Shown in pieces: positions 1 to 62,370 of a stretch of DNA of 62,370 nt. The notes below the pieces were generated by a model. That model had not been told where the DNA came from, searched no databases, and saw only the letters and a program-made list of their open reading frames with translations. The position numbers and the translations under genes were made by a program. Origin of the DNA: a virus. The stretch spans positions 1 through 62,370 of IMG/VR virus record IMGVR_UViG_3300023184_000125. One strand, 5' to 3'. Position 1 is the first letter of the stretch. Every line of letters starts with the position of its first letter.

Positions 1-1318
1 CCTTTTCTTTCAAAATATTTTTAAGATGTGGATTTTTTTGTGTGAATTTACCTTTAGCAAGGTCTTTTACATAATAATTACTATTCAATGGTTCTATGCT
101 AGGAGATACTTGTCCAAGAATGAAGCTGGATGAAGTTGTAGGAGCAACAGCAAGGGTTGTTGTATTTCTCCTAGCGTATTCGGTTCCTTCGTAAATTGGA
201 GCCTTTCCAAGAGTTTGTGCTAAAAACCATGTTGCATTATCTGATTTTTCTCTAATTGATTTCCAAATTTGGTTGTTAAGAATCTTTGCTTCCATGGATT
301 CAAACGCAATCATTTTTGATTGTAATAGAGAATGCCATCCAAGAACTCCAACACCCAATGCTCTCTGGTTCATGGCAAATTTTCTAGGTGCTTCCATGAA
401 CTTCATTCCTTCGGTTTTTTCAATGAATTCAGACATTACTGCATCCAAAAAGTAAACTAATGTTTCTACCGCATCAGTGTCCTTCCATTCTTCCCAAGTT
501 TCCAAATTTAAAGATGAAAGATCACAAACGAACGATTCATCTTCCGAATTGGAAAGCATAATTTCACTGCAAAGATTGCTATTATTAATTTTCAATCCTT
601 TATCTTTATAAATTTGAGGAGCTTGATTGTTAACATTATCGCTAAAAAAGATATAAGGATAACCAGACTCGAAACGTTTTTTAATGACAAGACCCCAAAT
701 TTTACGAGCTTCTTTATCACCATCTTTCATTTTATTCATCCATTCGTCTGAGACACAAACGCCGATGGATAAATCTTGAATATCACATCCATCAGATTTA
801 ATCTTTAAAAATTCTTCAATGTCTGGATGATCAATCGGAAGGTATGCGGCAAATGAACCTCTACGAACATTTCCTTGGGAAACTACGTTCATGAGTTTAT
901 CAAACAATTCCATAAAATGTACAGAACCTGTAGATTCACCACCAGAAGAGATGGGTGTTCCTCTACCTCTAAGTTTACCGAAATATGCAGATGTGCCGCC
1001 ACCATGTTTTGTCATTACAGCGGTTTCTGAAACCTTCTCCATGATTCCTTCCATAGTGTCGGGAATGTAAGAACCAAAACAGGAGATCGGAAGACCTCTT
1101 TTTCTTCCAAAATTTGACCAGATTGGGCTTGATAAGGAAAAAAATCCTTTTGACATGTAATCCTCAAATTTATCAGCAAATCCAGTTATGTTTAAATATT
1201 TTTCTGATGCATCTGCGATATCTCTAATTCTTTGTTCTGCCGTTTCTCCCTCTAACAGGTACCCTCGTTCGAGAAATTTTCGTGAGTCTTTGTTTAGCCA
1301 TTCGTATTTGTTTGTCAT
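1..1318 (-). CDS. nrdA: ribonucleoside-diphosphate reductase large subunit, partial (C-terminal end beyond the left edge)
   Basis: Class I ribonucleotide reductase alpha chain, which reduces ribonucleoside diphosphates to deoxyribonucleotides for phage DNA synthesis together with the adjacent NrdB. About 439 residues are visible from ATG at 1318 to the window edge. Key residues are present: Cys80 in LPISC and Cys265 in SFVCDLSSLN are the redox pair, and the finger-loop motif N248-L-C250-S-E252 (NLCSE) holds the thiyl radical cysteine and the Asn/Glu pair. The chain starts only about 80 residues before the first redox cysteine, so the usual N-terminal ATP-cone is missing. The ATG overlaps the stop of the upstream 55-aa ORF (ATGA). 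Family assignment is secure; the missing C-terminal redox tail is only a window effect. Confidence 0.95.
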   Translation of the reverse strand, partial: MTNKYEWLNKDSRKFLERGYLLEGETAEQRIRDIADASEKYLNITGFADKFEDYMSKGFFSLSSPIWSNFGRKRGLPISCFGSYIPDTMEGIMEKVSETAVMTKHGGGTSAYFGKLRGRGTPISSGGESTGSVHFMELFDKLMNVVSQGNVRRGSFAAYLPIDHPDIEEFLKIKSDGCDIQDLSIGVCVSDEWMNKMKDGDKEARKIWGLVIKKRFESGYPYIFFSDNVNNQAPQIYKDKGLKINNSNLCSEIMLSNSEDESFVCDLSSLNLETWEEWKDTDAVETLVYFLDAVMSEFIEKTEGMKFMEAPRKFAMNQRALGVGVLGWHSLLQSKMIAFESMEAKILNNQIWKSIREKSDNATWFLAQTLGKAPIYEGTEYARRNTTTLAVAPTTSSSFILGQVSPSIEPLNSNYYVKDLAKGKFTQKNPHLKNILKEK

Positions 1319-1482
1319 ATAATATTTTTTAATTTTAATTCTTTAATAACTTCGTCTCTGATATCAAGCTGTTCTTCAAGATATTTTATTTTTTTTAAAC
1401 ATTCTTCGATTGTTTCATGCATTGCACTTCTATAAGATGATGCTAATTCATCCGTAGTTTTATCCGATTTAAAATGATCCAT
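1315..1482 (-). CDS. small coiled-coil-like protein between nrdB and nrdA
   Basis: A 55-codon ORF starting MDHFKSDKTTDEL and ending KELKLKNII, lying between nrdB and nrdA. It starts 2 nt after the nrdB stop and its TGA overlaps the nrdA ATG, so it is tightly packed in the nrd operon and probably translationally coupled. The second half is charged and heptad-like (ECLKKIKYLEEQLDIRDEVI), compatible with a short coiled coil. There are no CxxC motifs, so it is not a glutaredoxin. I do not recognise the family; the operon position is the main reason to believe it is real. Confidence 0.7.
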   Translation of the reverse strand: MDHFKSDKTTDELASSYRSAMHETIEECLKKIKYLEEQLDIRDEVIKELKLKNII

Positions 1483-1484
1483 AA

Positions 1485-2456
1485 TTAAAATAATTCAGAT
1501 TCATCGAAACATTGTGATTTTTTAGAGTAACCCGTGTCTTTGCTATGAAAAAAGTCGGTCATATTATTTCCTAATAATTCTTCTTGAAACCACATTGTGG
1601 AGGAAATAAGATCTTTGTCAATCTCAAATGCATCTGGAAATCCAATCATTTTAAGGGATTCGTTGATTCTATTCTTAACAAATTCTTTAAGGATAACCGC
1701 ACTAAGACCTTCTTCTTTGATTCCATTTATCATCCAATCAATAATTTTTGATTCTGCTTCATATGCTTCTTTTGCTTCACTGATTATTCTGTTTGTAAAT
1801 TCATCGTCGAACAAGTCTGGATATTCTTCTCTAATGGTGTTAATAATTTGAGCACCAACCATACCATGAATATTTTCTTCATTACGAGTGTATTTTACTT
1901 GTTGATCGGTATCTTTAAGAACATTTTTAAAACGAGCAAACCAGTTGATTACATAGAACTGAGAGAATAACGAGACGTTTTCAACGAATAAAGTAAACAG
2001 TGTTAGTGCGTAAACATACTGCTTCTTTGAATCCTTATAATACCTATGCGTATATTTTTTAAGATATTTCACCCTACCTTCGATCCAATCAAGTTTTAGA
2101 TTTTCTTCAAAAACATCCTCCAATCCTAAAATAGAAATTAATCTTTCATATGCATTATTATGAATAACCTCGGTGTTAGCCATAACATATCCAAGATCTT
2201 GTAATGATGGGTGTGGAAGATTCTCCCCAAGCTTCGACCAAAACGTTTTTACTGCGATTTCTATTTGTCCAATAGCAGACAAGGTTCTAATAACAATCTC
2301 TCTTTCTTGTTCAGTTAAAGATACTTTAAATTGTTGTACATCAGACTTAAATGAGAATTCCTTATCTGTCCAAAATCCATTATGCATGCTTTCAATGAAT
2401 TTTTCTGTCCATGGATATTTGTTTGGTTTGCGTGATACTTGTTCTTCGAAAATCAT
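1485..2456 (-). CDS. nrdB: ribonucleoside-diphosphate reductase small subunit
   Basis: Class I RNR beta chain, 323 aa, which carries the diiron cofactor and tyrosyl radical and forms the holoenzyme with NrdA. The metal ligands fit the family: Glu66 (QIEIAV, where the E. coli enzyme has Asp), Glu96-x-x-His99 (EVIH), Glu159 (LFVEN) and Glu194-x-x-His197 (ENIH). Tyr103, four residues after His99, is in the radical position. The C-terminal tail ends DESELF, typical of the peptide that docks on NrdA. The ATG at 2456 has no Shine-Dalgarno; a TTAAATA box lies 7 nt upstream of it. First gene of the nrd operon. Confidence 0.96.
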   Translation of the reverse strand: MIFEEQVSRKPNKYPWTEKFIESMHNGFWTDKEFSFKSDVQQFKVSLTEQEREIVIRTLSAIGQIEIAVKTFWSKLGENLPHPSLQDLGYVMANTEVIHNNAYERLISILGLEDVFEENLKLDWIEGRVKYLKKYTHRYYKDSKKQYVYALTLFTLFVENVSLFSQFYVINWFARFKNVLKDTDQQVKYTRNEENIHGMVGAQIINTIREEYPDLFDDEFTNRIISEAKEAYEAESKIIDWMINGIKEEGLSAVILKEFVKNRINESLKMIGFPDAFEIDKDLISSTMWFQEELLGNNMTDFFHSKDTGYSKKSQCFDESELF

Positions 2457-2463
2457 AGTGTTA

Positions 2464-2470
2464 TATTTAA
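2464..2470 (-). promoter_or_regulatory. TTAAATA box just upstream of nrdB
   Basis: On the minus strand TTAAATA ends 7 nt before the nrdB ATG. It matches the TAA(A/G)TA boxes found before several other genes here and resembles the T4 late promoter core TATAAATA. In an AT-rich genome this could be chance. Confidence 0.3.
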
Positions 2471-2491
2471 TATAAGATCCCTAATTGTCTT

Positions 2492-2860
2492 CTATTTTTT
2501 GCGAGAAGTCAAAACTTTTTTATTGGAAAATGAATGCTTTTCTAATTCTGATTTATATAATTTATTAGCTAATATTTTTAGGAAATATGCTAAATCTAAT
2601 GATTCACAAACATTTACAATTCTACTTTCTATATATTTTACCATAGTTTCTGAATATTCCGGAAATAAATAATGTACACATTCATGATAAGCTGTTGATA
2701 ATAATTCTCTTCTGTAATCTATTTCCAAATCAGTCCAATTACAGGACCCTTCATATTTGTACATTTTTTTAAGTTGAAAAAATTCTGCGGGTTTTCTTTT
2801 AACCAATCTGACACATTTTTCATGGATTTCCACTATTTCTTTTTTGGTTAAAGTTTTCAT
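2492..2860 (-). CDS. small HExxH-motif protein, putative metalloprotease-like
   Basis: 122-aa protein of unknown function. The one visible motif is H59-E-C-V-H63 in TAYHECVHYLFPEYSE, a zinc-metallopeptidase HExxH signature, with glutamates Glu71 and Glu78 downstream that could be a third ligand. The C-terminus is Lys-rich. The protein is short for a full protease, so it may be a minimal SprT or zincin-like fold or only a coincidental motif. It lies upstream of nrdB on the same strand, with a TAAGTA box 6 nt before its ATG. Motif observed; proteolytic function inferred and uncertain. Confidence 0.7.
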   Translation of the reverse strand: MKTLTKKEIVEIHEKCVRLVKRKPAEFFQLKKMYKYEGSCNWTDLEIDYRRELLSTAYHECVHYLFPEYSETMVKYIESRIVNVCESLDLAYFLKILANKLYKSELEKHSFSNKKVLTSRKK

Positions 2861-2866
2861 GTATCA

Positions 2867-2873
2867 TACTTAT
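2867..2873 (-). promoter_or_regulatory. ATAAGTA late-promoter-like box
   Basis: ATAAGTA on the minus strand, 6 nt before the ATG at 2860. It shares the TAA(A/G)TA core with boxes before late genes; no Shine-Dalgarno lies between. Confidence 0.3.
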
Positions 2874-2916
2874 TTTTTTAATTGCATATTTTAACGCGAA
2901 TGATTAGTATAGTCGT

Positions 2917-4116
2917 ATGTTTACTGTAAAAAACACATTTAAAACTGATATATCAAAATTTTATGAAATTCATGATAATGGAAATGAATTTCCAGTTGCG
3001 AGGTATATTAGTACATATTCTAAATATGCTCCATGTTTTCTTTATGTAAACGAAACATTTAAATCTTCGATTTTAAATTTTCTTTTAGAGAAAAGTAATT
3101 TGATATACAATTCATATTCTGGTAAATTGAAATCTTTAATTAAAGATCCAGAAGCATTTAAGGGGGGTACGTTTTTATTTGAATATAAAGATATTTTTGT
3201 AAAATTAATAGTTAAAAATTCAGAAGATACCAATATAACATTTACCGATTTAAACGGAGAAGTTCATAGTCTAGATGAAACCTCTATAGACGATAGACTT
3301 AAAGATAATCCCCATAAAACTTATGAGATGATGATCATATACCCATCTAATGTTAATGATTTACATCTAAAAGATTTCGAACCTTTTGTAGACATTTCAA
3401 GTTCTTCTAAAATTCATCTGTTTGTTAAAAATAGATATGATGAATATGTTTTTGAGCCGATCAATATGAATATTCCTGATAATATAGATATTGAATTAAA
3501 TTATGGTAAAAAGTTTTTAAAGATTGAATCTGAAATTATAGAAAGACTTAATAAAAATGATAAAGGATTATATATGTTTCATGGTATTCCGGGGACTGGT
3601 AAAAGTACTTTTCTTAAATATCTTACTACTAAAGTAACCAAAGATTTTATTTATATTCCAGCCACCATGATAGAATCCTTTGTTAATAATCCAAGCACTC
3701 TTTCTACTTTGTTACAGAAGAAAAATTCTGTTCTTATCTTAGAGGATGCGGAAAAAGCAATCGTAAAGAGAATGGGTGATAGCTACGACTCATCAGCGGT
3801 AACATCTCTTTTAAATTTATCTGATGGTATTTTGGGTGATATTTTAAAATGTCCAATAATTCTAACTTATAATTGTCCTAAACAAGACATTGATGATGCT
3901 TTAAGGAGAAAAGGTAGATTACAGATTGATTATGAATTTGGATCTCTCACTTTGGATGAATCTAAAAGACTTGCTAAACAATTAGGATTCTCTAAAAAAG
4001 AAATAGAAGAAAATATAACTAAAGAAATGGTAATCGCTGAAATATATAATTTAACAAAACAAACGGAAATGAATGAAACTAAAAAAGAAGATAAAGTAAT
4101 TGGATTTGGATTTTAA
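2917..4116 (+). CDS. AAA family ATPase (Bcs1-like)
   Basis: 399-aa protein with a C-terminal AAA module and an unrecognised N-terminal domain of about 200 residues. Walker A is GIPGTGKST (about residues 223-231) and Walker B is LILEDAEKA (about 273-281). A sensor region (ILTYNCPKQDIDDALRRKGRL) carries the arginines expected of an arginine finger. The order and spacing resemble Bcs1-type AAA ATPases found in several T4-like phages. It is followed after 1 nt by the PD-(D/E)XK nuclease gene (TAATATG junction), so the two are probably co-translated and may work together on DNA. The exact substrate cannot be read from the sequence. Confidence 0.85.
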   Translation: MFTVKNTFKTDISKFYEIHDNGNEFPVARYISTYSKYAPCFLYVNETFKSSILNFLLEKSNLIYNSYSGKLKSLIKDPEAFKGGTFLFEYKDIFVKLIVKNSEDTNITFTDLNGEVHSLDETSIDDRLKDNPHKTYEMMIIYPSNVNDLHLKDFEPFVDISSSSKIHLFVKNRYDEYVFEPINMNIPDNIDIELNYGKKFLKIESEIIERLNKNDKGLYMFHGIPGTGKSTFLKYLTTKVTKDFIYIPATMIESFVNNPSTLSTLLQKKNSVLILEDAEKAIVKRMGDSYDSSAVTSLLNLSDGILGDILKCPIILTYNCPKQDIDDALRRKGRLQIDYEFGSLTLDESKRLAKQLGFSKKEIEENITKEMVIAEIYNLTKQTEMNETKKEDKVIGFGF

Positions 4117-4117
4117 T

Positions 4118-4927
4118 ATGAATTTTGAATCTTTTTTAAGTTTAGAACATAGTTTTTCTGATATTCTTTTTTTAGAAAAGAATCACAAATATACAATCGC
4201 CGGAGAACCAGCAAAAATGTCAGTTTCTCAGGTGATTAAGAATTATGAAAAACCATTCAATTCACAAAAAGCCGCATCTTTTGTTGCTCAACGAGATGGA
4301 TTTTCAGTCGAGGATGTATTATCCCAATGGGAGTTTTTAAAGGATTATTCCTGTCATAAGGGTTCTGAATTTCATAAATATGTTGAAAATTATTTCAATA
4401 GAAAACAAACAAGTTTAGATAGAGATTCTATAAATTTGTTTTTTAATAAGAGAAAAGAATTTAAATCTGATAATTCTGTAGAATTATATTATCGAGAAGT
4501 TGCCGTCCTAATTAGAAATTTTATAAACTTTTATAATTGGTGGAAACAAGAACATATTTTAATAAAATCTGAATTTGTTATTGGTGATAAGGAATCTGGT
4601 ATATGCGGCAGTGTTGATAATCTGTCTTATAATTTTAAAACTAATGAATTGGTTATGTTTGATTATAAAACAAACAAGGAAATTAAAAGAAGTAATCCAC
4701 GAAAAGAAACATTATTGAGAGAATTAAAACATTTACCTCAATGCGAATTCGCAAAATATAGTTTACAGCTATCTCTTTATTCAACTATTATAGAAAAAAT
4801 AACTAATTTTAAGGTTCCAAAATCATATATCGTTTGGGTTAATGGGGAAGCCGATTACGAACTAATAGAATGTTTGGATCTGAAAAAAGAATCTAAACTA
4901 ATACTTGATAGTTACGTAAAAAAATAA
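4118..4927 (+). CDS. PD-(D/E)XK superfamily exonuclease (RecB/Cas4-like fold)
   Basis: About 269 aa. The nuclease core is visible: an early KGSEFHKYVENYF helix (RecB-type Hxx motif), GSVDNL carrying the metal-binding Asp, then VMFDYKTNKE carrying the D-x-K pair, and a downstream Gln helix, QLSLYSTIIE. This order is characteristic of RecB-type PD-(D/E)XK nucleases that process DNA ends. I chose the ATG at 4118 because it follows the ATPase stop by 1 nt; the frame is open back to a TTG at 4100 inside the upstream gene. Pairing with the AAA ATPase suggests a joint DNA-processing role; this is inference. Confidence 0.82.
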   Translation: MNFESFLSLEHSFSDILFLEKNHKYTIAGEPAKMSVSQVIKNYEKPFNSQKAASFVAQRDGFSVEDVLSQWEFLKDYSCHKGSEFHKYVENYFNRKQTSLDRDSINLFFNKRKEFKSDNSVELYYREVAVLIRNFINFYNWWKQEHILIKSEFVIGDKESGICGSVDNLSYNFKTNELVMFDYKTNKEIKRSNPRKETLLRELKHLPQCEFAKYSLQLSLYSTIIEKITNFKVPKSYIVWVNGEADYELIECLDLKKESKLILDSYVKK

Positions 4928-4965
4928 AAAAAAATAAAAAAAATATAGAAATGTAATAAAACTAG

Positions 4966-4973
4966 TGTAAATA
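4966..4973 (+). promoter_or_regulatory. TGTAAATA late-promoter-like box
   Basis: TGTAAATA, 18 nt before the ATG at 4992, in a 64-nt A-rich gap. Close to T4 late core TATAAATA and identical to boxes before the sheath gene. Confidence 0.35.
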
Positions 4974-4991
4974 TTCATACAAACAAATATT

Positions 4992-5846
4992 ATGGACCCA
5001 ATAACACAAGCATATATGTCAATCCTCAATGAGAGCGTACCAAGTTCAGAAGTTAAAACCGACTTAAAGGTTGGTGCTGCATTTGGTGATAAAGAAAATG
5101 AAAAAAACGTGACATCGTTTATTAAAGGTTCAGGACCATGTGAAGTTGATGGTGTTGAAGACCCAGAAGAGGCTCCAGATGAATTAACATCTGATGTAGA
5201 TTCTTCTTTGAAAAAGCTCAAAGGCGTTAAAGAAGCTAAAAATCCATTTGACGTTTTATTCAATAAAATTGTTTCTGAAGAAACTTTTAATTTTTCAACC
5301 GGAAAAGAAAATAGCTTTGAACCTGAAAATGCTTTCGACGATTCTTCTTTAGATGAAACCGATGAAACCGAAGAAGATGATAGTGATGTTGATGAATTCG
5401 CAGATTCCGAAGATGAAGAATCTGAAGAAGTAACTATTACTCTCGATAAAGATATGGCAGAGAAATTGATTGAAATTCTCCAAACTGCTATTGGTGGTGA
5501 AGAAGAAGATGAAGAGGAGGGTGAAGAAGAAGGTGAAGAAGAGGAAGCATATGAAGAGGGTGAAGAGGGTGAAGAGGGTGAAGAGGAGCAAACATTCCCA
5601 GAATCTTTTGCTTTGGATGATGCCGAAGATGTAAATGTTGATAAAGCCGTAAAGGGGTTAACAGATCCTAAAAGTCATAAAGTAACGGGAACTCTATCAA
5701 GCCCTTCTAAGAAGTCCGCAAATGTTCCTAAAAGTGGAAAAACAAATCCACTAAAACCGCATAATACTAAACCAGCAGTAAAAAATCTACAAAAAAAGAA
5801 TCAAAAGGTTAAAAGCACAGTAGATAAAGGTGAATATTTTAAATAA
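4992..5846 (+). CDS. highly acidic prohead-core-like protein
   Basis: 284-aa acidic protein with a Glu/Gly low-complexity stretch at about residues 170-200, encoded by imperfect GAAGAGGGT repeats, and a basic C-terminal third rich in Lys, Pro and Ser. The N-terminus MDPITQAYMSILNES contains L-N-E followed by Ser, matching the (I/L)xE cleavage rule of the T4 prohead protease gp21. Extreme acidity plus such a site recalls T4 gp67, the prohead core protein cleaved into acidic internal peptides. It is preceded by a late-promoter-like box, and a strong terminator follows. The core or scaffold role is inferred from composition and the motif, not from clear homology. Confidence 0.6.
   Translation: MDPITQAYMSILNESVPSSEVKTDLKVGAAFGDKENEKNVTSFIKGSGPCEVDGVEDPEEAPDELTSDVDSSLKKLKGVKEAKNPFDVLFNKIVSEETFNFSTGKENSFEPENAFDDSSLDETDETEEDDSDVDEFADSEDEESEEVTITLDKDMAEKLIEILQTAIGGEEEDEEEGEEEGEEEEAYEEGEEGEEGEEEQTFPESFALDDAEDVNVDKAVKGLTDPKSHKVTGTLSSPSKKSANVPKSGKTNPLKPHNTKPAVKNLQKKNQKVKSTVDKGEYFK
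5500..5592 (+). repeat. GAAGAGGGT-type tandem repeat within the acidic gene
   Basis: Imperfect 9-nt units of the form GAAGAGGGT or GAAGAAGAA, in frame, encoding Glu-Glu-Gly runs. The clearest copies are the consecutive GTGAAGAGG units at about 5557-5590. Such runs change length by slippage without shifting the frame because the unit is a multiple of three. Confidence 0.7.
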
Positions 5847-5870
5847 TAAAATTTTAAAATAAAAAAAGAA

Positions 5871-5896
5871 AACCCCGCTACAAGCGGGGTTTTTTA
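5871..5896 (+). terminator. rho-independent terminator after the acidic gene
   Basis: AACCCCGC (5871-5878), loop TACAA, GCGGGGTT (5884-5891), then a T run to 5895. An 8-bp stem, GC-rich in a very AT-rich background, makes this an unambiguous intrinsic terminator for the gene ending at 5846. Confidence 0.92.
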
Positions 5897-5905
5897 TTGT
5901 AAATA
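5897..5905 (+). promoter_or_regulatory. TTGTAAATA late-promoter-like box
   Basis: TTGTAAATA directly after the terminator and 6 nt before the ATG at 5912. Because the terminator isolates the downstream gene, a promoter is needed here, which strengthens this box. The predicted start site would fall at or near the ATG. Confidence 0.45.
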
Positions 5906-5911
5906 TATAAA

Positions 5912-6337
5912 ATGACATTTTTAGAATTCTTCTTATTAAAAGAACAATATCCATTTGCTTTAAAATTAAGTAAAAGCGAAAAAGCATCGATTTCTACTAA
6001 TACTAGTTCTATTGGTGGTGTTAACCATAGACATCAAAAAACACTACCAGGTGAAAATCAAGTGAATGGTAAAACTAAAAATGTTAATATGGTTGCTAGG
6101 TATCTAACCAAACAACCAAGTATAGTGTCAACATGCATACAAACTAAGAGGGATCAGCCTTTGAGTTTTGAAGCCGCTCTAGGAGTGTGTAAGGATATAT
6201 TTAATGATACTCGCGCAATGCCAACTCCAAACTCACGAGAAAAGGGTTTACGCGAAACTGGCGTTTATTTAGTATTAAATCCTGATAATAAAACTTATCG
6301 ATTAACATTTAGGGGAGTTCAAAATGGAAAATCTTAG
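5912..6337 (+). CDS. unknown small protein with a capsid-targeting-like N-terminus
   Basis: 141 aa, no recognised domain. The N-terminus MTFLEFFLLKEQYPF is hydrophobic and amphipathic and contains L9-K10-E11, a match to the (I/L)xE cleavage rule of T4 prohead protease. The rest is a mixed, partly basic domain ending LTFRGVQNGKS. The gene follows its own terminator and late-type box and overlaps the gp14-like neck gene by 14 nt, which places it in the virion-assembly group. A packaged or head-associated protein is my inference. Confidence 0.65.
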   Translation: MTFLEFFLLKEQYPFALKLSKSEKASISTNTSSIGGVNHRHQKTLPGENQVNGKTKNVNMVARYLTKQPSIVSTCIQTKRDQPLSFEAALGVCKDIFNDTRAMPTPNSREKGLRETGVYLVLNPDNKTYRLTFRGVQNGKS

Positions 6338-6953
6338 ATTCTTAGATAAATCCAGAAACGGTCAAGAAAGAAAAAATATTTCCAATTGGTGGAAAGAACA
6401 AATTAATATATATGGACAAGAAATTATGTATTATACTAATAATGCACAATTAAGTACGATGAATTCTTTATATGGAGAAGATGTTATTTCTGGATACTCC
6501 GAAGGTCAAAAACTAATCATTCAAATAAATTTAAATAATGATGCATATCTTCTATCTAAATTTGGCATTTTAGCGGATAGTGATATGAGTGGAGTTATAC
6601 ATCCAGAACTTTTCACGAGTATTTTTGGTATTTTATCAGAACCTAAAATGGGTGATTTGATTGAATTATCTGAATTTGGTTCGGATAGACTTAACTATCC
6701 AAAAAGAGGACCCACTATTTATGAATTAACAGAAGTAATTGATGAGTTTCAATTAAATGCCATAGCGGGTCATTATGTTTGGTTCTTCAAAGCTAAAAGA
6801 TACGACTTCTCCCACGAAACAAATTCTCCTGGACCTGGAGTTGGTAACACTCCAAATGATGATAATGATATCATAGAAGAAATTTCAAAACAAAATTTTG
6901 ATTACGAAGAAGATAATCCATGTAGTGATACATCTGTTTATGGTGATTATTGA
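6324..6953 (+). CDS. gp14: gp14-like neck (head completion) protein
   Basis: 209 aa. The stretch ending QEIMYYTNNAQ, then NSLYGEDVISGY, then KFGILADSDMSGVIHPELF, MGDLIELSEFG and AGHYVWFFKAKRYDF follows the order seen in T4 gp14 (a CYYIPR-like segment, FGEDLQ, F..FGMQVQDEVTLSINPNLF, EGDLIYFP, AGKFIYSGEE). T4 gp14 forms part of the neck that closes the filled head and joins it to the tail. The acidic C-terminus after about residue 165 is unlike T4. It overlaps the preceding ORF by 14 nt and its stop converges on a minus-strand gene (7-nt overlap). Confidence 0.7.
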   Translation: MENLRFLDKSRNGQERKNISNWWKEQINIYGQEIMYYTNNAQLSTMNSLYGEDVISGYSEGQKLIIQINLNNDAYLLSKFGILADSDMSGVIHPELFTSIFGILSEPKMGDLIELSEFGSDRLNYPKRGPTIYELTEVIDEFQLNAIAGHYVWFFKAKRYDFSHETNSPGPGVGNTPNDDNDIIEEISKQNFDYEEDNPCSDTSVYGDY

Positions 6954-7216
6954 TGCTTTACTTTTTCAATAGAATCATCAAAATAAAAATTGATATTATA
7001 TTCTTGTTCTAAGAGTTTTCTCAAATACATATCTTGAGTTGTTTCGATATATTTGCTTATAGCTATCGGTTTCAACTTAGATTTAAATGATAATCCTCTC
7101 TGTTCTGCTTTATCTGCTATAAGATTAACAGCTTCATATAAAGCAATCCATCTCGCCCATGTAGATGATTCTTCATGTATTTCAGACCATGCTTTTTTAT
7201 CTTTTTTATATTTCAT
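6947..7216 (-). CDS. hypothetical protein
   Basis: 89 aa, basic at the N-terminus (MKYKKDKKAWSEIHEES), predicted mostly helical, with no recognised motif. Its ATG overlaps the stop of the upstream membrane/zinc-ribbon gene by 4 nt, so it is the last gene of the minus-strand operon 8369-6947. Its 3' end overlaps the gp14-like gene tail to tail by 7 nt. Confidence 0.6.
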   Translation of the reverse strand: MKYKKDKKAWSEIHEESSTWARWIALYEAVNLIADKAEQRGLSFKSKLKPIAISKYIETTQDMYLRKLLEQEYNINFYFDDSIEKVKHQ

Positions 7217-7656
7217 ATTAAATTATTATCTAGATCTTCTTTGTCTTGTAGTGATACCCCTTTTGAAGAAACGGGTAATGACATAATTTCAGTTTGTCTT
7301 GCTACTACAAATTGTATTTTTACTGAATTTTTCTTTTGACATTTAACACATAAAAATTCAGAAGTGTCTATTTCATCTGGTAAAAATGTCATAATATTTC
7401 TATGATTACAATATGCACAATCTAATATAGTTGATAGAGGTTCCAATACATCCAATTCTTTTTGTAGTGTTTGATGCGCTAGATATGAATTTATTGCATT
7501 ACCTATAAATGAAAATAGAATATATTGACATGAAAATGATAATAAGAATATAGTAATAAAATTACCTCCTATATTCATACCACACCATCCTATTACTGTG
7601 GATAAGGTTAATACTATCGATGTAGATTTTAAAATTCTTTTCGTATTTTCTTTCAT
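7213..7656 (-). CDS. membrane protein with C-terminal zinc ribbon
   Basis: 147 aa from the ATG at 7656; the frame is open to a TTG at 7692, but the ATG fits better. Two hydrophobic segments, about residues 10-30 (STSIVLTLSTVIGWCGM) and 35-58 (FITIFLLSFSCQYILFSFI), suggest membrane spans. A cytoplasmic zinc ribbon follows with Cys-x2-Cys pairs in CAYCNH and CVKCQK. Function unknown. It sits in a small operon of unknown phage genes between the zinc-ribbon and hypothetical ORFs. Confidence 0.65.
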   Translation of the reverse strand: MKENTKRILKSTSIVLTLSTVIGWCGMNIGGNFITIFLLSFSCQYILFSFIGNAINSYLAHQTLQKELDVLEPLSTILDCAYCNHRNIMTFLPDEIDTSEFLCVKCQKKNSVKIQFVVARQTEIMSLPVSSKGVSLQDKEDLDNNLI

Positions 7657-7695
7657 ATAATATATGATATGAAAGTTTTTAAAAAATGTCAATGA

Positions 7696-8190
7696 TTATT
7701 TCGGTAATCTAATTTTTACCTGAGTTCTTTTAAATAAATCGGGGTTATTATCTTCTGAAGCATTCATTTTAATTTCTGGTGTTTTTTCTACCCCTAATTC
7801 AGAAATTTCATCTATTCGGAATGCTACTTTTTTGATTGCGTTTAAAATTTTTCTAGAAAAATTAGATATTTTTTTAAACTCATTTTTCTGGTTTATATTT
7901 AAAGCTTTATTATTTTTATATGAATCTTGTAATTTCTGAATAGCAGAAACTATAGAAACAAACCCATTTGATAACTCATCATTTATAGTTTGGAGTTCCC
8001 AAGGTACGGATGGTGGATTACTGGGTTGCGGTGACTCTAATTCAGATGCTCCTAAATTTTGGTATGAATAATTATACCCATCCTTAGTTGATGCGGGTGC
8101 AAAATCTTTTCTAGGCGCAGAGCTTGTAGCACCATATTGTTTATTAATATTAGTATCGTATATTTCGCTTACTAATTTTTCAAAATTCAT
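7696..8190 (-). CDS. hypothetical protein
   Basis: 164 aa, unrecognised. The N-terminus MNFEKLVSEIYDTNI resembles other short amphipathic leaders in this window but lacks a perfect (I/L)xE site. A Ser/Pro-rich linker occupies about residues 22-65, followed by a helical region (AIQKLQDSYKNN, ISNFSRKILNAIKKV). The ATG overlaps the stop of the zinc-ribbon gene at 8187 (ATGA), indicating coupled translation. Confidence 0.6.
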   Translation of the reverse strand: MNFEKLVSEIYDTNINKQYGATSSAPRKDFAPASTKDGYNYSYQNLGASELESPQPSNPPSVPWELQTINDELSNGFVSIVSAIQKLQDSYKNNKALNINQKNEFKKISNFSRKILNAIKKVAFRIDEISELGVEKTPEIKMNASEDNNPDLFKRTQVKIRLPK

Positions 8191-8369
8191 TTTACAATGC
8201 CTACTTTAGATAAGTTTCCACATCTCGCGCAAATCCATCTACATTCATTTACAACTTCTTTCGTTTTTGGATTTTTGATTTGACTGACTTTACCTTGTAC
8301 ATGTGCTCCACAAAATGTGCATCCGATTGGTTTATTTTCCAAAACCTGATATTGATAATTATTATTCAT
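8187..8369 (-). CDS. small zinc-ribbon protein
   Basis: 60 aa with two CxxC knuckles, CTFCG (residues 17-20) and CARCG, separated by about 30 residues; this is a classic zinc ribbon of rubredoxin-like or RNA-polymerase-subunit-like size. It may bind nucleic acid or protein; no specific family is recognised. It overlaps the downstream gene by 4 nt. TAAGTA boxes lie just upstream. Confidence 0.65.
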   Translation of the reverse strand: MNNNYQYQVLENKPIGCTFCGAHVQGKVSQIKNPKTKEVVNECRWICARCGNLSKVGIVK

Positions 8370-8374
8370 CTTAA

Positions 8375-8386
8375 TACTTACTTATT
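8375..8386 (-). promoter_or_regulatory. tandem TAAGTA late-promoter-like boxes
   Basis: The minus strand reads AATAAGTAAGTA, giving two overlapping TAAGTA cores, the nearer one 5 nt before the ATG at 8369. Confidence 0.3.
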
Positions 8387-9218
8387 TAATTCCCGGTTTC
8401 CATACTTCTTTGGTTGTTTCTTCAGTTTTATTAGCATATGGCGTTAATTCTTTAAACTTATGTGTGATAAATCTACATAGTTCGGATCTAACGATATCAG
8501 CTTCAGTTAACTCCATACAGAATATACCATTTTCTTTAGATTCATCATTATTAAACAAATCATATACTTTAGAAAATCCAGATTTTCCAGCAGGAAGATC
8601 ACTTTGTTCCGGATCTCCGCATAAAAATACTTTTGAAAATTCACCAATTCTACTCATGATAGTATGAATCTCTCTAGTTGAGAAGTTTTGAATTTCATCT
8701 GCACATATAAATTTAGCAGAAAAATGTAACCCTCTCGCAAAATTTATAGGACAAATAGTTATTCTATTATCTTTTTGTAGTCTATCCACCTGAGCTTTAT
8801 TTAAAAGTTCTGAGAATTTATCATGGAATGGTGTTAGATAAACATTAAATTTTTCCATAATATCTCCAGGGAGAAATCCTAATTTAGAATCTGAAGATTC
8901 AACTGCGGATCTAACCAATACTAAATCGGAAATTCTTTTTTTATTCAGAAGAGTTAATCCACAATACATCGATAAAATTGTTTTGCTGGTCCCCGCAGGG
9001 CCTTTTAATAAAAGAACTTTTGTTTTCTTATCTAAAAACGTAGAAATAATTTCTTTTTGTTTATCAGTCCAAGGTAGTTCTTTAATTGATAATTCATAAT
9101 TTATTTTTTCCTTTTGAAAAACATATGGAGAATTATCTTCCGTTGGTTTGGTTGCGTTTTCGTTCTTTAGTTCTTGCGAACTAACTGACTTTTGAAGACG
9201 GACTTTTTTTTGTTTCAT
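8382..9218 (-). CDS. phoH: PhoH-like ATPase
   Basis: 278 aa. Walker A is GPAGTSKT (residues 73-80), Walker B is FICADEIQ (about 170-177), and a downstream VFLCGDPEQSDLP motif is diagnostic of PhoH-type P-loop ATPases. PhoH proteins are very common in marine T4-like phages; they are RNA-helicase/RNase-associated ATPases whose phage role is unresolved. The first 45 residues are polar and low in complexity. It starts 10 nt after the stop of the upstream gene, so the two are co-transcribed. Confidence 0.92.
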   Translation of the reverse strand: MKQKKVRLQKSVSSQELKNENATKPTEDNSPYVFQKEKINYELSIKELPWTDKQKEIISTFLDKKTKVLLLKGPAGTSKTILSMYCGLTLLNKKRISDLVLVRSAVESSDSKLGFLPGDIMEKFNVYLTPFHDKFSELLNKAQVDRLQKDNRITICPINFARGLHFSAKFICADEIQNFSTREIHTIMSRIGEFSKVFLCGDPEQSDLPAGKSGFSKVYDLFNNDESKENGIFCMELTEADIVRSELCRFITHKFKELTPYANKTEETTKEVWKPGIK

Positions 9219-9228
9219 TAAGAAATTT

Positions 9229-9627
9229 TTATGCTTTAGGCATTGAAGAGTATGCAGACTGTGATGCTTTTGGAGTGGATTGTTGCTGTGGTGTTGCTTG
9301 TTGATTAGGATTTTGTGTTGTTGTTTGGGTTTGTTGGGTTTGAGGATCTAAAGCTTTGAGAGACAATCCATTTTCTTTTAATTTAGCTTCTAATTTAATT
9401 TTATTTTCAGGGGTTAGCGTAGTAATAGTAGAAATTATATCTTCGATATTTGAATTCGGGTCTATATTATTTTCTAGTGTGTTGAGAATTTCAGCAATTT
9501 TTAAAAGTTCTGGATTATTCTTAGGAAGGGGTGTTTTACTTAAAACTTGTGGATTTATAGTGATGGGTGAAGTTTCTATGCCCTGCTCAGTTATATATTT
9601 TCTGATAGCTTCATTGAATTTACTCAT
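9229..9627 (-). CDS. Gln/Thr-rich small protein with a capsid-targeting-like N-terminus
   Basis: 132 aa. The N-terminus MSKFNEAIRKYITEQG is an amphipathic helix ending in I12-T13-E14, a fit to T4 gp21-type cleavage. A helical middle region (ELLKIAEILNTLENN) precedes a low-complexity tail of Gln, Thr, Pro and Ser (about residues 95-132). No domain is recognised. A GATAAATA box lies 15 nt upstream, so despite its minus-strand position it may be late-expressed and packaged in the head; this is inferred. Confidence 0.6.
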   Translation of the reverse strand: MSKFNEAIRKYITEQGIETSPITINPQVLSKTPLPKNNPELLKIAEILNTLENNIDPNSNIEDIISTITTLTPENKIKLEAKLKENGLSLKALDPQTQQTQTTTQNPNQQATPQQQSTPKASQSAYSSMPKA

Positions 9628-9642
9628 AGTATTATTTTATTA

Positions 9643-9650
9643 TATTTATC
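9643..9650 (-). promoter_or_regulatory. GATAAATA late-promoter-like box
   Basis: GATAAATA on the minus strand, 15 nt before the ATG at 9627. It is close to the T4 late core TATAAATA. Confidence 0.35.
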
Positions 9651-9738
9651 TCGGTTTACAAGAAATATCTATTTTTTTTTATTAGAACGATTTTAAAAAT
9701 AAATTGTATATGATATTGAAAATTGTTGTTTATGTCAT

Positions 9739-10428
9739 TTAATTTATTTTTGATACTTTATAACCTTTGGATGTTTTTATTAAATTATTGGAACATCTGT
9801 TTAAATTTGAAGATTCTAATCCATTTTCTTTGGCATATTTTGTTAAATTTTGAACTACAATTTGTTCTTCGTTTGGTTTTGTAATTAAATATCTACCATT
9901 ATAAGTAGTTTTCTTATTCTTTATTAACAAATTATATTTTTCTTTAACTAATTTATATTTATGTGGTTTATTTATTATACAACTAACATTATTAGGTTTA
10001 CAATTTAAAATTTCTGAAATTTTTTTAATTTTAATTCCTCTATTGTACATGTCAAACATTGATATGACTTCTTTATCAGTATATACTCTTTGAGCTTGAA
10101 ATTGATTTTCTATCGATTTTTTAGTTCTAATACGACCCAACGAACTTCCAGCAACTTTACATAGATTATAATTCGGTTTCAATATATTAATATAATATTG
10201 TTCTCTTTTTATACAATCTTCTTTTGAACAAACTTCTAATATTTCAAAAATCAAATCAACATCTGGATTTTTATTGTAAACTCTTTGAATAAATTTGCAT
10301 GGATTTTTATTTAAATGTAATAAACTTTTATGATTTGAAAATCTTTTTCTGAAACTTATTGACGCGCTTCCTATATAAAATTTATTATTAATAGGGTTTA
10401 TTATTTTATAAATTCCAGTTTTTTCCAT
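9739..10428 (-). CDS. GIY-YIG homing endonuclease (I-TevI-like, free-standing)
   Basis: About 229 aa. The N-terminus TGIYKIINPINNKFYIGSA is the GIY-YIG signature, followed by FRKRFSNH with the catalytic Arg and KREQYYI with the catalytic Glu, as in T4 I-TevI. The C-terminal part has DNA-binding repeats of homing enzymes: an HTH-like ISEILNCKPNNVSCII and a final module (ITKPNEEQIVVQNLTKYAKE then KGYKVSKI) resembling NUMOD-type modules. I chose ATG 10428 because GIY-YIG domains begin near the N-terminus; an in-frame ATG at 10455 would add nine residues. It lies outside any host ORF, between two small virion-like genes. Confidence 0.9.
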   Translation of the reverse strand: MEKTGIYKIINPINNKFYIGSASISFRKRFSNHKSLLHLNKNPCKFIQRVYNKNPDVDLIFEILEVCSKEDCIKREQYYINILKPNYNLCKVAGSSLGRIRTKKSIENQFQAQRVYTDKEVISMFDMYNRGIKIKKISEILNCKPNNVSCIINKPHKYKLVKEKYNLLIKNKKTTYNGRYLITKPNEEQIVVQNLTKYAKENGLESSNLNRCSNNLIKTSKGYKVSKIN

Positions 10429-10471
10429 GTTAAATTGATTTAAACATATTAACATTTTAATTTATAATAAT

Positions 10472-10750
10472 TTAAGCCCAATCACGACAAGCCATTGCTT
10501 TAGGAGTTCCTGCTTTTGCTGAAGAGCACCCATGTCTTTTTTTAAATGATTTAGCACGTTTAGATTTTCCACTACCTACTCTAACGCCAGCTTGACCCCA
10601 ATGAATTCTTTTATATGATCCGTCTGATTGTCTGGCACATTTAGTCCACTTTTTACCTTTACGATTTGATGATGCTTTTTTAGTTGGTCCAGTACATTTA
10701 GATTCTTCTAAAATAGAAGAAACTAGTAGATCAAATTTATGGGTCTTCAT
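10472..10750 (-). CDS. small basic protein, candidate packaged internal protein
   Basis: 92 aa from ATG 10750; the frame is open upstream but the N-terminus MKTHKFDLLVSSILEE closely mimics T4 internal-protein capsid-targeting sequences, with I13-L14-E15 fitting the (I/L)xE cleavage rule. The mature part is strongly basic with several Cys, His and Trp (KKWTKCARQSDGSYKR, KRAKSFKKRHGC, MACRDW), a pattern I have seen in small viral basic domains of unknown function. A TTAAGTA box lies 11 nt upstream. Candidate role: DNA-binding protein packaged in the head and injected. Motif observed, role inferred. Confidence 0.65.
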   Translation of the reverse strand: MKTHKFDLLVSSILEESKCTGPTKKASSNRKGKKWTKCARQSDGSYKRIHWGQAGVRVGSGKSKRAKSFKKRHGCSSAKAGTPKAMACRDWA

Positions 10751-10761
10751 AATTATAATTA

Positions 10762-10768
10762 TACTTAA
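10762..10768 (-). promoter_or_regulatory. TTAAGTA late-promoter-like box
   Basis: TTAAGTA on the minus strand, 11 nt before ATG 10750, in the 79-bp divergent gap to the tail sheath gene. Confidence 0.35.
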
Positions 10769-10810
10769 ATTGTAATTTTTAAACAAAATATAAAAATGAT
10801 ACTCTTTAAT

Positions 10811-10818
10811 TGTAAATA
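10811..10818 (+). promoter_or_regulatory. late-promoter-like box of the tail sheath gene
   Basis: TGTAAATA, ending 11 nt before the sheath ATG. With T4 geometry (start site about 6 nt past the box) the mRNA would begin within about 5 nt of the ATG. No Shine-Dalgarno is present. Confidence 0.45.
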
Positions 10819-10829
10819 TTATATAACAT

Positions 10830-13313
10830 ATGTCAACAAGAACTATATCATCGCCCGGCGTTCAAATAACAGAACAAGATCTTACTATCACAACAAGACC
10901 ACTTGGAGCAACTGACGTTTTAATAACTGGATTTGCCCCTCAAGGTCCATCGGAAGATTTAGTATCTATTTCTGATATTACTGAATTTGAAGACATTTAT
11001 GGGGTACCAACTAATGCAGCTGAAAGATATTTATATCATTCCGCAAAACAAATTTTAAATACATCTCCCGCTAATCTTCAGGTATGTAAGTTACCATACG
11101 GTCCCGATGCGGGAACTGGATATTCAAATCAATATAGTGCTTTATTATATCCCGTTACTAGTTATAATGAAACAATTCAAACCTTAACATCATATAAGCC
11201 AGTAAACACAAAAACAATAGTTGGATTTAGTCTTGATGAATTATTAGCAAGCTTTCAGGGTTTAGGATATACCGATATAACTACAACAAGTCAACTTCTA
11301 CTTACATCAGGTCAAACGCTTACTTCTTCATTAGTCAAAACTGCGTCTGCATATTCAGTTTCAAACACTAATGGCACTACCACATTTTATTTACCATATT
11401 CTACGCTCGCTTTTGATACTAGTACTATTACGTCTTATCCAAGTGCATTGTCAGATTGTAATAGATATGAATTACAAGAACCAATTTCAATATTAATTGA
11501 TGATGTTTTACATTCAAAAATTTTAGCTAATGATATACCTTGGAAAGATTTGACATCAACATCTTTATCGTCAATAAAGTCAATAACTGATTTTTATAAA
11601 ATCGGTATGATTGTTATAAATGAATCGAAAAGATCGCTTAATGACAGCTATGAAGGTTATTATTTGGGTCTTTGCGATAATATTAATGTTAATCCATCAA
11701 CTAATTTTGACAGTGTAACTGCAATATATACTGCATCTTCACAAGTTTCATCAAGTGATTCGTTTTTTGCCACTCAAAAATATTTAAAAATACCAGAATC
11801 TCGTTTTAATTTTAAATTAACTCAAGACTATGATAAATTTGGTAGTAATAGTATTTCTGAAAAATTAGAATCGATTCCAACTGGTTTTGATTTTAAATCT
11901 GATAGTTATGACGATAGTTTGGTTGTTGCTCTTTTCAGATTAAAAACTTCAATATACAATCAAGATACGGTAACTTTAGATTATAGTATAGTTGAGGGGT
12001 ATACTGGTTCCATATGTTCCAATAGAACACAAAATAATCCAGCTTTCGGATTACCAAAAACATCATTTATAGATACTTTAGTTTATAATAAATCATCTAA
12101 TATTAAAATTGTAACCAATCCATATATATCTAATGCTCCCAATTGGTCAACCTCCGACGGCAAACCAGCCAAGAAAATTAGACTCAATGGTAAAATGAAA
12201 TCATTATATCCATGTTCTGTTTTTATACCAGCCAACGATAAAAAAAGTAAAGATTTAGGAAACATTCCCCTTAAATTACAAAACGTATTGAATCAAATTC
12301 AAAATCATGACACTATAACATTAGATGTAGTTGCTGAATGTGGATTGGGAACTATTTGGGCTGGCGCTAAGGCGAGAAGAGAAAAAGAATCAAATGAAAA
12401 ACAATATATATACGATGACACATACTTTATTGATATTAAAGATTTAAAATCAACAACTGGTGAAATTGTTACCGGTGTAAATTCTGATTATGCATCCATT
12501 TGTAATAAATTTAATACGTTTGCGAGTGAAAGAAAAGATCATTTATTTTTAGCAGATCCTTTGCGTTATATTTTCGTTCAAGGTAATAATTATAAAACAG
12601 TAGATAATAAAAACGGATTTATATTTTCTACTGATATATATTGGGCTATTAGAAATCTATATGCTTCTTATCAATCCAGTTATATGGCAACATATGGTAA
12701 TTGGTTGAAAGTATCCGATGATTTTTCAAATCAAGATGTATGGGTTCCTCCGTCTGGATATATATCTGCTATTATGGCTTCAACGTCACAGATTAATTTC
12801 CCATGGACGGCTCCTGCTGGGTTGAATAATGGAACATTGACAAATGTTTTAGATGTAGGCGTCGATGCTACACAAAAACAATCGGACATTCTATATAAGA
12901 TAAATGTTAACCCAATATCATTCTTCGGAACTGATGGATTCGCAGTATTCGGACAAAAAACATTATTCCGTAAACCATCTGCATTTGATAGAATTAATGT
13001 AAGAAGATTATTCTTAACATTAGAAAAACAAACTAAAGCATTATTGAAATATTATGTTTTTGAGCCTAATACATTCTCAACCAGACAACGATTGATTGGT
13101 TCATTGATACCTATATTCGATAAAGCCAAAATGAATGATGGTTTATATGAATACCAGATAGTTTGTGATGAAAGAAATAATACGCCAGAAGTTATTGATA
13201 ATAATGAACTTGCTATTTCTATCTATATTAAACCAGTTAGAACTGCTGAATTTATATTAGCAGACTTTATTGGTACGAGAACTGGTGTTGTATTTTCTGA
13301 ATTAATCGGATAA
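10830..13313 (+). CDS. gp18: tail sheath protein
   Basis: 827-aa contractile sheath subunit. The N-terminus STRTISSPGVQITEQDLT, then GATDVLITGFAPQGP, DITEFEDIYGVPTNAAERYLYHS, and the C-terminal part (KTLFRKPSAFDRINVRRLF, LEKQTKAL, YEYQIVCDERNNTPEVIDNN and SIYIKPVRTAEFI) follow the T4-type sheath pattern closely. It polymerises around the gp19 tube and contracts at infection. It is longer than T4 gp18 (659 aa), the extra length falling in the variable surface-exposed middle. First gene of the main late tail block, followed by a strong hairpin terminator. Confidence 0.95.
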   Translation: MSTRTISSPGVQITEQDLTITTRPLGATDVLITGFAPQGPSEDLVSISDITEFEDIYGVPTNAAERYLYHSAKQILNTSPANLQVCKLPYGPDAGTGYSNQYSALLYPVTSYNETIQTLTSYKPVNTKTIVGFSLDELLASFQGLGYTDITTTSQLLLTSGQTLTSSLVKTASAYSVSNTNGTTTFYLPYSTLAFDTSTITSYPSALSDCNRYELQEPISILIDDVLHSKILANDIPWKDLTSTSLSSIKSITDFYKIGMIVINESKRSLNDSYEGYYLGLCDNINVNPSTNFDSVTAIYTASSQVSSSDSFFATQKYLKIPESRFNFKLTQDYDKFGSNSISEKLESIPTGFDFKSDSYDDSLVVALFRLKTSIYNQDTVTLDYSIVEGYTGSICSNRTQNNPAFGLPKTSFIDTLVYNKSSNIKIVTNPYISNAPNWSTSDGKPAKKIRLNGKMKSLYPCSVFIPANDKKSKDLGNIPLKLQNVLNQIQNHDTITLDVVAECGLGTIWAGAKARREKESNEKQYIYDDTYFIDIKDLKSTTGEIVTGVNSDYASICNKFNTFASERKDHLFLADPLRYIFVQGNNYKTVDNKNGFIFSTDIYWAIRNLYASYQSSYMATYGNWLKVSDDFSNQDVWVPPSGYISAIMASTSQINFPWTAPAGLNNGTLTNVLDVGVDATQKQSDILYKINVNPISFFGTDGFAVFGQKTLFRKPSAFDRINVRRLFLTLEKQTKALLKYYVFEPNTFSTRQRLIGSLIPIFDKAKMNDGLYEYQIVCDERNNTPEVIDNNELAISIYIKPVRTAEFILADFIGTRTGVVFSELIG

Positions 13314-13333
13314 AAACAATATAACAAATAATA

Positions 13334-13375
13334 ACAACAAAAAATAAAAACTTCACGGTTTTTATTTTTTGTTGT
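13334..13375 (+). terminator. 18-bp perfect hairpin terminator after the sheath gene
   Basis: A left arm (13334-13351) and right arm (13358-13375) pair perfectly over 18 bp around loop TTCACG, closed by a C-G pair. The stem is mostly A-T, so either strand yields a U-rich 3' side; it probably ends the sheath transcript 21 nt past the stop. The 260 bp between sheath and tube genes otherwise hold only AT-rich sequence and the box at 13557. Confidence 0.75.
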
Positions 13376-13556
13376 ATAGTGTAGTCGTGTTTATGTTGTA
13401 TGTTTTTATCATAAAATACAACTTCTATTTTTAAATATAAAATATTAATGAAAAATATCATAAATTAAATTTCATCAACGACGAATATAAAACATATAAC
13501 CACTATCAAAAGATAATATTTTTAACTGAAAAATCACATAAAATGTATGCAAAATA

Positions 13557-13564
13557 GATAAGTA
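13557..13564 (+). promoter_or_regulatory. late-promoter-like box of the tail tube gene
   Basis: GATAAGTA ending 9 nt before the tube ATG. The hairpin upstream isolates this gene from the sheath transcript, so an independent promoter is expected here. Confidence 0.45.
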
Positions 13565-13573
13565 TTTTTACAT

Positions 13574-14113
13574 ATGGCTGGATTATTAAATACAACAGGA
13601 ATTGAGAATTTTTACAATACAGCGGCGTCAAATGATTTCGCAAGACAAAATTTATTTAGAGTTATTTCACTAGGTGGAAATCGCTTTAATATGAACGAAT
13701 TATTGTATGTAACTGCAACAACATTACCAGGTAGAGCTATAAACAATATACAGGTTCCTTTTATGGGGTTACAGTTCAATGTCCCAGGAACCGCTCAATA
13801 TCCAAATTCAAATGGTTGGAATATTACGTTTAGAATACCCCAAAATTTATCAATAAGAAGAAAGTTTGAAGATTGGACTAAATCAGTATTCGATGATGCG
13901 ACCAGTACTGGAGCTTATAATATACCAAGTAAAGATGCTGATAATCAAGTTATTTTAACTCTTATAGATAAAAAAGGAAATGCATTAAGAACATACACTC
14001 TTTTTGGTGCATATTGTATAAATACCGGTGATATGACATTGGACGTAACTACTGCTGGTGATATTATAACCCAACAAGCGACACTAGCATATCAATACTG
14101 GAGATTGACTTAA
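13574..14113 (+). CDS. gp19: tail tube protein
   Basis: 179 aa, close to T4 gp19 (163 aa). Typical segments are FARQNLFRVISLGGNRF, VTATTLPGRAINNIQVPFMG, FNVPGTAQYPNSNGWNITFR, RRKFEDWTKSVFDD and TLFGAYCINTGDMTLDVTTA, ending in a TLAYQYWRL strand. Hexameric rings of this protein stack into the inner tail tube through which DNA passes. It has its own upstream late-type box, as expected for an abundant structural protein. Confidence 0.95.
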   Translation: MAGLLNTTGIENFYNTAASNDFARQNLFRVISLGGNRFNMNELLYVTATTLPGRAINNIQVPFMGLQFNVPGTAQYPNSNGWNITFRIPQNLSIRRKFEDWTKSVFDDATSTGAYNIPSKDADNQVILTLIDKKGNALRTYTLFGAYCINTGDMTLDVTTAGDIITQQATLAYQYWRLT

Positions 14114-14145
14114 TATAATAGTAAAATTATATAATTAATAATAAT

Positions 14146-14859
14146 ATGTTAGAGCGATATAAAAGTCCATATTCATATTATTTGGAGATGTTGGGAAATT
14201 GGCCAACTGGACTTGCCTTAGCCAGTCAATGGTTTATATCTTTTAATTTGGATTCTTTAAAAAGAAATCAAATCTTTGGAGATTTTTCTCGTAAATTAAA
14301 ATCGTTTGAAAGAAAAAGCGATTGGAATTTAAGTCGAGATAGTGCATTATATTTAACTAATAATTCTTTACATCATTCTGAAACTAGTTTGATGGGATGT
14401 ATATTTGCCAAGCAAGTTACAATGCCAAAAGAAACTATAAATTTATCTAAGGGTGGATTATCATATGGTGGTTATCAGGGACCATCAATTAGTTCTAATA
14501 GAGACACACACGAATCTTTAAATATTACTTTACTCGAAACTAATGCTTCTTTTTTAGATTTAATAATAAGACCGTGGATTATTTCGGTTGGTTATTTTGG
14601 TTTAGTGGCTAGAGATGTAGATTCCCCCAAGCGAGTAAAAATAGATAATGTTGATGTTGTAATGTTAGCTAAAGCTGGACAATATAATAAAATGCAAATA
14701 AGAAAAGTATATAGATTTTATAACGTAGCACCTGTTTCGATTGAGGGTGAAACGTATTCATACTCAGAAGAAGGATTAAAGTTTAGTAATGTTTCTTTTT
14801 GTTATGATAATTATAGCATATCAGACGCTAGTACTAGATTTTTACTAGATCTTAAGTAA
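14146..14859 (+). CDS. tail-tube-fold protein, possible gp54-like tube initiator
   Basis: 237 aa. The C-terminal pattern YRFYNVAPVSIEGETYSYSE followed by KFSNVSFCYDNYSI is that of tube-fold proteins, where a GxxPVxI turn precedes the last beta strands (T4 gp54 ends GGCIPVAVSSPELSYED then NVTFAYRV). The N-terminal part is not conserved enough to name. The position directly after gp19 and the fold suggest a tube-like baseplate or tail-terminus component. gp54 (tail tube initiator) is the nearest T4 counterpart but a tube paralogue is equally possible. Confidence 0.6.
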   Translation: MLERYKSPYSYYLEMLGNWPTGLALASQWFISFNLDSLKRNQIFGDFSRKLKSFERKSDWNLSRDSALYLTNNSLHHSETSLMGCIFAKQVTMPKETINLSKGGLSYGGYQGPSISSNRDTHESLNITLLETNASFLDLIIRPWIISVGYFGLVARDVDSPKRVKIDNVDVVMLAKAGQYNKMQIRKVYRFYNVAPVSIEGETYSYSEEGLKFSNVSFCYDNYSISDASTRFLLDLK

Positions 14860-14869
14860 TTTATTTTAA

Positions 14870-15844
14870 ATGATATATTTTGATCATATATTAGAATTAC
14901 CTTATTCAAAGGTGATTTTAAAATTTAAAGAATTAACTACATCGCAACAAATTTTTATATGTAAATTAAATCTTTCTCTGCAAAATTCACCATCAGAATT
15001 ATATGATTTTTATATTTCAACTCTAGATATTATATCCGATTGTGTCGATAACTATCAAGATTTTAAAAAAATAGATATACTTGAATATGTTTTATTCATG
15101 ACAAAATTAAGATGTATCAGTAATGGTAACATTATAGAATTTGTAGTGTCTAATGAAAATGATGAATTTGCAAAAAAGAAAATAATTTTAAATTTAAATC
15201 ATTTTATTAAAAAAATATTAGACTTTAATGAAAATATACTAAATGGTGAAAATAATTTAATACAAGAAAAAGATATAAATGTTTTATTAAAATGGCCCTC
15301 TATTAATTGTATTGAACCGTTTTTAAAAATATTGAAAACTGAAAACGTAAATTATGATTTTTTAGATGATATAATGTATGAGTTTATTTCACATTTAGAA
15401 ATAAACAATACAACAATATATTTTAATAATTTTGATTCAATACAAAAAAGAGAAATAATTAATAAGTTTACCGTTAATTTTAAAAATAAAATACAAAATA
15501 AAATTTTAGAAATTTGTAATTTATTAATAGATGAGGAATTATTAGATATAGATTTTTTAAAGAATTATAAATTTAATTTTTTTAATTTGAATTTTATAAT
15601 GTTTGTAAAGTTATTTTTTTCATTTGATATGAGATCAATATATAAAGAAATATTTTTATTATCGTCAAATGGATTAGATTCTAAATATATTTTAGATATG
15701 TCACCCAACGAAAGAAAAATATATTTTTCAATTATAAATGAAAATAATAAATCATCATCAGATTCACCTGAAGATTCTGGAGTTGGTAATAATAAAACAT
15801 TAGAAGATTTAGCATTTGAGTTTAATGAGTTTACTGATAAATAA
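14870..15844 (+). CDS. gp26/gp51-like baseplate protein, diverged copy
   Basis: 324 aa, very rich in Ile, Asn, Lys and Phe. It has the same layout as the next gene: an N-terminal LPYSKVILKFKELTTSQQIF strand-helix unit, a middle NIIEFVVSNENDEF beta unit and a NVLLKWPSI motif matching KILLKYPTI in the neighbour. This layout is typical of the T4 gp26/gp51 family of baseplate hub assembly proteins. It ends in a Ser/Asp/Glu-rich tail. Likely a tandem paralogue of the 15853 gene; weak conservation keeps confidence moderate. Confidence 0.55.
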   Translation: MIYFDHILELPYSKVILKFKELTTSQQIFICKLNLSLQNSPSELYDFYISTLDIISDCVDNYQDFKKIDILEYVLFMTKLRCISNGNIIEFVVSNENDEFAKKKIILNLNHFIKKILDFNENILNGENNLIQEKDINVLLKWPSINCIEPFLKILKTENVNYDFLDDIMYEFISHLEINNTTIYFNNFDSIQKREIINKFTVNFKNKIQNKILEICNLLIDEELLDIDFLKNYKFNFFNLNFIMFVKLFFSFDMRSIYKEIFLLSSNGLDSKYILDMSPNERKIYFSIINENNKSSSDSPEDSGVGNNKTLEDLAFEFNEFTDK

Positions 15845-15852
15845 TATAAATT

Positions 15853-16668
15853 ATGAATACTGATATAATCGATTTTAATGAGGCATTAAATTTAATAAAT
15901 TCTGTGGCTAAAGAATTCACAGTTGATATTTGGATTCCATCCATTAAAAAAACAATTAAATTTAGAGAAATGGATGCCAAACAACAAAAAATATTATTAG
16001 GCGTTGCGATTGATAATTCAATTTATAATAATGGGTTTACAAACTCATTCAATGAAATATTAAAAGATAATGTTGTAGAAGCTGATATAACATCAGATTT
16101 TTTAGAATCACTATCTTTAATCGATAAGGCATGTATCGCTATTTCATTACGAAAGCAAATATCAGACAATATTACTGTCGTATTTGATTCAAAAAATAAA
16201 ATATCCAGTAATTTTAAATTAAATGATATTATTGAAAAATTTAAAAGGTGTGAAACTCCCGAAAACTATACCGTGGAAGTTAATAATGAAAAAAATAGTT
16301 TGAAAATTTTATTAAAATATCCAACTATTAAAACTGAATTGGAATTTGATAAAGAGTTTTCTAAAAGTAATAAAAAAGCGGATCAGGTTAAAACACAAAC
16401 TGATGTTCAAGATATTATTACAGAAGCGTTTATATCGGAAACTACAAAATATATAAATAAATTATGGGTTTCTGAACAAGAAATATTATTTGATAATTTA
16501 TCCGCTAAACAAAAAATTCAAATAGTGGAAAGATTTCCAAGTAATATAATGCAAAAAATTCTAGAAACAATATCAAAGTGGAAAAACATTTCTGATGATA
16601 TTTTAAAAGTTGATTTTGAAGAACATTCAAAGGTGATTGCGATTGATAGTTTATTATTTTTGAATTAA
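15853..16668 (+). CDS. gp26: gp26-like baseplate hub subunit or assembly chaperone
   Basis: 271 aa. VDIWIPSIKKTIKFREMDAK followed by QQKILLGVAIDNS is the characteristic start of T4-type gp26 family proteins (a short beta hairpin and a helix reading roughly xFRxxxxKQEK). KILLKYPTI occurs at about residue 155. In T4 the gp26/gp51 group is needed to assemble the central baseplate hub. It is 8 nt downstream of its apparent paralogue and upstream of the tape measure gene, consistent with the T4 cluster order 51-27-28-29. Confidence 0.65.
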   Translation: MNTDIIDFNEALNLINSVAKEFTVDIWIPSIKKTIKFREMDAKQQKILLGVAIDNSIYNNGFTNSFNEILKDNVVEADITSDFLESLSLIDKACIAISLRKQISDNITVVFDSKNKISSNFKLNDIIEKFKRCETPENYTVEVNNEKNSLKILLKYPTIKTELEFDKEFSKSNKKADQVKTQTDVQDIITEAFISETTKYINKLWVSEQEILFDNLSAKQKIQIVERFPSNIMQKILETISKWKNISDDILKVDFEEHSKVIAIDSLLFLN

Positions 16669-16688
16669 CAGTCAAAAAAGAACAGCAT

Positions 16689-16697
16689 ATATAAGTA
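16689..16697 (+). promoter_or_regulatory. late-promoter-like box of the tape measure gene
   Basis: ATATAAGTA ending 8 nt before ATG 16706; T4 late-type core with G at position 6 of TATAAATA. Confidence 0.45.
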
Positions 16698-16705
16698 TAT
16701 AATAT

Positions 16706-19120
16706 ATGTCTGATATTTTAGAGGTTTTATCAAAATTAGAATTTAATGGTACGGTAGATGCTAAAACATTTATCAACCAAATATTTTTTGAAAATGATCA
16801 AACACATCTTAATGATTTACGTAAATCTTTTAAAACTAAATTTTTAGATAAATTTGAAAAACAATTAAGTTCTATAACGACAAAAGATATAGATAATATA
16901 TTTGATCCTCTGGGGCTTTCGAAATCGGTTAGAAATATAGATGAAATAAAAAAAGATTTACAAGAATATAAATCTAAACTTAAAAAAACTTTAAAAAAGG
17001 CAAATAAAGATTTAGATGATTTAGAATCAAGTAAAACAGATAATCCTAATGATAAACCCACAACACCACAAGCACGTTCGCCGCAAGTAGAACCACCAGC
17101 ACCAACTGATAATAGTATTGGTGAACAACGTACTTTAGGTGAAGATATAACTACCGTTGAATTCTCTCCAAAAACTTCTGCTTATATAGATGATCTATTT
17201 GATACTTATGTAAATAAAGTGATAGACAAATCAGATAAAACTAATGAATTATTAGAAAATTATAATAATAATAATAATGTTTTAATTGACAGAAGAAAGG
17301 GTGAAGATGGTAGTTTTATAATGAATTTATTGGGTGTTGCTGGTGCGTTGCTTGCGACTGGAATTGGAATTTCTTTACTTGCTGCGAATTGGGAAGATCA
17401 TGTTAAACCTTGGTTAGAAGATTTTTTTGAAAAAAAAGGAGCTTTTGATTTCTTGGATAAATATAAAGGTATAGGAGAATCAGTTGGTAAGTTTTTTACT
17501 ATGGGTGGTTTAAATGTTGGCGGAGTATTATTTAAAAGTCTTGGTAATTTATTAGAATTTACATTAAATATATTCACTAAATCGGGACCGGGGTTGGCTT
17601 CTTCGGTGGCTTCGGATATGACATTATTAGTACCTAAAATTGTTCGAGCCACGAGTGGAATGATAGGTAGTGTTTTAAAATACACTTTGGGGTCTTTTTT
17701 TGAAGGTGGGTTGGGTGCTAAGGCCGCTGTTTCGGGTGCAGAAGGTGGATTTAAATCACTTTTACCTAAAATCGCGGGTGGTTTATTTCGAGGAATGGGA
17801 TCTGTAGCCCTTAGAGGAGTACCAATAGTTGGTACCTTACTTAGTTTTTATTTTGCTTTGGATCGATATGAAAAAGGTGATTATATTGGTGCTTTAATTG
17901 ATGTTGTGAGTGGCTTGGGGGACTTGTTATATTTTACTCCATTAGCGCCTCTTGCTCTACCCATATCATTAGGTGCTGCTGTATTGAATAGCATTTTAGA
18001 TTATAATGCTACGGGTAAAACACCAGAGGAAAAACAACAGAGTAAAATAGATTTCTTGGGTGGTATTGCTACCGGAACTTACAATCTAATTAAAAGAATA
18101 CCTTTTATTGGTGCTTTAATTCGCGGTTCGGAGGGTTATATGAAATTTGGTATGGCGATGGCTTCTGATGGCAATGCGGGTGATGTTATCTCTGGATTAA
18201 AAATGATGGAAGATAGTCCTTTTTCTATATTTCCCGCTATATTTTTACCATTTTATGAGGCGGCAGTATCTACTGATGCGTTAGGAAATAAAAAAATAAA
18301 ATTTGGTAATTTATATGTAGCATTAGGAAAGAAAATTTTGTCGGGTATGCCCGATTGGTTAAAATCTATTGTTGCTCCTTTTTTTGGAATAGATTCTCCA
18401 TTAGATGAACTTACAGCAATAGAATCTCCAGAAGATTTAGAATCTAAAATATATGAAACGGAACGTTTAGCAAAAAAGAAACAAAAAGAAATAGATACTG
18501 GGGGCGTAATTGATTCTGATAGAGAACAGGCCCAAGCAGAAGTCGATGCATTAGTCGAACGACTAATCGATCTTAAAGAGTATAGTCGATTAGAAAAAGA
18601 AAAACAACTCGAAAGAAACACCAAACGTCAAAATGATGAATTGGAAAAATATAAACGTATGGGTGAGGAAATGGATAAAAAAACATATGAACCAACACCA
18701 AGCATTATACCTAAATATGATAAAGATGGTAAACTAAATCCAAGAGGAGGTCAATTACAATGGGAAGAAGAAGATGTTGATGATAATGAAGAGAGAGGAA
18801 AGGTTAAAATCATTAATGGTAATCGAATAAAAACAACCCATAAAGATGATGTAACAGTAAGTGCCAAGCCAAATGGATTTATAGATAAAGGATTAAAAGA
18901 TCTTTCCAATATAATGAAAAGTGTTGATAGTAAATTATCAGACTTAATTAAAGTTCAAAAAACATCTTCCGCATCTACATCTCCAGTAGTCATTAATAAT
19001 TCAACAACTTCTAATAACTCTAATAATAATAAAGAATATCTCATGTCAGCCGTTCGAGATAGTAATTGGTTGCATAGAATGAATTATTATAGCGCATCAT
19101 TAAATTTAAAATCTGTATAA
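16706..19120 (+). CDS. gp29: tape measure protein (gp29-like)
   Basis: 804 aa. N-terminal third is charged and coiled-coil-rich (KDLQEYKSKLKKTLKKANKD), then a Pro-rich linker, then a long Gly/Ala-rich hydrophobic centre (about residues 205-500) with helices such as LLGVAGALLATGIGISLLAA and PLAPLALPISLGAAVLNSIL. A charged coiled region (about 575-660) and an Asn/Ser-rich C-terminus follow. The architecture, size and position before gp48 match the T4 tail-length determinator gp29, which threads the tube and is partly ejected. Two related segments, ALDRYEKGDYIGALIDVVSG and MASDGNAGDVISGLKMM, look like an internal repeat. Assignment rests on architecture and synteny. Confidence 0.72.
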   Translation: MSDILEVLSKLEFNGTVDAKTFINQIFFENDQTHLNDLRKSFKTKFLDKFEKQLSSITTKDIDNIFDPLGLSKSVRNIDEIKKDLQEYKSKLKKTLKKANKDLDDLESSKTDNPNDKPTTPQARSPQVEPPAPTDNSIGEQRTLGEDITTVEFSPKTSAYIDDLFDTYVNKVIDKSDKTNELLENYNNNNNVLIDRRKGEDGSFIMNLLGVAGALLATGIGISLLAANWEDHVKPWLEDFFEKKGAFDFLDKYKGIGESVGKFFTMGGLNVGGVLFKSLGNLLEFTLNIFTKSGPGLASSVASDMTLLVPKIVRATSGMIGSVLKYTLGSFFEGGLGAKAAVSGAEGGFKSLLPKIAGGLFRGMGSVALRGVPIVGTLLSFYFALDRYEKGDYIGALIDVVSGLGDLLYFTPLAPLALPISLGAAVLNSILDYNATGKTPEEKQQSKIDFLGGIATGTYNLIKRIPFIGALIRGSEGYMKFGMAMASDGNAGDVISGLKMMEDSPFSIFPAIFLPFYEAAVSTDALGNKKIKFGNLYVALGKKILSGMPDWLKSIVAPFFGIDSPLDELTAIESPEDLESKIYETERLAKKKQKEIDTGGVIDSDREQAQAEVDALVERLIDLKEYSRLEKEKQLERNTKRQNDELEKYKRMGEEMDKKTYEPTPSIIPKYDKDGKLNPRGGQLQWEEEDVDDNEERGKVKIINGNRIKTTHKDDVTVSAKPNGFIDKGLKDLSNIMKSVDSKLSDLIKVQKTSSASTSPVVINNSTTSNNSNNNKEYLMSAVRDSNWLHRMNYYSASLNLKSV

Positions 19121-19121
19121 T

Positions 19122-20255
19122 ATGGCATTCTCATCTAATAAATTTGCTAAAGCTTCATCTAAATCTACTAAATTTGGTAAAATTAACATATCAAATTCTT
19201 ATTCTATATTAGAACCAGGTGGGGGTTCCGGTATAATTGACATATTAAATAAATTTAAATGGAAGAATTGGGGTTCGGCTGGTGAAGTTCCGGCTATATA
19301 TGCTGAAGAAAGATCATTATCATATGGAGTTTTTACAAATTCAATATTGAGTTTAATTGAACAAGGTAAAAACGTTTTAACCAATGAGGGTCTGGATATA
19401 TATTCTAAATTATATCAATCAGAACCTACAGGATTTAATTATGTTTTCCCATATTTATTGGGTGATGGTAGCAATATAAAAACTATAAGTAATCAATGGA
19501 GTCAAGTTGGCTCTGGTATTACGGAAATGGTTAATGGTATGTCAGGAACTAGTAAACCCGATGAAAAAAACCCATTTGCTGCCCAATTTGTTGCAAATTT
19601 AGTCGGCGCTGGTATTAATTTTGCGGCGGGATCTTTTTCTCCAGGTTGGGGTATGGAAGAATTATTCAAATTCAATAATACGGCAAGACAATCTTTACCT
19701 ATATCTTTTCCTCTTTATAATACTGGTGATATTGAAGATATATATTCAAATTTAAGTTTTATAAATTTATTTTCATATCAGAATTTAAAAAATAGAACGT
19801 CAATGATGACATATTTACCACCTAAAATATATGCAGTAGATGCAAAAGCATTGGGTGGTATTTACATGCCCGTCTCATATGTTTCCGATTTTAAAGTGGA
19901 TAGTATCGGAACCACAAGAAGAATGAGTGAATTAAAAAAATATGGTATATCAACCGCATTAATACCAGAAGCATATCGGATATCAATTACGTTTACTGAG
20001 TTGTTACCTCAAAGTGCTAATATATTTTTAGGTGCCTTGGGTGGTAAAAAAGTTAACGTTGTTTCTACTTCGGATTATGATAATTCAAATAATAGTAATA
20101 ATAATTCATCTAACCAATCAAATACTACTCCATCGCGCGCTATTATCATCACTAACCCATCAACTCCTAATGATACATTTTCAGAAATACCACAAAAATC
20201 TCAATCGATTCAAGGTCCGGCACCTGGAGGTATAATGCCTGCTATCACGATATGA
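19122..20255 (+). CDS. gp48: baseplate tail tube cap
   Basis: 377 aa, T4 gp48 is 364 aa. The C-terminal domain (PVSYVSDFKVDSIGTTRRMS, then STALIPEAYRISITFTELLP and SANIFLGAL) lines up with T4 gp48 (GPCQIQSIRFDKT, APNLPSTFTLEITMREI, NRASLYTG). gp48 caps the baseplate hub and nucleates tube polymerisation with gp54. It starts 1 nt after the tape measure stop and overlaps gp53 by 4 nt, in the order 29-48-53. A Ser/Asn-rich linker and a Pro-rich tail follow the domain. Confidence 0.7.
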   Translation: MAFSSNKFAKASSKSTKFGKINISNSYSILEPGGGSGIIDILNKFKWKNWGSAGEVPAIYAEERSLSYGVFTNSILSLIEQGKNVLTNEGLDIYSKLYQSEPTGFNYVFPYLLGDGSNIKTISNQWSQVGSGITEMVNGMSGTSKPDEKNPFAAQFVANLVGAGINFAAGSFSPGWGMEELFKFNNTARQSLPISFPLYNTGDIEDIYSNLSFINLFSYQNLKNRTSMMTYLPPKIYAVDAKALGGIYMPVSYVSDFKVDSIGTTRRMSELKKYGISTALIPEAYRISITFTELLPQSANIFLGALGGKKVNVVSTSDYDNSNNSNNNSSNQSNTTPSRAIIITNPSTPNDTFSEIPQKSQSIQGPAPGGIMPAITI

Positions 20256-20611
20256 ATACTCAAGTAGAAAATCCAAATTCAAAGAATATGTCTATATATA
20301 GATATGAAAGATTTTTCACTTTATATGAAGATGAAGATAAATTTAAATTTTATAATTTATTACGGAATATAAATATAATTCCAGCTGATGATACTTCAGT
20401 AGAAGAAGAATATATAGTAAAACCGAAAGATACTTGGCTTTATATATCTTACAAATATTATAATACTATGGATTTGTGGTGGATGGTTTGTGAATATAAT
20501 AATATTGAAGATGCAACAAAATCACCACAAGTGGGAAGTAAGTTAAAATTATTAAAACCGGATTATATTTGGTATATAATTCAAGAATTGAATAGTCAAC
20601 TTAAAAAATAA
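20252..20611 (+). CDS. gp53: baseplate wedge protein gp53 (LysM-like)
   Basis: 119 aa. IYRYERFFTLYEDEDKFKFY, then IVKPKDTWLYISYKYYNTMD and LWWMVCEYNNIEDAT followed by VGSKLKLLKP form the LysM-like unit typical of T4 gp53, which fastens the wedges to each other in the baseplate. ATGA overlap with gp48 shows translational coupling. It is shorter than T4 gp53 (196 aa), keeping mainly the LysM part. The gene converges on a minus-strand ORF 1 nt away. Confidence 0.78.
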   Translation: MNTQVENPNSKNMSIYRYERFFTLYEDEDKFKFYNLLRNINIIPADDTSVEEEYIVKPKDTWLYISYKYYNTMDLWWMVCEYNNIEDATKSPQVGSKLKLLKPDYIWYIIQELNSQLKK

Positions 20612-20612
20612 T

Positions 20613-20999
20613 TTACAGTTCAGAAAATAATTTATTATAATCAAAATAAAATCTTACAAATATTTTTCTACCATTTTTTCGTTTAATTTCACCAAACGTA
20701 TAACAATATATTTTATTTTTATATTTAAAAACAAAACATTTATCCATTGTATTTAAAAAAAAATTTATTTCAAAATCTATTTCCGGTCTTTTAAAAAAGA
20801 ATTTTTCTATTTGATGTTCTGTTAACATATCAAATTTATCATCATTTTTTATACTTTCACAAATTGTTTGTAAAGTATTCCATAATCCTTTTTTATTTAA
20901 AATATCCAATTTATAAATGGGCCATTTAGTTATATAATTATATTGCAAATCTCCATTACCCATTTTTGTAAATTCTTGATATTTATTTGTTTTTTTCAT
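20613..20999 (-). CDS. hypothetical protein within the late block
   Basis: 128 aa, unrecognised. Mixed alpha/beta with aromatic strands (CFVFKYKNKIYCYTFGEI and RKIFVRFYFDYNKL) and a helical N-terminal half. Minus strand, tail to tail with gp53 and head to head with the terminase gene. The 23 bp to the terminase ATG hold the plus-strand late-type box. Single antisense genes of this kind in a late block are often early or middle genes that inserted there. Confidence 0.6.
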   Translation of the reverse strand: MKKTNKYQEFTKMGNGDLQYNYITKWPIYKLDILNKKGLWNTLQTICESIKNDDKFDMLTEHQIEKFFFKRPEIDFEINFFLNTMDKCFVFKYKNKIYCYTFGEIKRKNGRKIFVRFYFDYNKLFSEL

Positions 21000-21006
21000 T
21001 AGGTAT

Positions 21007-21014
21007 TATAAATA
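21007..21014 (+). promoter_or_regulatory. perfect T4 late promoter core TATAAATA before the terminase gene
   Basis: TATAAATA at 21007-21014, identical to the T4 late core bound by gp55. Only 8 nt separate it from the terminase ATG at 21023; T4 geometry would put +1 about 6 nt after the box, making a leaderless or nearly leaderless mRNA. Confidence 0.6.
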
Positions 21015-21022
21015 TTTATAAC

Positions 21023-21442
21023 ATGGGACGTAAGAAAAAAGAGGAAATTGAAAAAATTGATTTATCACATCTCGATACTAAAGATGTCGTAGTTGATGCT
21101 TCATTTTATAAAGGAAATGAAAATTTATTAAAGGGTAATACTCAAATTAAGTGGACCCCCGAAATGATTGATGAATTTGAAAAATGTGCAAAAAATATTT
21201 TACAATTTTCTGAAAATTATTTTTTTATTAATACTATAGATGATGGAAAAAAGAAAATAGAATTATATAAATATCAAAAAAAATTATTAAGAGCGTTTAG
21301 AGATAACCGTTTTAATATTATTTTGAGTTCTCGCCAATCGGGTAAGTGCCTTACATTTAACACTTTAATAAAAATAAAAAACAAAATAACAGGTGAAATA
21401 GAAGAAATTACAATAGGAGAGTTTTATAATAAATTTAATTAA
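21023..21442 (+). CDS. gp17: large terminase N-extein fused to a short N-intein (split gene, first half)
   Basis: 139 aa from ATG 21023 (MGRKKKEEIEKIDLS). Residues 1-108 are the TerL N-terminus and stop exactly inside Walker A: ILSSRQSGK. Residue 109 is Cys, opening a 31-residue N-intein (CLTFNTLIKIKNKITGE then ITIGEFYNKFN) that ends at TAA. Splice block A is clear: Cys1 followed by a TLI strand. TerL is the packaging motor ATPase, cleaving concatemers and pumping DNA into the prohead, and needs an intact P-loop. Alone this half has neither Walker B nor nuclease, so it must act through trans-splicing with the product of 21476-23374. This is not read as a pseudogene because every conserved motif remains. 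Confidence 0.9.
   Translation: MGRKKKEEIEKIDLSHLDTKDVVVDASFYKGNENLLKGNTQIKWTPEMIDEFEKCAKNILQFSENYFFINTIDDGKKKIELYKYQKKLLRAFRDNRFNIILSSRQSGKCLTFNTLIKIKNKITGEIEEITIGEFYNKFN
21347..21439 (+). other. N-terminal half of a split intein in TerL Walker A
   Basis: 31 codons from TGC (Cys1) directly after GGT-AAG of Walker A to the codon before TAA. Block A CLTFNTLI; the ITIGEFY segment corresponds to the strand and helix that usually ends the first intein hairpin. Canonical split inteins break much later, after about 90-100 residues, so this is an atypically early split. Confidence 0.88.
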
Positions 21443-21475
21443 AAACAATTCAAACGTGTTTGGATTTCTTAAAAA
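21443..21475 (+). other. 33-nt gap between the two halves of the split terminase
   Basis: The two ORFs share one frame, separated by TAA (21440), a second in-frame TAA (21470) and 33 nt in total. The +1 frame stays open through the gap, reading KNNSNVFGFLKK, and closes with a TGA (21477-21479) that overlaps the ATG of the second ORF (ATGA). The third frame closes at 21481. There is no endonuclease gene here. Confidence 0.85.
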
Positions 21476-21832
21476 ATGAATAAAAAAGAAAAAATAATAA
21501 AGTCTTATGATATTTCTGATTATGAGATAATGACAGATGATGGTTGGAAGGATATAACTCATGTACATAAAACGATTCCATTTGATATATGGCATTTAGA
21601 AACCGAAAGTGGATTATTTATTGATTGTGCGGACGAACATATCGTTATAGATGAATTTGGAAAGTCTGTATATGTTCAAGATTTAACAATTGGCGATAAG
21701 ATAAAAACAATTAATGGTATAGAAAAAGTAAAACATGTATTCAAAACAGATTCTTTACCAGTAAATATGTATGATGTAACAGTAGATAGTAGTAATCATA
21801 CTTTTTATAGTAATGGTATTCTATCACATAAC
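21476..21832 (+). other. C-terminal half of a split intein in TerL Walker A
   Basis: 119 codons, ATG to AAC (Asn119), immediately followed by ACT (Thr +1). Contains blocks B, F and G and thus most of the splicing fold. The large C-part and tiny N-part match the AceL-TerL type architecture as I recall it (N about 25, C about 104 residues). Confidence 0.88.
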
Positions 21833-23374
21833 ACTACAACGATAACTATTTATGCGTTATGGATTGTTTGTTTTCAGGCGGATAAGAGAATTACTATTGT
21901 TGCTAATAAAGAATCGACAGCAAAAGAAATCTTTTCTAGAATAAGAATGTCGTTTGAAGAACTTCCCGTTTGGATGAAGCCAAGTGTAAAGTCTTGGAGA
22001 AAGGATGGATTTCAATTAGGAAACGATTCTGAAATAAAGGTTAGTACATCTTCTTCATCCGGTCCGAGAGGTAGCACATCAAATCTTTTGATCATTGATG
22101 AAATGGCCCACTGTCCAAATGAGGTTATGCAAGAACTTTGGAAGAGTGCTATTCCGATTATTTCGTCTTCTAAGAAATCTCAAATTGTTGTTATATCTAC
22201 TCCTAACGGAACTGATAATAAATTTTACGAATTATATAAAGAATCACAAAAAGAAAAAAGTTCTTGGCATTTAGAAACTGTTAACTGGGATGATGTTCCA
22301 GGTAGAGATGAAGAATGGAAAAGAGAAACTTTAAGTCTTCTTAATAATAATATAGATGATTTCGAGCAAGAATATTGTAATAGATTCCATGCGCCGGGCA
22401 AAACTGCGATTGATGCTGATCTTTTAAAATCTTTACAAGCCCAATGCAAGGAACCCATATATGTTATGGAAGATGGGGCGTATAAAATATATAATACACC
22501 GTCTCCTGATGGAGTATATGTAGTTGGTGTTGATGTTGGCGAGGGTATAGGTAGAAGTAATACGGTAGCACAAATATTAAATATAGCAGATTTAACTAAA
22601 ATAGAACAAGTGGCTGTATTTGCATCTAATACGATAAGCCCATATCATTTCGGGACTCGTCTAATGGGTATTTTAGAAGACTGGGGTAGACCTCCAGTAT
22701 TAGTTGAAAACAATAACAATGGTCAACAGGTACTCGATGTATTACATCACACTCATAACTATGAAACTATAGTTTCTTATGATATTCAAGGAAGTAAATT
22801 TTATAATAAAGAAAATAGATTAGGTATATATAATCATACAAATACAAAATATAAAGGAGTCGTTAACTTTAGATATTGGTCTAACAGTTTAAATGCCGTA
22901 AAATATAATGATTTAGATACTTTATTAGAATTAGAAACTTTTGTTAAACTTCCTAATTTTACATTTAGTAAAAGAAAAGATACCGATAAAGATGATAGAG
23001 TTATGTCTATGATATGGGCATTATTCATATTAGATCCATCTGTAGCTGAAAAATATTATGCTATCGGTGATATTGATGATCAGGGTCGCCCATTAAAAAT
23101 TACACCATTAAATAATAATTCAGAGTTAATTAAAAAGAGTCCATTATTTGAAGGTAAAACTTCTCAATTTAAAAGAACTACAGCAACCCATAGACCTACA
23201 TATTCTCATGTTGGAAAATTCGATGCGGAAACAGTAAATACAAATACGGAAGATCAAGAAGATTTGATGGTATGGCTTTCTGGGTGGGGTCAAAAACAAA
23301 CACCAAAAAAAGAAGAACGGAAAGATGAAGAAACGGTAAATATAAATGAAACATTTTTTCCAATTGTATTCTAA
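21476..23374 (+). CDS. gp17: C-intein fused to large terminase C-extein (split gene, second half)
   Basis: 632 aa. Residues 1-119 form the C-intein: block B variant IDCADEHIVI (Cys-x3-His like the gp41-1 intein), block F NMYDVTVDSSNHTFYSNG and block G ILSHN with penultimate His and terminal Asn; the +1 residue is Thr. The TerL C-extein starts TTTITIYALW, restoring Walker A as GKTTT. Further TerL motifs: Walker B LLIIDEMAH (about 204-212), STPNG (241-245), and nuclease acidic residues Asp353 (VVGVDVGEG), Glu411 (VLVENNNNG) and Asp506/507 (DKDDRVMSM). Spliced TerL would be 108 plus 513, or 621 aa, near T4 gp17 (610). No LAGLIDADG or HNH domain lies within the intein. Confidence 0.92.
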   Translation: MNKKEKIIKSYDISDYEIMTDDGWKDITHVHKTIPFDIWHLETESGLFIDCADEHIVIDEFGKSVYVQDLTIGDKIKTINGIEKVKHVFKTDSLPVNMYDVTVDSSNHTFYSNGILSHNTTTITIYALWIVCFQADKRITIVANKESTAKEIFSRIRMSFEELPVWMKPSVKSWRKDGFQLGNDSEIKVSTSSSSGPRGSTSNLLIIDEMAHCPNEVMQELWKSAIPIISSSKKSQIVVISTPNGTDNKFYELYKESQKEKSSWHLETVNWDDVPGRDEEWKRETLSLLNNNIDDFEQEYCNRFHAPGKTAIDADLLKSLQAQCKEPIYVMEDGAYKIYNTPSPDGVYVVGVDVGEGIGRSNTVAQILNIADLTKIEQVAVFASNTISPYHFGTRLMGILEDWGRPPVLVENNNNGQQVLDVLHHTHNYETIVSYDIQGSKFYNKENRLGIYNHTNTKYKGVVNFRYWSNSLNAVKYNDLDTLLELETFVKLPNFTFSKRKDTDKDDRVMSMIWALFILDPSVAEKYYAIGDIDDQGRPLKITPLNNNSELIKKSPLFEGKTSQFKRTTATHRPTYSHVGKFDAETVNTNTEDQEDLMVWLSGWGQKQTPKKEERKDEETVNINETFFPIVF

Positions 23375-23379
23375 TATAT

Positions 23380-23991
23380 ATGTATCAATCATCACTTAAT
23401 AGATCTAGAAATGACAAATATCTTTTAATAATAGATATACCAAAAGCTTTGAAGGATAAAGAGGATTGTGATAATCATAAAAAAATAACAGCAGATCCAT
23501 TGCAAGTTACGATTTTTGGATCTCCGGTTCCTGATATAAAAGTACCGGATATTGAAATTCCATATTCTGGACAAGTATATAGAACATCATCTTTTCATAG
23601 ACCCGCATATACACCACTTAATGTAAAATTTTTAGTCGATAATTCTTATTATAATTATTGGTTAATTTGGAATTGGATAAATTTATTTAATGATTATAAG
23701 ATGGGGGGTAGTGATATTAATCAAGCTATTAATATACCAGTTTTAAAGAATCAAACTCCGGAGTTGGGTTCGCCGATGACGGATTTTACGTCGAGGTTTT
23801 CTATATTCGCTATGGACGAGTATAATAATAAAATAATATCATTTGATTATACTAATGTATTCCCCACTTCTTTAGGCGAATTGAATTTTTCAAATAGAGA
23901 AGGTAATGAAATAGTATGTAATGCTACATTTTCATTTAATCAATTACATGTTAATAGGTTAATGGATCCTAATACCGAAAATTGTTCTTAA
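23380..23991 (+). CDS. tail-tube-fold structural protein
   Basis: 203 aa. The end pattern ISFDYTNVFPTSLGELNFSN followed by EIVCNATFSFNQLHV is that of T4 tube-fold proteins (turn FPTSL before the final strands), and PLNVKFLVDNSYYNYWLIWN carries the DxxYxxYxxIxxW helix of gp19/gp54-type domains. It lies 5 nt after terminase and 1 nt before the gp27-like hub, so it is likely a minor tube or baseplate protein, perhaps the true gp54 counterpart. The exact T4 equivalent is unclear. Confidence 0.6.
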   Translation: MYQSSLNRSRNDKYLLIIDIPKALKDKEDCDNHKKITADPLQVTIFGSPVPDIKVPDIEIPYSGQVYRTSSFHRPAYTPLNVKFLVDNSYYNYWLIWNWINLFNDYKMGGSDINQAINIPVLKNQTPELGSPMTDFTSRFSIFAMDEYNNKIISFDYTNVFPTSLGELNFSNREGNEIVCNATFSFNQLHVNRLMDPNTENCS

Positions 23992-23992
23992 T

Positions 23993-25582
23993 ATGGCTTT
24001 AAAACAAATAAATAAAGGGTTCGTTCATCAAATAAAAACCGAACAATATGTAATAGAAATATATTTTTATAATTCAATAGATGAACCAAAAGCGATACCA
24101 TTTTTTATGGTTGATTCATTAACCATAAACGAAAGTTTAATAAATTGGTGGGTTACTGGAAATATAGTATTAAATAATAATTTCGAAATAACACAGAGAG
24201 ACTTTAAACCAAAAAATTCCTTTTTTCAAAATAACAAAGAACAAAAACATATTTTTATTGATAGAACCGATGGTAGAAATAAAATAAGCATACGAATAAT
24301 TCCATTGGATGTAGATGGAAATGAATATGAAGATAAACAAAAATGGGAAATGTCTTATGATTTAATTGTATATGATATTGAAGATCTGCCATCCGAAAAT
24401 ATTCAAAATAAATTAAAACGGTATTATTTTATAGATGAAAGATATCAATTATTTTTAGAGAAACATATAGAATGGTCAACTGCTACCGCAGTTTTAAATA
24501 TGGATGGTTCTGAAGTTACGAGAGAAATGTTTCAAAAAGATGACACTTTACGCAATTTAAACCCAAATATAGCATTAGCCGAATTAATCAGATATGCATC
24601 AAAAAATATTGATGGGTCAAATATAAAAGTTGGTTTTGATGAAAATTCTTCTATTGATAAACCAAATATTGATATGGGTCTGATTGGTGGATGGAATACT
24701 GGATCTGAAAATGCAACTGATATATTTTTCACGTCTCCCGCTTTTCATAATGTTATAGATAGTATGAATTTTTTATTATCTAGATGTGTGGGTGATAATG
24801 ATGATCCTGTATTTTTAGAATTTGGAAGAAATACTTTAGATAAAAGATTTGAATTATTATCATTAGCTGATATTTTTAAAAATTCAAAAAATCAAATTGA
24901 AAGATTGATATTAGATGATAATACAGTACATGAACCACCCCCACACATACCTCATGCATTTTTAGATGATCAAAAAGACGAACGAACTGGTAATAATTAT
25001 AATTCCGCATATTCAAGAATAACAAAATATAAATTTTCACCAATGGCTCCTATTGATGATATGAAAATAGTAAATTCACCATTACATTATTTTGATGCTG
25101 CTAATGGACAATTTAATATAATATATGAAAAAAATTCGGTTAAAGATGTTATGAAAAAAATAAAAGATATATCGGAAACTCGTTTATTTACATTTTCAAA
25201 ATCAAAAGATTATGAACCCCATCTATTAACAAATTTAAATCAGACAAAACTAAAAGGATTGATGATAGATAATAAATTTTTAGCGGATCCATATGTAAAT
25301 GAAATATTACCATCGGTACAAATGATGAGAGATTTTTTATTTTTAAATCAAACTTTATCTTTTCAACAAAAAGGTCTTACTTTAAGAACTCCTGGGAAAT
25401 TTATATTCGTTGATAGTATTATATCCGGAGATATGAATCCGTTTAATAATAGATTTTTAGGTCAGTGGTTGATTAGTTCAGTAACTCATCTTTTTACTAA
25501 CAATGATTATGTAACTGAAGTAGTAGCAAATAAAATTGATACTTTTTCTAAGATTTGGGACGTTGAAGATAAAAAGATGTAA
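23993..25582 (+). CDS. gp27: baseplate hub protein (gp27-like)
   Basis: 529 aa. The N-terminal domain contains FFMVDSLTINESLINWWVTG followed by NIVLNN, and the C-terminal part FLFLNQTLSFQQKGLTLRTP, GKFIFVDS, FLGQWLISSVTHLFTNNDYV matches the hub fold shared by T4 gp27, gpD and VgrG proteins (a GxxxRxPGKFIxV strand, then LGxWLVxxVxHxF). In T4, gp27 is a trimer joining the tube to the gp5 needle. Longer than T4 gp27 (391 aa) with a large middle insertion. The position between terminase and the gp5-like gene supports the call. Confidence 0.68.
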   Translation: MALKQINKGFVHQIKTEQYVIEIYFYNSIDEPKAIPFFMVDSLTINESLINWWVTGNIVLNNNFEITQRDFKPKNSFFQNNKEQKHIFIDRTDGRNKISIRIIPLDVDGNEYEDKQKWEMSYDLIVYDIEDLPSENIQNKLKRYYFIDERYQLFLEKHIEWSTATAVLNMDGSEVTREMFQKDDTLRNLNPNIALAELIRYASKNIDGSNIKVGFDENSSIDKPNIDMGLIGGWNTGSENATDIFFTSPAFHNVIDSMNFLLSRCVGDNDDPVFLEFGRNTLDKRFELLSLADIFKNSKNQIERLILDDNTVHEPPPHIPHAFLDDQKDERTGNNYNSAYSRITKYKFSPMAPIDDMKIVNSPLHYFDAANGQFNIIYEKNSVKDVMKKIKDISETRLFTFSKSKDYEPHLLTNLNQTKLKGLMIDNKFLADPYVNEILPSVQMMRDFLFLNQTLSFQQKGLTLRTPGKFIFVDSIISGDMNPFNNRFLGQWLISSVTHLFTNNDYVTEVVANKIDTFSKIWDVEDKKM

Positions 25583-25594
25583 ATAAATATTATT

Positions 25595-25903
25595 ATGAAT
25601 AGTAACCATCTTAAGAAAATGATACAGGAAAATAAAATTAGAAATTTAGAATCTTCTAATAAGAGATTACCATCCGCATTTCAAATGTCTAAAAATTTAG
25701 GTTCTGATATTATAAAAAATATAACCAGTGTTGCTCGCGGAAATCCAATAAATGCCGAAAATTCTGAAATAGATAAAAGAAAATCTATTTGTAATTCGTG
25801 TGATTTTTTTATAAAAGATTCTCAAAAATGTTCAAGGTGTGGTTGTAATATGGCGGTAAAAACATATCTTAAAGCATCAAGCTGTCCGGTTGGTAAATGG
25901 TAA
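25595..25903 (+). CDS. small zinc-binding phage protein
   Basis: 102 aa. The C-terminal 40 residues carry a Cys-rich site: ICNSCDFF, then KCSRCGCNMAVKTYLKASSC ending PVGKW. This C-x2-C, C-x2-C-x-C, CP-x2-KW pattern is common in small tail-region proteins of many phages, of unknown role. A TGTAAATA sequence precedes the ATG but overlaps the stop of the hub gene. The 3' end overlaps the convergent dNMP kinase gene by 27 nt. Confidence 0.78.
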   Translation: MNSNHLKKMIQENKIRNLESSNKRLPSAFQMSKNLGSDIIKNITSVARGNPINAENSEIDKRKSICNSCDFFIKDSQKCSRCGCNMAVKTYLKASSCPVGKW

Positions 25904-26470
25904 ATTATTCAAATACATATTTCCTATTTGTTTCGCTGTTTTATTTATTTCTTGTAAATCTATTGGATTTTTTTCATTTAAAGTTGACCATTTTAGGTTA
26001 AAATCTGATTGTTTTTTTATAACTTTATTGTTAACTTTTTCAGTTTCGTTTGCATCCGGAACGTATTTATGTGTTATGAAAATTAAAAACCCATTTTCTT
26101 CATTTTTAATCCAATGTAATTCATCTTCATCATATTCCGCATATCTTACATCTGGAATTATTAAAATTTTATTATGATCATTTTTAAATTTTTCTATAAA
26201 ATATCTACCTTTAGATTGATTTCTCATCAATTTACCATATTCAACTAATAGTGGTCGTATGATATTTTTTTTATATGAATCATCAGTAAACGTATCTATA
26301 TTAACTTTTGTTTTAATTAGTTTTTTTAAATCTTTTTTTATAGTATCTCCCGCTAATGATCTTCTTTCTGCTATAATATTTTTGGTTTTAAAAAATCTAA
26401 TTAATGCTTGGCATAGAGTATCTTTTCCTGATCTGGCGGCTCCAGAAATTCCTATTATTGGATAATTCAT
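25877..26470 (-). CDS. gp1: deoxynucleoside monophosphate kinase (T4 gp1-like)
   Basis: 197 aa from ATG 26470; the frame is open much further upstream but that part overlaps the divergent gene and lacks any domain. IIGISGAARSGKDTLCQALI is a Walker A in the style of dNMP kinases, IIPDVRYAEYDE is the Walker B/DxR segment, and FITHKYVPDANETE follows. The enzyme phosphorylates dNMPs to dNDPs, supplying precursors with the RNR at the left end. T4 gp1 is 241 aa. It is an isolated minus-strand gene inside the late block. Confidence 0.82.
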   Translation of the reverse strand: MNYPIIGISGAARSGKDTLCQALIRFFKTKNIIAERRSLAGDTIKKDLKKLIKTKVNIDTFTDDSYKKNIIRPLLVEYGKLMRNQSKGRYFIEKFKNDHNKILIIPDVRYAEYDEDELHWIKNEENGFLIFITHKYVPDANETEKVNNKVIKKQSDFNLKWSTLNEKNPIDLQEINKTAKQIGNMYLNNLPFTNRTA

Positions 26471-26535
26471 CTGAAGAACTATTTTACTATATAATATGAT
26501 TATTTCAATATGATAATGAAAATTCGTGATATTTT

Positions 26536-26543
26536 GATAAGTT
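26536..26543 (+). promoter_or_regulatory. late-promoter-like box (degenerate)
   Basis: GATAAGTT, 12 nt before ATG 26556, followed by TTTATATAAC; one mismatch from the GATAAGTA box of the tube gene. It sits in the 85-bp divergent gap. Confidence 0.35.
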
Positions 26544-26555
26544 TTTATATAACCT

Positions 26556-28271
26556 ATGGCAACAGATTTCACATTAAATAGAATTGCTGACGATTTAGCT
26601 GGAGAATTGCCAACAGGAATGCCCCCGATCGCTGATAACAACGTATTGTTCGCTCCTGTTACTATTCCACCACCTCCATCAATATCAAATCCATCTATTC
26701 AGTCTCAGATAAACTCTAGCGCAAAGATTATTAATATACCCGATGTTAATCGGCCATTAGATGATACACCATCAACAGTACCTCAAGACGCAACTAAACC
26801 TACAAAATTACCTGGAGTTCCGTCAAATAGAGTATTACCACCAACATCAAAAACACCACAAACTATAAAAGATCTAGAAGAACTTAAAACTATCATACAG
26901 GAATTAGAAATACAAACAAATTTAAATCTTTTACCTTATTTTTTATTTGGTGGTGAATTAGCTCGAATAAAACATCAGTTTTCGGATTTAAATATAAATA
27001 AATATTTTTTATTACTTAAATTATTAGTTGAGGGGTTTGATAATACTGAAATGTCAGCACAAATAGGTAAAGATCATGCGAAGTATGTAATTGATGATAA
27101 CTTTATAAAAGATTTTCAGCGGATGATAAAAATACCACAACTTTCTGAAATTTTAAAGAAAACACCCGCATATGCGAAAGGATGTTTTGATGGTATTGGA
27201 CAATTGGGAAATATAGAAGCTAATGGCGATAGAAGAGAAAATAATGCAATGTCAGGACCCAATAGATTTACACCTAGCTTGGTTACTAACGCTATGGAAA
27301 AAATATTGCCGGGTTCAGTGAATAACATTGAAAGTCTTTGTAATAAAATAAGAACGCGCGCTTATTTATCTATGCCTTCTGGTGCTTTTGGTTCCATACG
27401 AAGAGTTATAAATATAATAAATGGTGTAACTGTAATGATTAATACAATGCTTAATGATTTCTATAAAAAGATGAACGAATATATACGAAAAGCTTATGCT
27501 ATTATAAATAATGAAATCGAAAAAATTAAACGATTTCTTTTTAATCAAATTAATAAAATAATTCCATTAGATTTTGTATGTTTAATATTAGATACTATTC
27601 AAGTTATGTTAGACGATATAAATTTCTTTTGTTCGTTATTTAATGCATCCGGTACATGGCTGAATTATCTAAATACAATACAGACATATGTTAATACTAT
27701 ATCTGATTTTGTACAAGATCCTTTTGATGCCGCATTTGATTATCTACCACCAGAAGTTTCTACATATTACAAATCGTTTAAAGCTATAGGTAAAAATCCC
27801 GAAGAATTTATATCAGATCAATTAACAAATCACGGACTTTCATATATAAACACCGCACTACAGGGAGATATCGTCGGGGCTATGATGGAAAAATATGGTA
27901 ATAGATATTCAGCAAACGGAACATCATTATCTATTGTTATGAGTAAGGCAAAAGCTATATGGGAAAGATATAGTGCTGATGGTTCTACATTACCGGATAT
28001 TGAAGACGTGGGCGATTTAATGGATTCCAATTACTATAATGGTGGTACAGTAGATGCATTGGGAAATCCAAAAGATCCATATGATATCGTTGCTAATCTT
28101 AAACAAAACTTTAAAACTATATCAATGGAAGTAAGTGGTCTTAAAACTGATCTACCAAAAGACTTAGGTAAAGTTGGTGATTTTTTCAATTCACTAAATC
28201 CTTTCAAAGATAAAGATGACGGATTAACTGATACCCCAAATCCAAATCAACAAAAATTACCAGCCACATAA
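26556..28271 (+). CDS. virion structural protein, baseplate region
   Basis: 571 aa, unrecognised. The N-terminal 120 residues are Pro/Thr/Asn-rich and probably extended, the middle is helical (YFLLLKLLVEGFDNTEMSAQ, FYKKMNEYIRKAYAIINNEI, EIEKIKRFLFNQINKIIPLD) and the C-terminus is again Pro/Asp-rich. There is no enzymatic motif. It lies between the hub-like gene and gp5-like gene, 3 nt before the latter, with its own late-type box, so a baseplate or tail-fibre attachment role is likely from context only. Confidence 0.65.
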   Translation: MATDFTLNRIADDLAGELPTGMPPIADNNVLFAPVTIPPPPSISNPSIQSQINSSAKIINIPDVNRPLDDTPSTVPQDATKPTKLPGVPSNRVLPPTSKTPQTIKDLEELKTIIQELEIQTNLNLLPYFLFGGELARIKHQFSDLNINKYFLLLKLLVEGFDNTEMSAQIGKDHAKYVIDDNFIKDFQRMIKIPQLSEILKKTPAYAKGCFDGIGQLGNIEANGDRRENNAMSGPNRFTPSLVTNAMEKILPGSVNNIESLCNKIRTRAYLSMPSGAFGSIRRVINIINGVTVMINTMLNDFYKKMNEYIRKAYAIINNEIEKIKRFLFNQINKIIPLDFVCLILDTIQVMLDDINFFCSLFNASGTWLNYLNTIQTYVNTISDFVQDPFDAAFDYLPPEVSTYYKSFKAIGKNPEEFISDQLTNHGLSYINTALQGDIVGAMMEKYGNRYSANGTSLSIVMSKAKAIWERYSADGSTLPDIEDVGDLMDSNYYNGGTVDALGNPKDPYDIVANLKQNFKTISMEVSGLKTDLPKDLGKVGDFFNSLNPFKDKDDGLTDTPNPNQQKLPAT

Positions 28272-28274
28272 TAT

Positions 28275-29474
28275 ATGCTAAGTAATATTTATATAGGGCT
28301 AGTGGTAAACAATAAAGACCCAAGAAAAAAAGGTAGAGTACAAGTTTTCATACCTCATATAACAAATAATTTATATACGGGATGGAATGATAATAATGAA
28401 AATATAAAATTTAGAACATTAGATTCGTCAGTTTTTACGCCAGAAATAACTCAAAGATTGATTGATGTTTTACCTTGGGCTGAAGTATCAATGCCATTTT
28501 TTGGTGGTGGTACGGGAGCGCCTGTAAATGCAGGAACTGGTGAGGCAACTCCAACTCCTACTTATATGACAACAGCTGGTACTAGTAGTGGTGATAATGT
28601 TTTACCGACAGTAGTTACATTTGTTGAAGGAAATGGATTAAATAATAAAGATGCGGAGGTAACTACCGTAAAAATAAATAACCAAAAAGTAGATATTAAT
28701 AATCCAAATCCATATGGATTGAGTGATGAAGAAATATTGTATATGATGAGAATTGCGGCTAATGAAACTGGAGCGGGAACGGCATCGGCAAACTATGTTT
28801 ATAACGAAATATCAAATTATGATAAAGCAGTTAAATATTCGGGTAAAAATGCGAAAAATGTAGACGGAAGTGTTAACCTTCAGGGAGTCGATATTGGATT
28901 CGCTCAAAATAATGGTGAAAACGTGAAAGACTTTGGTTTTGTTAATTCTGGTAGTTATTATGATCAAATCACGGGTAGTGCTTTAGCATTAAGATCTTAT
29001 TTAAAAGCTAGACCAAAAGATGGTAATCGGATATCGGCTGCTATTAAATCTAAAGACTTTGCAACCGCAGATCAATTGTTAAGTAATTTTTATAAGGCTT
29101 TAAATAAAGAAAAAGAAAATTACAAAAATGCTGCGATGTTAGAAGAAAAAATTAAAACAAAATATAATGGAAGTGTTATCGCTGCTTTAAAGGGTATTGA
29201 TGGCGAATTAAAACCTACGGGTGATATAAATCAAATAGCATCAACGGCCGGAGTATCGGATAATATAGTATCATCTGGCATTAAAGTTTTAAAACCATGT
29301 TCGGATTTAAATGGTAATATGATGGATGGAGTAGTTGAGGTTTCAAATAGAGGAACATCTATGGGTATATCCAGTGTGCCACATATCGGATCTAAAGCTT
29401 ATGTTATGTTTTTAGATGGAAATCATTTACAACCAATAGTAATAGGTTGTTTTAGAGAACCATCAAATGGATAA
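28275..29474 (+). CDS. gp5: gp5-like baseplate hub with a muramidase-like domain inserted in the OB fold
   Basis: 399 aa. Residues 1-80 start an OB domain (NIYIGLVVNNKDPRKKGRVQ, VFIPHI, LPWAEVSMPFFGGG), and residues 345-399 finish it (SVPHIGSKAYVMFLDGNHLQ, PIVIGCFREP), the classic end of gp5/VgrG OB folds. Between them a Gly/Thr linker leads to a helical domain (about 145-300) with EEILYMMRIAANETGAG, candidate catalytic Glu164, and VDIGFAQNN, which recalls the GLxQ motif of lytic transglycosylases. Predicted to pierce and digest peptidoglycan at the tail tip. T4 gp5 places lysozyme after the OB domain; here it is inside. The muramidase identity is inferred. Confidence 0.75.
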   Translation: MLSNIYIGLVVNNKDPRKKGRVQVFIPHITNNLYTGWNDNNENIKFRTLDSSVFTPEITQRLIDVLPWAEVSMPFFGGGTGAPVNAGTGEATPTPTYMTTAGTSSGDNVLPTVVTFVEGNGLNNKDAEVTTVKINNQKVDINNPNPYGLSDEEILYMMRIAANETGAGTASANYVYNEISNYDKAVKYSGKNAKNVDGSVNLQGVDIGFAQNNGENVKDFGFVNSGSYYDQITGSALALRSYLKARPKDGNRISAAIKSKDFATADQLLSNFYKALNKEKENYKNAAMLEEKIKTKYNGSVIAALKGIDGELKPTGDINQIASTAGVSDNIVSSGIKVLKPCSDLNGNMMDGVVEVSNRGTSMGISSVPHIGSKAYVMFLDGNHLQPIVIGCFREPSNG

Positions 29475-29492
29475 TTTGTATTATACTATATA

Positions 29493-29499
29493 TTAAATA
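29493..29499 (+). promoter_or_regulatory. TTAAATA late-promoter-like box
   Basis: TTAAATA, 9 nt before ATG 29509 in a 34-nt gap. It is weak because the surrounding sequence is almost all A and T. Confidence 0.25.
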
Positions 29500-29508
29500 A
29501 ATAATAAT

Positions 29509-31587
29509 ATGGCAACTAAAAATGTAGTAATGGGTAATATACGAGAACCCGTATGTGATAATTTAAAATCATATGAAGACAGCAAACTAGGTAATGAGGC
29601 GGGTAAACTTATTTTTAAAACCGACATGCGAAAAGATGAATATGGATCCGCTATTGCAAACGATTTGTCATTTGTTCATTTACAGGATAAACATAGTTCT
29701 TTTTTAAGTTTACGTGGTGGTAAAGTTATAAGAAAATCTAGCTCAAATATGGTTGATTATTCTGTTAGAGATTATCATCAATTTGTAGGTAATGATGCGC
29801 AATATGTTTATAAGGGAGATTTAAATGTATATGTAGAGGGTAGTTATAATATACAAAGAGGAACTCATACCGCACAGGCTATTAAAGATAGCCAAGATCT
29901 ACAAAATATTACAACTGAAATAGATAATAAATGTATTGAGGCTATTGAAAAAAATTCTAAAAATTCAGAAAAACAAAGATGTCCAATATGTGCTAATAAA
30001 GTTGACGTTGATAGAGCAAGTTTCATGGTTGATACTTTTTTTAAGTATGCTGCAAAATTTTTTAATATTCTACCCAACATGCCATTTGGAAATCTGATGG
30101 GTAAGATACAAGCAGTTTTAAGAACGGTTTTAGCATTTTTTTTAGATAGTATTTTTATTGGCGCATTAACATCAGATGGTTCTTGTGGTAGTAGTGGATG
30201 TGAAAAGGGTATGATTTCTTCTCCTTTAAAAGCCATCCAAGAAGGTAATAAGGTTGCTGCTGAAGAATACCAAAAAAATAAGAAACAAATTGCTGAACTC
30301 CAGAAAAAAATACCAAATGAAAGTGGTGTGGATGTCATATCATCTGATGTTAAACTTAAAGTTGGTTTAGTGACAAATACATCTAAGGTTATATCATATC
30401 TCCAACCGGAGCCTGTTATAACCGAGTTAGTGAAGGCCACTCCGGATTATTGTTTGATACCATCATCAAGAGGTTCTTGTAAAAGAACATCATATCAAGA
30501 TCCAACATTATTAGCCGGATCTTATGATCTAGAAGTTGGTCAAAAATATAGCTTAACGGTTGGTTCTGGTGGTATTAGTTCGAAAACAACAGGTAAAATA
30601 GAAGCTATGGGGGCAACTGTAGTTGTTAACGCATCAGAAGGAGAATTGCTTTTAACATCTAAAAATAAAACAATTGTTAGTGGATCCAATGTTGTATTAA
30701 CGGCAAGGCAATCCGATGGTGATGCTATTATTCTAGATTCGGATCGAGTTTTTGTTGGCGGTAAATTAAGTGTAAAAGCTGATTTAGCTGTAAAGGGATC
30801 AATAGTTATGGATGGTGGTATACAATGCAATCATATAATAACACCGATAGAAAATATACAAACAACAGTGTCTAGTACTGCTCATAATGTTCATTCTAGT
30901 GCTAATTGGAATAACCCAGTTAAACCTGATGCTACTACATCTGATTTATTCGATAAAGCATGGAAAGTTTTGCGTGATGCTATATTAGCTATAACCGAAT
31001 ATATAGCAACACCAGACGCGATAAAAGTTTTCTTTGAAGAGATATATTCTACAGCTAGAATTAGCACTGTTATAGATAATACGGGGCTGCCAAGTGGATT
31101 TGCAATGATATATGATTATACTATATTTGCGCCTATTACCGTATATGGCAAATGTAGTTTAGGTGGTGAAATAAAAGGTTTTGTAACACCAACAATGATA
31201 CCCGTGTATAACTATACCCATAACCACGGATCGCCAGGTGATCCTCATGCTCATTCATACATTGTACCGAGAATGTTGGGTTATGATACTTCTAGGGCGG
31301 CAACAGCATCCAGAGATGAGCCTTCTGTAATTCCTACTCCTGCTAAAGCAACCGGTATGGGAAATACATATGGAAATTATCCATCATTTGGTGACTTGGG
31401 TCCGTGTGGTGGTGGTGGATCTCCATTTGGAAATTTAGCTAGAATCAATTCAGCAAAAATAAGAAGAAATGAGGCTTATGGTATACGGGGTGATGCATTC
31501 ACCGGTGATTTTGTTAACGCAAATATTCAATATACTAAAGATGGAGGTATTATACCAACACCAGATCTAAATATTTTAGATTGTTAA
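29509..31587 (+). CDS. baseplate central spike / gp5 C-terminal-like beta-helix protein
   Basis: 692 aa. The N-terminal part has GKLIFKTDMRKDEYGSAIAN, SFLSLRGGKV and VRDYHQFVGNDAQYVYKGDL, the repeated strand pattern of gp5/VgrG needle proteins. A Cys-rich RCPICANKVD unit and a helical stretch follow, then a repetitive beta region (YDLEVGQKYSLTVGSGGISS, KTTGKIEAMGATVVVNASEG, ELLLTSKNKTIVSGSNVVLT). Near the C-terminus YTHNHGSPGDPHAHSY (about 569-583) holds two HxH motifs like iron-binding spike tips. Likely the membrane-puncturing spike completing the hub-lysozyme encoded upstream. The fold is inferred from the repeat pattern. Confidence 0.72.
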   Translation: MATKNVVMGNIREPVCDNLKSYEDSKLGNEAGKLIFKTDMRKDEYGSAIANDLSFVHLQDKHSSFLSLRGGKVIRKSSSNMVDYSVRDYHQFVGNDAQYVYKGDLNVYVEGSYNIQRGTHTAQAIKDSQDLQNITTEIDNKCIEAIEKNSKNSEKQRCPICANKVDVDRASFMVDTFFKYAAKFFNILPNMPFGNLMGKIQAVLRTVLAFFLDSIFIGALTSDGSCGSSGCEKGMISSPLKAIQEGNKVAAEEYQKNKKQIAELQKKIPNESGVDVISSDVKLKVGLVTNTSKVISYLQPEPVITELVKATPDYCLIPSSRGSCKRTSYQDPTLLAGSYDLEVGQKYSLTVGSGGISSKTTGKIEAMGATVVVNASEGELLLTSKNKTIVSGSNVVLTARQSDGDAIILDSDRVFVGGKLSVKADLAVKGSIVMDGGIQCNHIITPIENIQTTVSSTAHNVHSSANWNNPVKPDATTSDLFDKAWKVLRDAILAITEYIATPDAIKVFFEEIYSTARISTVIDNTGLPSGFAMIYDYTIFAPITVYGKCSLGGEIKGFVTPTMIPVYNYTHNHGSPGDPHAHSYIVPRMLGYDTSRAATASRDEPSVIPTPAKATGMGNTYGNYPSFGDLGPCGGGGSPFGNLARINSAKIRRNEAYGIRGDAFTGDFVNANIQYTKDGGIIPTPDLNILDC

Positions 31588-31589
31588 CT

Positions 31590-32771
31590 TTATTTTTTAA
31601 TAATTTTTGATTCTAATGAATTAATTCTTTTTAATAAATCTTCTAAATTAAGAATTGTTTCTCCACCTTGAGATGAAGCATTAACAATAACGGTTGGTGT
31701 ATTATATCTATAATATCTCAATACATATCTATAGAATAAAGATTGATATTTAGCACTTTTCATTATTTTTCGATAATCGGCAATAGGATCAACGATAGCT
31801 CTTGCTAATTCTGATGTAAAAACTGATTTTGATATATCGGAATCTATATCTTTGGTTATCTTTTGTATGTCGAGAATTTTTGAAACTCTTAATATATCAT
31901 CATTCCAATATTTCAAATAAATAGTTTTTCTTCTATCTTCCGATAGAAGTTCTATATGAAACATAGGAGGCATTATTTTTTCATGTAATGTAATAGTCCA
32001 AGTACTAAAAAATTTTTTAATAAACGCAACAAAATAATTAGCTTGCTGCGTCTTACCAAATTCCATTAATTTTTTTCCATATATTCTATAATCTTCAGCA
32101 ACTATTTTTGTATCTACCATATTATCGAAATTTAATGGACATGTTGGTAAATCTATTGCATAAGAATATGAAAATAAGTCATTATAATCTTTACTATGTG
32201 CTCGTAATTCGGCAATTGCGGTTAACTCATGTATTGGTTGCTCTAATTGTGCTATCGTCAATGGTTCGGGATTATCTAAACATATTGAATTGTAAAAATC
32301 ATATTGTGGATATACCGCTTTAAAATCAGGATCATCTAATAATCCTCTAACAAATGTCTCCTTTTCCGTTGACGATTTTTTAGCATATGAATTAGATATT
32401 TGTGCTTTTACTGGTTTACCATCTTTATCGCAAATAACTCCATCTATAATTTGAGTTGATATAAAAGATTGTGATTCAATTCGAACAAGATTGATAGGAA
32501 TGAAATTTACGTATGCAGCTGATAAAAAAAGACCCATAGGCATTCTCGGATCTCCAACATTTGATAATAAAGAAAAATCTTGTGATTGAGTATAAAACGG
32601 TTCTCGATCATCTTTATTCAATACAGGATCTAATCCTGGTATATTAATAAGTTTAACTACGTCGCATAAAAATCCATTATAATCAAAATTTGGATCATAA
32701 AGACTTGCACTATTACTTTTAAATAAAGATGAGTTTATAATTTTTTGTTTACATATTTCTTCAAAATTCAT
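31590..32771 (-). CDS. hypothetical conserved-looking phage protein
   Basis: 393 aa, unrecognised. Well-ordered globular composition with a C-terminal helix (ILNLEDLLKRINSLESKIIK) that could be a coiled coil. No Walker, nuclease or zinc motifs seen. Last gene of the long minus-strand block, 1 nt after the 129-aa gene; its stop lies 2 nt from the convergent spike gene. It may be a virion protein rather than a replication factor, since phrases such as PMGLFLSAAYVNFIPINLVR are unlike enzymes. Function unknown. Confidence 0.65.
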   Translation of the reverse strand: MNFEEICKQKIINSSLFKSNSASLYDPNFDYNGFLCDVVKLINIPGLDPVLNKDDREPFYTQSQDFSLLSNVGDPRMPMGLFLSAAYVNFIPINLVRIESQSFISTQIIDGVICDKDGKPVKAQISNSYAKKSSTEKETFVRGLLDDPDFKAVYPQYDFYNSICLDNPEPLTIAQLEQPIHELTAIAELRAHSKDYNDLFSYSYAIDLPTCPLNFDNMVDTKIVAEDYRIYGKKLMEFGKTQQANYFVAFIKKFFSTWTITLHEKIMPPMFHIELLSEDRRKTIYLKYWNDDILRVSKILDIQKITKDIDSDISKSVFTSELARAIVDPIADYRKIMKSAKYQSLFYRYVLRYYRYNTPTVIVNASSQGGETILNLEDLLKRINSLESKIIKK

Positions 32772-32772
32772 A

Positions 32773-33162
32773 TTAGTCTAAAAAATTCTCCGTTTGTTGT
32801 CTTATAAAAATGGTTTTTAAAAATTCCATTATAGCATCTCTATCTCGTGGATTTTCAAATTGTTGAAGTATAACTCTATCATCATCTATATTATAACCAA
32901 ATAATAAAAAAGTATTCATATATTCTCCAATATGTTCCTTTAATATCGAAAGATCCCTTCTTCCTATTTTCTGTTTTTGTTTAAATTTTTTATCCCATTC
33001 TGTTAAACTTTTTTGTAGTTCTTGATTATTAATTTCGTTAAAAATTTTTTCTTGGGTTTCTTCAAAAGAAAATGAAAATGTATCAGTTTTTTCCATATCA
33101 GATGATAAAGAAGTAACGTTCGTTTTATTTTTAGTTTTTGATTTTCTTTTTTTTGGTTCCAT
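32773..33162 (-). CDS. hypothetical protein next to the sliding clamp region
   Basis: 129 aa, very basic N-terminus (MEPKKRKSKTKNKT), helical C-terminal half ending RQQTENFLD. The placement between replication genes and a possible short hydrophobic C-terminus make a clamp-binding regulator (as T4 gp33) conceivable, but I see no real sequence match. Starts on the last base of the preceding stop (TAATG). Confidence 0.55.
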   Translation of the reverse strand: MEPKKRKSKTKNKTNVTSLSSDMEKTDTFSFSFEETQEKIFNEINNQELQKSLTEWDKKFKQKQKIGRRDLSILKEHIGEYMNTFLLFGYNIDDDRVILQQFENPRDRDAIMEFLKTIFIRQQTENFLD

Positions 33163-33488
33163 TATTTTTTAGAGTTATATGTACATGATTTATTATTAAT
33201 GTTAAATTTCACTAAATATTCAACTATAACTTCAATAGAACTTGTTTTTAATTTAAAGTTTTCTGGTATATATTGAGCACCATCATATAACACAAAATAC
33301 TCCTCACCAAAAAAATTATGATTATTAAAACATGTTATGAAAATAGAAGATCCTCTTGGGTCTACTACAATCGTCCATGATCTTGCATCAGATTTAGAAT
33401 AATCTGAATATACTTTATCGGTTACATATCCACAATCTCTTAATCTTTTAATGAAATAACTAGAAGTTGTAATTTTATTGATCGCCAT
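33162..33488 (-). CDS. hypothetical protein
   Basis: 108 aa from ATG 33488 (MAINKITTSSYFIKR). The frame is open further upstream to 33521 but that overlaps the clamp gene. A beta-rich domain (ARSWTIVVDPRGSSIFITCF, NHNFFGEEYFVLYDGAQYIP) with a helical end (IEVIVEYLVKFN) is visible. Small, single-domain, unrecognised; located just downstream of gp45 in the replication operon. Confidence 0.6.
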   Translation of the reverse strand: MAINKITTSSYFIKRLRDCGYVTDKVYSDYSKSDARSWTIVVDPRGSSIFITCFNNHNFFGEEYFVLYDGAQYIPENFKLKTSSIEVIVEYLVKFNINNKSCTYNSKK

Positions 33489-33510
33489 ATAATAATTTAT
33501 ATTTTTAATA

Positions 33511-34266
33511 CTATTTAACAAGTGCTGAAACTATATATTTTATTTCAATGTCTTGATGTTCCTTCGTCTGAAATACGAAGACTTTATGACTATTATTTAT
33601 CTTAACTCTGACTGGTAATTTACTTGATATTAAATTTTTAAACACTTCTATTTTTATGGCTATCGGATCTTCCAAAACCATACCAAATACTGTATCCGTA
33701 ACTAAAAATGTCATATTATCAACATTTGTCATAGTTTTATCATCAACATCAGCGTAAATCATGTTATTCTTACTATAAAAATATATCTTAGAAACTTCGG
33801 TTGAGAATGAATATGCGGACATTATCTGTTTCAATTTTTGAACTGATATTTCAAATTCTGTATCAAATGTTAATTTTTTTATAATATCTATATTAACACT
33901 AGATTCTGTTATAATACCATCATCCACTAAATGATATTTAAAAAACGTATTTTCATGTTCCGAATCGCTTTTATTTTGACATCTTAAATGATTGGTATTT
34001 AAAGTTATTGAAAATTCTCCATTATCACCTAAACACTCTAGACCAGTTAGCATTTTTTTAATGCTAATTAAATTAAGTCTTATGTTAGATATCTCTATTG
34101 GTAATTCACATGTGGCATATAATATGACTGACTTATCATCTGATGTGCATACTGTATATAATAGATTCTTGTGCGACTTCAACACACAAGAATCTGTAGC
34201 TCTATTTATTGGTTTTAGAAACTTTTCCAAAGCAGTTTTTGGAATAGGTATATTAATTTCATCCAT
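33511..34266 (-). CDS. gp45: sliding clamp (DNA polymerase processivity factor)
   Basis: 251 aa. Two-domain PCNA-like clamp of T4 type: IPIPKTALEKFLKPINRATD with CVLKSHKNLLYTVCTSDDKS in the first half, LTFDTEFEISVQKLKQIMSA in the second, ending HQDIEIKYIVSALVK. T4 gp45 (228 aa) forms a trimeric ring that tethers gp43 polymerase and also activates late transcription with gp33 and gp55, which fits the T4-type late boxes here. The ATG overlaps the stop of the upstream gene by 8 nt. The clamp loader genes 44 and 62 are not in this window. Confidence 0.85.
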   Translation of the reverse strand: MDEINIPIPKTALEKFLKPINRATDSCVLKSHKNLLYTVCTSDDKSVILYATCELPIEISNIRLNLISIKKMLTGLECLGDNGEFSITLNTNHLRCQNKSDSEHENTFFKYHLVDDGIITESSVNIDIIKKLTFDTEFEISVQKLKQIMSAYSFSTEVSKIYFYSKNNMIYADVDDKTMTNVDNMTFLVTDTVFGMVLEDPIAIKIEVFKNLISSKLPVRVKINNSHKVFVFQTKEHQDIEIKYIVSALVK

Positions 34267-34633
34267 TTTTTATAAAAGATACTAATAGTTCTAAATTTTT
34301 ATCAATACTCTCTAAAAGCTTCTCTGTTTTTTCCGAAACAATATTTTTTGAAATCGATGCTTCCGAATCATTAAAAACCCTTGGAGTTGGATCCGGCACC
34401 ATCTGTCTAATTAAATCCTCTGGTGGCGGTTTCGCGTAACCAAATGGTGTTTCTGGTGTATTATTAGATGGTGCTTGATTATTATTAACTACCTTAGAAA
34501 TAAACTGATTAATATCCAATCGATTCGCTCTGATATTTCTATCGTATGACATCGAATCAATTTGACCTAGTTGACCTCCCACGAACTTTGCAAGCATCGC
34601 TGCTTGCAAAGCGTCTTCTTTAGAGTCACTCAT
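34259..34633 (-). CDS. hypothetical protein
   Basis: 124 aa. A helical start (MSDSKEDALQAAMLAKFVGG), a Pro/Asn-rich linker (NNNQAPSNNTPETPFGYAKP) and a C-terminal helix (EKTEKLLESIDKNLELLVSF) likely to be coiled coil. Sits between SSB and clamp genes, 3 nt after gp32 stop, overlapping the clamp start by 8 nt, so co-translated with the replication proteins. I do not recognise it. Confidence 0.65.
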   Translation of the reverse strand: MSDSKEDALQAAMLAKFVGGQLGQIDSMSYDRNIRANRLDINQFISKVVNNNQAPSNNTPETPFGYAKPPPEDLIRQMVPDPTPRVFNDSEASISKNIVSEKTEKLLESIDKNLELLVSFIKNG

Positions 34634-34636
34634 GGG

Positions 34637-35470
34637 TTATAGATCTTTCAAGATATCTTGCATTTTTTTATCTTCATCACTTGAGCTTTCTGATGTTGGG
34701 AACGGTACGTCGGTTTCATCTTCATCATCTTCCTCTATGGCATTTGTTTTAACCTCTTGAACTTCATCTTTACCGAAGAAGTGGACATCAAGGATATTCT
34801 TAAGCTCGTCGTATGTTTTTCTCTGGAAAAACGAATCCAATGACTTAACAGATTCGTAAACGGAATCCATATCATCCAATCCTTCAATTTTAGAAGGAGA
34901 CATAAACCGAGAACTTACATAAGTTGGATATCCGCCTTCATTCTTTTCAACCTTGATTCTGAGATTGCATCCATTTTCTGAAAGATCAAAAATACGGAAA
35001 CCGAATTCTTGAGAATCATCACCATCAATCGCACTCTGAATAATTTTTTGCAACTGAGTACCAGAATTCAGGATTTTAACTTTACCGTTATTTTCTGGAT
35101 TAGTTGGGTCGCTAATAACATACGCGTTATATAGCCATTTTTCAGTTTTACGTAATGGTTTAGATTGTTCAATCAACTTTTCATTTTTAGAAGCCCATAC
35201 TTTGGAACGATACTCATCGATTGGGCATTTTTCGCCATATGTGTTAGGACAAAGAACCGAAATCTTCTTACCGGTAGAACAACTATCAAAGATATGTTGC
35301 CAGTAGTGGAATCGTGTCTTTGAGTTATCTTCAAGGTTTGGAAGAAGTCTAACGATGTATGTTTTATCAGGTTCACATTTCAAGAAATCCTTGAAAGAAG
35401 ACTCTGTGTTTGTTTTTACGCTTAGTGATTCCTTTAAGGAATCGAATAGGTTTGAAGTATATTTACTCAT
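34637..35470 (-). CDS. gp32: single-stranded DNA-binding protein
   Basis: 277 aa from ATG 35470; an upstream in-frame start at 35491 would add seven residues and leave no gap to the next gene. KTYIVRLLPNLED, RFHYWQHIFDSC, and Cys64, Cys74, Cys82 with His59 form a zinc site comparable to T4 gp32 (His and three Cys), though with different spacing. YVSSRFMSPSKIEGLDD lies in the OB region. The C-terminus is acidic (EEDDEDETDVPFPTSESSSD), as in gp32, where it recruits partner proteins. Essential for replication and recombination with UvsX, gp41 and gp43 encoded nearby. Confidence 0.85.
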   Translation of the reverse strand: MSKYTSNLFDSLKESLSVKTNTESSFKDFLKCEPDKTYIVRLLPNLEDNSKTRFHYWQHIFDSCSTGKKISVLCPNTYGEKCPIDEYRSKVWASKNEKLIEQSKPLRKTEKWLYNAYVISDPTNPENNGKVKILNSGTQLQKIIQSAIDGDDSQEFGFRIFDLSENGCNLRIKVEKNEGGYPTYVSSRFMSPSKIEGLDDMDSVYESVKSLDSFFQRKTYDELKNILDVHFFGKDEVQEVKTNAIEEDDEDETDVPFPTSESSSDEDKKMQDILKDL

Positions 35471-35491
35471 ATCAGACTTTAATATTACCAA

Positions 35492-36148
35492 TTATTTTAC
35501 GGATTGCAACTCTTTTTTTATAAAATATTTTATTTTATCGGTTCCTCTTTTTACATAGTCTATCGCTTTAATTGAATTATTATATCTAATTTTAATCTTT
35601 ACAATTCTATTTGATAAATCTTCAGAAAAAATATCAACTACATCTTTTGGAGTCTCATCTATAGTCCTTAATAAATCACCAAGCTCCATTAAGCTATATG
35701 GATTTATATTTCTTTCTCTATAATGATTCATCCATGTAAAGATGACTCCCGATTTATGATTTAAATAATTTTCTACTAGTATTTTATTATCAAAACAAAA
35801 CTTCATGATAAAAAATAAACTTTCTTTGATAGAATCAAATTGTTTTTCTGGATTCTCTTCTTCTTTTTGTTTATTGTATATTGAATATGCTCTTATAGCG
35901 GGTCTGGAATTAAAATATTCCAATTTTGGATATGGTTGATTGTGATATATAGCATTTGGAGCGAAGAAAAAATCTTCTATTTTTATATTTTTAAACTTTG
36001 AAAAAAATATATCTAATTTTTTAAGATTAAAATATATATGTTCTGATATATCATCAAAGTTTTTTCTATATTGATACGGTTTTCCATATCTAGAATTTTT
36101 TATGTATATATTATATATCTTTTTTTGATTCTCTGTTAATTCTTGCAT
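35492..36148 (-). CDS. hypothetical protein upstream of SSB
   Basis: 218 aa, rich in Tyr, Phe, Asn and Lys, mostly helical. No recognised motif. Size (T4 gp59 is 217 aa) and place beside gp32 are compatible with a helicase loader, but I see no convincing sequence match, so I do not name it. It overlaps the upstream ORF by 38 nt, unusual for this window where overlaps are normally 1-14 nt. Confidence 0.65.
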   Translation of the reverse strand: MQELTENQKKIYNIYIKNSRYGKPYQYRKNFDDISEHIYFNLKKLDIFFSKFKNIKIEDFFFAPNAIYHNQPYPKLEYFNSRPAIRAYSIYNKQKEEENPEKQFDSIKESLFFIMKFCFDNKILVENYLNHKSGVIFTWMNHYRERNINPYSLMELGDLLRTIDETPKDVVDIFSEDLSNRIVKIKIRYNNSIKAIDYVKRGTDKIKYFIKKELQSVK

Positions 36149-36437
36149 TTTTATTCATTTTTGATCTGAATATTTTCTTATAACAATTTGGTGTTGAACT
36201 TAAATACGCTTTTATTATTAAGTGTAAATTATTTTCACCTAAAATAGAAAAATAAATTTTTTGTGTTTTTTTATCGTCTATTATTAATTTTAATAAGTTT
36301 AAAAAATTTATTTTTTTCTTTTTAGAAATGCAAATAAATGATCCTACTTTAAGTGTTAGTTCTTCAAATTCTTCTAAATTTAAGGCTTCAGATGGGTTGT
36401 AAAGTTCATCTAGTTGTTGTGATGATGTTATTATCAT
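36111..36437 (-). CDS. hypothetical protein
   Basis: 108 aa, starting MIITSSQQLDELYNPSEALN, with a basic patch (ICISKKKKINFLNLLK) and very basic C-terminus (KKIFRSKMNKNARINRESKK). Unrecognised. It overlaps the DHH gene by 4 nt (ATG at 36437 on the stop at 36434) and the next gene by 38 nt; the last residues may therefore be poorly constrained. Confidence 0.6.
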   Translation of the reverse strand: MIITSSQQLDELYNPSEALNLEEFEELTLKVGSFICISKKKKINFLNLLKLIIDDKKTQKIYFSILGENNLHLIIKAYLSSTPNCYKKIFRSKMNKNARINRESKKDI

Positions 36438-37324
36438 AATGGAATAAAATTTTTAGTCAATTCTAAAAATAAAGGATTCAGTTTACCGACACCTGAAAAT
36501 TTATTTGATGTACCCTCGCAATATTTCTCGCAAAAATATTTTAAATCGAGAGGGTCGTTCGATTTTTTTTGTCTAATTGACAATTTTTCAGTTTTTGTAT
36601 TGATGCAAATAAACAAATCAGATTTAAATTTATCCATTAAATAATCGATTATTAATACGTCTGCTTTTTCAACTGATATAGCAATAGCGGTTTTATACTC
36701 TGAATTTATTTTTACCTTACCCGTAAAGCATTTTATTGATTCTGCATCATTTTTTACTTTTTGTTTTACATTAAAAATAATATTTTTTTGATTTTCCGTA
36801 AATTTAAAAAAACCATTCATGTATGTTTTTATAAATTCTGGAAATTTATTTTTAAATTGATTCCAAAACAAAATATTTAAGTCATATGATTCTGGATGTT
36901 TTAGGTTTGAACAATCATAGTCATCAGCAAATAATATTAATTTTTTTTGGCTTTCCGATAAATTGGGGGATTTATCTTGAAGTAATTTTCTTACTAGTAA
37001 AGAATTTGATGTAAAGTCTTTATGTAATATTTTTGCATTTTTAAATTTATTAACTAATGGTAATGATCTTTCATGATGATCTATTATAGTTATAAATTTT
37101 TTATCTAAATCTGGTATAAATTCATCTCTAATAGATAGATCCATTATAACTATATTGGGTGGATTTATCGTTTTGTTAATAAACTCTTTAATTTTAAAAA
37201 TTTCAAAATTTGTTATTTCTTCATATGAAATAACAGCATCGGGCATGGCCCAAATAAAAGTTAATAAACTAACCGCTCCATCTAAATCTTTATGTGTAAA
37301 AATATGATACGCTTTATTATGCAC
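36434..37324 (-). CDS. DHH family phosphoesterase (RecJ/NrnA-like)
   Basis: 296 aa. All DHH motifs are present: motif I THKDLDG (residues 10-16), motif II IVIMDLS (Asp62), motif III IDHHE (81-85) and motif IV FADDYD (132-137); a DHHA1-type end NKFSGVGKLNP supplies the glycine-rich substrate loop. DHH enzymes are Mn-dependent and cleave ssDNA (RecJ), nanoRNA or pAp (NrnA) or cyclic dinucleotides. The best in-frame start is GTG at 37324, because the only nearby ATG is in another frame. Located directly downstream of gp41 helicase, hinting at DNA-end processing; which substrate is open. Confidence 0.85.
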   Translation of the reverse strand: MHNKAYHIFTHKDLDGAVSLLTFIWAMPDAVISYEEITNFEIFKIKEFINKTINPPNIVIMDLSIRDEFIPDLDKKFITIIDHHERSLPLVNKFKNAKILHKDFTSNSLLVRKLLQDKSPNLSESQKKLILFADDYDCSNLKHPESYDLNILFWNQFKNKFPEFIKTYMNGFFKFTENQKNIIFNVKQKVKNDAESIKCFTGKVKINSEYKTAIAISVEKADVLIIDYLMDKFKSDLFICINTKTEKLSIRQKKSNDPLDLKYFCEKYCEGTSNKFSGVGKLNPLFLELTKNFIPL

Positions 37325-37356
37325 ATACCTATTTACAATAAGTATTTAAAAAATCA

Positions 37357-38784
37357 TTATGAGTCTGTCAAAAAATTTAATCTATTTAATGTTTGATTTA
37401 TATCGTTTCCACCAGAATCTTCATTCATAGATAGTAATGAAGATTCTATATCATCAGTCAAATCTGGTAATTTACCTCTTACGTTATCTACTGGTATTTG
37501 TGAATTTTCATCATCTATTTCCTTAAGAGTTAAAGTTGGATAATCAATACCTAGAATTGTTGTATGTTTTCTAGGACCGAATCTATTCTTAACAATACCC
37601 ATATGGATAATACCGAGATCATTATCCCCCTCCTCCGTCCAAATTGAAAACTGAGCATCAACGGTGTGTGATAACCCCATCGATTCACTAGTTTTATCTA
37701 AGTCTAATTCTCCGGAATTGACCGCACTTCTTGTTGCTTGTGTTGCTGATATTACGGGACATGAAAAAGTATATGATAACGCTCTAAGACTTTCGGTTAT
37801 ATGTTTAATTGATTCGTATGAGTTTAAACCATTAGTTGGTGGTGCGATTAAGTTGATATAATCAACCACTATAGCATCTGGTTTGATACCCTTTTTGACT
37901 AACTTATTTATATAAGTTTTGAGATTTAGAACAGTAACTCCCTTGGGTGGAAATTCTTTAATAATAAGTTTTGATTTTCTGTTTTTTATCTTATATTCGT
38001 TAATAGAATTTTTTAATTTAACTAGATTATTACCAAGTCCGTCGAATGGTATTTGTGTTAATTGAGCAGAAACTCTTTTTGCATATACCTGTTCTGGCAT
38101 TTCTAAAGTTATTAATAATACTGTTTTGTTTTGATTTAAAATATTAGTTGCAATATTACCCAAGAAAATAGATTTTCCTACGTTTGTAACGCCAAAGAAT
38201 ACATACAATGCTCTACCATCAGCCATGAATCCACCACCAATTTTATTATCTAACCATTTCCATCCGGTTGATACTACACTGAAAACTTTCTGAAGATCTT
38301 CACAATGTTCATCAGCAGATTCTAGATAGTCGAATCCAATATTATCAATTAAAGATATACTACACGCCTTTTCGAAATTATCTAAAATTTTAGTACTATC
38401 AATATCTCCAGATTGTACGTCCAGTGATGTTTTTTGCACTGTATCTATAACAGTTTTTTCTTTTAGAAAACGTTCTGTATTTTTAATTAAAACTTCTTTA
38501 TTGTATTTTTTATCTATAGATTGGAATGACAATACAGTTTCTTTAAACGCTTGTTTATCTTCTTCAGATATTAGGTGAGCTTTTAATTCTGTTAAATTTG
38601 GTGCTGCATCATTCTCCAAATAAAACTTTTTTAATATATCGAAAAGTCTTCGTAACTTTTGATCTTTAAAAAAGGAAGGTTTTACATATTCTAAAACAGT
38701 TTCTAAGTAATCATGATCCATGATACAATTGTAAAATATTATTTTTTCAAAAGTATCGAAATCTAGAGGTAGATCTTTAGTCAT
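37357..38784 (-). CDS. gp41: replicative DNA helicase
   Basis: 475 aa DnaB-like, T4 gp41 type. Walker A GVTNVGKS (198-205), then TVLLITLEMPEQVYAKRVSA, Walker B AIVVDYINLI, and SCPVISATQATRSAV with SMGLSHTVDAQFSIW in the RecA-type core. An N-terminal helical domain (residues 1-150) precedes it. Unwinds the fork in front of gp43. It starts 5 nt after the uvsX stop. The C-terminal tail (DDIESSLLSMNEDSGGNDIN) is acidic and may contact partners such as the SSB. No intein is present, unlike some phage DnaB genes. Confidence 0.92.
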   Translation of the reverse strand: MTKDLPLDFDTFEKIIFYNCIMDHDYLETVLEYVKPSFFKDQKLRRLFDILKKFYLENDAAPNLTELKAHLISEEDKQAFKETVLSFQSIDKKYNKEVLIKNTERFLKEKTVIDTVQKTSLDVQSGDIDSTKILDNFEKACSISLIDNIGFDYLESADEHCEDLQKVFSVVSTGWKWLDNKIGGGFMADGRALYVFFGVTNVGKSIFLGNIATNILNQNKTVLLITLEMPEQVYAKRVSAQLTQIPFDGLGNNLVKLKNSINEYKIKNRKSKLIIKEFPPKGVTVLNLKTYINKLVKKGIKPDAIVVDYINLIAPPTNGLNSYESIKHITESLRALSYTFSCPVISATQATRSAVNSGELDLDKTSESMGLSHTVDAQFSIWTEEGDNDLGIIHMGIVKNRFGPRKHTTILGIDYPTLTLKEIDDENSQIPVDNVRGKLPDLTDDIESSLLSMNEDSGGNDINQTLNRLNFLTDS

Positions 38785-38789
38785 CTATA

Positions 38790-39917
38790 TTATTTCTCAA
38801 CCGTTTTCTCAACCTTTTTCTCAACGGTTTCGTTATTAAATTTTAATTCTGTTTTTAATTTATGCTCTAATTTTGGTAAAATTTTATCCCACACCTTTTC
38901 ATCATCTTTGAAATCTTTATAAAAACCAATAACTTCTTCTCCGAGAACATAACGATGACCTTGTTTAGTTAGAACTCCATATCCTTCTGCCATCTCTAAT
39001 AAACCAGAATACTTGGAAAGACCATTTCTAAAATTAAGATACATTTCACACTCTAGAAATGGAGGAACAAATCTATTTTTCGTCGTAAGTGCTCTCATGG
39101 TTAGTCCATTCACATCTTTTGATAATGGGGTAACTGTATCTGAAGCATTTTTATTATCAGATTTACCGACACGTTCTTGTTTCGTTGACATCTGGACTAA
39201 TACGGATGACATATATAGCGGTCCCGACCCACCGGATTGACTCTTAATTAAAGTTGGATACATAGCGCCTGGATTGTCATATATATGATTAGTAAATACA
39301 ATCGGACAATTCGCTTTTGCCGCAACGTGTGTTATAGCTCTCAACATACTCTTTAATGATACTGCTCTAGCACCCATATCTGCTGAATCTTTTCCATCAT
39401 CAATAATTTTAGATTCTCTAGCTGAGATTAGATTACCCAATGAATCAATAGCAAGTAATACCTTTCCCTGTAATCCCTTTTCAATAATTGATTTTAAAAA
39501 CTTTACAATTTGATTTCTACACTCTTCTATAATTTCAGTTGGACAATGTTTTATTTTAGATGGATCGCATCCTAAATTTTTTGCAGTATCTCTATCTAAA
39601 GCATTTTCAGTATCAAAATATACAACATGCATACCTTTTTTTTGTGCATGCGCCATGATTTTATTAACCATTAATGTCTTACCGCATGCTTGTGGTCCCG
39701 CGAAGCCTGTTATTCGACCCATTGGGATTCCACCATATAATGAACCTGAAATGATTGCATTGAGAGCCATGCACCCAGTATCAATCCATTCCTCCACTGA
39801 GGAAAGAGTATTTTCATCTAGGAATGCGGCATCAGGATTTAAATCATCTAAAATCTTAAATGCGTCTTCAATTGTTCCGTTTTGCGTGTCATCGTTTTCT
39901 TTTTTAGTCTTAGCCAT
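38790..39917 (-). CDS. uvsX: RecA-like recombinase UvsX
   Basis: 375 aa. RITGFAGPQACGKT (Walker A 74-81), HVVYFDTENALDRDTAKNLG, VLLAIDSLGNLISARE (Walker B), then ANCPIVFTNHIYDNPGAMYP and QSGGSGPLYMSSVLVQMS (L1/L2 region) are typical of T4 UvsX. Catalyses strand invasion in recombination-dependent replication, with gp32 as partner. The C-terminus ends in a Lys/Glu repeat (VEKKVEKTVEK) encoded by short DNA repeats. A strong terminator lies just upstream of its ATG, so it needs its own promoter. Confidence 0.93.
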   Translation of the reverse strand: MAKTKKENDDTQNGTIEDAFKILDDLNPDAAFLDENTLSSVEEWIDTGCMALNAIISGSLYGGIPMGRITGFAGPQACGKTLMVNKIMAHAQKKGMHVVYFDTENALDRDTAKNLGCDPSKIKHCPTEIIEECRNQIVKFLKSIIEKGLQGKVLLAIDSLGNLISARESKIIDDGKDSADMGARAVSLKSMLRAITHVAAKANCPIVFTNHIYDNPGAMYPTLIKSQSGGSGPLYMSSVLVQMSTKQERVGKSDNKNASDTVTPLSKDVNGLTMRALTTKNRFVPPFLECEMYLNFRNGLSKYSGLLEMAEGYGVLTKQGHRYVLGEEVIGFYKDFKDDEKVWDKILPKLEHKLKTELKFNNETVEKKVEKTVEK

Positions 39918-39934
39918 ATACTGATCATAACAAA

Positions 39935-39967
39935 AAAGCCTCGAAAGTCAAAAACTTTCGAGGCTTT
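39935..39967 (-). terminator. rho-independent terminator between the Sm-like gene and uvsX
   Basis: AAAGCCTCGAAAG (39935-39947) pairs over 13 bp with CTTTCGAGGCTTT (39955-39967) around a 7-nt loop. On the minus strand the stem is followed by a T run, TTTTTTG, so it ends transcripts of the 39989-40372 gene. The plus strand also has T-rich sequence, making it possibly bidirectional. Confidence 0.92.
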
Positions 39968-39988
39968 GGTTGCATTTTTTATTTTATT

Positions 39989-40372
39989 CTACTCGTCAAA
40001 CAATTTAATTACACTATCTGATGATTGTGGCAATCCTTGTTGTTCACCGGTTACAATTGAATTATTTTTATTAAACAACTGACCATATTGAGCCAATAGT
40101 CTAAAATCAATAGATTCGATATTTGACATAATAATCTTATCTTTCTGATATGAGAAGACAACATCATCGGATTTATCTGCTAAGAATTCCCTGAAAAATA
40201 AAGGGAATAATTGTACGGCCATTCTACCCGATGCGTCGGATGGTGGTACATGCAAAATGACTGGGTTTTTAATTTTTAATACGTTTACATCCTCAGAATC
40301 TAGGGTTTCGCCGAAAACGGTTCTACCAACATAGTCCAAGAATACTGTTATTTTTTGATTAGTGTTACTCAT
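39989..40372 (-). CDS. conserved small phage protein, Sm-like beta fold suspected
   Basis: 127 aa from ATG 40372 (a GTG one codon upstream is possible). ITVFLDYVGRTVFGETLDSE followed by NPVILHVPPSDASGRMAVQL and FPLFFREFLADKS is a pattern I recognise from T4-like marine phages near recombination genes but with no assigned role; the strand order suggests a small beta-barrel. It ends VIKLFDE, a short hydrophobic-acidic tail. Transcription stops at the terminator 22 nt downstream, so it is separated from uvsX. Confidence 0.7.
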   Translation of the reverse strand: MSNTNQKITVFLDYVGRTVFGETLDSEDVNVLKIKNPVILHVPPSDASGRMAVQLFPLFFREFLADKSDDVVFSYQKDKIIMSNIESIDFRLLAQYGQLFNKNNSIVTGEQQGLPQSSDSVIKLFDE

Positions 40373-40423
40373 CACTAATATATTAATATATATTCACAAT
40401 AAATCAACATACAAAATATATTT

Positions 40424-43003
40424 TTATGAAAATAATTCCATTAAATCCGTTACTTGTTCGCATCCTATACTCGGAAGAGGCCAACCAATAATATAATATA
40501 TTCGACTAACGACAGGAACTACGTTTTTTTCAAACATCATCTTATAATCAAGTTTTAAATACTTTTCAAATTCTTTTGGATATTGATCAATAAATGCCAT
40601 AGTTTTTATATTAAATCTATTTCTATTACAATAAAAATATTTTATTTTTGTTCCGTTTCCTATTTCTGGATATAGGTGTTTGAGGTTTTCTTCTGTTAAT
40701 AATTTATTGTAATATAATGCTCCCTGATAATGATTCGGTGTTCCCTTACCGAACTTCTCACCATCAAATAAAGAAACCCATTTACTGTAGCTTTTTGCAT
40801 TTTTTCTAACCGATATAGATTCTATTGGTAAATTACAATATTCATCATAACCTTTATGAAAGAGTTCTGTAGCCTTCTTTCTATCCTTAGATAGAATAGC
40901 GGATTCTATAACGGTTTTAACTAAAGTTTTAACTTCTTTCGACATGGCGGCTTTAACGATTTCAATTCCTTTATATAGAAATTCATTTTTCTTTATACCT
41001 TCATTGTCCAGTACATGTAAAACATAAAATTTCTTCGCCTGTAAGAGAGCTACATCACATATCTTTTCTCTTTTAAAATGATATCTTGGATCGATAGAAT
41101 TTAAATCTTTTTTAGCCCATGTGTTTATTTCCGAATTCACATATTGCCCCAAATCATCGATAAATGAACTTGCTTCTTTTGTAATATTACCATTATTATC
41201 TTTAAGCGTTATATTATTCTCCAAAAAGAAATCTTTAAATGATAGGAATGCACTATCAGTATCGATATATTTTACTACATCTTCATATTTTCCAACGAAA
41301 CCTTTATTTTTGGTGAGATAATCAAAAAATAATTGAGATCCTTTTTTAACAACCGCCTGTCCTGTTAGCGTTACGCTTTTAGCATGGTCAATATCAAAGA
41401 ATGGTGAGTATTGTTGAGAAAAAATGCCATAAATTGAGTTAATTAATGTTTTATATACATTAGAAAGAGAATCGTTATCATTAGCTATTGTTATAAGTCT
41501 TTCCTTTTCATTTTTATCAACGCATTTTTCTATCTTTTTCCTAGCATCTAATGTTTTGTTTTTAGCTTCTACGCGTTGAGCGTAAATTTTATCAATTAAA
41601 GTTGGAACTACTCCTTTAAATTTTTGTGTATATAATACATTTGCTTTCGTTATTGATATTTTTTCATCTCTAATAAAATTTAGAAATTGTTCTCTTGTTA
41701 AAGATATAGTATTACCATTAACTAAACTTAATGTGAATTTATCCTCTTTCATTTCTATAACTTTACCTATTTTTGTTTCTGGAGAAATATTTAACGTAAT
41801 AATAGTATTGGGGTAGAGACTGTTTGCATCATACGTAACTACATCCTCATATAAATTAGGTTTTGGTTGCAATACATATCCACCCTCAAATTGTTGTTTA
41901 ATGTTTTCATATGTAAATGTTGGAATTATTAAATTCTGTAATAGTGCTTGATGTGCAACCGCACCAGTAATCATAGAAACCTTACCCATTGATTTTTCAA
42001 ATGGAATAAATCCTTTATATGATAAATTTCTTATCAAATCCATGAATTTTAACTTATCATCCAACTTAACCAATAGTCTTACGTCTTGAATATTATAATC
42101 TACGAATGTAGTCCAATCCTGATCCGCTAATTTAGATAGTGATGTTGTGTTATATGCTAATTTAGATTCTCCCAATTCATATTCACCGATAAATCCTAAA
42201 CTATAAGATTCTCTTTCACCTAATGAAAATGTTTTATATACATCCATATAATCTAAACAACTAACACCATGAAGAATCCATTGATTTTTTTTCTGACCTA
42301 ATTTATTTACTGATACGTTTTCTCTATATTCAACTCGATCTATGGGAGACATTTTATAATTTTTCTCCTCATCGAATAAAATAGTGAGTCGATTCATTAT
42401 GTATGGGAGATCATAACCATGAAAATTCCAACCAGATACTATGTCTGGTGTGTTTTTTCTCCAGAATTTGAGAAACGTAGAAAGTAAATCTTTCTCATTA
42501 GAACATTTAACATATGTTACATCTTCATCTAATGTTGAATATGGTTTTAACCCCCAAGTGTAATATTTCTGTAATAACGAATCATATATCGTTATTACAT
42601 TTATCATATCTTTCGCTTCTTCAGCGGTACTAAACGCATCCAACTCATTGGATTTATATGTTTCTATATCCAAAAAATAAACACGCAATGGGTTTGCTGT
42701 AAATTCATCTTTTGTAGCTAGATCTTTAAAAGTTGTAATTAAATACTGCTGTTCAGTATTTAAATTGAAAAATATTCTTTTATTCGGCGAATCCTTTACA
42801 AAAGATCTTCTCCTAAAATTGTTAGGAAAAGACATCTTTTTAAGTTTTGTATTAAAAATTGAAGTAGCATCATGCTTCTTTTTATCCTCAAGATAAATAA
42901 ATGGCTCGAAACTATTTTCAACTTTAACTCTTTCACCATATTCATTCCAAGTCCAGAGATGAATTACGCTTTTCTTATAATCATAATATATATTTCGGTA
43001 CAT
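40424..43003 (-). CDS. gp43: DNA polymerase, family B
   Basis: 859 aa. 3'-5' exonuclease motifs: Exo I VYFLDIETY (Asp112, Glu114), Exo II VSGWNFHGYDLPYI, Exo III YNIQDVRLL. Polymerase motifs: A TYDANSLYPN, B KTLINSIYGIFS, C KYIDTDSAF. This is the replicative polymerase of T4 type (T4 gp43, 898 aa), held by the gp45 clamp; the extreme C-terminus DLMELFS probably serves as the clamp-binding peptide as in T4-like polymerases. The gene is uninterrupted, with no intein or intron in motif A or C, common sites elsewhere. Confidence 0.96.
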   Translation of the reverse strand: MYRNIYYDYKKSVIHLWTWNEYGERVKVENSFEPFIYLEDKKKHDATSIFNTKLKKMSFPNNFRRRSFVKDSPNKRIFFNLNTEQQYLITTFKDLATKDEFTANPLRVYFLDIETYKSNELDAFSTAEEAKDMINVITIYDSLLQKYYTWGLKPYSTLDEDVTYVKCSNEKDLLSTFLKFWRKNTPDIVSGWNFHGYDLPYIMNRLTILFDEEKNYKMSPIDRVEYRENVSVNKLGQKKNQWILHGVSCLDYMDVYKTFSLGERESYSLGFIGEYELGESKLAYNTTSLSKLADQDWTTFVDYNIQDVRLLVKLDDKLKFMDLIRNLSYKGFIPFEKSMGKVSMITGAVAHQALLQNLIIPTFTYENIKQQFEGGYVLQPKPNLYEDVVTYDANSLYPNTIITLNISPETKIGKVIEMKEDKFTLSLVNGNTISLTREQFLNFIRDEKISITKANVLYTQKFKGVVPTLIDKIYAQRVEAKNKTLDARKKIEKCVDKNEKERLITIANDNDSLSNVYKTLINSIYGIFSQQYSPFFDIDHAKSVTLTGQAVVKKGSQLFFDYLTKNKGFVGKYEDVVKYIDTDSAFLSFKDFFLENNITLKDNNGNITKEASSFIDDLGQYVNSEINTWAKKDLNSIDPRYHFKREKICDVALLQAKKFYVLHVLDNEGIKKNEFLYKGIEIVKAAMSKEVKTLVKTVIESAILSKDRKKATELFHKGYDEYCNLPIESISVRKNAKSYSKWVSLFDGEKFGKGTPNHYQGALYYNKLLTEENLKHLYPEIGNGTKIKYFYCNRNRFNIKTMAFIDQYPKEFEKYLKLDYKMMFEKNVVPVVSRIYYIIGWPLPSIGCEQVTDLMELFS

Positions 43004-43037
43004 TACCTATTATATATAACACGATTGACTTCCCAAA

Positions 43038-44333
43038 TCAAGGATTTTCTTGATCTGGGTTTAGTTTTATAAGATTTGGAGACATTTCTTTTCTTTGTTT
43101 GGAACCCCATTCTGAAAAATACACCGCTTGATATTCATCCATATGATCTTCAAGCCACATACCCTCAACATAATTTCTAGATTTATCTGAATGTTTCATA
43201 TATCTATCAAAATCAGATGTTAGATATTCTAATTGATTTATTAAATCGTCTCCAGATTTGAATTTTAAATCTGCTTGTTCGTATGTGCATAAATCCTGAA
43301 ATACTCCAGGAATACCTAGTGCGCCGGATTCTATCATTTTAATGTTACTTTTCGATTTATTAAAAACATTATCAACTAATGGTGCATACACAGCACTGCA
43401 ATTAGCATCTAACAGTCCTTTAGGTAGATCGAAAAGGGGCGACCATTCTAAATATTCCATTTCACCAGAATCGATGAATGGCTTTAATGCGATTGGATAG
43501 CATCCCTTAAATACGAATTTAAATTTCTTCCGTGCTTTTATAATCGATTCGAGAACATGACCAAAATCATCTTTGCCGTTTGTTTTGTTTAAAACGTCAA
43601 TATGAGTTCCAGAACCAGCATAAAGGATTCTTGGGCGTTTTCTATTTTTTTCAAAGTTATTTTTAATCCTTTCTCTATCATGGAATCTATCTAACCAAAA
43701 TTTTGGAGCATAATTTGGAATAACGGTTATTCTTTTATTTCCAATTTTTTCTTTATAGTATTCTTTCATATAGTTACATGTAACTGTAACCTCATCCATA
43801 GTCTGCATTATATCAACTATACTATCCGTGATAGCTTGGTCGCAGAATGGTCCCTTGCATCTATTATAGTCGGGAATATCATCTTTGAAAACTATATCAT
43901 CTACTTCATAAATCATTCTAAATCCAAAATTGGAACCTATTTTTTTTAGCTCTTTAATGAAATCTCTTTGAATTGGAGTAGCTTGTCTCTGCATTCTAAT
44001 AGCTTTAATATCTTTATAGAATCTAGGATCTAATACCATGCACGTTAATCCTGATACACATGCCTTTGAAAATCCATTCATTAGAAATTCGGGCCAAATC
44101 ATTCTCCAGAAACCACATCCACCATAATCCGCATAATAGTTTAATGCTCTTGGTAATGAAGTTTCTGGCATTTCAACGGGTGGAGCTTCTGGGATTCTAA
44201 CTGGATTTAGATTTACATAACTATATTGTGGAGCACCGATAGGAATTCCATTAGGTTGATGAGGCATTCCAGTGTTTATTGGTACTGTTTGATATACAAT
44301 ATTATTGTTATTTTCTTTGAGTTTTAAAGCCAT
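43038..44333 (-). CDS. glycosyltransferase, GT4-like (GT-B fold)
   Basis: 431 aa. An N-terminal Pro/Asn-rich tail of about 50 residues precedes a GT-B type body: MIYEVDDIVFKDDIPDYNRC, EVTVTCNYMKEYYKEKIGNK, ITVIPNYAPKFW, RILYAGSGTH, and SNIKMIESGALGIPGVFQDL with the Glu of the donor-binding EX7E-type motif. Such enzymes transfer a sugar from an NDP donor. It lies apart from the main glycan cluster, between gp43 and gp46. The acceptor may be a virion protein or DNA base; the sequence does not say. A hairpin (43032-43059) overlaps its stop. Confidence 0.78.
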   Translation of the reverse strand: MALKLKENNNNIVYQTVPINTGMPHQPNGIPIGAPQYSYVNLNPVRIPEAPPVEMPETSLPRALNYYADYGGCGFWRMIWPEFLMNGFSKACVSGLTCMVLDPRFYKDIKAIRMQRQATPIQRDFIKELKKIGSNFGFRMIYEVDDIVFKDDIPDYNRCKGPFCDQAITDSIVDIMQTMDEVTVTCNYMKEYYKEKIGNKRITVIPNYAPKFWLDRFHDRERIKNNFEKNRKRPRILYAGSGTHIDVLNKTNGKDDFGHVLESIIKARKKFKFVFKGCYPIALKPFIDSGEMEYLEWSPLFDLPKGLLDANCSAVYAPLVDNVFNKSKSNIKMIESGALGIPGVFQDLCTYEQADLKFKSGDDLINQLEYLTSDFDRYMKHSDKSRNYVEGMWLEDHMDEYQAVYFSEWGSKQRKEMSPNLIKLNPDQENP

Positions 44334-44378
44334 ATTTTATAAATTTATTATTTTACTGTGAAAAATCAATTACATACA

Positions 44379-46175
44379 TCATACTAATAGCTTAGTTTCT
44401 CCATTTTCTTTCTCTAGAGTTATAATATTATCAATATTTGTTTTTGTAGATGTTTTATGAGATATAATATACACCGATTCTTGGTATTTTTCAACTTTTA
44501 ATCTTAAAATACTTAAAATTTTATCTATTCCATTATCATCTAATGCGGAATCGAATAATTCATCATATATATTAAGTGAATATGATATACCAGAATGTAA
44601 TCTTAATATATCTTGAAACATGAAAAGAATTGCAACATCAATTCGTTTACGTTCCCCACCACTAAAATTATGATATGAACATTCTTTTCCATGTTCATTA
44701 TAAATAGTCTCTTCAAAAAACTCATTAAATTCACATTTACATGGTGCATCAAAAGTTTTAAGGTAAAAATTTAATCTTTCATTTAAGATGTTCAGTATTT
44801 TCTTAATTATATAAGTTTTTACTCCATCTTCGGATACTATAAATTTACAAGAATCAAGGATTTGTAAATATTTTTTAATGTTTAAAAGTTTTTCGTTAAG
44901 AGTTTCAAGTTTTAAATTACATTCTATGATATTTTTATCATAATCATATTTTTCGTTTTCAATTTTAAAAATATCTTCCCCATACTCAATATTCTTTTCG
45001 TTTAAATTATCAATTTTTTGATTAGTTATTGTGATTTTAGTTGATTCTGATATTAATTCTTTATGTTTATTTTTTAATTTTAAAATACCATCATTAACTT
45101 CATTTATTTTTAAATCGTTTTTATCTTTTTTAATTAAAATATCTTTTAATTTATTTGATTCGATATCAATATCATTTTCTAACTCTTTTATTTTTTGGGT
45201 TACGGCTTCAATATCTTCTTTACAATAATCTCGATTACAAACTGGACATGTATTTCCCTTATCTATGATTTTTTGTTTTTCTTTTTTTAATTGCTGGATC
45301 TCTGCGTAAATTCCAGCTTTAGTGTTTACAATATTTGTGTTTTCTATTTGTAATTTTTTAAATCCCTTATCTAAAATTTTTAATTTATTTTCAATATTCG
45401 AAATATTTGTTTTTACATCATCTAAATTTGATAGATATTCTTTTTTTAACTCTAAAATTGTTTTTTTATTTATTTCTATCTTATCATTTATAGATTTAAT
45501 TTTTGTTTTTTTGATTTCTTCTCCGTTTTCTTTTTGCTTTTCAAAAATTTCAAGATTTTTTTGCTGATTTATAAAATCATTACTCAATAAATCGTTTTCT
45601 TTTTTATACTCATTATATTCTGATCTTACTTTAAGTAGCATTTCGCTGAAAATATTAATTTGTAATATACCTTCTACAAATTTCCTTTTATCGATCTTCT
45701 TTTGAGCCATAAAGGGAATCGTATTGTTTGATGACATTATTACGGAGTTCTGGAATACTTCTTCATTTCCCCCTATTAAATGCTTTATAAGCTCATCTGT
45801 AGCTGGAATTGTAGATGGAGTTATATCTTCGTCGTTACAAAACAAAGAAACTTTAGATGGCTCAATTGAACGAATTATTTTATATGTTTTAATCCCATCT
45901 TCGTTTTCAATTTTAAAATTTAAAATTACTTCACACTCTCCTTTGCTTTTAGTATGAATAATTTTATCTTTTTTAAGATCTCTTATGGTGTTTCCAAATA
46001 AACACCAATATATAGCATCAGAAATTGTACTTTTACCGATTCCGTTTTTACCTCCCGTATCTTTATTTTCACCAGTAATGAGTGTAATACCAGTTTCAAA
46101 AGAAATTTCAATTGGAGTTTTACCAATCGATAAAAAATTTTGAATTTTTACCGAATTAAAAATTACTTTTTTCAT
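44379..46175 (-). CDS. gp46: recombination exonuclease subunit gp46 (SbcC/Rad50-like)
   Basis: 598 aa. Walker A GGKNGIGKST (41-50), long coiled-coil arms, zinc hook CPVC (about residue 310), ABC signature FSGGERKRIDVA (about 500) and Walker B LNIYDELFDSALDD. gp46 with gp47 resects DNA ends for UvsX-mediated recombination-dependent replication. The start after the ATG reads KKVIFNSVKIQNFLSIGKTP, the usual Rad50-type opening. The partner gene 47 is not within the window. Size is near T4 gp46 (560 aa). Confidence 0.95.
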   Translation of the reverse strand: MKKVIFNSVKIQNFLSIGKTPIEISFETGITLITGENKDTGGKNGIGKSTISDAIYWCLFGNTIRDLKKDKIIHTKSKGECEVILNFKIENEDGIKTYKIIRSIEPSKVSLFCNDEDITPSTIPATDELIKHLIGGNEEVFQNSVIMSSNNTIPFMAQKKIDKRKFVEGILQINIFSEMLLKVRSEYNEYKKENDLLSNDFINQQKNLEIFEKQKENGEEIKKTKIKSINDKIEINKKTILELKKEYLSNLDDVKTNISNIENKLKILDKGFKKLQIENTNIVNTKAGIYAEIQQLKKEKQKIIDKGNTCPVCNRDYCKEDIEAVTQKIKELENDIDIESNKLKDILIKKDKNDLKINEVNDGILKLKNKHKELISESTKITITNQKIDNLNEKNIEYGEDIFKIENEKYDYDKNIIECNLKLETLNEKLLNIKKYLQILDSCKFIVSEDGVKTYIIKKILNILNERLNFYLKTFDAPCKCEFNEFFEETIYNEHGKECSYHNFSGGERKRIDVAILFMFQDILRLHSGISYSLNIYDELFDSALDDNGIDKILSILRLKVEKYQESVYIISHKTSTKTNIDNIITLEKENGETKLLV

Positions 46176-46226
46176 CGTACAAATGATATATTATTATTAC
46201 AATAAAACAAGTTAAATACTGCAAAA

Positions 46227-46976
46227 TTATTGAAAAATGTGTGGATAATGGCACATATTCGAGTTTCCTAAATTTCCATATAATACATTGTTGTCCCTTA
46301 ATATCCACCACACATTCGATACACCATTAAAAATCATATCAAAACTACAATTTAATTTTTTAAGATGATGCGCAAATACCTCATGATGACACAAAGGTAC
46401 TTCATTATTAATATTATATTCTTTTAAATTTTCATATAATTTAGTTAAAAATAATATATTTTTTGGATTCGAAAGCAACATTTTAACATCAATGATTCCA
46501 TCATTTAAACTCATATCCCACCTAGACCCTTCACAATAAGAAGAATATATACAGTTTAAATCATATATATTAAAAGTTTTTAATTTTTCATTACAAAAAA
46601 CATCAGTTCTTGTGACAATTACAACATCATATTCACATAAATATTCTTCGAGTAAATTTCCAACTTTATACATCGAGTATATTGGAGAAATATAACGTTG
46701 AATGGACTCTATATCTATGTTATTTTTTTTATTAAAATTTGAATCATTTTCAAAAAAATTTGAAAAATCTTCCTGTTTTTCTATTTTAAGTTTTTTGGGG
46801 TGATATAGTTCGTTTATATCATTGTACAATTTTTCAATATCATCCTGTGTTGAACTTTCTTCACACCACGAATGTATAAAAAAATCATAATCAACTGATT
46901 CTAAAAAATTTTTATGACATTTAAAACCCAATTCATAATGCCTTGGATAACCAAATAAACACACAGCTATTTTCAT
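46227..46976 (-). CDS. glycosyltransferase-like protein
   Basis: 249 aa. MKIAVCLFGYPRHYELGFKC opens a nucleotide-sugar-binding-like strand, followed by VDYDFFIHSWCEESS, SPIYSMYKVGNLLEEYLCEY and DVVIVTRTDVFCN, where TRTD is in the position of the DXD metal site. This pattern recurs in capsule and LPS loci of bacteria. Probably adds a sugar in the glycan pathway encoded here. Its ATG overlaps the stop of the upstream methyltransferase by 4 nt. Family-level call only. Confidence 0.65.
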   Translation of the reverse strand: MKIAVCLFGYPRHYELGFKCHKNFLESVDYDFFIHSWCEESSTQDDIEKLYNDINELYHPKKLKIEKQEDFSNFFENDSNFNKKNNIDIESIQRYISPIYSMYKVGNLLEEYLCEYDVVIVTRTDVFCNEKLKTFNIYDLNCIYSSYCEGSRWDMSLNDGIIDVKMLLSNPKNILFLTKLYENLKEYNINNEVPLCHHEVFAHHLKKLNCSFDMIFNGVSNVWWILRDNNVLYGNLGNSNMCHYPHIFQ

Positions 46977-48076
46977 ATTATGTCACAATTTGAATTCAAA
47001 TTTTTTAAACCTTTTATTATTTCATCATTATATTGTGAACATCTTACTATTATTATTGGATTTGTATCATTTTTTATAATAGATGAATTTTTAATTTTTA
47101 TATTTGTACCATATAAAAAATTATCTATTTTATTAATATCATTATCTAATATGCATATTATATTATCAAGATTTAACCCAAATGCAATTAGCATTTGAGT
47201 AAAAATGTGACCGCCAAAACAATATACTTTTTTGTTTTTTATTTTTTTATTAATATTATTAACATCCCATTTTACGCTTTCTATGTGTTTTTTATATATC
47301 ACACTAGTTTTAGTTTTATCTAAAATTTTATTAGATTCAACATTTTGTTTTTTCTGTAAAGTATAAAATGTATTATATTTAGAATATTCTGTAATATCTA
47401 TTAAATCAAAATTACAAACATTAGAAATATACTTTATATAATCATGATTTATATAAAACGTATGTTCAAAATTTATAGCATTCAAAAATCCATCTATTAT
47501 TTGATTTTCTATGTTTGGAACTGAAATAATAAATTTCCCATCATCTATTAATAAATTTCTTATCAAATTTAATGTCTTTATCGGATCATATAAATGTTCA
47601 AACGTATGACTCATAACTACACTGTCATATTTTTTATCATCTTTAATATCCTCTATGAATCCTCGCAAAAAAATTATTTTTGGATTTATATTGCACTCAT
47701 AACTATCCGCTATATCTAATATGGTATAAGATTTTATTTGAGTGTAATCTGTTATTAATTTTGCGATTTTTAAATTAGCCCCACCAACTTCCAATAAATT
47801 CTTACAATTATTATTTAATATATAATTTGAAAAATTTTTGTTATGTTCTTCCCAAGTTTTACCTATAGCTGGATTGTGTGGTGTTTTATATAATATATTT
47901 GGATCTAATAAATTTTTTAATTGTACAAACCCACACCCTTTACAAGACATGATAGCCATATCATTGTATTGTGGTTTTTCATTTTCTTTAATGATTCCCA
48001 TGTATATTGGGAAATTTGAATAATTATGCAATTCATTTAAATTTGAATTGCATAATATACAGGTATTTCTTATCAT
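46973..48076 (-). CDS. C-methyltransferase-like protein of sugar biosynthesis
   Basis: 367 aa in three parts: an N-terminal zinc-binding unit (C6-x2-C9 and C45-x2-C48 in CILCNS and CKGCGF), a SAM-binding Rossmann domain (NLLEVGGANLKIAKLITDY, YDSVVMSHTFEHLYDP) and a C-terminal NAD-like domain (VYCFGGHIFTQMLIAFGL, ICILDNDINKIDN). This three-part plan is that of NDP-hexose C-methyltransferases and related enzymes that methylate NDP-4-keto sugars. It starts directly after the transaldolase stop. Substrate unknown; the plan is diagnostic of the family. Confidence 0.78.
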   Translation of the reverse strand: MIRNTCILCNSNLNELHNYSNFPIYMGIIKENEKPQYNDMAIMSCKGCGFVQLKNLLDPNILYKTPHNPAIGKTWEEHNKNFSNYILNNNCKNLLEVGGANLKIAKLITDYTQIKSYTILDIADSYECNINPKIIFLRGFIEDIKDDKKYDSVVMSHTFEHLYDPIKTLNLIRNLLIDDGKFIISVPNIENQIIDGFLNAINFEHTFYINHDYIKYISNVCNFDLIDITEYSKYNTFYTLQKKQNVESNKILDKTKTSVIYKKHIESVKWDVNNINKKIKNKKVYCFGGHIFTQMLIAFGLNLDNIICILDNDINKIDNFLYGTNIKIKNSSIIKNDTNPIIIVRCSQYNDEIIKGLKNLNSNCDII

Positions 48077-48919
48077 TTATTTTTTTAAAAAATTGTTAAA
48101 TAAATTTTCACCCAACCCATCCATTTGTTCGAAAAAAGATTTACTGAGTTGTATATTTTTTTCAGTTATTTCTGGGCAAAAATCTTTAGTTTCTGTCGAA
48201 ATGCCACTATATTGTTCATTCCAATATGAATTAAAATCACTCCAAGATTTATTAGATTCAAATAAATCCCACACTCTCGTACCAATTGTTGGAACTGTTT
48301 TATAATATATAGCAGATTTTAATCCTTGTAAAGTTCTCATGCTACCAGTGATTATATTTTGATGTGGTTTAAATTTTGTATCGGCTAAATATTTTAAGTG
48401 TGAATCTGCATCGATCCCAATTTCCTCCATTCTACCCGGAATTATACTAGCGTAATGTACATTATTATAATTCATAACCCTACAAATTGTTCCAAAATCA
48501 GATATGCCAGTAATATTCACATAAATATTATTAAATATTTCATTATCCAGTAAATCTAAAATATAACTAAAATGTGGAAGTTTCAATGCTATTACACTAT
48601 TTCCAATTTTCAATTTAGAAATGTATTCAACCCATTTAATTATGTCATACTCATTCATTTTAGAATTAGGAACCTGTACATATACTAGTCCATTAGCTCC
48701 TCTAATTTCTTCTAAAGTTTCTGCCATTTCTTTTACCAAGTATTCAAATTCGCTAGTAGTGTGGCAATTAACTTTTGCTAGAGCATTTGGATTAGTAGTT
48801 ATACCAACACATGACTTTGGATCACAAGTATCTTTAAGTTTACTCCAAATGTTTTTAATTGCTTTGGTGTCGGCAGTATCAAAAAAGAACTGCGGTGTAT
48901 TTTTTGTTTTATTATTCAT
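48077..48919 (-). CDS. transaldolase-like enzyme
   Basis: 280 aa. FFFDTADTKAIKNI (Asp14) and GITTNPNALAK (39-49) are the transaldolase family opening; IALKLPH carries the Schiff-base Lys113; IIPGRMEEIGIDAD (160-173) and IITGSMRTLQGLKSA match the phosphate-binding end. Transaldolases move dihydroxyacetone units between sugar phosphates. Cyanophages carry talC to tune host pentose-phosphate flux; here the setting is a glycan locus, so supply of a sugar precursor is more likely. Adjacent to the C-methyltransferase with no gap. Confidence 0.83.
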   Translation of the reverse strand: MNNKTKNTPQFFFDTADTKAIKNIWSKLKDTCDPKSCVGITTNPNALAKVNCHTTSEFEYLVKEMAETLEEIRGANGLVYVQVPNSKMNEYDIIKWVEYISKLKIGNSVIALKLPHFSYILDLLDNEIFNNIYVNITGISDFGTICRVMNYNNVHYASIIPGRMEEIGIDADSHLKYLADTKFKPHQNIITGSMRTLQGLKSAIYYKTVPTIGTRVWDLFESNKSWSDFNSYWNEQYSGISTETKDFCPEITEKNIQLSKSFFEQMDGLGENLFNNFLKK

Positions 48920-48937
48920 AATTTTATTTTAAGATTT

Positions 48938-49318
48938 TTATGGATTTTCTGCGGTTCTTGGTCCTTTAATAATTCTATTTTTAATAGCTTTTTTTGTCGA
49001 TTCCCAATCTATGTGTTGATAAACTGCATCATCAATAAACAAATCGGCATGTGGTTTAGTCCACCATATTTCATCATATGGTATGTTATGTTTTTCAAGC
49101 CAATCAAAAAGTATTTTACCTTGTTTTCCTAAAATTTTTCCTTGATTTCCATCACATGTTTTCATATGTCTAGCTGTATGTAAAATAATCGTATGACCTT
49201 CTGATTTTAACCAATTTATAGTTTCTAATGCCTCTGGAAATGGGTTTACGTCTTTATACGTTTTTCCATCAATTTTTCTCTCACATATCGTATTGTCAAT
49301 ATCAAATGCAAAAATCAT
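48938..49318 (-). CDS. HAD-superfamily phosphatase of sugar/capsule pathway type
   Basis: 126 aa. Motif I FDIDNTIC (nucleophile Asp6, Asp8), IILHTARH as motif II, and a late DLFIDDAVY as motif IV. Small capless HAD enzymes like this occur in capsule loci next to a sugar nucleotidyltransferase, where they dephosphorylate a sugar intermediate. The ATG overlaps the stop of the nucleotidyltransferase gene by 4 nt, strong evidence of joint function. Confidence 0.82.
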   Translation of the reverse strand: MIFAFDIDNTICERKIDGKTYKDVNPFPEALETINWLKSEGHTIILHTARHMKTCDGNQGKILGKQGKILFDWLEKHNIPYDEIWWTKPHADLFIDDAVYQHIDWESTKKAIKNRIIKGPRTAENP

Positions 49319-50088
49319 AATATGCTACTTTCAAATTTAATTACATCTTCTGGTGTTCCCAATGGGACTACATCTTTAACCGTGTGAACATATACTAATT
49401 GATTTATGCTTGCGTGATATCTTGGAATCATACTCATATAATATTCTTTTTTGTCAGAAAAACCAACAGGTTCTAAATTTTCGAAAATAAAATCTGCGTA
49501 ATTTTTGAATTGATCCATTTTAGGAAAATAAAAAACTCCAATTAAACATGGATAATTAACCCAAGAATCATCTTTTTCTATTATTTCTAATGCTATAGAA
49601 TTTCTAACTCTAGCATTTGCCCATTTATTTGGTATTTTTGAATCGATTGGATTAAAACAAACAATAGACATCGATGAAATATCATTTGGTGTGTTTTTTA
49701 TAAAATCATCAATTTTATTGTGATCATATTTATTATCTGCATCTAAAATTAAAAGTGGAGTTTTTGTATCATTCATGTAATCACATGAAATCCTAGCTGT
49801 GTCTAAATTTCCTCTTGTCGTTTTATCGAATGGAATAATTGTTATATTTTTTCCGTATATATTATGTAAAAAACTTTCTAGTCCATCTTCTAAATGTTCT
49901 TTTCTTACTGAAAAAAATAAATTAATATTTTCATCTTGCTGATCTGTATTATGTTTTATATATGGACATGATTCAGTTGTCCATTCTAAAATTGTTTTAC
50001 CTTTAACTTTAATTAGAGGTTTTGGTGTTTTATAACCAAAATCAGAAAACCTTTTTCCTTCTCCCGCCATTAATATTAATATATTCAT
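49315..50088 (-). CDS. sugar-phosphate nucleotidyltransferase
   Basis: 257 aa. ILILMAGEGKRFSDFGYKTP followed by KPLIKVKGKTILEW is the GxGxR...PKP signature of NTP_transferase enzymes that activate a sugar 1-phosphate with NTP; LILDADNKYD supplies the metal-binding Asp. It overlaps both the HAD phosphatase gene (4 nt) and the kinase gene (4 nt). The three form a likely sugar-activation cassette; the sugar is unknown. Confidence 0.85.
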   Translation of the reverse strand: MNILILMAGEGKRFSDFGYKTPKPLIKVKGKTILEWTTESCPYIKHNTDQQDENINLFFSVRKEHLEDGLESFLHNIYGKNITIIPFDKTTRGNLDTARISCDYMNDTKTPLLILDADNKYDHNKIDDFIKNTPNDISSMSIVCFNPIDSKIPNKWANARVRNSIALEIIEKDDSWVNYPCLIGVFYFPKMDQFKNYADFIFENLEPVGFSDKKEYYMSMIPRYHASINQLVYVHTVKDVVPLGTPEDVIKFESSIL

Positions 50089-51023
50089 ATTGTTTCGTTT
50101 AAAATTTTAATACCCGTTAAATACATCGCAAGTTGTCTTTCTTTACTGTCATAATGCCTAGCACACATTCCAATATATATCATACCTTGTATGAAATTTA
50201 TATTTTTTTTATTTTCATTTGAAAATTTCGACCAAAATGAATCGAATGCGTCTTTTTTATTTTGTGTATCGTTTAAAGTTAATTCATATTCGCTTTTAGA
50301 TGTTTTTTTAACATTAAATTTATCGTTTATAAAAAATTCATACCCACCATCAACGGAGTGTGCCAATTTAGATAAATCATATAAAGTATCGCCATATATC
50401 CCTCTTTTTCCAAAAGAACCCCTCATATCTATTAATTTAATACCTGCAATGTCATGATATAAAATGTTACTGAAACACATATCACCATGAATCATATTTG
50501 ATTTGTAATTTAATAAATCGTTTAAAATTTTATTAGTGTTTGATTCGTTCCAAATAATTTCAAAATTTTTATATTCCTTTCCATTTAATATTAAAATGTC
50601 ATTGTAAAACAAATCTGAATCTTCAAATGAATTTTTAAAATTAATATATTCATTTAATGTTTTATCAAAATACATTTGTTTTGCGTGAGAGGATGTATTA
50701 TCGTCTTTATCGTTTTGACTTCTGAATACTTCTATTATTGATTTAATATTATCAAAAACATCATTCCAATTTATCAATAAATTGGATATTATATATTCTC
50801 CTAAATTTTTATAAGGATAATATTCCAAGATCATGGAATATTCATCATTTATTCTTGATGAAGAAAATTTTCTGGGAAAAAGAAAAGAAACATTTTTCGG
50901 AATACTTTCATAATAATTTATTTCGTCGTTTAACCTTGAAGAAGTACTGGATTTTACTATTCTTCCGTTTGAAATTTTTTCAATTTTATTATATGCTCTA
51001 GTTAAAAAATTAGAGTTTTCCAT
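50085..51023 (-). CDS. small-molecule kinase (aminoglycoside/choline kinase-like fold)
   Basis: 312 aa. NMIHGDMCFSNILYH (HGD at 179-181, Asn186) is the Brenner-type catalytic loop and IKLIDMRGSFG (Asp199) the metal-binding DxRG of APH/choline-kinase enzymes. Enzymes of this fold in capsule loci phosphorylate sugars or alcohols before nucleotide activation. Its start overlaps the ribB gene by 14 nt and its stop overlaps the nucleotidyltransferase by 4 nt, placing it in the activation cassette. Confidence 0.8.
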   Translation of the reverse strand: MENSNFLTRAYNKIEKISNGRIVKSSTSSRLNDEINYYESIPKNVSFLFPRKFSSSRINDEYSMILEYYPYKNLGEYIISNLLINWNDVFDNIKSIIEVFRSQNDKDDNTSSHAKQMYFDKTLNEYINFKNSFEDSDLFYNDILILNGKEYKNFEIIWNESNTNKILNDLLNYKSNMIHGDMCFSNILYHDIAGIKLIDMRGSFGKRGIYGDTLYDLSKLAHSVDGGYEFFINDKFNVKKTSKSEYELTLNDTQNKKDAFDSFWSKFSNENKKNINFIQGMIYIGMCARHYDSKERQLAMYLTGIKILNETI

Positions 51024-51627
51024 ATTTCGATTCTATAATCTCATCAATAGAAATAATATTTAAATTAAATTTAACCGCTAACTCTTCGAGTTGTGGAAGT
51101 CTTGCCATAGACCCATCTTCATTCATAACTTCAATTATAACGGCAACTGGCGGCAGTTCGGCTGATAAACAAATTTCTATACTGGATTCCGTGTGTCCTT
51201 GTCGATCTTTCAAAAGTCCTTTTCTGGCTCTTAAAGGAAAAAGATGACCGGGTTGACAAAAATCAGTAGGTATACTAGTTTCACTTGTAAATTTGTTTAT
51301 TGTAACTAAACGATCTTTAACACTTACTCCTGTTGTAGAGTCTCCATTTGAATCTATACTATTCGCAAAGGGTGTTGAATATTTATCCAATTTATTGGTA
51401 TGCGTCATTGGTATATCTAAGCGTTCTAATCTGTCGCTTAGACATGGTAAACACATTATACCTCTTGCCCATCTAGCCATGAAAGCAAGATTTTCTACAT
51501 TAGCTTTCGATGCTGCTATCATTAAATCGCCTTCATTTTCTCTATCATAACTATCCACAATTATAACCGGTTTTCCTGCAATTACATCTTTTATGATGTT
51601 TTCATATGAGTTTGTATAATTTAACAT
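51010..51627 (-). CDS. ribB: 3,4-dihydroxy-2-butanone 4-phosphate synthase
   Basis: 205 aa from ATG 51627; a GTG at 51654 would add nine residues. DRENEGDLM (Arg29, Glu30, Glu32, Asp34), TTGVSVKDR, QPGHLFPLRA (His128), GHTES (His145, Thr146) and MNEDGSMAR with Glu166 cover the known RibB active site; only the usual RPGH is QPGH. The enzyme turns ribulose 5-phosphate into dihydroxybutanone phosphate plus formate for riboflavin synthesis. It is a stand-alone RibB with no RibA fusion and no other rib gene nearby. Its place upstream of the sugar kinase suggests either flavin supply or a repurposed role. Confidence 0.9.
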   Translation of the reverse strand: MLNYTNSYENIIKDVIAGKPVIIVDSYDRENEGDLMIAASKANVENLAFMARWARGIMCLPCLSDRLERLDIPMTHTNKLDKYSTPFANSIDSNGDSTTGVSVKDRLVTINKFTSETSIPTDFCQPGHLFPLRARKGLLKDRQGHTESSIEICLSAELPPVAVIIEVMNEDGSMARLPQLEELAVKFNLNIISIDEIIESKYGKL

Positions 51628-51649
51628 ATTGTTTGTCTTTATTAAAATT

Positions 51650-51710
51650 AACACTATTTTTTAAAAAATCAACACTATTTTTTAAAAAATAAATATTATT
51701 TTTTAATAAT
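51650..51710 (-). repeat. 21-bp tandem repeat, about three copies, upstream of ribB
   Basis: AACACTATTTTTTAAAAAAT at 51650-51669 is repeated exactly at 51671-51690 and degenerately at 51691-51710, giving period 21. Each unit contains the palindrome ATTTTTTAAAAAAT. It lies 23 nt before the ribB ATG, so it may be a promoter/operator repeat or a simple slippage product. Confidence 0.75.
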
Positions 51711-51727
51711 TTTTTCTGTTTATGTCA

Positions 51728-51760
51728 TCATCTACCAACAATTAATAATGCTATTTTCAT
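51728..51760 (-). pseudogene. 11-codon remnant resembling a glycosyltransferase N-terminus
   Basis: ATG at 51760 reads MKIALLIVGR and stops at TGA. The opening resembles the first strand of glycosyltransferases in this cluster (MKIAVCLFGY at 46976, MKIALGINIF at 60663). It could be the relic of a deleted gene between ribB and the GT4 gene, or chance. Confidence 0.3.
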
Positions 51761-51763
51761 ATT

Positions 51764-52726
51764 TTATAATTTATCTAAAAAAACAGTTTTAAATTTTTGC
51801 ATAACATTTTCTGGTGTAAAATTTTTATATGCATTCCAGTCTTTTTCTGGTTGTGGTATAAAATTTTTAAAAATGTTAAAAAGAGAATCGTAATTGTTAT
51901 AATATAAACCTTTTTCTTTTAAAGTAAATATATGATTTTTTTCTGATGAATCTGAATATGTTATTACTGGTTTATTACATGATGAAAATTCAGCAACAGC
52001 TGCTCCAAAGGATTCTCCCTCGAATCTTGAATGTATCATAGCATCACACGTATTGATAAATTTTCTTTTATAACTTAAATCCGCAAACGGTTCATGAAAA
52101 AGTATACGTTCATGTGTTGTAAATTTTGGCGTGTTTACTAAAATAAAATAAACATTTGGTATACTATTAACAAAATTTGTTATTGCATCATTTACAAACG
52201 ATATATTCCAAGAACCACTGTTACCAATTCTCCCAAAAACAATAGCATCGTCTGGTATATTAAATTTATGTCTTAAATTTTCATTACTTTCTGGTAAATT
52301 AACCATATATGGGACATATGGATTTTGTTTATTAGAATATGTTTCACTTAACCACTCGCTTACATATGCATAAACCAATCCATGTGGATCATTATGACAC
52401 CCAACAACATGAATAAACATTGGAACCGAATTTACATATCTACCATCATTTTTTAAACCACATTTTTGAATATACATTGCATCGAGATTTAAAGATTTGC
52501 AATAAATTTCAAGTTCATTCATATTATGTTCGCCATTTAATTCTATTACTTCTAAATTTTCTTTAAATTTTTTGGCAGCGTCTGGATGTGTTATATAATG
52601 GTTTTTATCGCAAAAGAAAAAGGATTTATTTCCTAATAATTTTTCATTATAGTATGCATAGTCAAAACAACTAACACCAGTACCTAAAATATCTAAATGT
52701 GGCTGATAAAAACCTATTCTTTTCAT
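51764..52726 (-). CDS. glycosyltransferase, GT4-like
   Basis: 320 aa GT-B type. MKRIGFYQPHLDILGTGVSC at the start, IVFGRIGNSGSWNISFVNDA at the domain junction, ILFHEPFADLSYKRKFINTC and the donor-site segment HSRFEGESFGAAVAEFSSCN with Glu-x7-Glu-like spacing (EGESFGAAVAE). Transfers a sugar from an NDP or GDP donor. Overlaps the GT32-like gene by 4 nt. Acceptor unknown. Confidence 0.8.
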   Translation of the reverse strand: MKRIGFYQPHLDILGTGVSCFDYAYYNEKLLGNKSFFFCDKNHYITHPDAAKKFKENLEVIELNGEHNMNELEIYCKSLNLDAMYIQKCGLKNDGRYVNSVPMFIHVVGCHNDPHGLVYAYVSEWLSETYSNKQNPYVPYMVNLPESNENLRHKFNIPDDAIVFGRIGNSGSWNISFVNDAITNFVNSIPNVYFILVNTPKFTTHERILFHEPFADLSYKRKFINTCDAMIHSRFEGESFGAAVAEFSSCNKPVITYSDSSEKNHIFTLKEKGLYYNNYDSLFNIFKNFIPQPEKDWNAYKNFTPENVMQKFKTVFLDKL

Positions 52727-53427
52727 TTAAAAATTCTAATGTTTTGAGTTTCGACGCTCCAGTGTGGTTTAAAATCAAGCAATTCTCCACTATGTTCATG
52801 TTTAAAACTACAATAATCCCTATAATCAAATGAATAAACTTTAGTTTTAATGTTATTAAATTCAAAATTTTGCATTTTTTGATTAATTATGGTATCATCC
52901 GTATAATAAATGTTCAAATTTAATGGGGATAATACGTCTCTAACTGCATTTGAAAAAACATTCGGACCTGTCAATTCAAATATATCATGTGTAGTTTTAT
53001 TTAAAATGTTATAAACACATTTTTTTAATGTATTTTCTAATATTGGATGATTTTTATCAAACATCAAACACCATTGTACAAATTTATTTGGGTTATTTTC
53101 TCTTGATATTACTGCTTTGTCATTTTCACCAATTAAAGAATCTAAGTTTGAATGTATTCCCGAATCCAAATCTAAATATATTCCTCCATTTTTATATAAA
53201 ATGGCATATCTCCACAAATCAGCTTTAGCCGCACCGATGTTTAAACTTTCATATGCATCAACTACTTGTTTCCCAAAATTACTTTGCATAAAATAAAATG
53301 CATCCGCATCATCATATATTTCATATGAATAATTTGGATTTAACTCCATGGTTCTATCAATTATTTTTTTTGTTTTATCTGGTAATTTTTTAGTTATCCA
53401 CGTTTGATATATTTTTTTTGGAATCAT
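52723..53427 (-). CDS. glycosyltransferase, GT32-like (DXD type)
   Basis: 234 aa. IPKKIYQTWITKKLPDKTKK, ADLWRYAILYKNGGIYLDLD with the DLD metal motif, and ELTGPNVFSNAVRDVL are diagnostic of the GT32 mannosyl/galactosyl-type family (OCH1-like). Divergent from the SAM methyltransferase gene at 53502. A perfect palindrome carrying TTGACA on both strands lies in the 74-bp gap. Confidence 0.87.
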   Translation of the reverse strand: MIPKKIYQTWITKKLPDKTKKIIDRTMELNPNYSYEIYDDADAFYFMQSNFGKQVVDAYESLNIGAAKADLWRYAILYKNGGIYLDLDSGIHSNLDSLIGENDKAVISRENNPNKFVQWCLMFDKNHPILENTLKKCVYNILNKTTHDIFELTGPNVFSNAVRDVLSPLNLNIYYTDDTIINQKMQNFEFNNIKTKVYSFDYRDYCSFKHEHSGELLDFKPHWSVETQNIRIFK

Positions 53428-53461
53428 TTTATATTAATAATATATACCATATAAAAACAAC

Positions 53462-53475
53462 ATGTCAATTGACAT
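53462..53475. promoter_or_regulatory. ATGTCAATTGACAT palindrome with divergent TTGACA -35-like boxes
   Basis: A perfect 14-bp palindrome between divergent genes. It contains TTGACA on both strands. On the minus strand TTGACA is followed after 16 nt by TATATA, a good sigma-70-type pair for the GT32-like gene; on the plus strand the -10 is weaker (AATAAA at 17 nt). It could be a shared promoter core or an operator. Confidence 0.5.
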
Positions 53476-53501
53476 TTAAAAAAAAATATTAAATAAAGAA
53501 T

Positions 53502-54050
53502 ATGAGCGACATTCAATATTACAGAACAAGAAGCGAGTTATTAGATTTAATTCCAGAAAATTCAAATATATTAGAAATTGGAGTGTTTAAGGGTGATTTT
53601 TCAAAGGAAATTATTAAAAAAACAAAATTTAACAATTTGTTTTTTGTTGATATATGGCATGGTGAATATGGTTCCGGTGATAAAGATGGTAATAACCATT
53701 TAATAGTCGAAAGTATGGAATCCGTTTATATTTCTTTATATAAACAAGCAATGGATAAACCAAACATACACCTTATAAGAATGGATTCTGTTAATTTTTT
53801 AAAAAATTGGTATAATGATTACTTTGATGCTATATATATTGATGGAGATCACACCGAAGAAGTGGTCTATAATGATTTAATTCTATCATTAGACCGTATT
53901 AAAAGTGGTGGTTTATTAATGGGGCATGATTATGGCAGTTGTCATGGGGTTACTTCCGCAGTTAGCAGATTCTGTGAACAGTATAATCAAAAACTTATTG
54001 GGTTAGCTATGGATGGATGTCAATCTTTTGTAATAAAAATATCAAAATAG
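53502..54050 (+). CDS. SAM-dependent methyltransferase (class I)
   Basis: 182 aa. NILEIGVFKGDFSKEI is the SAM-binding glycine motif I, NLFFVDIWHGEYG the acidic motif II, and YFDAIYIDGDHTEEVVYNDL with SGGLLMGHDYG the later motifs; this is the TylF/Methyltransf_24-like group that modifies sugars or small molecules. The only plus-strand gene of the glycan locus, transcribed away from the GT32-like gene and converging on the GT10-like gene with a 9-nt overlap. Probably methylates a sugar in the same glycan. Confidence 0.85.
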   Translation: MSDIQYYRTRSELLDLIPENSNILEIGVFKGDFSKEIIKKTKFNNLFFVDIWHGEYGSGDKDGNNHLIVESMESVYISLYKQAMDKPNIHLIRMDSVNFLKNWYNDYFDAIYIDGDHTEEVVYNDLILSLDRIKSGGLLMGHDYGSCHGVTSAVSRFCEQYNQKLIGLAMDGCQSFVIKISK

Positions 54051-54878
54051 TATATTTTGTATTTTGTCTTTTATATCATTTAAATTTATTTCATTTTTAA
54101 ACAATGGTTCGTTTAAAACGTTAAGATATTTTTGATCATCGTTATCAATTTGTTTAATATGATCTAAAAAATGATCTAAATTTTCATAATTTATTAAATT
54201 TAAACAACAATTCTCATTAAAATCTTGTGAAAAACTTTTATCCGAATAATATAATGGGATATTACCAGCTATTTTAGCGTGGAGTAATTTTTCGGTAAAA
54301 TATCCCGGATATACGCTATTCTCAAAACAAATACTAAATTTATAATTTGATAAAATATCAAGTTTTACATCTTCACCATCGGGTAGATGGTTTTGATGTA
54401 TTTTACCATAACAATCAACTGATTTGTAAGATTGTATTTTGTTTATTGTGTCAAATCTTAAACTTATAGGCTTACTGAAAACCGAAGCGCAGAATTTTGT
54501 TTTTTCTTTCTTTATGTATTTGTTTATAAAACTTAAGGGTATTAAAGTTTTTGGATCCCCATAACCTTTGACATTAAACCAGTCTATATATAACATCCAA
54601 AGGGGTAATCTTATATTTCTCCCACTATATTTGTCAAAATCAAAAGTTAAAGAATAATTGCAATGATTAAAATCGGGTCTTATATTTTCTCCAGTAAAAA
54701 AAACCTTTTTACAGTGATTGTATCTTTTATTTGAATCGCCAAAACATGAAAATATGATCACATCGGCATTAGAAGCATCCGTTATAATAACATTTTCTTT
54801 AATTTGTTTAAATAAATGAATAAAAAAGTTATTATTTGGATCAAAAGATCCCCAAAAATCTAAAAATGCAATATTCAT
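54042..54878 (-). CDS. glycosyltransferase, GT10 (alpha-1,3-fucosyltransferase)-like
   Basis: 278 aa. FTGENIRPDFNHCNYSLTFD and YKFSICFENSVYPGYFTEKL followed by HAKIAGNIPLYY are the conserved donor-site blocks of GT10 fucosyltransferases (FxxENS...YxTEK...P). This implies a GDP-fucose-type donor. The gene overlaps the next glycosyltransferase by 4 nt. The family call is firm; the real sugar and acceptor remain unknown. Confidence 0.85.
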   Translation of the reverse strand: MNIAFLDFWGSFDPNNNFFIHLFKQIKENVIITDASNADVIIFSCFGDSNKRYNHCKKVFFTGENIRPDFNHCNYSLTFDFDKYSGRNIRLPLWMLYIDWFNVKGYGDPKTLIPLSFINKYIKKEKTKFCASVFSKPISLRFDTINKIQSYKSVDCYGKIHQNHLPDGEDVKLDILSNYKFSICFENSVYPGYFTEKLLHAKIAGNIPLYYSDKSFSQDFNENCCLNLINYENLDHFLDHIKQIDNDDQKYLNVLNEPLFKNEINLNDIKDKIQNILF

Positions 54879-55600
54879 CGTAAATGTGATAAAAACTGTA
54901 TAACTTTAGAATTACCTCTATAATTATTTCCCCACTGTGTTGGGTCTGGATAAGGATATAAATTGTTTTTCTTTGAAAGTAATGATAATATAGATTGATC
55001 GTGTCGATTATCTTTAAATTCTAAATAATTTTTATCATTACTTGGTAAATCTGTTAACAGTTGTTCATCACACGAAAGTTCAAGCCATTCTTTAACAAAA
55101 TTTTTACTAAAATTATTGTTTTTTATTATTATGAATGCCCCATTAAATTGACAGTTATATTTTCCAGTATAATAATAATCATCTTCACAACCCATTTTTA
55201 CAAATATATCTCTTTTTGTATATGTTTTTTCGGGATTCAAATTTTCATTTCCCAAAGATGATATAAATGTTAATATACCTTGAGTTTCTTCCAGTATTTC
55301 AAATAATGGCGTTATATCTTTATCAATTCTAATGGAAGAATCCGCATAAATAATTATGTCATTTTCATTAGATTGATTTAAAAATTCATTAATAAAATAT
55401 GGTTTCCATAACCAAAATCCAGCTCCTCTGGGTTGGTTCAGTATATGTAAATATTGTTTATAAAAATTTATATATATATTATTTTTATTTAATTCATATA
55501 CCTCATCAAAAATATTGAATTGTCTTGCTATTTGTGCATTGCATTTTTGACTTTCTATGTGTTTAGGGTTTAAATCTGCATAATTAAAAAATATTTTCAT
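54875..55600 (-). CDS. glycosyltransferase-like protein
   Basis: 241 aa. RGAGFWLWKPYFINEFLNQS followed by NDIIIYADSSIRI, where ADS sits at the DXD position, and FNGAFIIIKNN form a GT-A-like pattern seen in uncharacterised bacterial and viral glycosyltransferases. Overlaps the GT10-like gene by 4 nt and lies 5 nt from the FkbM gene. Function inferred from pattern and locus. Confidence 0.65.
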   Translation of the reverse strand: MKIFFNYADLNPKHIESQKCNAQIARQFNIFDEVYELNKNNIYINFYKQYLHILNQPRGAGFWLWKPYFINEFLNQSNENDIIIYADSSIRIDKDITPLFEILEETQGILTFISSLGNENLNPEKTYTKRDIFVKMGCEDDYYYTGKYNCQFNGAFIIIKNNNFSKNFVKEWLELSCDEQLLTDLPSNDKNYLEFKDNRHDQSILSLLSKKNNLYPYPDPTQWGNNYRGNSKVIQFLSHLR

Positions 55601-55605
55601 ATGTT

Positions 55606-56217
55606 TTAAATTAGTGAAATATAAAAAGCATCATTATAACTTAATCTTTCTAGAAATTTATAATTTTTATTAGATAAATAATTTTCAATTTCTTCTCTTT
55701 TATTTTCACATGTTGTGGTTTCTATTAAAATATATTTAGGTCTATATTTTTCAAAATCCAACCCATCTAAAACATTAATCTCATATCCTTCAACATCTAA
55801 GGAGAATAAATCAATTTTTTTAATATCATATTTATCTAATAGTTTCGTTAATGTTATTGCATTAACTTCAGTTATTTGTTCTGCGTTTAAAGTTTTATCA
55901 CTGTATTTATTTCCATCAATACATTGACCATTCAAAGAAATATTTTTAAAATATCCCTTTATAGTTTTATCTTTATAAGATGAAGAAACCAATGCAAAAT
56001 TTTCCACTATATCATTTGGTCTGTTTATCTTACACACATTATAAATATCAGGATTTGCTTCTACTAATAAGCCTTTCCAATTATATTTTTGATTATAATA
56101 AAGTGTATTGTTCTGTGAAACTCCATCATTTGCTCCACATTCTATATAAAAACCATTAAAAATATCTTTAAAATATTTTTCCATTTTTAAATCTAACTGA
56201 TCTAAAGAATAACTCAT
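55606..56217 (-). CDS. FkbM family methyltransferase
   Basis: About 203 aa from ATG 56217 (MSYSLDQLDLKMEKYFKDIF). FYIECGANDGVSQNNTLYY is the FkbM SAM motif, then WKGLLVEANPDIYN, and LFSLDVEGYEINVLDGL with ILIET close the family pattern; members O-methylate sugars or polyketides. The frame is open to another ATG at 56310, which would overlap the GT25-like gene by 41 nt. I prefer 56217 because FkbM proteins normally begin just before this segment. Start uncertain, family firm. Confidence 0.85.
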   Translation of the reverse strand: MSYSLDQLDLKMEKYFKDIFNGFYIECGANDGVSQNNTLYYNQKYNWKGLLVEANPDIYNVCKINRPNDIVENFALVSSSYKDKTIKGYFKNISLNGQCIDGNKYSDKTLNAEQITEVNAITLTKLLDKYDIKKIDLFSLDVEGYEINVLDGLDFEKYRPKYILIETTTCENKREEIENYLSNKNYKFLERLSYNDAFYISLI

Positions 56218-56269
56218 ATTAAAACCAGTATAGTTTATATTTTTAAAATTGCAAATATTTTCATATATT

Positions 56270-56926
56270 TTAAAACTTTTCGTTTTGTATAGCTGTTTCA
56301 AATAAACCATTTGGATATGCTAATGGCGGTTCCCACCAATAATTCTGTAAATTTAATTTTGTAATAATTCTATTATAGAACCAATCCGCAGCATCATTTA
56401 TATTTTTTAATTCTGATATCATTTTATATGCCCCTTGATTACTAATAGCATATGCATGAGTACATCTAGATCCGTCATGTTTATAAATATTATTAAATCC
56501 ATCATATGGGTGGTTTAATTGACAACATGATCCAACCCAAGCTAAATCCCAATTTTCTGGCATTTGTTTCATGTATGAATTAAACTTTTCAATAAAGTTT
56601 TCTACTAGTAAAAAATCGTCTTCGAATACTAAAACTTTATTATATTTTTTATCTATTATATCTTTTATAATATAAAAATGTTTTAATAATAGTGAAATTT
56701 CGCTTAATTTTAAAGGTATATTCTTAGGTCCATTTCCTAAACTGCTAAATATATTAGGAAATTCTTTTTTAATATCATCAACATCCCATGTATTTTTATC
56801 ATAACACTCTACCCATTCATAATCATAAATCTGATTATCCGTTAGGTGTTTTTTAATCCATTCTTTTCTATCTTTTAATTTATTCCAATGGCATATATAT
56901 ACTTTATCAATGTTTAAAAAATTCAT
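56270..56926 (-). CDS. glycosyltransferase, GT25 (LPS-type)-like
   Basis: 218 aa. VYICHWNKLKDRKEWIKKHL, LSEISLLLKHFYIIKDIIDK, VLVFEDDFLLVENF with the EDD metal motif, and SRCTHAYAISNQGAYKMISE are the GT25 blocks (NLxxRxxR, GCxxSHxxxw, vlilEDDa, gxxxtxaYais). Such enzymes add galactose or glucose to LPS or protein. Overlaps the GT47-like gene by 20 nt. Confidence 0.85.
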   Translation of the reverse strand: MNFLNIDKVYICHWNKLKDRKEWIKKHLTDNQIYDYEWVECYDKNTWDVDDIKKEFPNIFSSLGNGPKNIPLKLSEISLLLKHFYIIKDIIDKKYNKVLVFEDDFLLVENFIEKFNSYMKQMPENWDLAWVGSCCQLNHPYDGFNNIYKHDGSRCTHAYAISNQGAYKMISELKNINDAADWFYNRIITKLNLQNYWWEPPLAYPNGLFETAIQNEKF

Positions 56927-57803
56927 TTAATTGTTTAATAATATTAACACACATTCCATCTAAAGTAAAGTACTGTGGGTATATTTCTTGTATATAATCT
57001 AACATCTCTTGATATCTTTGATCATTTATCGATTTTAATATATTATCAATATTATTAATATCTTTATATTCTACTAAGACGGCTAATTTATTCCAGTCAA
57101 TTACATTTGAAAATGGTATATATGGTGTTCCATAATATACAAAAACTGGAACTGATCCTAATTGCATTGCTTCATACAATCTAAAACTTGTTGCGCCATA
57201 TCCTCTAGGGCATAATGTAAATTTACTTCTCGTTGTGATATCGAGAAACATATTTTTTCTATCTTCGTCAACTACACCCTGCCACACTCTAGGTTTTAAT
57301 ATATATTCCGGTTTATTATTAAGAGTATTTAACATATCCATTCTGGTTTTATGACCCATTTCTCCAAAAATGTTGACCGGAGCATTCACGCTTCCCACAA
57401 AACTACAAAATATATCTTTTTCTTTCTTTTCAATATTTTCAATCGGACTGCATATTAAAGGTATTGGTATACAATCTTTCATATTTCCTCCAGCTGAAAA
57501 TTTTAATGTTTTAGGTGGTAAATTCTCTAAAGGAGCATCATCATGTTGTGAAACTGTAAAATATTTTTTATCTCTATCTAAAGAATTTAATAACTCTTGT
57601 AATTTATTTTTTAAATGAGGTCTATGTAAGTAAATATCGGTCCATGATATAGGTAAAAATTGATATCCCGTATCATCTATAGATTTCCTATTTTTTATAT
57701 AAAAATCTATAAAATATCTCTCCATATAAAACCCTTTATGATATGGGGGATATGGAGATTGTTCAATTTCTAATATAAATTCATTAAATGGTGCTAGTTT
57801 CAT
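56907..57803 (-). CDS. exostosin-like glycosyltransferase (GT47-like)
   Basis: 298 aa. YFTVSQHDDAPLENLP, IFCSFVGSVNAP, RSKFTLCPRGYGATSFRLYE followed by AMQLGSVPVFVYYGTPYIPF are the exostosin-family donor-site blocks (FxLCPRGxGxxSxRLxEAMxxGxIPVI). Likely a glucuronyl/xylosyl-type or other inverting transferase. The gene overlaps the DUF268 gene by 20 nt at its start and the GT25-like gene by 20 nt at its end. Confidence 0.86.
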   Translation of the reverse strand: MKLAPFNEFILEIEQSPYPPYHKGFYMERYFIDFYIKNRKSIDDTGYQFLPISWTDIYLHRPHLKNKLQELLNSLDRDKKYFTVSQHDDAPLENLPPKTLKFSAGGNMKDCIPIPLICSPIENIEKKEKDIFCSFVGSVNAPVNIFGEMGHKTRMDMLNTLNNKPEYILKPRVWQGVVDEDRKNMFLDITTRSKFTLCPRGYGATSFRLYEAMQLGSVPVFVYYGTPYIPFSNVIDWNKLAVLVEYKDINNIDNILKSINDQRYQEMLDYIQEIYPQYFTLDGMCVNIIKQLNEFFKH

Positions 57804-58515
57804 TATTTTTTAAAACTAAAATTGGTTGGGCGGGACAGTCATTCGTATATGGAGTATCCCAAATTTCTTTGGTTACTCCATATTTTCCAATCAAATCCCA
57901 AGAATTTATTAACATCGGTAATCTAATTTTACCATATACTCTATGAGCATTCCACACTATTTCATCTTGTCCGACTGGAACCGCTAAATATAAAACTCCA
58001 TCGGATTTTAAATGGTTTCTAATATTTTTCATTGCTTCCAAATCTGCATTTGGATTTATAGGATCTCCATATCTTCCTAATCCATCATGTTCATATGAAG
58101 ATATGGAAAAAATAACATCAAATTTTGAATTATTTAATTCGTGTGGTTGTATATAATTTACCTTTGGGACTACATTATCCTGTTTTCTATATTCTACTAC
58201 TGTGCATGTTTTACAACCAAATTCTAAAGCTATAGATTCATACCACGGCATTAAGGATCCTATTATTAGGACGTTTTTATTATGTATAGGAAAGTCTGTT
58301 AGTGCTTGATATAACCAATTGTCAGTTTGTCCATAATAATTAGTTTGTCTATATTTAGCCATTTCTTTCAAATGCATTATAACATTTTGTTCGTATAGAT
58401 GAGACACTTTAACATCTGATTCATTAAAGTACCATTCTCTTATTGGTATTTTTGAATCTAAGGTAAATTCTTTAATTTGTTTTTCTGATAAATCTTGTAA
58501 TCTAGGCGAATTCAT
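57784..58515 (-). CDS. DUF268-like methyltransferase-fold protein
   Basis: 243 aa. KNVLIIGSLMPWYESIALEF is a SAM-type glycine loop, FDVIFSISSYEHDGLGRYGD followed by PINPNADLEAMKNI, and LAVPVGQDEIVWNAHRVYGK are the strongly conserved DUF268 segments. DUF268 proteins sit in bacterial polysaccharide loci and have a Rossmann methyltransferase fold without an established reaction. It begins 2 nt after the GT2-like gene and overlaps the GT47-like gene. Confidence 0.82.
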   Translation of the reverse strand: MNSPRLQDLSEKQIKEFTLDSKIPIREWYFNESDVKVSHLYEQNVIMHLKEMAKYRQTNYYGQTDNWLYQALTDFPIHNKNVLIIGSLMPWYESIALEFGCKTCTVVEYRKQDNVVPKVNYIQPHELNNSKFDVIFSISSYEHDGLGRYGDPINPNADLEAMKNIRNHLKSDGVLYLAVPVGQDEIVWNAHRVYGKIRLPMLINSWDLIGKYGVTKEIWDTPYTNDCPAQPILVLKNNETSTI

Positions 58516-58517
58516 TT

Positions 58518-59210
58518 TTATTTTAAATATAATTGTGTTAATGTTTGAAATATATCATTAAAATTTTTATCATTTGAATATGAAAAACAATCATCTCTCA
58601 TGGTATGATCATATTCATACCCTTTAACGCATTTAATGAAATTTCCACTACTTAACCACAGGTAATTATAGTACAATACTTCCATTGTATATTCAACAAA
58701 TTTATAATCTATATTTTTAGCAACTTCTAAATATCTTTTTTTGGGGACTAGATAATTTCCGACATTTAAAAAACATAATAAAAACTGTAGATTATTTTTA
58801 ACTAAATTAAAATCTAAATTAAAGTCTGATATAGTTTTAAAATTAAATTTAGGTCTTGCGAAATCCGGCGCGTAAATAGTATTATCATTAAAATTTAAAT
58901 CAGAAAATAAAGAATTAAAAGAATTTACATCTAAAAAATTATCAGAATCCATTAATAATACCCAATTATTTTTACAATTATTAAGTAAATTAACTCTTCC
59001 TAATAGTGGTTTTATTCGTTTTTCATTTTGAAAAACTTTAATATTTTCTGTTTCGATAGATTTTAATTTTTCAAAATCGTTTTTGCTACAGTCATCTTGA
59101 ATTATAATTTCGTTTATTACTCCATTTGACAAATCGAAATAATTTTTTTCTAATTGTTTCTCTATATAAGAAAAACTATTGTAATTTAAAAAACCTAAAG
59201 TTACATTCAT
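58518..59210 (-). CDS. glycosyltransferase family 2
   Basis: 230 aa. MNVTLGFLNYNSFSYIEKQL opens the GT-A fold, INEIIIQDDCSKNDF is the first nucleotide-binding acid pair and NWVLLMDSDNFLDVNSFN carries DSD, the metal-binding DXD. Transfers a sugar from an NDP donor to a growing glycan. Overlaps the GT77-like gene by 4 nt. Confidence 0.82.
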   Translation of the reverse strand: MNVTLGFLNYNSFSYIEKQLEKNYFDLSNGVINEIIIQDDCSKNDFEKLKSIETENIKVFQNEKRIKPLLGRVNLLNNCKNNWVLLMDSDNFLDVNSFNSLFSDLNFNDNTIYAPDFARPKFNFKTISDFNLDFNLVKNNLQFLLCFLNVGNYLVPKKRYLEVAKNIDYKFVEYTMEVLYYNYLWLSSGNFIKCVKGYEYDHTMRDDCFSYSNDKNFNDIFQTLTQLYLK

Positions 59211-59893
59211 AATGTTTTAACTTTTTGCTTAACAACATCCATTATTTTAATTTTATCTTTAAAACATTTAACCCAATTAGCATGATGTATTATTATGTTT
59301 TTAGGTATATTAAACTCTTCTACTCCATCCCAATGACTCATCGGTTGTCCGTTTCTAGGTCTTTGCATAGATATTTCACCATACGTCCAATATTCTTTAG
59401 TTAAAAATTTAGCATTAAAAGCTATTTTTGGATACTCTGCAAATCTACCAATTAAATGGTTAAAACAAACTTGTTCTTCTGGAAATAAATGAAGATTACC
59501 TTTAACTGTTTGTAAAAAAGCACGAGTATTTGGAGTAGATTTCATAATAAAAAATCCAGTATTAACCCCTCCTATATAATCATTTTGAAATGCAGCATCA
59601 AATCCTTGTACTTGTGATAGTAAATCATTATAAAATGGTTTAAAAAATTGAATGTCGGGGTCTGAAAAAATAAAATATTCACCATCCTTTGTCTCATATG
59701 CTGCATCGATAAAGCATTGTACTTTATACATCATCGTTTCCCTCCATCCGTCACTATGAAATTCAGATGTTTTGCATACTTGTGGTTTAAATTTTACAAT
59801 TAATTCTAAATTAGATTCAAATGGAAAACTTTTTATAAAGTAATCTTTAAACATCTGATGATGTGATTCTGTAAAAACTGTATATAATTTCAT
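59207..59893 (-). CDS. nucleotide-diphospho-sugar transferase-like protein
   Basis: 228 aa. LYTVFTESHHQMFKDYFIKS, MMYKVQCFIDAAYETKDGEY and FIFSDPDIQFFKPF (DPD as DXD) followed by VNTGFFIMKSTPNTRAFLQT match nucleotide-diphospho-sugar transferase (GT77-like) domains. Ends with IIIHHANWVKCFKDKI, the typical HxNxV strand near the donor site. Overlaps both neighbours by 4 nt, so it belongs to a coupled chain of transferase genes. Confidence 0.75.
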   Translation of the reverse strand: MKLYTVFTESHHQMFKDYFIKSFPFESNLELIVKFKPQVCKTSEFHSDGWRETMMYKVQCFIDAAYETKDGEYFIFSDPDIQFFKPFYNDLLSQVQGFDAAFQNDYIGGVNTGFFIMKSTPNTRAFLQTVKGNLHLFPEEQVCFNHLIGRFAEYPKIAFNAKFLTKEYWTYGEISMQRPRNGQPMSHWDGVEEFNIPKNIIIHHANWVKCFKDKIKIMDVVKQKVKTL

Positions 59894-60663
59894 ATTTTTA
59901 AAAATTTACTTTCAAGCTCTATTTCATTATATAATGGTTCAAGAAATTGTCCATAAGGTTTTCTCTTTATTAAATTTGAAAATATAAATTCATGCCAATT
60001 TTTATGATATGGTGTTTTTTCCCATAACGATGAATTATGTTTAGCTTCTACAGATGTTTCGTTCCAATTTAAGTCATGTTTTTCATGAGCTATAAAAAAA
60101 TCTTTGTTTTGTAATATACATTTACTAAAATTATACATTTTTAATGTAAAATCTACATCCCAAAGATGTTCTGCGTATACATAATCCTCAAATTTTTCAG
60201 AATTTTTAATCCACCAATCTTTTTTAACGCACCAACAATCAAATCCTGCTATTTCAATACGAAATGGTATTATTTTACTATTTAAATTATCTAAAGGATA
60301 TATATCATGTCTAGAGAATACCATAGTTTCAAAATCTGCATCTGATATTCGTTTAATTAACTTTTCGGATAATAATATGTCGCTGTTTAGGAATAAAAAA
60401 TAATCACAATTTTGGTTCGCTAACGTATTGAAAAAATCTTTAGCAATTGGTTTATTTGATATTGAATTTTTAATTACGTCCTTTGACTTTCGTATCAATA
60501 CTGGAAGATGTATAAAATTTTCATCTAAATTTTTTTCATCTTCAAACGTTATATTATATAAATCTATATATGAATATTTTGATTTTATTTTTTTTAAGAC
60601 TTCTATACATCTATTTTGTCTCGGATATGATTTAAATATATTAATTCCTAATGCTATTTTCAT
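59890..60663 (-). CDS. glycosyltransferase-like protein (GT-A type)
   Basis: 257 aa. MKIALGINIFKSYPRQNRCI, CDYFLFLNSDILLSEKLIKR (NSD at the DXD position), and FDCWCVKKDWWIKN followed by EHLWDVDFTLKMYN suggest a GT-A glycosyltransferase. Less canonical than its neighbours. Its start overlaps the GT2 gene by 23 nt and its stop overlaps the next gene by 4 nt. Confidence 0.68.
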   Translation of the reverse strand: MKIALGINIFKSYPRQNRCIEVLKKIKSKYSYIDLYNITFEDEKNLDENFIHLPVLIRKSKDVIKNSISNKPIAKDFFNTLANQNCDYFLFLNSDILLSEKLIKRISDADFETMVFSRHDIYPLDNLNSKIIPFRIEIAGFDCWCVKKDWWIKNSEKFEDYVYAEHLWDVDFTLKMYNFSKCILQNKDFFIAHEKHDLNWNETSVEAKHNSSLWEKTPYHKNWHEFIFSNLIKRKPYGQFLEPLYNEIELESKFLKI

Positions 60664-61450
60664 GTTTTAATCGTTTTAATGTATGCATAACCGTATCTCG
60701 GTCAACGTCTGGTATTTGGTTTATTGATGTATTATGTTTGTTTTTAAAAAAACTAAACGTTTGTGATACTAATTGTTGTCTGGATCCGTCTGGTCTTTCT
60801 GCTTGTAATCTACTTGTTGCGTTTGGGTTATTTTGAATGTAATCGTCTGAGTTATATATGTCAGCAAACCACCAAAAAGGAGTTGTCCATTTGTTTATTT
60901 TTGTTTCTCTATATGCCATATCAACGTCAAATGCGTTTCTCATCTCATCGACTGAATCATATAGTCCAACTTCTTTAAATGTATCATAATGATGATATGT
61001 AAATTCATTGCACATATTCATATATAAATTAACCTTTACGTTATTACCATAATCAACCATAGTTCTTGGTGTTCTTTCGTGTGGCGGTCCACACTCGCCG
61101 CCCATACTAACATATGAAAAATATTTAATACCCGATACTTTGGATGTTTTAACATATTCATTAAAAATGTTAGAATCTTTAATTATCATATCATCTTCTA
61201 TTAAGAAAATATGTTCACATTTTCTATTCATTAGATATGCGGCACAATCGTTTCTTGATTGCGCCGGATAGTGATTTTTTTTATGTTGAATCCAATCACA
61301 ATCATATTTTTCAGTATATTCATTTCCGCCATTAACAACTACTAGTTCATTAACAAATGATTTGTCTATGCTAGAATATAATGTTTTGAAATATTCTTCC
61401 GAATTATATGTTATAATCCCCACTCCTATTTTATCTTTAATGTATTCCAT
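60641..61450 (-). CDS. glycosyltransferase family 2, tandem paralogue
   Basis: 269 aa. KIGVGIITYNSEEYFKTLYS and HIFLIEDDMIIKDSNIFNEY (EDD as metal site) are GT2 marks. Shares KIGVGIITYN, the EDD-x-IIKD-x-x-IF segment and TTPFWWFADIYNS with the next gene upstream, so the two are duplicates. It overlaps that gene by 14 nt. Ends in a basic helix (TVMHTLKRLKHENS). Confidence 0.82.
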   Translation of the reverse strand: MEYIKDKIGVGIITYNSEEYFKTLYSSIDKSFVNELVVVNGGNEYTEKYDCDWIQHKKNHYPAQSRNDCAAYLMNRKCEHIFLIEDDMIIKDSNIFNEYVKTSKVSGIKYFSYVSMGGECGPPHERTPRTMVDYGNNVKVNLYMNMCNEFTYHHYDTFKEVGLYDSVDEMRNAFDVDMAYRETKINKWTTPFWWFADIYNSDDYIQNNPNATSRLQAERPDGSRQQLVSQTFSFFKNKHNTSINQIPDVDRDTVMHTLKRLKHENSIRN

Positions 61451-62228
61451 TTTTTAATTTTTTTAAAATTTCTATTGTTTGTGTTTCATTTAGCCGTGGG
61501 ATCTCAAATATATCAATCCCATGTAATTTTTTAAAAATATCTCTCGCTTCATTAAAATATTTTTGAATAGTTTCTGGGTTTCTAACTTTAGAATCTGTAG
61601 TGAAATTACTTTGATTTTCAATCATATCCCAACTACCATATAGATCAGCAAACCACCAAAACGGAGTGGTTAATCCATGTTTATATGCTCTATATGTCAA
61701 TTCCAGATGATCGCCATGCCCCTTATTAAAATCTTTATGGTGTAATCCCACCGTTCGTAATGCTTTTTTAGTATAAAATGTAAACGCACCTAAAATATTT
61801 TCGGTTAGAACTAACTTAGCGTTTTTATATTCTACTGTTTTCTTCCAAATTGGTTTTAAATTTAAATCTAGATTCTCTCTTTGTGAGAATCCAAAATTAA
61901 AATGTTGAATTCCGCTTTCCTTTGACGCATTAATGTATTTTTCAAAAATTAATGGATCTTTTATGATTATATCATCTTCTAATGTGAATATATAATCACA
62001 ATTTAGATCTAAAAGATGAATCATAGCGTCATTTTTACTCTCACCTACGTTTTTATTGATATCGTGTTGTATCAAAGTACCAATTTTTATATCAAATGGT
62101 AATGGTTTACCATCATTAACAACAACTATATGATCTATTTTATCTAAAGGTAAAGAATCATAGCACTTTTTAAAAAAATCAGGTCTATTATACGTTATAA
62201 TACCGACTCCTATTTTACTTTTTTGCAT
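61437..62228 (-). CDS. glycosyltransferase family 2, tandem paralogue
   Basis: 263 aa. KIGVGIITYNRPDFFKKCYD, IDHIVVVNDGKPL, YIFTLEDDIIIKDPLIFEKY (EDD metal motif), then LTTPFWWFADLYGSWDMIEN. Clearly homologous to the 60641 gene over its whole length. Two copies side by side may add different residues of one chain. The ATG overlaps the stop of the partial gene upstream by 14 nt. Confidence 0.83.
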   Translation of the reverse strand: MQKSKIGVGIITYNRPDFFKKCYDSLPLDKIDHIVVVNDGKPLPFDIKIGTLIQHDINKNVGESKNDAMIHLLDLNCDYIFTLEDDIIIKDPLIFEKYINASKESGIQHFNFGFSQRENLDLNLKPIWKKTVEYKNAKLVLTENILGAFTFYTKKALRTVGLHHKDFNKGHGDHLELTYRAYKHGLTTPFWWFADLYGSWDMIENQSNFTTDSKVRNPETIQKYFNEARDIFKKLHGIDIFEIPRLNETQTIEILKKLKNGIH

Positions 62229-62370
62229 AATTTTTTTGTAATGTTTCTATATTTTTAAATAATTCATCAGAAGATACCGAAGCTGGATCATTTTGAGTTG
62301 GCACATACTTATGAGTATGCATAAAATATCCATATGATAGCTGTACTGATTTATCCGATTCAGGAAAATC
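62215..62370 (-). CDS. partial ORF, C-terminal end of a gene running off the right edge
   Basis: About 51 residues remain (ending ELFKNIETLQKNYAKK, stop at 62215-62217). Contains FMHTHKYVPTQNDPASVSSD. It overlaps the GT2 gene start by 14 nt, like the other overlaps of the locus. The ending, a short helix after a polar linker, resembles the ends of the two GT2 genes next to it, so it may be a third copy, but too little is visible to name it. Confidence 0.6.
   Translation of the reverse strand, partial: DFPESDKSVQLSYGYFMHTHKYVPTQNDPASVSSDELFKNIETLQKNYAKK

What the first reader, a model, noticed from the sequence alone, without database searches (positions are those of the whole stretch)
21347..21832. 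Atypically split intein inside the Walker A motif of the large terminase
The first ORF ends TerL at SSRQSGK, then runs 31 residues of intein beginning with Cys. The second ORF starts with 119 intein residues ending LSHN and continues TTTITIYALW, rebuilding GKTTT. Blocks A, B (Cys-x3-His form), F and G are all visible, with penultimate His, terminal Asn and +1 Thr. Inteins in TerL P-loops and naturally split phage inteins are known, and the metagenomic AceL-TerL intein has a similar very short N-part. This one has its own lengths and sequence. Packaging would depend on trans-splicing, since neither half has a full P-loop.
Basis: partly seen in the sequence, partly recalled or inferred. Interest (0 to 1): 0.95.

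Follow-up and report, generated by a model that had tools for sequence, protein, structure and literature searches.

The report
Split terminase intein, endonuclease gene lost
A virus of bacteria makes its DNA-packaging motor as two separate pieces that must stitch themselves together, and a short fossil in the gap shows that a selfish DNA-cutting gene once sat between the pieces and has since been deleted, apparently leaving the virus dependent on the stitching.

Summary
In a T4-like phage fragment from IMG/VR, terL is two ORFs. The first ends SSRQSGK plus a 31-residue intein N-part. The second starts with a 119-residue intein C-part ending LSHN and continues TTT. The joined intein is predicted with high confidence to have the HINT fold (pLDDT 91); its best solved match is the VidaL intein.

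A close relative (C-exon 98% identical) has the empty site. L008/L009 carry the same split intein with a 454-aa homing-endonuclease gene between the halves; L006 shows the end of that gene joined to the same C-part. The window's 33-nt gap is the 3' end of that gene (36/39 nt), apparently left by a deletion at a 6-nt repeat. The 24 nt upstream of the insertion match L008 (23/24) and no empty allele better than 19/24, as co-conversion during homing would leave. So this is a 'fractured gene' that lost its endonuclease but stayed split.

Among 36 distinct relatives this state recurs, several times with similar scars; others are contiguous, three with an endonuclease overprinted in another frame.

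Trans-splicing itself is inferred, not shown. New variant of a known kind.

The parts
21023..21346 (+). TerL N-exon (108 aa, ends SSRQSGK)
   Evidence: PHROG terminase matches; same junction uninterrupted in L002
21323..21346 (+). Putative co-conversion tract: last 24 nt of the N-exon match L008 23/24, whereas 41 distinct empty alleles match at most 19/24 and close relative L002 10/24; reduced match to L002 extends to about 21307
21347..21439 (+). Intein N-part, 31 aa (CLTFNTLIKIKNKITGEIEEITIGEFYNKFN), stop TAA 21440-21442
   Evidence: 84% identical to L008 IntN, which stops at the same codon; strands and a helix at high confidence in the model
21441..21446 (+). AAAAAC at the deletion junction; the same short repeat lies after the IntN stop (L008) and before the retained endonuclease tail (L006)
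   Evidence: alignments,
21445..21483 (+). Scar of the homing-endonuclease gene: last 12 codons plus stop in the nuclease frame (TIQTCLDFLKNE*), overlapping the IntC start (ATGAATAA)
   Evidence: 36/39 nt identical to the 3' end of the L006 endonuclease ORF; the 33-nt gap aligns with score 51 against a maximum of 30 in 5000 shuffles; corresponds to the last helix of the nuclease model
21476..21832 (+). Intein C-part, 119 aa: blocks B (ADEH), F (MYDVTV..NHTFY) and G (GILSHN)
21833..23374 (+). TerL C-exon (513 aa, starts TTTITIYALW): rest of the ATPase, and the nuclease domain
   Evidence: Pfam Terminase_6N 1.8e-11; 98% identical to L002

Best explanation
It is a naturally split intein at the Walker A K|T site of TerL, and the endonuclease-less remnant of a 'fractured gene'. 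Supported directly by sequence comparison: relatives of the L008/L006 type carry the same split intein with a Vsr-like homing endonuclease gene between its halves; a close relative of this phage has the empty site; and the window keeps only the last 12 codons of the endonuclease gene, joined at a short repeat. Inferred: the element entered by homing with co-conversion of about 24 nt upstream, and the endonuclease gene was deleted before or after that entry. Also inferred: the two ORFs are translated separately from one message, IntN (31 aa) binds IntC (119 aa) to form a HINT fold, Cys1 and Thr+1 carry the acyl shifts and Asn119 cyclises, releasing TerL with an uninterrupted SGKTTT P-loop. Because neither half has a complete Walker A motif, packaging should require this trans-splicing unless another terL lies in an unsequenced part of the genome. 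Without the endonuclease the element should no longer home by itself, and the gene stays split.
For: Anatomy. Empty alleles, including one with a 98% identical C-exon. Same split intein with a 454-aa nuclease between the halves in L008/L009, IntN stop at the same codon; L006 has the nuclease 3' end joined to the same IntC. Scar 36/39 nt, beyond 5000 shuffles. The nuclease tail is conserved in the nuclease family: Cys and Phe of the C-L-x-F motif invariant in 11 of 11. The nuclease model's top PDB match is homing endonuclease I-Bth0305I (probability 1.00, E 0.035, TM by target 0.65). Co-conversion signature. Predicted HINT fold, pLDDT 91.4, low only at residues 34-46 around the split, with intein matches. 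dN/dS below 1 on both halves. Tree groups window and L008 at 100/99. Comparable nuclease-tail remnants in L132, L140, L145 and L117.
Against: Splicing is not demonstrated. Only this record shows the exact junction (near copies of the window may be hidden from that search), so a local assembly fault cannot be fully excluded. IntN is short, with few sites behind its dN/dS of 0.25. Loss of the endonuclease in this lineage cannot be separated from loss in the donor. The upstream co-conversion tract is short and no downstream counterpart is evident. Why the nuclease tail is retained is unexplained: a Shine-Dalgarno role does not fit this phage, whose start sites lack such motifs.
Confidence: 0.88

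Rival explanations
1. The gene is really a contiguous mini-intein and the stops come from sequencing or assembly error.
For: The ORFs are in the same frame; contiguous relatives exist, for example L125, L138, L149 and the Ackermannviridae terminases.
Against: Two separate TAA codons would have to be errors; the IntN stop is at the same codon in L008, which has 1.4 kb with a nuclease gene after it; the gap is nuclease-derived DNA.
Confidence: 0.03
2. A dead remnant: the intein is decaying, TerL is not made from these ORFs and another terminase serves the phage.
For: The record may be a fragment, so another terL cannot be excluded; the endonuclease is gone.
Against: Both halves are open, with the catalytic residues and low dN/dS; the C-exon is under strong constraint (dN/dS 0.035 against L002); no other terL in the 62 kb.
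Confidence: 0.05
3. The 33-nt gap and the tight ORF pair are the ancestral state, and in L008/L006 an endonuclease gene inserted there and recruited the gap as its own 3' end.
For: The nuclease stop overlaps the IntC start, so an inserting gene could have read into existing DNA.
Against: The tail motif is conserved at the C-terminus of the nuclease in 11 diverse members, including nucleases lying in another frame than the intein, and falls in the nuclease domain profile (PF18741 to position 95/96); other loci keep longer nuclease remnants in the same place (L132, L140, L145).
Confidence: 0.06
4. The interruption is removed as RNA (an intron), not as protein.
For: terL of phage ICP1 is spliced as RNA and neighboured by a T5orf172 nuclease gene (PMC10448857).
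Against: No Rfam match at E up to 1 in 20600-22600; the insert codes for a conserved HINT fold with low dN/dS.
Confidence: 0.01

Closest known systems
Fractured genes with split inteins and a Vsr-like endonuclease family (Dassa et al. 2009, NAR 37:2560; reference seen, content from own knowledge, paper not held)
   Same: Conserved phage enzyme broken by a split intein; relatives L008/L009 have a free-standing Vsr-like nuclease gene between the halves.
   Different: Here the nuclease gene has been deleted and only its last 12 codons remain; the host gene is terL at the Walker A site.
AceL-TerL and GOS-TerL split inteins (PMC11766414)
   Same: Naturally and atypically split TerL inteins with short IntN (25 and 37 aa) and long IntC (104 and 115 aa).
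   Different: Cys+1 rather than Thr+1, so a different TerL insertion site; only distant sequence similarity (CatC, a consensus of the two, matches the profile at 5.6e-7).
VidaL atypically split intein (PDB 6vgv)
   Same: Best fold match of the joined halves (E 1.8e-10, TM by target 0.82); short IntN (own knowledge).
   Different: 24% identity over the structural alignment; other host gene (own knowledge).
gp41-1 split intein (PDB 6qaz)
   Same: Best profile match (4.6e-10); cyanophage-like origin.
   Different: Canonically split (long IntN), in the gp41 helicase (own knowledge).
Contiguous TerL P-loop inteins of Ackermannviridae (phages Kevin and Kuja; L094, L095)
   Same: Same K|T site and homologous C-part (39-48% identity).
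   Different: One polypeptide, so splicing in cis; no endonuclease gene inside.
TerL1-a inteins of mycobacteriophages (PMC5050341)
   Different: The term 'split intein' does not occur in that paper; sequences not compared here.

Membership tests
Inteins (HINT protein-splicing domains) | Conserved blocks with Cys/Ser1, block B His, block F Asp/His, C-terminal His-Asn and Cys/Ser/Thr+1 | tested here: met
   Cys1; ADEH; MYDVTV..NHTFY; LSHN|T; invariant columns and alignment; intein_Cterm above cut-off. Pfam Intein_splicing stays below its cut-off (19.9 of 35.8 bits)
Inteins (HINT protein-splicing domains) | HINT fold | tested here: met
   Predicted model pLDDT 91.4, pTM 0.85; PDB intein matches
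Inteins (HINT protein-splicing domains) | Self-excision with ligation of exteins | not testable with these tools
   Needs expression and mass spectrometry
Naturally (atypically) split inteins | Halves on separate ORFs, short IntN, exteins that together make one host protein | tested here: met
   31 + 119 aa with two stops between; precise empty alleles; split conserved in L008
Fractured genes | Free-standing endonuclease gene between the intein halves | tested here: not met
   Only a 39-nt remnant in the window and no homologue found elsewhere in the record; met in L008 and L009, and for the 3' end in L006. Filed as a descendant of that arrangement, not a full member
Vsr-like (I-Bth0305I) homing endonucleases, for the lost gene as seen in L008 | PD-(D/E)XK Vsr-type catalytic domain with a DNA-binding region | tested here: inconclusive
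   PF18741 5e-5, below its curated cut-off, and a C2H2 finger; invariant IEFxGxYWH in the family; top fold match 3r3p at probability 1.00 but E 0.035, on a model of moderate confidence; a relative (L107) has a weak vsr match
AceL-TerL intein | Cys+1 and hence the same insertion site | tested here: not met
   Thr+1 at GK|TTT; AceL-TerL uses Cys+1

The most novel reading that the evidence does not exclude
TerL P-loop inteins show an evolutionary ratchet: a Vsr-like or T5orf172 endonuclease gene enters the intein at one spot and splits it; the endonuclease is later lost repeatedly; but the gene does not easily become whole again, so the phage is left with a lasting dependence on trans-splicing. 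An alternative outcome in related lineages is an endonuclease overprinted in another frame of an intein that stays contiguous.
Probability: 0.5. Interest if true: 0.75.

Novelty: new variant of a known kind. Interest (0 to 1): 0.6.

Why it matters
How naturally split inteins arise and why they persist is an open question. Here the stages sit at one site: empty alleles, a split intein with the endonuclease, a split intein without it but with its scar, and contiguous relatives. That makes the idea that endonuclease invasion breaks a gene, and that its loss leaves the break behind, directly testable. The 31-residue IntN is short enough for chemical synthesis, so the pair is also a candidate protein-labelling tool.

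Tried and rejected
(1) Shine-Dalgarno idea: I suspected that the nuclease tail is kept because it holds the ribosome-binding site of the C-part (TTGGAG before ATG in L132, L140, L145). In the window phage only 4 of 50 start sites have even a weak motif, against about 20% at random positions, so the idea is not supported here. (2) T4-type late promoter: TATAAATA lies at 21007-21014 just upstream of terL, but the motif is not enriched in the window (16 against 26.5 expected), so no weight is put on it. (3) RNA intron: no Rfam match. (4) A displaced copy of the endonuclease in the window: none found. (5) The same junction in other viral contigs: none. (7) Dassa 2009, Stevens 2018 and Thiel 2014 are not held in the library. 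(8) A paper search for overprinted endonucleases in inteins gave nothing on the subject.

Full report
What is there. The window is a 62,370-base virus record with T4-type genes: tail sheath, tail tube, DNA polymerase, DnaB-type helicase, RecA-type recombinase and an SMC-like ATPase. terL consists of two ORFs: N-exon 21023-21346 ending SSRQSGK, intein N-part 21347-21439 (31 aa, Cys1), TAA, 33 nt, intein C-part 21476-21832 (119 aa, ending LSHN), and C-exon 21833-23374 starting TTT. The two ORFs share a frame and are separated by two TAA codons.

It is an intein. The C-part profile matches solved inteins gp41-1, VidaL and CatC. The NCBIfam model of the C-terminal splicing region passes its cut-off; Pfam Intein_splicing does not. 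A model of the joined sequence (stops read as serine for this purpose) has pLDDT 91.4 and pTM 0.85, with low confidence only at residues 34-46, around the split and the scar. Its best solved neighbour is VidaL, E 1.8e-10. The catalytic positions are present and conserved in relatives. dN/dS is 0.08-0.15 for the C-part (against L008 and L006) and 0.25 for the short N-part (against L008).

The insertion is exact. L002, with a C-exon 98% identical, has an uninterrupted SSRQSGKTTT, and 70 of the fetched loci have the uninterrupted site. Four loci carry a different intein-like insert of 1047-1050 nt beginning with Ala at the same site (L007, L032, L047, L079), so the site is a repeated target.

Relatives have an endonuclease gene in the split. 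L008 and L009 have the same N-part, stopping at the same codon, then a 454-aa ORF, then the same C-part, whose ATG overlaps the end of that ORF. L006 shows the end of the ORF joined to the same C-part; the fetched L006 stretch does not reach the N-part. The ORF has a C2H2 finger and a weak match to a PD-(D/E)XK family. The top structural match of its model is the homing endonuclease I-Bth0305I (probability 1.00 but E 0.035; model confidence only moderate).

The window lost it. The 33-nt gap aligns to the 3' end of the L006 nuclease (score 51; best of 5000 shuffles 30), and in the nuclease frame 21445-21483 reads TIQTCLDFLKNE-stop, 36 of 39 nt identical. AAAAAC occurs at both deletion ends in the relatives and once in the window. 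The tail belongs to the nuclease: its Cys and Phe are invariant in 11 diverse members, and it forms the last helix of the model. No other copy of the nuclease was found in the record.

It probably arrived by homing (inference). Window and L002 are mostly 85-100% identical per 20-nt bin around terL, except in the 40 nt before the insertion (22/40). There the last 24 nt match L008 23/24, whereas 41 distinct empty alleles match 9-19 of 24. This is what co-conversion during homing leaves. Whether the nuclease was lost before or after that event cannot be told.

It is not alone. Among 36 distinct TerL P-loop inteins found mainly with the C-part profile, 15 are split with an endonuclease ORF of at least 250 aa between the halves, 3 split with a shorter one, 8 split without one (the window included), and 10 contiguous. 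A few of the 36 are near-copies. The tree needs five changes for the endonuclease-less split state, and well supported branches force at least three. L132, L140 and L145 keep 3' remnants of Vsr-like nucleases, L117 a T5orf172-type tail, and L118 an internally deleted nuclease. L147 and L152 show no clear remnant. The profile search kept the best 80 of more than 500 hits, so the counts describe this sample only. The root, and the direction of changes between contiguous and split, are not established.

How it probably works. Both halves are presumably translated from one message. IntN docks into IntC, the HINT fold forms, and SGK is ligated to TTT. Neither precursor has a complete Walker A motif, so active TerL should require splicing. 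This paragraph is inference from the family.

What is new. Split inteins, TerL inteins at K|T, and fractured genes with Vsr-like nucleases are known (PMC11766414; PMC5050341; Dassa 2009 from own knowledge). The window adds a clear case of a fractured gene that has lost its endonuclease, with empty, endonuclease-bearing and scarred states at one site. Whether such a loss has been described before could not be checked fully, because the original paper is not held.

Limits. One record, no reads, no complete genome, no splicing assay; key original papers were not available.

Noticed in passing
L107 3162-4001; L121 3162-4001; L167 3087-4001: Contiguous TerL P-loop inteins whose middle is also an intact endonuclease-like ORF (279-304 aa; DUF559/MTES_1575 matches in L107 and L167) in another frame. 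The intein frame has no stops across it, against 15-18 on average in synonymous shuffles (0 of 20,000 as low). An endonuclease apparently overprinted on an intein; three loci in two supported clades.
   Followed up: partly
L182 2164-3400: Near relative of L107 in which most of the overprinted endonuclease is absent while the TerL-intein frame stays open.
   Followed up: partly
L099 2577-6853: A TerL with apparently three inteins: split with an endonuclease gene at the P-loop, and contiguous ones at two further sites with +1 Cys (near Walker B, and at EFE|C further on), in the style of AceL-TerL.
   Followed up: no
L123, L133, L153, L156, L170; L146, L148, L173, L175: Homologous intein C-parts followed by sequence that looks like other P-loop ATPases (gp46-like TTIINALSYALYG; DnaB-like TTWLCNLAAK) rather than TerL.
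   Followed up: no
L007, L032, L047, L079: A different intein-like insert of 1047-1050 nt beginning with Ala (ALALDTPIPTPNG...) occupies the same SGK|TTT site in relatives of this phage.
   Followed up: no
L094 1878-2354; L095 1842-2360: TerL of Ackermannviridae (Serratia phage Kevin, Vibrio phage Kuja) contains a contiguous mini-intein at the P-loop; the records annotate only 'terminase large subunit'.
   Followed up: partly
window, 50 start sites: Start sites lack Shine-Dalgarno motifs (4 of 50 against about 20% background), hinting at a host that does not use them, such as Bacteroidota (host is a guess).
   Followed up: no
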